From Verrucomicrobiaceae bacterium (GTDB lineage: Bacteria; Verrucomicrobiota; Verrucomicrobiae; Verrucomicrobiales; Akkermansiaceae), in assembly GCA_947372405.1 (NCBI GenBank), contig CANBTO010000158.1, forward strand, positions 1 to 9,520: a stretch of DNA of 9,520 bases, read 5' to 3'. Numbering within the stretch: position 1 is the stretch's first letter; every line of letters begins with the position of its first letter. The notes beneath the pieces were generated by a model. That model was not told where the DNA came from. It searched no databases and worked only from the letters and a program-made list of their open reading frames with translations. Below are positions 1 through 9,520 of the stretch, one piece after another. The translations under genes were made by a program, and so were the position numbers.

Positions 1-63
1 CATGCAGGCGAACAGGCCGCAGCAGAGCGTGGCGGTGATGGATTTGCTGTGCGGGCGCGGCAT
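1..63 (-). CDS. N-terminal fragment of a probable secreted protein (runs off the left edge)
   Basis: Reading the minus strand from an ATG at 63-61 gives 21 codons without a stop to the window edge, starting MPRPHSKSITATLCCGLFAC. This has a short basic N-terminus (Arg, His, Lys) followed by a hydrophobic Leu/Cys/Gly/Phe/Ala run, which looks like the start of a Sec signal peptide or lipoprotein leader. An A-rich GAAAAG lies a few bases upstream of the ATG and is at best a weak ribosome binding site. The gene has the same orientation as the GH2 gene, with about 370 bases between them. The product cannot be identified from 21 residues. A chance open frame is possible, but the basic-then-hydrophobic pattern and the position after a long gap favour a real gene start. 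Confidence 0.5.
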   Translation of the reverse strand, partial: MPRPHSKSITATLCCGLFACM

Positions 64-433
64 GGTCTTTTCGCGTTTGGAATCAAGAACCGTCTATCAT
101 CTCAAGGCGGTGGTGGATATGGAAAAACGCCGGGGTGTTTCCGGAGGGAGCGACCATCACGGATGCGTTGCACAAGGAGCCGCGATAAACTTGCCCGTCG
201 TAGAAGCGAATGCGCGTCTCTTATGTGCGGCGGCGCGTGAAGCTGAAGCAGACTTGTCCAAGGCTCTTGCGGCGTGGTCCCGGATCGCAATGATGGAGGG
301 TTTCCATCCCCCATACGAAGAGCCGATGAAGGAAGCACGCCGCAAACTGGCTCAAACCGAACCACGCGCGAACTCAAGTCAGGTTTGGGAAGCAGCCTCA
401 TACCTGACGCCATACGCCAGGCGCTTGTTAACT
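64..433. other. Intergenic stretch with no convincing gene
   Basis: This stretch lies between the GH2 stop codon and the start of the left-edge gene. Several frames are open on both strands, including a plus-strand frame that continues into the GH2 gene in antisense. None has a good ribosome binding site, a recognisable domain or the strong G/C third-position bias of the neighbouring genes. The plus frame around 190-430 reads as an Ala/Glu/Arg-rich helical stretch and could be a decayed gene remnant, but I cannot identify it. The only structured element I see is the small inverted repeat at 292-308. Confidence 0.5.
292..308 (-). terminator. Small perfect hairpin downstream of the GH2 gene, possible weak terminator
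   Basis: GATGGA at 292-297 and TCCATC at 303-308 form a perfect 6-bp stem with a 5-base loop. It lies about 125 bases past the GH2 stop in the direction of transcription. There is no T-tract after it on either strand, so intrinsic termination would be weak. It is the only clean stem I found in this gap. Confidence 0.2.
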
Positions 434-2230
434 TCAGGGAGTCCGTTCATAGGCAGCCTGCCGGGCGGTGATGTCGTGGATTTTCCTCACGTCGAACTTC
501 GGCTTGCGGTCGTAATAGAAGAGCCCGTTCTTTTCCTGCTCGATGTCGGTCAACTGGGTATAACAGAAACCGAAGAGGTGCGCATTGTCGAGCATGGCGT
601 CGATGGTGCCCTGGTAGCGAACATATAACTCGTCGAGGTTCTTGGGACCTTTGCCATATCCCCAGCCACCCTCGGTGGCCCAGCCGATGCCGCCGATTTC
701 GCTGACCATGAAGGGCAGACCCCGATCGGAATCCGCCATCTTGTCAGCATCTCGAAGATCCCTGGAAATGGATAGATTTTTCATCCAGCGTTCGCGCAGA
801 GCGACTGGATTGGCTTGATAATCATGGGCGTCGAGGACCTCAGGGTTGGGCAGCGTGTGGATCCAGCCGCTGGTTTCGAGTGCGGGGCGCGTGGGGTCCA
901 CCGCCTTGGTGACGTTCCAGACGAGTTGTTGCAGCTCGGCGCAGGCCTTGTCGTTGGTTTCGTTGAATGGGCACCAACCGATGACGGCGGGGTGGTTGCG
1001 GTCACGCATGAGGATTTCGGTCCATTCGTTCACGTAGGCCGAGTAGCCCTTGGGGTTGAGGTTGTAGCCCCAGTTCGGATACTCGCCCCAGACGAGATAG
1101 CCGAGTTTGTCCGCCCAGTAGAGGAACCTCGGTTCGAAGACTTTCTGGTGGAGGCGCGCGCCGTTGTAGCCGCAGGCCATGGACATTTCGATGTCATGTT
1201 TGAGCGCCTCGTCGGAGGGAGCAGTCCACAGGCCCTCAGGATAAAACCCCTGGTCAAGGATCAGGCGCTGGAAGACGGGCTTGCCGTTGATGAGGATGCG
1301 GCGGCCGTCGATCACCACCTTGCGCAATCCGAAATAGCTGCCCAGCTCGTCCAGCGTGTTTCCGCCGCTGGAGAGAGTGAGCTTCAGGTCATAGAGGAAA
1401 GGCGCGCCCGGCTCCCAGAGTTTCTTGTCCTTGAGGTTGAGCACGAGGGTGATCTGCCATGGTCCGGTGCCGCTGTCCGATCCCGTCAGTTTGCCGTCGG
1501 CGAAGGCCTCCGCCTTGAGTGTTAGATCCTTGTCATGGCCGTTGATCTTCGCGGTGACAAGCACCCGCGAGTTGTCCGGATCAGGCACCACGGATAGATT
1601 CTCGACGAATGACGAGCCGACGGCTTCCAGCCACACCGTCTGCCAGATGCCTGTGGTGCGGGTATAACTGCAGCCACCGCTTTGATCCGGCGATTGCTTG
1701 CCGCACGGCTGGAGCCCGCTCCACATGTCATCGAGCACCTTGACGACCACTTCGTTGGGTCCGGCTTTAAGCCACTTGGTGACGTCGAAATCAAACGCGG
1801 CATTCTCCCCGATGTGGGTTCCTGCGAGCTGGCCGTTGATATAGACCGAGGATTTGTAATCCACCCCGCCGAAATGCATTCTAACACGCTTGCCCTGCAT
1901 CGTGGGCGGCAGATCGAAAAGGCGGCGGTACCAGACGTTCTTCAGGCGCTGGGTATTACCCAGTCCGAGACCCGAGAGCTTGCTCTCGGGACAGAACGGG
2001 ACAGTGATTTTTGCATTGAGATCGTTGCCACCGGTCAGCACGCGCGCTTCGCCGTCGGCGGCCTTGTCGATCTCGAACTGCCACTCGCCGTTAAGAGACA
2101 TCCAGTTTTCCCGGCAAAGGTCCGGCCGGGGATGTTCCGGCCGGGGGACTGCCTCGGAAGCGCTGAGAACCCCTGTGATCAGCAGAGCAGACGTTGCGGC
2201 CATCACGGCCAGGTTTCGATTTTTGTTCAT
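434..2230 (-). CDS. Secreted glycoside hydrolase family 2 protein (beta-galactosidase/beta-glucuronidase-like)
   Basis: The protein has 598 residues from the ATG at 2230; an in-frame GTG three codons upstream (2239) would give 601. The N-terminus is a typical Sec signal peptide, with basic MNKNR then a hydrophobic stretch ending near SASEA. Next comes the GH2 jelly-roll domain: LNGEWQFEID, a VWYRRLF strand, and FGGVDYKSSVYINGQLAG. A beta-sandwich follows, then the TIM barrel with the family pattern GARLHQKVFEPRFLYWADKLGYLVWGE. The proposed acid/base is Glu424 in CPFNETND and the nucleophile is Glu511 in FMVSEIGG. Their spacing of 87 residues is normal for GH2. It should be an active retaining glycosidase, periplasmic or outside the cell, but the sugar specificity (galactoside, glucuronide, mannoside or other) cannot be read by eye. 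At about 600 residues it is compact, with no extra C-terminal modules. There is no GGAGG before the start; CAAAAG lies 11 to 16 bases upstream of the ATG. It is divergent from the oxidase-like operon. Confidence 0.92.
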   Translation of the reverse strand: MNKNRNLAVMAATSALLITGVLSASEAVPRPEHPRPDLCRENWMSLNGEWQFEIDKAADGEARVLTGGNDLNAKITVPFCPESKLSGLGLGNTQRLKNVWYRRLFDLPPTMQGKRVRMHFGGVDYKSSVYINGQLAGTHIGENAAFDFDVTKWLKAGPNEVVVKVLDDMWSGLQPCGKQSPDQSGGCSYTRTTGIWQTVWLEAVGSSFVENLSVVPDPDNSRVLVTAKINGHDKDLTLKAEAFADGKLTGSDSGTGPWQITLVLNLKDKKLWEPGAPFLYDLKLTLSSGGNTLDELGSYFGLRKVVIDGRRILINGKPVFQRLILDQGFYPEGLWTAPSDEALKHDIEMSMACGYNGARLHQKVFEPRFLYWADKLGYLVWGEYPNWGYNLNPKGYSAYVNEWTEILMRDRNHPAVIGWCPFNETNDKACAELQQLVWNVTKAVDPTRPALETSGWIHTLPNPEVLDAHDYQANPVALRERWMKNLSISRDLRDADKMADSDRGLPFMVSEIGGIGWATEGGWGYGKGPKNLDELYVRYQGTIDAMLDNAHLFGFCYTQLTDIEQEKNGLFYYDRKPKFDVRKIHDITARQAAYERTP

Positions 2231-2441
2231 GGTTTTCACTTTTGAATGAGCGGCGGCATGGCTGGTCCGTTCCGCCTTGGAGGGATTGTAACGGTGGGCG
2301 GACTTTCAACAGGCGGACGGAAGATTTTCTTTCACAACACCCCATCCTCTTTTGCCAGGTGAGGTGTCACCATGCAAGGAAGACTCACAGGTTCGATGGC
2401 GCTGGTTGACAGCAGGGGGAACGGTCCTAGCATCCGGACAG
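2231..2441. other. Divergent intergenic region between the GH2 gene and the oxidase-like operon
   Basis: These 211 bases must hold the promoters for both directions. They contain a TACAAT on the minus strand (2285-2290) and, on the plus strand, a textbook GAGG (2361-2364) placed 7 bases before ATG 2372. That ATG is not in the frame of the oxidase-like gene. The same spot has a small dyad, GGTG at 2358-2361 with CACC at 2368-2371. I see no clear FNR-type or other well-known operator. Confidence 0.4.
2285..2290 (-). promoter_or_regulatory. Candidate -10 element for the GH2 gene
   Basis: The minus strand reads TACAAT here, one mismatch from TATAAT, about 55 bases before the GH2 ATG. A TTGAAA lies 13 bases further upstream, which is too close for an ideal -35 box, so a sigma-70 assignment is weak. 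The position between two divergent genes is right for a promoter. Confidence 0.25.
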
Positions 2442-3680
2442 ATGTGCGAAGTGGCCAAGCCGCCAGATCAATCCGGACTCTCCTCGGCGGTGAGGCATTC
2501 GCTGGGATGGCTGGTATTCGGCAACTGCGTGGGTTTGTATCTATCAGTCCTGCTGTTGTTTCCCTCGTTGCAACTCGCTCAATGGACTTATGGCCGCTGG
2601 GTGCCGGTGCATTTGAACGTGCAGCTTTACGGATGGACCTCGCTGCCGCTGGTGGCGTGGCTTTTGTCGATCTACGAGGTGGACCGCAGCAAGCACTCCG
2701 CATGGGGACCGGCGGCGGTGTGGGCGTGGACGGCCGCGCTGGTGATCGGCGTGACCCGCTGGCTTGGCGGAGTGACTTCCGGCAAGATCTTCCTCGACTG
2801 GAAGGGCGGCGCGCTGTGGGCGTTGGTCGCCGCGCTCATGGTGCTCTGGTGCGTGCTCGCGCTGGCGTGGCGGGACCGCTCGCAATCCTGGAGCAAGCAG
2901 CGGAAACTCGCCGCGCTGTTAGGTTTGTCAGGACTGCTGCTGGTGCCCGCCTCGCTGGTGTTCGCCTCCTCGCCCGCCGTTTATCCGCCCATCGACCGCA
3001 CGACCGGCGGACCGACGGGCTCCAGCCTGCAGGGCTCGGCGCTGGTGGTGGTGGGGCTCATGCTGATGCTGCCGCGCGTGGCCGCAACCGCGAAACGGGA
3101 CGCGAAGTCCAAGGGGATCTGGATTTTCTTCGGCCTTTCATGGCTCGTTTTCGGCGTGGCGGAGGCGATGGGAGGCACGCACCACGATGCGCATCAGATC
3201 GGCTCGATGCTTTTCCTTCTGCCATGGGTGTGGTGGCTGCCGAAGGACTGGGCGGAATTCATCTGGCCTCCCGGTTCGCGGGTTTGGCGTGGCGCGATGT
3301 TCGCGTGGTGGGGATTGCTGGTGGTGAGCGCGCTGCTGATGTATCAAACCGGTGTGCTGGACCGCATCAAGTTCACGCAGGCTCTGGTGGCGCACTCGCA
3401 TCTGGCGATGGCGGGCTTCACCACCTCCTTCTGCGCCCTGCTGCTGGTGCTTCTAACAAACAAGCGCATGGGCGGGGCGCTCACGGTTTCACTGTGGCAT
3501 CTGGCGGCGTTTGTGATGATCGTGACGCTGGCGCTGATGGGCTGGCGGGAGGGCGGGGATTTCTCATGGATGGCGGCGCGGCCATGGTGGCGCGAATGCG
3601 GGCTCGTCGTGCGCGCGGCGTGCGGACTTGTGATGACGGGTGTATCAGTGATGTGGCTTTACGAACGGAGGACAACATGA
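2442..3680 (+). CDS. Divergent heme-copper-oxidase (cbb3-like) subunit I, 12 transmembrane helices
   Basis: From the ATG at 2442 the protein has 412 residues and about 12 hydrophobic helices, the number in heme-copper oxidase subunit I, but it is shorter than typical CcoN. Helix 2 holds VPVHLNVQLYGW; His57 fits the low-spin heme b ligand. At the helix 7/8 junction GGTHHDAH gives His247, His248 and His251, where two CuB histidines usually sit. Helix 10 has ALVAHSHLAMAGF; His318 and His320 fit the high-spin and low-spin heme ligands. Helix 6 (near SSLQGSALVVVG) has no His, so the usual third CuB ligand seems absent. The downstream CcoO/CcoP-like cytochromes support a cbb3-type relation. It is probably a membrane oxidase or reductase core, or an electron-transfer paralogue without classical activity. 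The start is uncertain: in-frame TTG 2352 would add 30 polar residues, and ATG 2442 lacks a good Shine-Dalgarno sequence. The stop overlaps the next start (ATGA). Confidence 0.75.
   Translation: MCEVAKPPDQSGLSSAVRHSLGWLVFGNCVGLYLSVLLLFPSLQLAQWTYGRWVPVHLNVQLYGWTSLPLVAWLLSIYEVDRSKHSAWGPAAVWAWTAALVIGVTRWLGGVTSGKIFLDWKGGALWALVAALMVLWCVLALAWRDRSQSWSKQRKLAALLGLSGLLLVPASLVFASSPAVYPPIDRTTGGPTGSSLQGSALVVVGLMLMLPRVAATAKRDAKSKGIWIFFGLSWLVFGVAEAMGGTHHDAHQIGSMLFLLPWVWWLPKDWAEFIWPPGSRVWRGAMFAWWGLLVVSALLMYQTGVLDRIKFTQALVAHSHLAMAGFTTSFCALLLVLLTNKRMGGALTVSLWHLAAFVMIVTLALMGWREGGDFSWMAARPWWRECGLVVRAACGLVMTGVSVMWLYERRTT
3667..3671 (+). promoter_or_regulatory. Strong ribosome binding site for the four-TM protein
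   Basis: GGAGG sits 5 bases before the ATG at 3677, inside the end of the upstream gene. It fixes the start of the small membrane protein and supports translational coupling. Confidence 0.75.
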
Positions 3681-4078
3681 ATCGGACGAAATTCCTGAAA
3701 CTGTGGAGTGTGGCGATGGGCTCGATGGACGCACTTACCGGGCTGCTGCTGGTGTTCGCGCCGGAGCTCGTGCTTCGCATGCTGCGAATTGATCCGCCTG
3801 CACCGGAAGTGATGGTCTTCATCAGCTGGATCGGGGTTTTCGTGATGGCCGTGGGGCTGAGCTATGGCTTCGCACTGGGCATAAGACGCAGCCGTGGAGA
3901 AACCGCGTGGATGTTCACCTCGCTGGTGCGTCTGATGGTGGCGGCGTTTCTAACATTCCATGTCCTCGACGAGTCGCTGGCCCGGCCGTGGGCGCTGGTC
4001 GCGCTGTCCGATGGCGCGGTGGCGGCGGTGCAGATCGCGATCCTGCGGAAGGGATGGTGGAGGGAGGTGCCGCGGTGA
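3677..4078 (+). CDS. Small four-helix membrane protein of the oxidase-like operon
   Basis: The protein has 133 residues and begins MNRTKFLKLW. It has about four hydrophobic helices, roughly residues 10-32 (including ALTGLLLVFAPEL), 43-66 (VMVFISWIGVFVMAVGL), 75-97 and 105-124, and ends in a basic tail. There are no CxxCH, His-pair or other cofactor motifs, so I do not see a redox centre. I do not recognise the family. The start overlaps the stop of the subunit-I gene by 4 bp (ATGA), and its own stop overlaps the next start by 4 bp (GTGA). Synthesis is therefore probably coupled with both neighbours, and the protein may be an accessory or structural subunit, or an assembly factor, of the same membrane complex. 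That role rests on context only. Confidence 0.8.
   Translation: MNRTKFLKLWSVAMGSMDALTGLLLVFAPELVLRMLRIDPPAPEVMVFISWIGVFVMAVGLSYGFALGIRRSRGETAWMFTSLVRLMVAAFLTFHVLDESLARPWALVALSDGAVAAVQIAILRKGWWREVPR
4063..4067 (+). promoter_or_regulatory. Ribosome binding site deciding the GTG start at 4075
   Basis: GGAGG lies 7 bases before GTG 4075, with a second GGAGG at 4059-4063. Together with the GTGA overlap this selects the GTG over an in-frame upstream ATG at 3907, which would overlap the four-TM gene by 172 bases. Confidence 0.7.
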
Positions 4079-5871
4079 AGTTCGTGGTGGCACGCGCGGC
4101 GCTGGTGGTGGCGGCGATTTACGGCTTCTTCCTGATCTTCGCGCAGTTCTCGTTCATCGAGCTGATCCGAGCCGGAGGAGCCGGCCCGGAATCCGAGCGC
4201 GCGGTGCTGGGAGCCATGGCGGTGGCGGGAATCGCCGCTGGGTTTCTGACAGCATGGCGCGGGGCCTCACCGCGCGCGTTGCGCATCGCACTGGGAGTTG
4301 CGGCGTTTGCGTCGACGCTGGCACCTTACGCCAGCCGGATGCCGGGAGCGTTTGCCGTGGCGGCGGTGACGGGCGGGGCGCTGGGAGTCGCCACGGTCGG
4401 GCTTTCCGCGCTGCTGCCCGCATGGTGCGGGTTGTTCTGGGTGGGACTGGGCACGGGGCTGGGTTATGCGTGCTGCAATCTTCCAGTGGTTTTCCAACAA
4501 TCGCCCGCCGTGCAGGCATGGATCGGCGCGGGCTTCGCGATCACCGGCATGATCTCCGTGCCACGGGCGGCGGAATGGCACATGGAGAAACCATCGCCCG
4601 TGTTCCCGTTCTGGAGCGCGGTGGCTTTGTTCACCGCGTTGGTCTGGATGGATTCGGCGGCGTTTTTCATCATCCAGCATTCCGCCGATCTCAAGTCCGG
4701 CACCTGGGGTGAGGGCTTGTTGTGGAGAAACGCGACGGTGCATCTCCTATTCGCCTGCGTGGCGGGAGCGTGGCTGGCAAGGCGTGGTGCGCGCGTTTTG
4801 CCGGGCATCGCGTGGGTGCTGCTGGCGGTGGCGGCGCTGGCGGTGAACGGGGACTCCACACGCTGGCTTGCAGGTTGGTTTTATCCGGCCGGGGTTTCGT
4901 TGTATTCCGCCGCTCTGGTGGCGTGGCCGTGCTGGTTCTCCGGAGCGGATGGTTCGCGTCCCGCAGCATGGCGCGCAGCATGGCTCTTCGCCATCGCGGG
5001 GTGGTTCGGCTCCGCGAACGGGATCGGCATGGCGCAGACGCTGCAGCATGTGCCGCCGGTGTTCGTCGCGGGCGCGGGTGCGGTGGTGCTGGGCGTGATG
5101 TTTCTATCAGACCGCAGGCACTGGCGGCCGGCGCTGGCGGTGACCGGTGTGGCAGCGGTGTCCATGGGCACACGTGAAAACCAGCCAACCTCACCCGCCG
5201 CCATGGAGCGCGGACGGCGGGTCTATCTATCAGAAGGCTGCATCCACTGCCATTCGCAGTATGTGCGGCCGGACTCGCCCGACGTGGAACCCTGGGGCCC
5301 CGCCAGCCGTGCGGAAACCGTGATGAAAGGCGAGCCAGTTCTGATCGGAAACCGCAGGCAGGGACCGGACCTGACAAACGCAGGCGCGCGCAGATCCGAA
5401 ACCTGGCTCAAAGTGCATTTCCTCGATCCACGCGCTCTCTCGCCGGACAGCCCGATGCCGTCCTACGCGCATCTTTTCGAGGATGGCCGGGGCGACGATC
5501 TCGTCCGCTATCTCAAGGACTCCGGAGTCGGCGGAACGGCGGACATGATGGCGAGATCGACACAATGGAAACCTGCAGGAAACCCGGACAAGCAGGACGG
5601 AGGAATGCTTTTCCGGACGCACTGCGCGGCTTGCCACGGCGCGCTTGGCGGGGGCAACGGCCCGTTGGCATGGCATTTCACGAGACATCCCGCCAACCTG
5701 TTAGACGGACCGTTCATCTGGACCGCCGAGGGTGATGGACTGGATCTCCGGCTTTCCCGCGCAATCAAGTTCGGCATTCCCGGAACCGACATGCCGGGGC
5801 ACGAGACGCTCGCGGACGCGGACATCGTGGCACTGACGGATTACATCAAGAGTCTCAGACGCAGGCGCTGA
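4075..5871 (+). CDS. Fusion of a ~12-TM (MFS-like) membrane domain with CcoO-like and CcoP-like cytochrome c domains
   Basis: The protein has 598 residues from GTG 4075. Residues 1 to about 350 hold some 12 hydrophobic helices. The helix 2-3 loop (GFLTAWRGASPRALRIALG) and helices 4-5 (LPAWCGLFWVGLGTGLGYA) resemble a major-facilitator fold by eye only. Residues ~370-490 are a CcoO-like cytochrome c: YLSEGCIHCHSQYVRP contains the heme motif C389-x-x-C392-H393, followed by GPDLTNAGARRSETWLKVHF and probable axial ligand Met461 in SPMPSYAHLF. Residues ~505-598 are a CcoP-like domain with C517-x-x-C520-H521 (HCAACHG) and probable Met573 in GTDMPGHE. CcoO normally has one anchor helix; replacing it with a 12-helix domain and joining a CcoP-like domain in the same chain is unusual. 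It probably delivers electrons to the subunit-I-like protein on the periplasmic side. The end overlaps the convergent kinase gene by 17 bp. Confidence 0.85.
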   Translation: MKFVVARAALVVAAIYGFFLIFAQFSFIELIRAGGAGPESERAVLGAMAVAGIAAGFLTAWRGASPRALRIALGVAAFASTLAPYASRMPGAFAVAAVTGGALGVATVGLSALLPAWCGLFWVGLGTGLGYACCNLPVVFQQSPAVQAWIGAGFAITGMISVPRAAEWHMEKPSPVFPFWSAVALFTALVWMDSAAFFIIQHSADLKSGTWGEGLLWRNATVHLLFACVAGAWLARRGARVLPGIAWVLLAVAALAVNGDSTRWLAGWFYPAGVSLYSAALVAWPCWFSGADGSRPAAWRAAWLFAIAGWFGSANGIGMAQTLQHVPPVFVAGAGAVVLGVMFLSDRRHWRPALAVTGVAAVSMGTRENQPTSPAAMERGRRVYLSEGCIHCHSQYVRPDSPDVEPWGPASRAETVMKGEPVLIGNRRQGPDLTNAGARRSETWLKVHFLDPRALSPDSPMPSYAHLFEDGRGDDLVRYLKDSGVGGTADMMARSTQWKPAGNPDKQDGGMLFRTHCAACHGALGGGNGPLAWHFTRHPANLLDGPFIWTAEGDGLDLRLSRAIKFGIPGTDMPGHETLADADIVALTDYIKSLRRRR

Positions 5872-5872
5872 G
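5854..5872. terminator. Short inverted repeat spanning the two convergent stop codons
   Basis: CTCAG at 5854-5858 and CTGAG at 5868-5872 form a 5-bp stem with a 9-base loop. It covers the TGA of the cytochrome fusion (5869-5871) and the TGA of the kinase on the other strand (5857-5855). There is no T-tract, so its value as a bidirectional terminator is uncertain, but the position is suggestive. Confidence 0.2.
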
Positions 5873-6985
5873 GTGCAGGTTCCTCGCCACGATCTCCTCG
5901 AGCACCGCCATGTTTTCCTCGATGGTCTTGACGAAAGCGAACTGGTTGCGACAGCGGTCGAGATTGTGATCCGGGCGGTGGATCTTGAAATACACGTCAC
6001 CGTTGAGATGGTCCGTTAGAAAGCGGATACCGCATTCCAGAGTCAGCAGCTTGCCGGAGAATGCGAGGTTGTCGCGCTCGGCCTCGTTGAGGAAGGTGGC
6101 GGACGCGAGATAGCCCTGCACCAGCGCCTCGAAGCGGTCGAAACGGATGCCGATATTGGACGGATCCGGATCGTCCTCGCGGGAACTGGGGGCGGCGGTG
6201 CGCACCATGTCCCCGAAGTCATAGAGCGCGGAGCCGGGCATGGTGGTGTCCAAGTCGATCACGCAGACGCCCTCTGCGGTGACATCGTCGAGCAGAACAT
6301 TGTTGAGCTTGGTGTCGTTGTGGGTGACGCGCTCGGGGATCTCCCCGCTTGCGATCAGGTCGGTGATGCGGGCGCAGTCCAAGGCTCGGGCGCGGGCGAA
6401 CGCGATCTCCCTCGCCACATCCTTCGCGCGACCGGCCACGTCCGCAGCTACGGCGGCTTCCAAGGCTTCGAGGCGTTTGGGAGTGTTGTGAAAATCCGGA
6501 ATGGTCTCGTGGAGTCGCGGACCTCCGAGCGTTGCCGCGAGTTTCTGGAACTCGCCGAAGGTGCGTGCCGCCTGATAGGCCTGCTCGTTGGTTTCCAGCA
6601 CGTCGTAGCCGCGGGCACGCTCGATGAAAGGATAGACGCGCCAGAGGTTGCCGTCCGCATCGAACGCGTAGGGCCTGCCATCCAGTGAGGGGATGCAGGT
6701 GAGCGTGCGCCGTCGGGACTCCGGATGACCTTCGGCAAGCAATGTTGCAAGGGCGTGCCTGGTCACCCGTTCGACGTTCTCCATCAACTCGACGGGCTGT
6801 TTGAAGACATGATGGTTCACCCGCTGGACGACGTAGCGAATCGTCAGTCCCGCCTGATCGAAGCAGGTGCAGTATGTGTCGTTGATGTGACCGGAGCCAT
6901 ATGGCTGCGCGCTGACGAAATCAGCCCGCATGTCGAAAAGGGCGGTGATCCCACGGATATCGGGTTGCGACGATTTGGATGGCAT
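5855..6985 (-). CDS. Phosphotransferase-family sugar kinase, N-acetylhexosamine 1-kinase (NahK)-like
   Basis: The protein has 376 residues, close to the usual NahK length of about 360, and an aminoglycoside-phosphotransferase/choline-kinase fold. The N-terminal lobe has a glycine-rich nucleotide loop, YGSGHINDTY (residues 29-38), then YVVQRVNHHVFKQP as in NahK-type enzymes. The catalytic loop is THNDTKLNNVLLD with Asp224 as likely base and Asn229 downstream. The metal-binding segment is VIDLDTTMPG with Asp244/Asp246. The expected reaction is ATP-dependent phosphorylation of a free hexosamine such as GlcNAc or GalNAc at the anomeric carbon in the cytoplasm; the exact sugar is inferred from family resemblance. 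It lies 27 bases behind the nucleotidyltransferase and is probably co-transcribed and functionally paired with it. There is no Shine-Dalgarno before ATG 6985; Met19 (6931) is an alternative, but upstream coupling makes 6985 acceptable. Its 3' end overlaps the cytochrome gene. Confidence 0.85.
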   Translation of the reverse strand: MPSKSSQPDIRGITALFDMRADFVSAQPYGSGHINDTYCTCFDQAGLTIRYVVQRVNHHVFKQPVELMENVERVTRHALATLLAEGHPESRRRTLTCIPSLDGRPYAFDADGNLWRVYPFIERARGYDVLETNEQAYQAARTFGEFQKLAATLGGPRLHETIPDFHNTPKRLEALEAAVAADVAGRAKDVAREIAFARARALDCARITDLIASGEIPERVTHNDTKLNNVLLDDVTAEGVCVIDLDTTMPGSALYDFGDMVRTAAPSSREDDPDPSNIGIRFDRFEALVQGYLASATFLNEAERDNLAFSGKLLTLECGIRFLTDHLNGDVYFKIHRPDHNLDRCRNQFAFVKTIEENMAVLEEIVARNLHLSACV

Positions 6986-7012
6986 TACTGGAGGTCGGGT
7001 CCGGGGTTTGGA

Positions 7013-7921
7013 TCAGGAGAGCTTCTCAGGATAGGCGCCAGAGGTGATCAGCTTGCTTATGGACTCGACCACATAGGGTTTGTCTTCCGGATAAGTGACT
7101 CCAAACCACTGGCTGGTGGTCCGCAGCACAAGGCATCTTGCATAGCCACCATGAATGAGCTGGTCCACCACAGTGGGAATGTAGCACTCCGACTTCATCT
7201 GCTCGCCGGATTCACGCATGAAACGGGTGAACGCCTCCTCCAGCTGTATGAAGAAGTCCGGACCAAAGGCCCAGAAGTTCATCGAGACCAGCGAGCCAGC
7301 GGGCACGACGTGACGTTTTCCGTCCAGCGCGTTGCCATAGACATAACCGTCATCATCGCGACCGATGTTGAGGTATTCCTCAACGTTGGTGAGAAAGCCT
7401 TTCTCATCGATCTTGCAGATGCCACGGTTGACATGTCCGTGGTCGGAGAGGGTGTTTTCGAGAGGATAGCCTACCATTGCGGTCTCGTTGGAAGTTCCCA
7501 ACGGCAGGCTGTCGAAAAACTTGGCGGCGCGCAGGTATGCGTCCTCGCCATAAAAATCGTCCGCATTGATCACTGCGAAGTGCCCCGTCACCACGTGACG
7601 GGCGGCACGAACGGCGTGGGCGGTGCCCCATGGCTTGGTCCGGCCTTCCGGCACGGAGAACCCGGCGGGAAGGTCTTCAAGCTTCTGAAACACGTAGTCC
7701 ACATCGATCAGGCCCGCGAAACGGGAACCCACTCCTTGTTTGAAGGCCTCTGCGAAATCCTCGCGGATGATGAACACGACCCTGCCGAAGCCGGCGCGAA
7801 TGGCGTCGAAGACGGAGTAATCCAAGACGGTTTCACCATTCGGTCCCATCGGGTCCATTTGTTTCAGGCCGCCGTATCGGCTGCCCATTCCGGCTGCGAG
7901 AACGAGGAGAGTAGGTTTCAT
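7013..7921 (-). CDS. Sugar-1-phosphate nucleotidyltransferase (NTP_transferase family)
   Basis: The protein has 302 residues. The N-terminal signature LAAGMGSRYGGLKQ (residues 8-21) is the nucleotide-binding loop of sugar nucleotidyltransferases. Further on, KPWGTAHAV (97-104) and VINADDFYG with Asp121/Asp122 supply the substrate and Mg2+ sites. It should join a sugar 1-phosphate to UTP or another NTP, giving an NDP-sugar and pyrophosphate in the cytoplasm. Next to a NahK-like kinase the likely route is free hexosamine to hexosamine 1-phosphate to UDP-hexosamine, but base and sugar specificity are inferred. The frame stays open to 8044, yet the family signature begins at Met 7921 and the upstream extension is unlike any nucleotidyltransferase N-terminus, so 7921 is chosen. 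AAGAG about 12 bases upstream is a modest ribosome binding site. The leader is rich in inverted repeats (see 7943-8002). Confidence 0.87.
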   Translation of the reverse strand: MKPTLLVLAAGMGSRYGGLKQMDPMGPNGETVLDYSVFDAIRAGFGRVVFIIREDFAEAFKQGVGSRFAGLIDVDYVFQKLEDLPAGFSVPEGRTKPWGTAHAVRAARHVVTGHFAVINADDFYGEDAYLRAAKFFDSLPLGTSNETAMVGYPLENTLSDHGHVNRGICKIDEKGFLTNVEEYLNIGRDDDGYVYGNALDGKRHVVPAGSLVSMNFWAFGPDFFIQLEEAFTRFMRESGEQMKSECYIPTVVDQLIHGGYARCLVLRTTSQWFGVTYPEDKPYVVESISKLITSGAYPEKLS

Positions 7922-7942
7922 AAATCGGGTGCTCTTGAAAAG

Positions 7943-7965
7943 CCGGGATCTTGGGGACCTCCCGG
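7943..7965 (-). promoter_or_regulatory. Inverted repeat in the leader of the nucleotidyltransferase gene
   Basis: CCGGGA at 7943-7948 and TCCCGG at 7960-7965 form a perfect 6-bp GC-rich stem with an 11-base loop, ending about 22 bases before the start codon. It could be an mRNA hairpin limiting or regulating translation, an operator, or part of an attenuator. There is no U-tract, so it is not a classical terminator. Confidence 0.35.
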
Positions 7966-7977
7966 AAGGGGTAAGAC

Positions 7978-8002
7978 TTGCCAAAGCAGGACTGTCTGGC
8001 AA
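7978..8002 (-). repeat. Second inverted repeat in the same leader
   Basis: TTGCCA at 7978-7983 and TGGCAA at 7997-8002 form a perfect 6-bp stem around a 13-base loop. It could be a protein-binding dyad or a stem of the leader RNA. It lies between the end of the GH128-like gene and the nucleotidyltransferase start. Confidence 0.3.
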
Positions 8003-8081
8003 CCCCTGATATTCCTGCCCATCCAGCACCGGAATTCTGTCCACGCGCAGGACGTGGCATCCAAAGGTGCCATCACCTCGA

Positions 8082-8903
8082 TCAGACGGACTGATAGTAT
8101 TTTCCGAGTTCTGTCAGGCCGCCGCTTTTGTCGAAGAGGGCGGAGGTGCCGAGGGGGGCGCTGTTAGAAGAGGCGGAAAACCACGCGTAACGCTCCACAA
8201 ACGGGCTTTTCTCCAGACGCGGAAGCACCTGTTGCATGAACTTGAGGACCATGGCGGGCTTGTGGTGGTTCTGCTCCACGGATTTCGCCTGCCAGTCTCC
8301 ACAGGCGAACTCGGTGATCCACAGCGGGCGGTGGTACATCCTGTGGATGCTCTCCAACTGGTTCATGAATGCGTTGGCATCGGTCCCGCCGTAGGAGTGC
8401 ATGCAGATGAAATCGACGCGCAGTTTGCGCTCGTCCACACCCTTCATGAACTCCTTCATCCACGGGCTGTCCGGGTGGACGCAGCCGGGTGATCCGAGGC
8501 GCAGGCCGGTCTTCATCATCTCCGGCCATACATCGAGGACTTTTTTGACACTCAGGTTGGATTGTTTGATTTGATCCGGTTCATTGAAGCCGAGCAGTTC
8601 ATGGATGCCGGCGGCCTTGGCGGCCTCACCCGTTTTGGCGATACCCGAATTGTTGCCCCAGTAACCCCATACCATCGGAATGAAATCGATTGATTTCGGA
8701 ACATCGGCGGGTTTGCTGGAACCCCAGGTATAGAACCAATCGAGATCGAGCTTGTTGACCCGATCCAACCAGTTTCCACCGGGTTTGGCCACAATGCCGA
8801 TGCCTTTCTTGCGGGTGGAGCGGGAGTTCGAGGCGGCGTTCGCCGTCAATGCGGATGCGAACGGAGCGGCGGCGGCAAGCTTGAGGAAATGGCGGCGGTT
8901 CAT
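8082..8903 (-). CDS. Tat-exported glycoside hydrolase, GH128-like (glycosyl hydrolase catalytic core family)
   Basis: The protein has 273 residues. The N-terminus MNRRHFLKLAAAAPFASALT is a Tat-like leader: twin Arg3-Arg4 followed by HFLK, a hydrophobic core, and probable cleavage after ANA near residue 23. The mature part is a small TIM barrel of the glycosyl hydrolase catalytic core type: FYTWGSSKP, FIPMVWGYWG, LLGFNEPD with Glu108 as likely acid/base, VDFICMHSYGG, and LWITEFACGDW with Glu198 as likely nucleophile. Proteins of this family (GH128) cleave beta-1,3-glucans, so a laminarin- or fungal-glucan-type substrate is plausible but not shown by the sequence. The length is normal for a single catalytic domain without binding modules. 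Weak AAAAG precedes the ATG. It follows the right-edge gene by 41 bases and precedes the nucleotidyltransferase by 160 bases, all on the minus strand. Folding before export fits the Tat leader. Confidence 0.88.
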   Translation of the reverse strand: MNRRHFLKLAAAAPFASALTANAASNSRSTRKKGIGIVAKPGGNWLDRVNKLDLDWFYTWGSSKPADVPKSIDFIPMVWGYWGNNSGIAKTGEAAKAAGIHELLGFNEPDQIKQSNLSVKKVLDVWPEMMKTGLRLGSPGCVHPDSPWMKEFMKGVDERKLRVDFICMHSYGGTDANAFMNQLESIHRMYHRPLWITEFACGDWQAKSVEQNHHKPAMVLKFMQQVLPRLEKSPFVERYAWFSASSNSAPLGTSALFDKSGGLTELGKYYQSV

Positions 8904-8944
8904 GAAAAATGCTTTTGATGGTTACTAACAAAAACAGCTCCGGG

Positions 8945-9520
8945 CTAGCGCGGCGGGCCCATGACGGTTTTTTTCTCCTCACGGTAAAACACGGCGTCCA
9001 TGCGGTCCAGATAGGTCGAAATCCCGTCATTGCGATGGTGCGGGTTTTCCTTCAGGCGCTCCTTGAGGCGGAGGTAATCGTCGAAGGCCCCGCTGGTTTC
9101 GCGTGCACGGGTGATCTCGAACCAATCGAGGTAATCCCTCGCGCGCGCAGCCCTCGAAAGCATGGTCGCACGGGTCTGCTGGAGCTGGTCGAGACGCGCG
9201 GCGACATCCTTGGTCTTGTTGCGCGCGATCAGGCCCAGTACCGCCTGATAGTCCGTTAGAATCGGCCTATAGGACGGGAAACAGCGGTAGCTGAGGCGGA
9301 CGAGCGCGTCCTGCGCCGCCCGGACCGCCTCGATGCGTTCCGGTTCCTTCAGTGCGGCGAGTTCGGGCCAGGCCGAGAGCTCCTTCTGCTGGAAAATGCC
9401 CTCCGCCGTGCGGAAGTTCAGGCGCAGCGCCTCGGACAGCGCGTTCTCCGTCCGTGGAATGGTCAATATGTCCGTTAGAAGGCCGAGCCCGCCCTTGTTA
9501 GCCAGTTGCAGCGCCCACCA
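8945..9520 (-). CDS. C-terminal part of an unrecognised helical protein (N-terminus beyond the right edge)
   Basis: The minus-strand frame is open from the window edge (first codons WWALQLANKGG) to a TAG stop at 8947-8945, giving 191 residues without a start. An in-frame TTG at 9466 exists but is not needed, because the frame with the same G/C-rich codon use continues upstream past the edge. The segment is almost all predicted helix: Leu/Ala/Glu/Arg-rich stretches such as ALSEALRLNFRTAEGIF and ARLDQLQQTRATMLSRAAR, ending in a charged tail with YREEKKTVMGPPR. There is no catalytic motif, heme site, signal or membrane segment in the visible part. It could be the helical C-terminal region of a larger protein. 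I do not recognise the family. The stop lies 41 bases before the GH128-like start, so the two may share a transcript. Confidence 0.75.
   Translation of the reverse strand, partial: WWALQLANKGGLGLLTDILTIPRTENALSEALRLNFRTAEGIFQQKELSAWPELAALKEPERIEAVRAAQDALVRLSYRCFPSYRPILTDYQAVLGLIARNKTKDVAARLDQLQQTRATMLSRAARARDYLDWFEITRARETSGAFDDYLRLKERLKENPHHRNDGISTYLDRMDAVFYREEKKTVMGPPR

Follow-up and report, generated by a model that had tools for sequence, protein, structure and literature searches.

A conserved three-gene set in Verrucomicrobiota and Acidobacteriota with a predicted CcoN-like haem-copper fold and an MFS-fold dihaem cytochrome c

In the cbb3 oxidases, the 12-helix haem-copper subunit CcoN is partnered by the mono-haem subunit CcoO, and cbb3 genes are used to predict microaerobic life. 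In lipid-peroxyl detoxification, the YceI lipocalin BcnA pairs with a membrane haem protein, the cytochrome b561 LcoA; ubiquinone-8 or octaprenyl compounds are reported there as ligands of YceI lipocalins (PMC9113575). In the LolCDE-LolA system, the ATPase LolD and the permeases LolC/E stand beside a periplasmic lipid-binding protein.

The window is the whole stretch of Verrucomicrobiaceae DNA that was analysed (9,520 nucleotides, contig CANBTO010000158.1). It contains three genes, hereafter the trio (Table 1), that share with CcoNO the 12-helix haem-copper fold, predicted for gene 1, and the CcoO mono-haem partner. Unlike CcoN, gene 1 lacks the helix VI CuB histidine and the helix VII tyrosine, and it is shorter (412 aa versus 463–475 aa for the solved CcoN chains). 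The CcoO domain of the trio is partial and is carried on an MFS domain, a small extra subunit is added, and relatives have an isoprenoid operon. Relative to cNOR and qNOR, gene 1 is without the helix VI histidine and the window protein is without the helix VI glutamate, while a glutamate (Glu198) is present in the Acidobacteriaceae clade. A NOR was rejected for the window on the basis of helix VI.

Table 1. Positions of the three genes and of selected codons, numbered from the first nucleotide of the window
Feature	Position	Strand	Description
Gene 1	2442–3680	+	ATG start, 412 aa; CcoN-like membrane subunit, predicted haem-copper fold
Gene 2	3677–4078	+	ATG start, 133 aa; small membrane protein
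Gene 3	4075–5871	+	GTG start, 598 aa; MFS-fold domain, CcoO-like haem c domain and second cytochrome c
His57 codon (gene 1)	2610–2612	+	Helix II, low-spin haem ligand position; aligns to CcoN motif LHTN
Glu241 codon (gene 1)	3162–3164	+	Six before His-His; ungapped, the CcoN helix VII Tyr position
His247-His248 codons (gene 1)	3180–3185	+	Helix VII/VIII junction
His318-Ser-His320 codons (gene 1)	3393–3401	+	Helix X, ligand positions of the high-spin and the low-spin haem
First haem c site, CIHCH (gene 3)	5239–5253	+	Residues 389–393, axial Met461; 71/72 rows, the other gapped
Second haem c site, CAACH (gene 3)	5623–5637	+	Residues 517–521, axial Met573; at least 71/72 rows, the other gapped

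The first-pass annotation, made from the sequence of the window, described three open reading frames joined by 4-bp overlaps. The ORF coordinates bear this out, with ATGA between genes 1 and 2 and GTGA between genes 2 and 3. At E ≤ 1e-3, the 8,000 candidates scored include at least 752 homologues of gene 1. In the 80 genome loci examined, gene 1 is always present, gene 2 is found in 77 and gene 3 in 74. Missing genes correspond to contig ends, except in L065, where gene 2 was not found, and in L078, where neither gene 3 nor the polyprenyl synthase described below was found. The three-gene set is real, far beyond chance, and its architecture is unusual, as first described, and conserved. The trio occurs in 16 of 288 Verrucomicrobiota genomes, where a search had initially been proposed, and in five of 297 Acidobacteriota genomes. 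These totals include the centre genomes G005 and G001, respectively, and 6 candidates were scored per genome in this and the corresponding permease search.

In five loci (L024, L025, L026, L028 and L029), genes 1 and 3 lie in one open frame. This frame was rejected as evidence of selected dual coding. Synonymous shuffles of gene 2 leave it open 61–90% of the time across these five genomes, so chance is enough to account for openness by itself. What is notable in the joined frame is only that gene 1 has no stop.

The AF2 models cover two chains, each modelled singly. The gene 1 model contains 12 long helices, with helix eight split in two, and the predicted fold is of the haem-copper type, CcoN being the closest. 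This agrees with the earlier description of a 12-TM protein, possibly of the heme-copper family, a description that hung on this fold. The histidines of gene 1 are residues 19, 57, 85, 247/248, 251, 318/320 and 353. Those first assigned to helices 2 and 10 and to the 7/8 junction are His57 (helix II), His318/320 (helix X) and His247/248 and His251 (VII/VIII junction). His57 and His318 are kept in 81 of 81 gene 1 rows and His247 in 80, and His248 is present in 43. By sequence, the window protein has both bis-His low-spin haem positions, His57 and His320. His320 is retained in 46 of the 81 rows and missing in 35, and in the Acidobacteriaceae clade it is replaced by Leu or Phe. As His320 is a presumed low-spin haem ligand, the haem content must differ in that clade.

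The COX1 profile, which the first-pass annotation had suggested as a check on the first protein, gives a score under its cut-off (PF00115, 22.4 bits; cut-off 34.8), and no NCBIfam model, ccoN included, matches gene 1. Across the gene 1 family, PF00115 matches at E ≤ 0.01 in 16 of 36 members, with a best E of 3.7e-9.

Histidine is absent from residues 86–246 of the window protein and from residues 189–212 in 80 of 81 gene 1 rows. In the full-length HMMER alignment, which is weak at 14.1 bits, the CcoN segment YGHNAVG is placed opposite tGasllg of gene 1. The helix VI copper histidine is lost in these comparisons. Tyrosine is absent from helix VII (224–246) of the window's gene 1 and lies within 236–246 in five of the 81 rows (L037, L042 and L058, which form one clade, L067 and L078). 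Glu241 is found in 120 of 120 close homologues, and residue 241 is acidic in 42 of the 46 rows retaining His320; its ungapped match to the CcoN tyrosine is not reproduced by hhalign, which gaps this region and pairs the tyrosine with Val239 instead. The CuB histidine set is incomplete: the helix VI histidine is gone, and the window has His at both of the helix VII positions. These junction histidines may bind some metal. Since the window keeps both of them, "missing a copper ligand" is preferred here over "copper-less". Glu198 is present in 35 of the 81 rows and absent from the window. A single change accounts for it on the tree, placed on the branch that loses His320 (support 100/100). A strict carboxylate swap of Glu198 for Glu241 was rejected because 9 of 95 rows have neither, and the exchange is a trend.

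Gene 2 is small and hydrophobic, and its hydropathy fits about four helices, as in the four-TM protein first described. Residues D18, T21, G22, P29, R85, W105 and D112 are invariant in 78 rows. No Pfam family scores above its cut-off for gene 2, and none is common to the 29 family members examined. The sole hint that gene 2 might take the place of a cbb3 subunit, as first proposed, is a sub-threshold match to PF12270, cytochrome c oxidase subunit IV (E 0.052, 14.1 bits; cut-off 26.9), and it is not repeated at E ≤ 0.01 by any other of the 29.

In gene 3, 12 long helices precede residue 346, and residues 1–346 form a 12-helix MFS fold. The polytopic domain reported in the first-pass annotation is therefore present, with its fold now refined to MFS, and the two CxxCH domains lie behind it. 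The FixO and cytochrome profiles support the proposed merger of a CcoO-like domain with a second cytochrome c. The FixO domain (372–470) scores 96.1 bits (cut-off 29.6) and covers profile positions 46–143 of 219 only, and the second domain (508–594) scores 57 bits. FixO is found in 42 of 42 gene 3 family members. The haem c methionine ligands are also conserved in the 72-row alignment, and Met319 and His223 are present in all 72 rows.

In relatives, the trio is accompanied by a polyprenyl diphosphate synthase, a LolC/MacB-like permease, a LolD-like ATPase and a YceI lipocalin. Counts come from direct searches, which replaced a single-linkage clustering that mixed families and took in some antisense ORFs. 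In the 73 loci that have 3.5 kb or more of upstream sequence (query genomes L009 and L073 included), the permease and the ATPase are each found in 71, the synthase in 69 and YceI, sought with two queries, in 62, on the strand of the trio and anywhere in the locus. Synthase and permease are both present in 69. Within 3.5 kb upstream of the trio, the counts are 70 for permease and ATPase and 65 for synthase. Of the 50 loci in its component, the YceI of Terriglobus roseus by itself matched 25, or 26 rows when the reference is counted. The synthase carries both Asp-rich motifs. Compared with LolCDE-LolA, the operon likewise has a LolD-like ATPase and a LolC/E-like permease beside a periplasmic lipid-binding protein, but it contains a single permease gene and a YceI carrier instead of LolA, and it is linked to a redox complex. 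Its proteins score below the Lol cut-offs (T. roseus ATPase against TIGR02211: 208.6 bits, cut-off 307.75; permease against TIGR02212: 89.2 bits, cut-off 362.45). A genetic link between a membrane haem protein and an isoprenoid-binding YceI lipocalin, as in LcoA/BcnA, would be shared by the relatives whose locus holds YceI. The haem of gene 1 is putative, and its predicted haem-copper fold, joined with c-type haems, sets it apart from the b561 family; the synthase and ABC transporter are further additions.

The trio of the window is flanked by sugar-metabolism genes. The isoprenoid set, YceI included, is not beside it, and its partners are known from relatives only. The operon was missed in the first-pass annotation because it lies outside the window. 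In seven close relatives (L001–L005, L008 and L015), permease and synthase are present in 7 of 7 genomes, and in L001 and L003 the trio stands alone at its locus with the partners elsewhere in the genome. Of the 288 Verrucomicrobiota genomes, 14 contain the permease and 13 contain trio and permease; G161 has the permease without the trio. Genomes G044, G175 and G187 have the trio without a permease at E ≤ 1e-60. L123–L125 have the synthase and no ABC genes in the up to 1.5 kb seen upstream of the trio, and their genomes have no permease at E ≤ 1e-60. These exceptions, with the absence of partners from the window, count against a lipid role. A further point against it is how common the YceI and polyprenyl synthase families are. 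No paper describing the operon was found in the open-access literature searched, which is not proof of absence.

From the gene neighbourhoods, we infer a role for the trio in lipid chemistry. The reading that we favour, at somewhat less than even confidence, is that of a haem b/c redox complex with a broken CuB site serving an isoprenoid lipid. A little more tentatively, trio and operon may constitute a new envelope system in these two phyla, in which a haem-copper-fold protein with a broken copper site would conduct electrons through haems b and c for an isoprenoid redox lipid that has its own synthase, Lol-like ABC transporter and YceI. Gene 1 would hold b-type haem or haems, gene 3 carries two c-type haems on its MFS-fold anchor, and the three chains would assemble into one membrane complex. 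Copper would be absent and O2 would not be reduced in the canonical way. Through this complex, a redox-active isoprenoid lipid would exchange electrons with c-type cytochromes, in a direction that is likewise presumptive. The polyprenyl diphosphate synthase would supply the tail of the lipid, the LolCD/MacB-like ABC transporter would take the lipid out of the inner membrane and YceI would carry it in the periplasm. If so, a haem-copper fold would serve a purpose other than gas reduction, and its lipid partner can be tested.

The case against the trio being a canonical cbb3 oxidase is strong. Its CuB site is broken, so it is not a canonical O2 reducer, and other COX1 genes are present in 6 of 6 named genomes carrying the trio, which is thus not the sole possible oxidase there. 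In the searches made, the family is not a well-characterised oxidase family; it is an oxidase by annotation only (JGI names). Among the options first listed for the locus, an electron-transfer module comes nearest, and a divergent terminal oxidase is unlikely given the missing helix VI histidine and helix VII tyrosine.

The same operon evidence would fit a lipid-modifying enzyme, in which the gene 1 haem oxidises or oxygenates an exported isoprenoid, the c haems move electrons, and the product passes to the ABC transporter and YceI. Substrate could bind to a haem face that lacks a full copper site, and a synthase in the operon suggests a biosynthetic pathway for an envelope lipid or pigment. 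We consider this unlikely: no equally conserved other lipid-tailoring enzyme was recognised among the 22 largest clusters, and loss of His320 in one clade would hamper electron delivery. Rather less likely still is a reductase of O2 or NO whose metal site has been rebuilt, where His247 (with His248 if it occurs) and a carboxylate, Glu241 in the window's clade or Glu198 in Acidobacteriaceae, bind Fe, Cu or another metal. Against it, position 248 is His in just over half of the rows, some rows have neither carboxylate, and the operon concerns lipids.

CcoA is an MFS protein, and the MFS domain of gene 3 might act like it in a copper or haem delivery or assembly factor for another oxidase. The invariant Met319 and His223 would suit such a role, as would the function of CcoA as a copper importer serving the cbb3 CuB site, as reported in PMC5829832. 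This seems very improbable, because the only other COX1 genes found in T. roseus are two type A-like ones and no second FixO gene appears there, leaving no cbb3 to serve, and the isoprenoid operon would be left unexplained. Least probable is what the annotation says (JGI names; PMC8407424, PMC5900883), a divergent but ordinary cbb3 oxidase. In its favour are the CcoN-like fold, a true CcoO-like domain and the window's helix II, helix X and junction histidines; it was rejected in its canonical form on ligand loss, and the profile results also stand against it. Neither CcoG nor CcoS has a match in T. roseus, a weak argument since cbb3-like genomes also miss them: Acidipila (G003) has a COX1-FixO frame without CcoG and CcoS, and CcoS was also missed in Haloferula (ccoN over cut-off) and Luteolibacter (CcoN motifs).

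Databases, and by exclusion two Acidobacteria papers, count the trio as a cbb3 oxidase. By exclusion, the reported "cbb3 oxidase" of T. roseus KBS 63 is this trio, whose operon lies at about 5,036,000–5,043,000 of NC_018014. In Eichorst 2018, a type C oxidase is counted in T. roseus and such strains are proposed to be microaerobes (PMC5900883). In Trojan 2021, expression of these genes was low at every O2 concentration tested, and the authors were surprised not to detect it at micro- and nanomolar O2 (PMC8407424). Transcription that is low at every O2 level tested is neutral for a rebuilt-site reductase. If the trio is a lipid-chemistry complex without a working copper site, inferences of microaerobic life drawn from it need revising. 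The "cbb3 operon" of A. capsulatum is worded in the same way as that of T. roseus in this literature.

The three genes are present as open reading frames and overlap at ATGA (genes 1 and 2) and GTGA (genes 2 and 3), which bears out the first-pass annotation of a cluster with 4-bp stop/start overlaps. That annotation called the cluster cbb3-like. Gene 1 does match COX1 in Pfam, but at 22.4 bits it falls below the cut-off of 34.8. A single-sequence search of solved structures finds no relative of gene 1; a profile of 36 gene 1 family rows picks up a CcoN chain from the supercomplex of P. aeruginosa (E 2e-4). In the Pfam search, gene 2 has nothing over the cut-off; its best match, to cytochrome c oxidase subunit IV, scores 14.1 bits (E 0.052) against a cut-off of 26.9. 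The cytochrome domains read in gene 3 match FixO at residues 372-470 and Cytochrom_C and Cytochrome_CBB3 at 506-594. Its nearest solved sequences are CcoO subunits (9g6b_B, E 9e-20). The two haem c sites are kept, together with their Met ligands, in 71 of 72 rows, and the remaining row is gapped.

Coordinates of the trio, its neighbours in the window and features of related loci
Sequence	Feature	Coordinates	Strand	Remark
Window	gene 1	2442-3680	+	ORF confirmed
Window	gene 2	3677-4078	+	ORF confirmed
Window	gene 3	4075-5871	+	ORF confirmed
Window	family 2 glycoside hydrolase	434-2239	-
Window	APH-type phosphotransferase	5855-6985	-
Window	nucleotidyltransferase	7013-8044	-	beside phosphotransferase
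Window	glycosyl hydrolase	8082-8903	-
T. roseus genome (G001)	locus L073	5,030,758-5,047,972
T. roseus genome (G001)	FixO match	5,041,597-5,041,971		within gene 3
L073	synthase to YceI	5140-12152
L046	~160-aa protein	3955-4437	-	adjoins YceI on opposite strand
L024	genes 1 and 3 in one frame	7983-11384
L025	genes 1 and 3 in one frame	3628-7017
L026	genes 1 and 3 in one frame	7983-11387
L028	genes 1 and 3 in one frame	5080-7716
L029	genes 1 and 3 in one frame	7983-11405
Haloferula G005:C36 (L097, L147)	extra COX1 gene	13162-14830		501 aa
Luteolibacter G006:C50 (L096)	extra COX1 gene	38041-40038		559 aa

In the gene 1 alignment of 81 rows (the window plus 80 genome loci), H57, H318, K115, D119 and K310 are present in all rows, H247 in 80, H320 in 46 and H248 in 43. 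In profile alignments, H57 falls on the haem-ligand His in helix II of CcoN and H318-x-H320 on the helix X pair; the cofactor bound by each aligned residue is assigned by reference to known structures. In gene 1 of the window, residues 86 to 246 contain no His, and the helix VI region (189-212) has none in 80 of 81 rows, the exception being locus L059. HMMER aligns the full length only weakly (14.1 bits), and there the CcoN helix VI motif YGHNAVG lies opposite tGasllg. Global hhalign (67% probability) sets it three residues off, again with no His; the local alignment covers helices I-IV (85% probability). Because the entire stretch lacks His, this loss is independent of alignment register. An ungapped count of six residues back from HH places Glu241 where CcoN has Tyr; hhalign puts gaps at this site and pairs the Tyr with Val239. 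Under either alignment there is no Tyr in the window's helix VII. Both junction histidines, 247 and 248, are kept in the window, which could leave a metal site partly in place, judging from the sequence. Gene 1, the candidate catalytic subunit, lacks two of the features that define cbb3 oxidases and should not be filed as one. The earlier observation stands; its interpretation does so only in part.

In the gene 1 tree (95 rows, 91 different; bootstrap not fully settled), one clade of 37 rows has support of 100/100. It comprises 35 loci and two rows (G001, G464) that repeat L073 and L066; all loci are from Acidobacteriota except L071, which is from a MAG labelled Rhodanobacteraceae. This clade has lost H320 and gained Glu198. 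The remaining 58 rows comprise 49 with an acid at position 241 and 9 that carry neither acid. The two clades probably differ in haem content and in their active site. L071 adjoins T. roseus in the tree, by transfer or mis-binning.

Trojan et al. 2021 (PMC8407424) describe a cbb3 operon in T. roseus KBS 63, and likewise in A. capsulatum; in T. roseus its expression is reported as low at all O2 concentrations tested. For T. roseus, Eichorst et al. 2018 (PMC5900883) list one type C oxidase besides two of type A. COX1 matches in the complete T. roseus genome occur at two places only, each over 200 kb away from the trio, and the single FixO match lies in gene 3. By exclusion, the published operon is therefore the trio. 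DSM 18391 is strain KBS 63. The T. roseus genome has no CcoG or CcoS match, but this adds little, as such matches are likewise missing from genomes that carry cbb3-like genes. Haloferula and Luteolibacter each contain an extra divergent COX1 gene directly ahead of another, with a weak FixO-like match between the two.

A conserved gene set surrounds the trio, as recovered by clustering of neighbouring ORFs and direct searches. Of the 80 loci, 73 extend 3.5 kb or more upstream; in these, counting the trio's strand only, a MacB/LolC-like permease and a LolD-like ATPase each occur in 71 (70 when limited to 3.5 kb upstream) and a polyprenyl diphosphate synthase in 69 (65). YceI occurs in 62; the nearest copy lies upstream in 35 of them and downstream in the other 27. 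Synthase and permease are both missing at L001 and L003, and the synthase at L004 and L078. Pfam confirms these identities in T. roseus, where the order is tight: synthase, permease, ATPase, genes 1 to 3, YceI. This run is accompanied by a response regulator, a histidine kinase and a divergent small gene whose PepSY/b561-like matches are sub-threshold; histidine kinase and response regulator genes often adjoin Acidobacteriota loci. The ~160-aa protein of L046 has no Pfam or NCBIfam match, and the cluster it belongs to spans 21 loci. Of 64 synthase rows, at least 93% retain the two Asp-rich motifs as well as Ala95-Ser96, which precede the first Asp by five and four positions. By known rules, this pattern suggests products of C20 or longer.

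YceI lipocalins bind octaprenyl compounds or ubiquinone-8, and in Burkholderia the YceI protein BcnA and the membrane cytochrome b561 LcoA guard against lipid peroxidation, with electron transfer to bound ubiquinone proposed (PMC9113575). By analogy, the trio would link c-type cytochromes, through electron exchange, to an isoprenoid redox lipid that YceI handles; we infer the substrate from operon content. Genes 1 and 3 are joined as one open frame in five loci, which supports their physical association. In these, gene 2 is nested in another frame and loss of the gene 1 stop codon is common to all; an open frame through gene 2 is likely to arise by chance at such GC. The 1149-aa open frame at gene 1 of G257 (L113) may be the same arrangement. 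As far as these searches go, the whole system is undescribed.

Of the 8000 candidates scored, 752 are homologues of gene 1 at E<=1e-3; relatives are encoded in 121 genome stretches, of which the best 80 are used. In an even draw (centre genome included, at most six candidates scored per genome), gene 1 occurs in 16 of 288 Verrucomicrobiota genomes and in 5 of 297 Acidobacteriota genomes. At E<=1e-60, the permease occurs in 14 of the 288, 13 of them within the 16 trio genomes (trio only: G044, G175, G187; permease only: G161), and in two of the 297, both trio carriers. In the other three Acidobacteriota trio genomes the synthase adjoins the trio, as does YceI in two; no ABC genes are seen in the short upstream stretch. 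All seven genomes of relatives close to the window (L001-L005, L008, L015), L001 and L003 included, contain a permease, 82-87% identical to that of the query-genome locus L009, and a synthase (65-77%); one synthase is split in two pieces.

The window resembles L001. In the window, the trio lies between the family 2 glycoside hydrolase and phosphotransferase genes. No link between the neighbours and the trio is seen. The phosphotransferase and nucleotidyltransferase may be a sugar activation pair, and the glycosyl hydrolase has a weak TAT-signal match.
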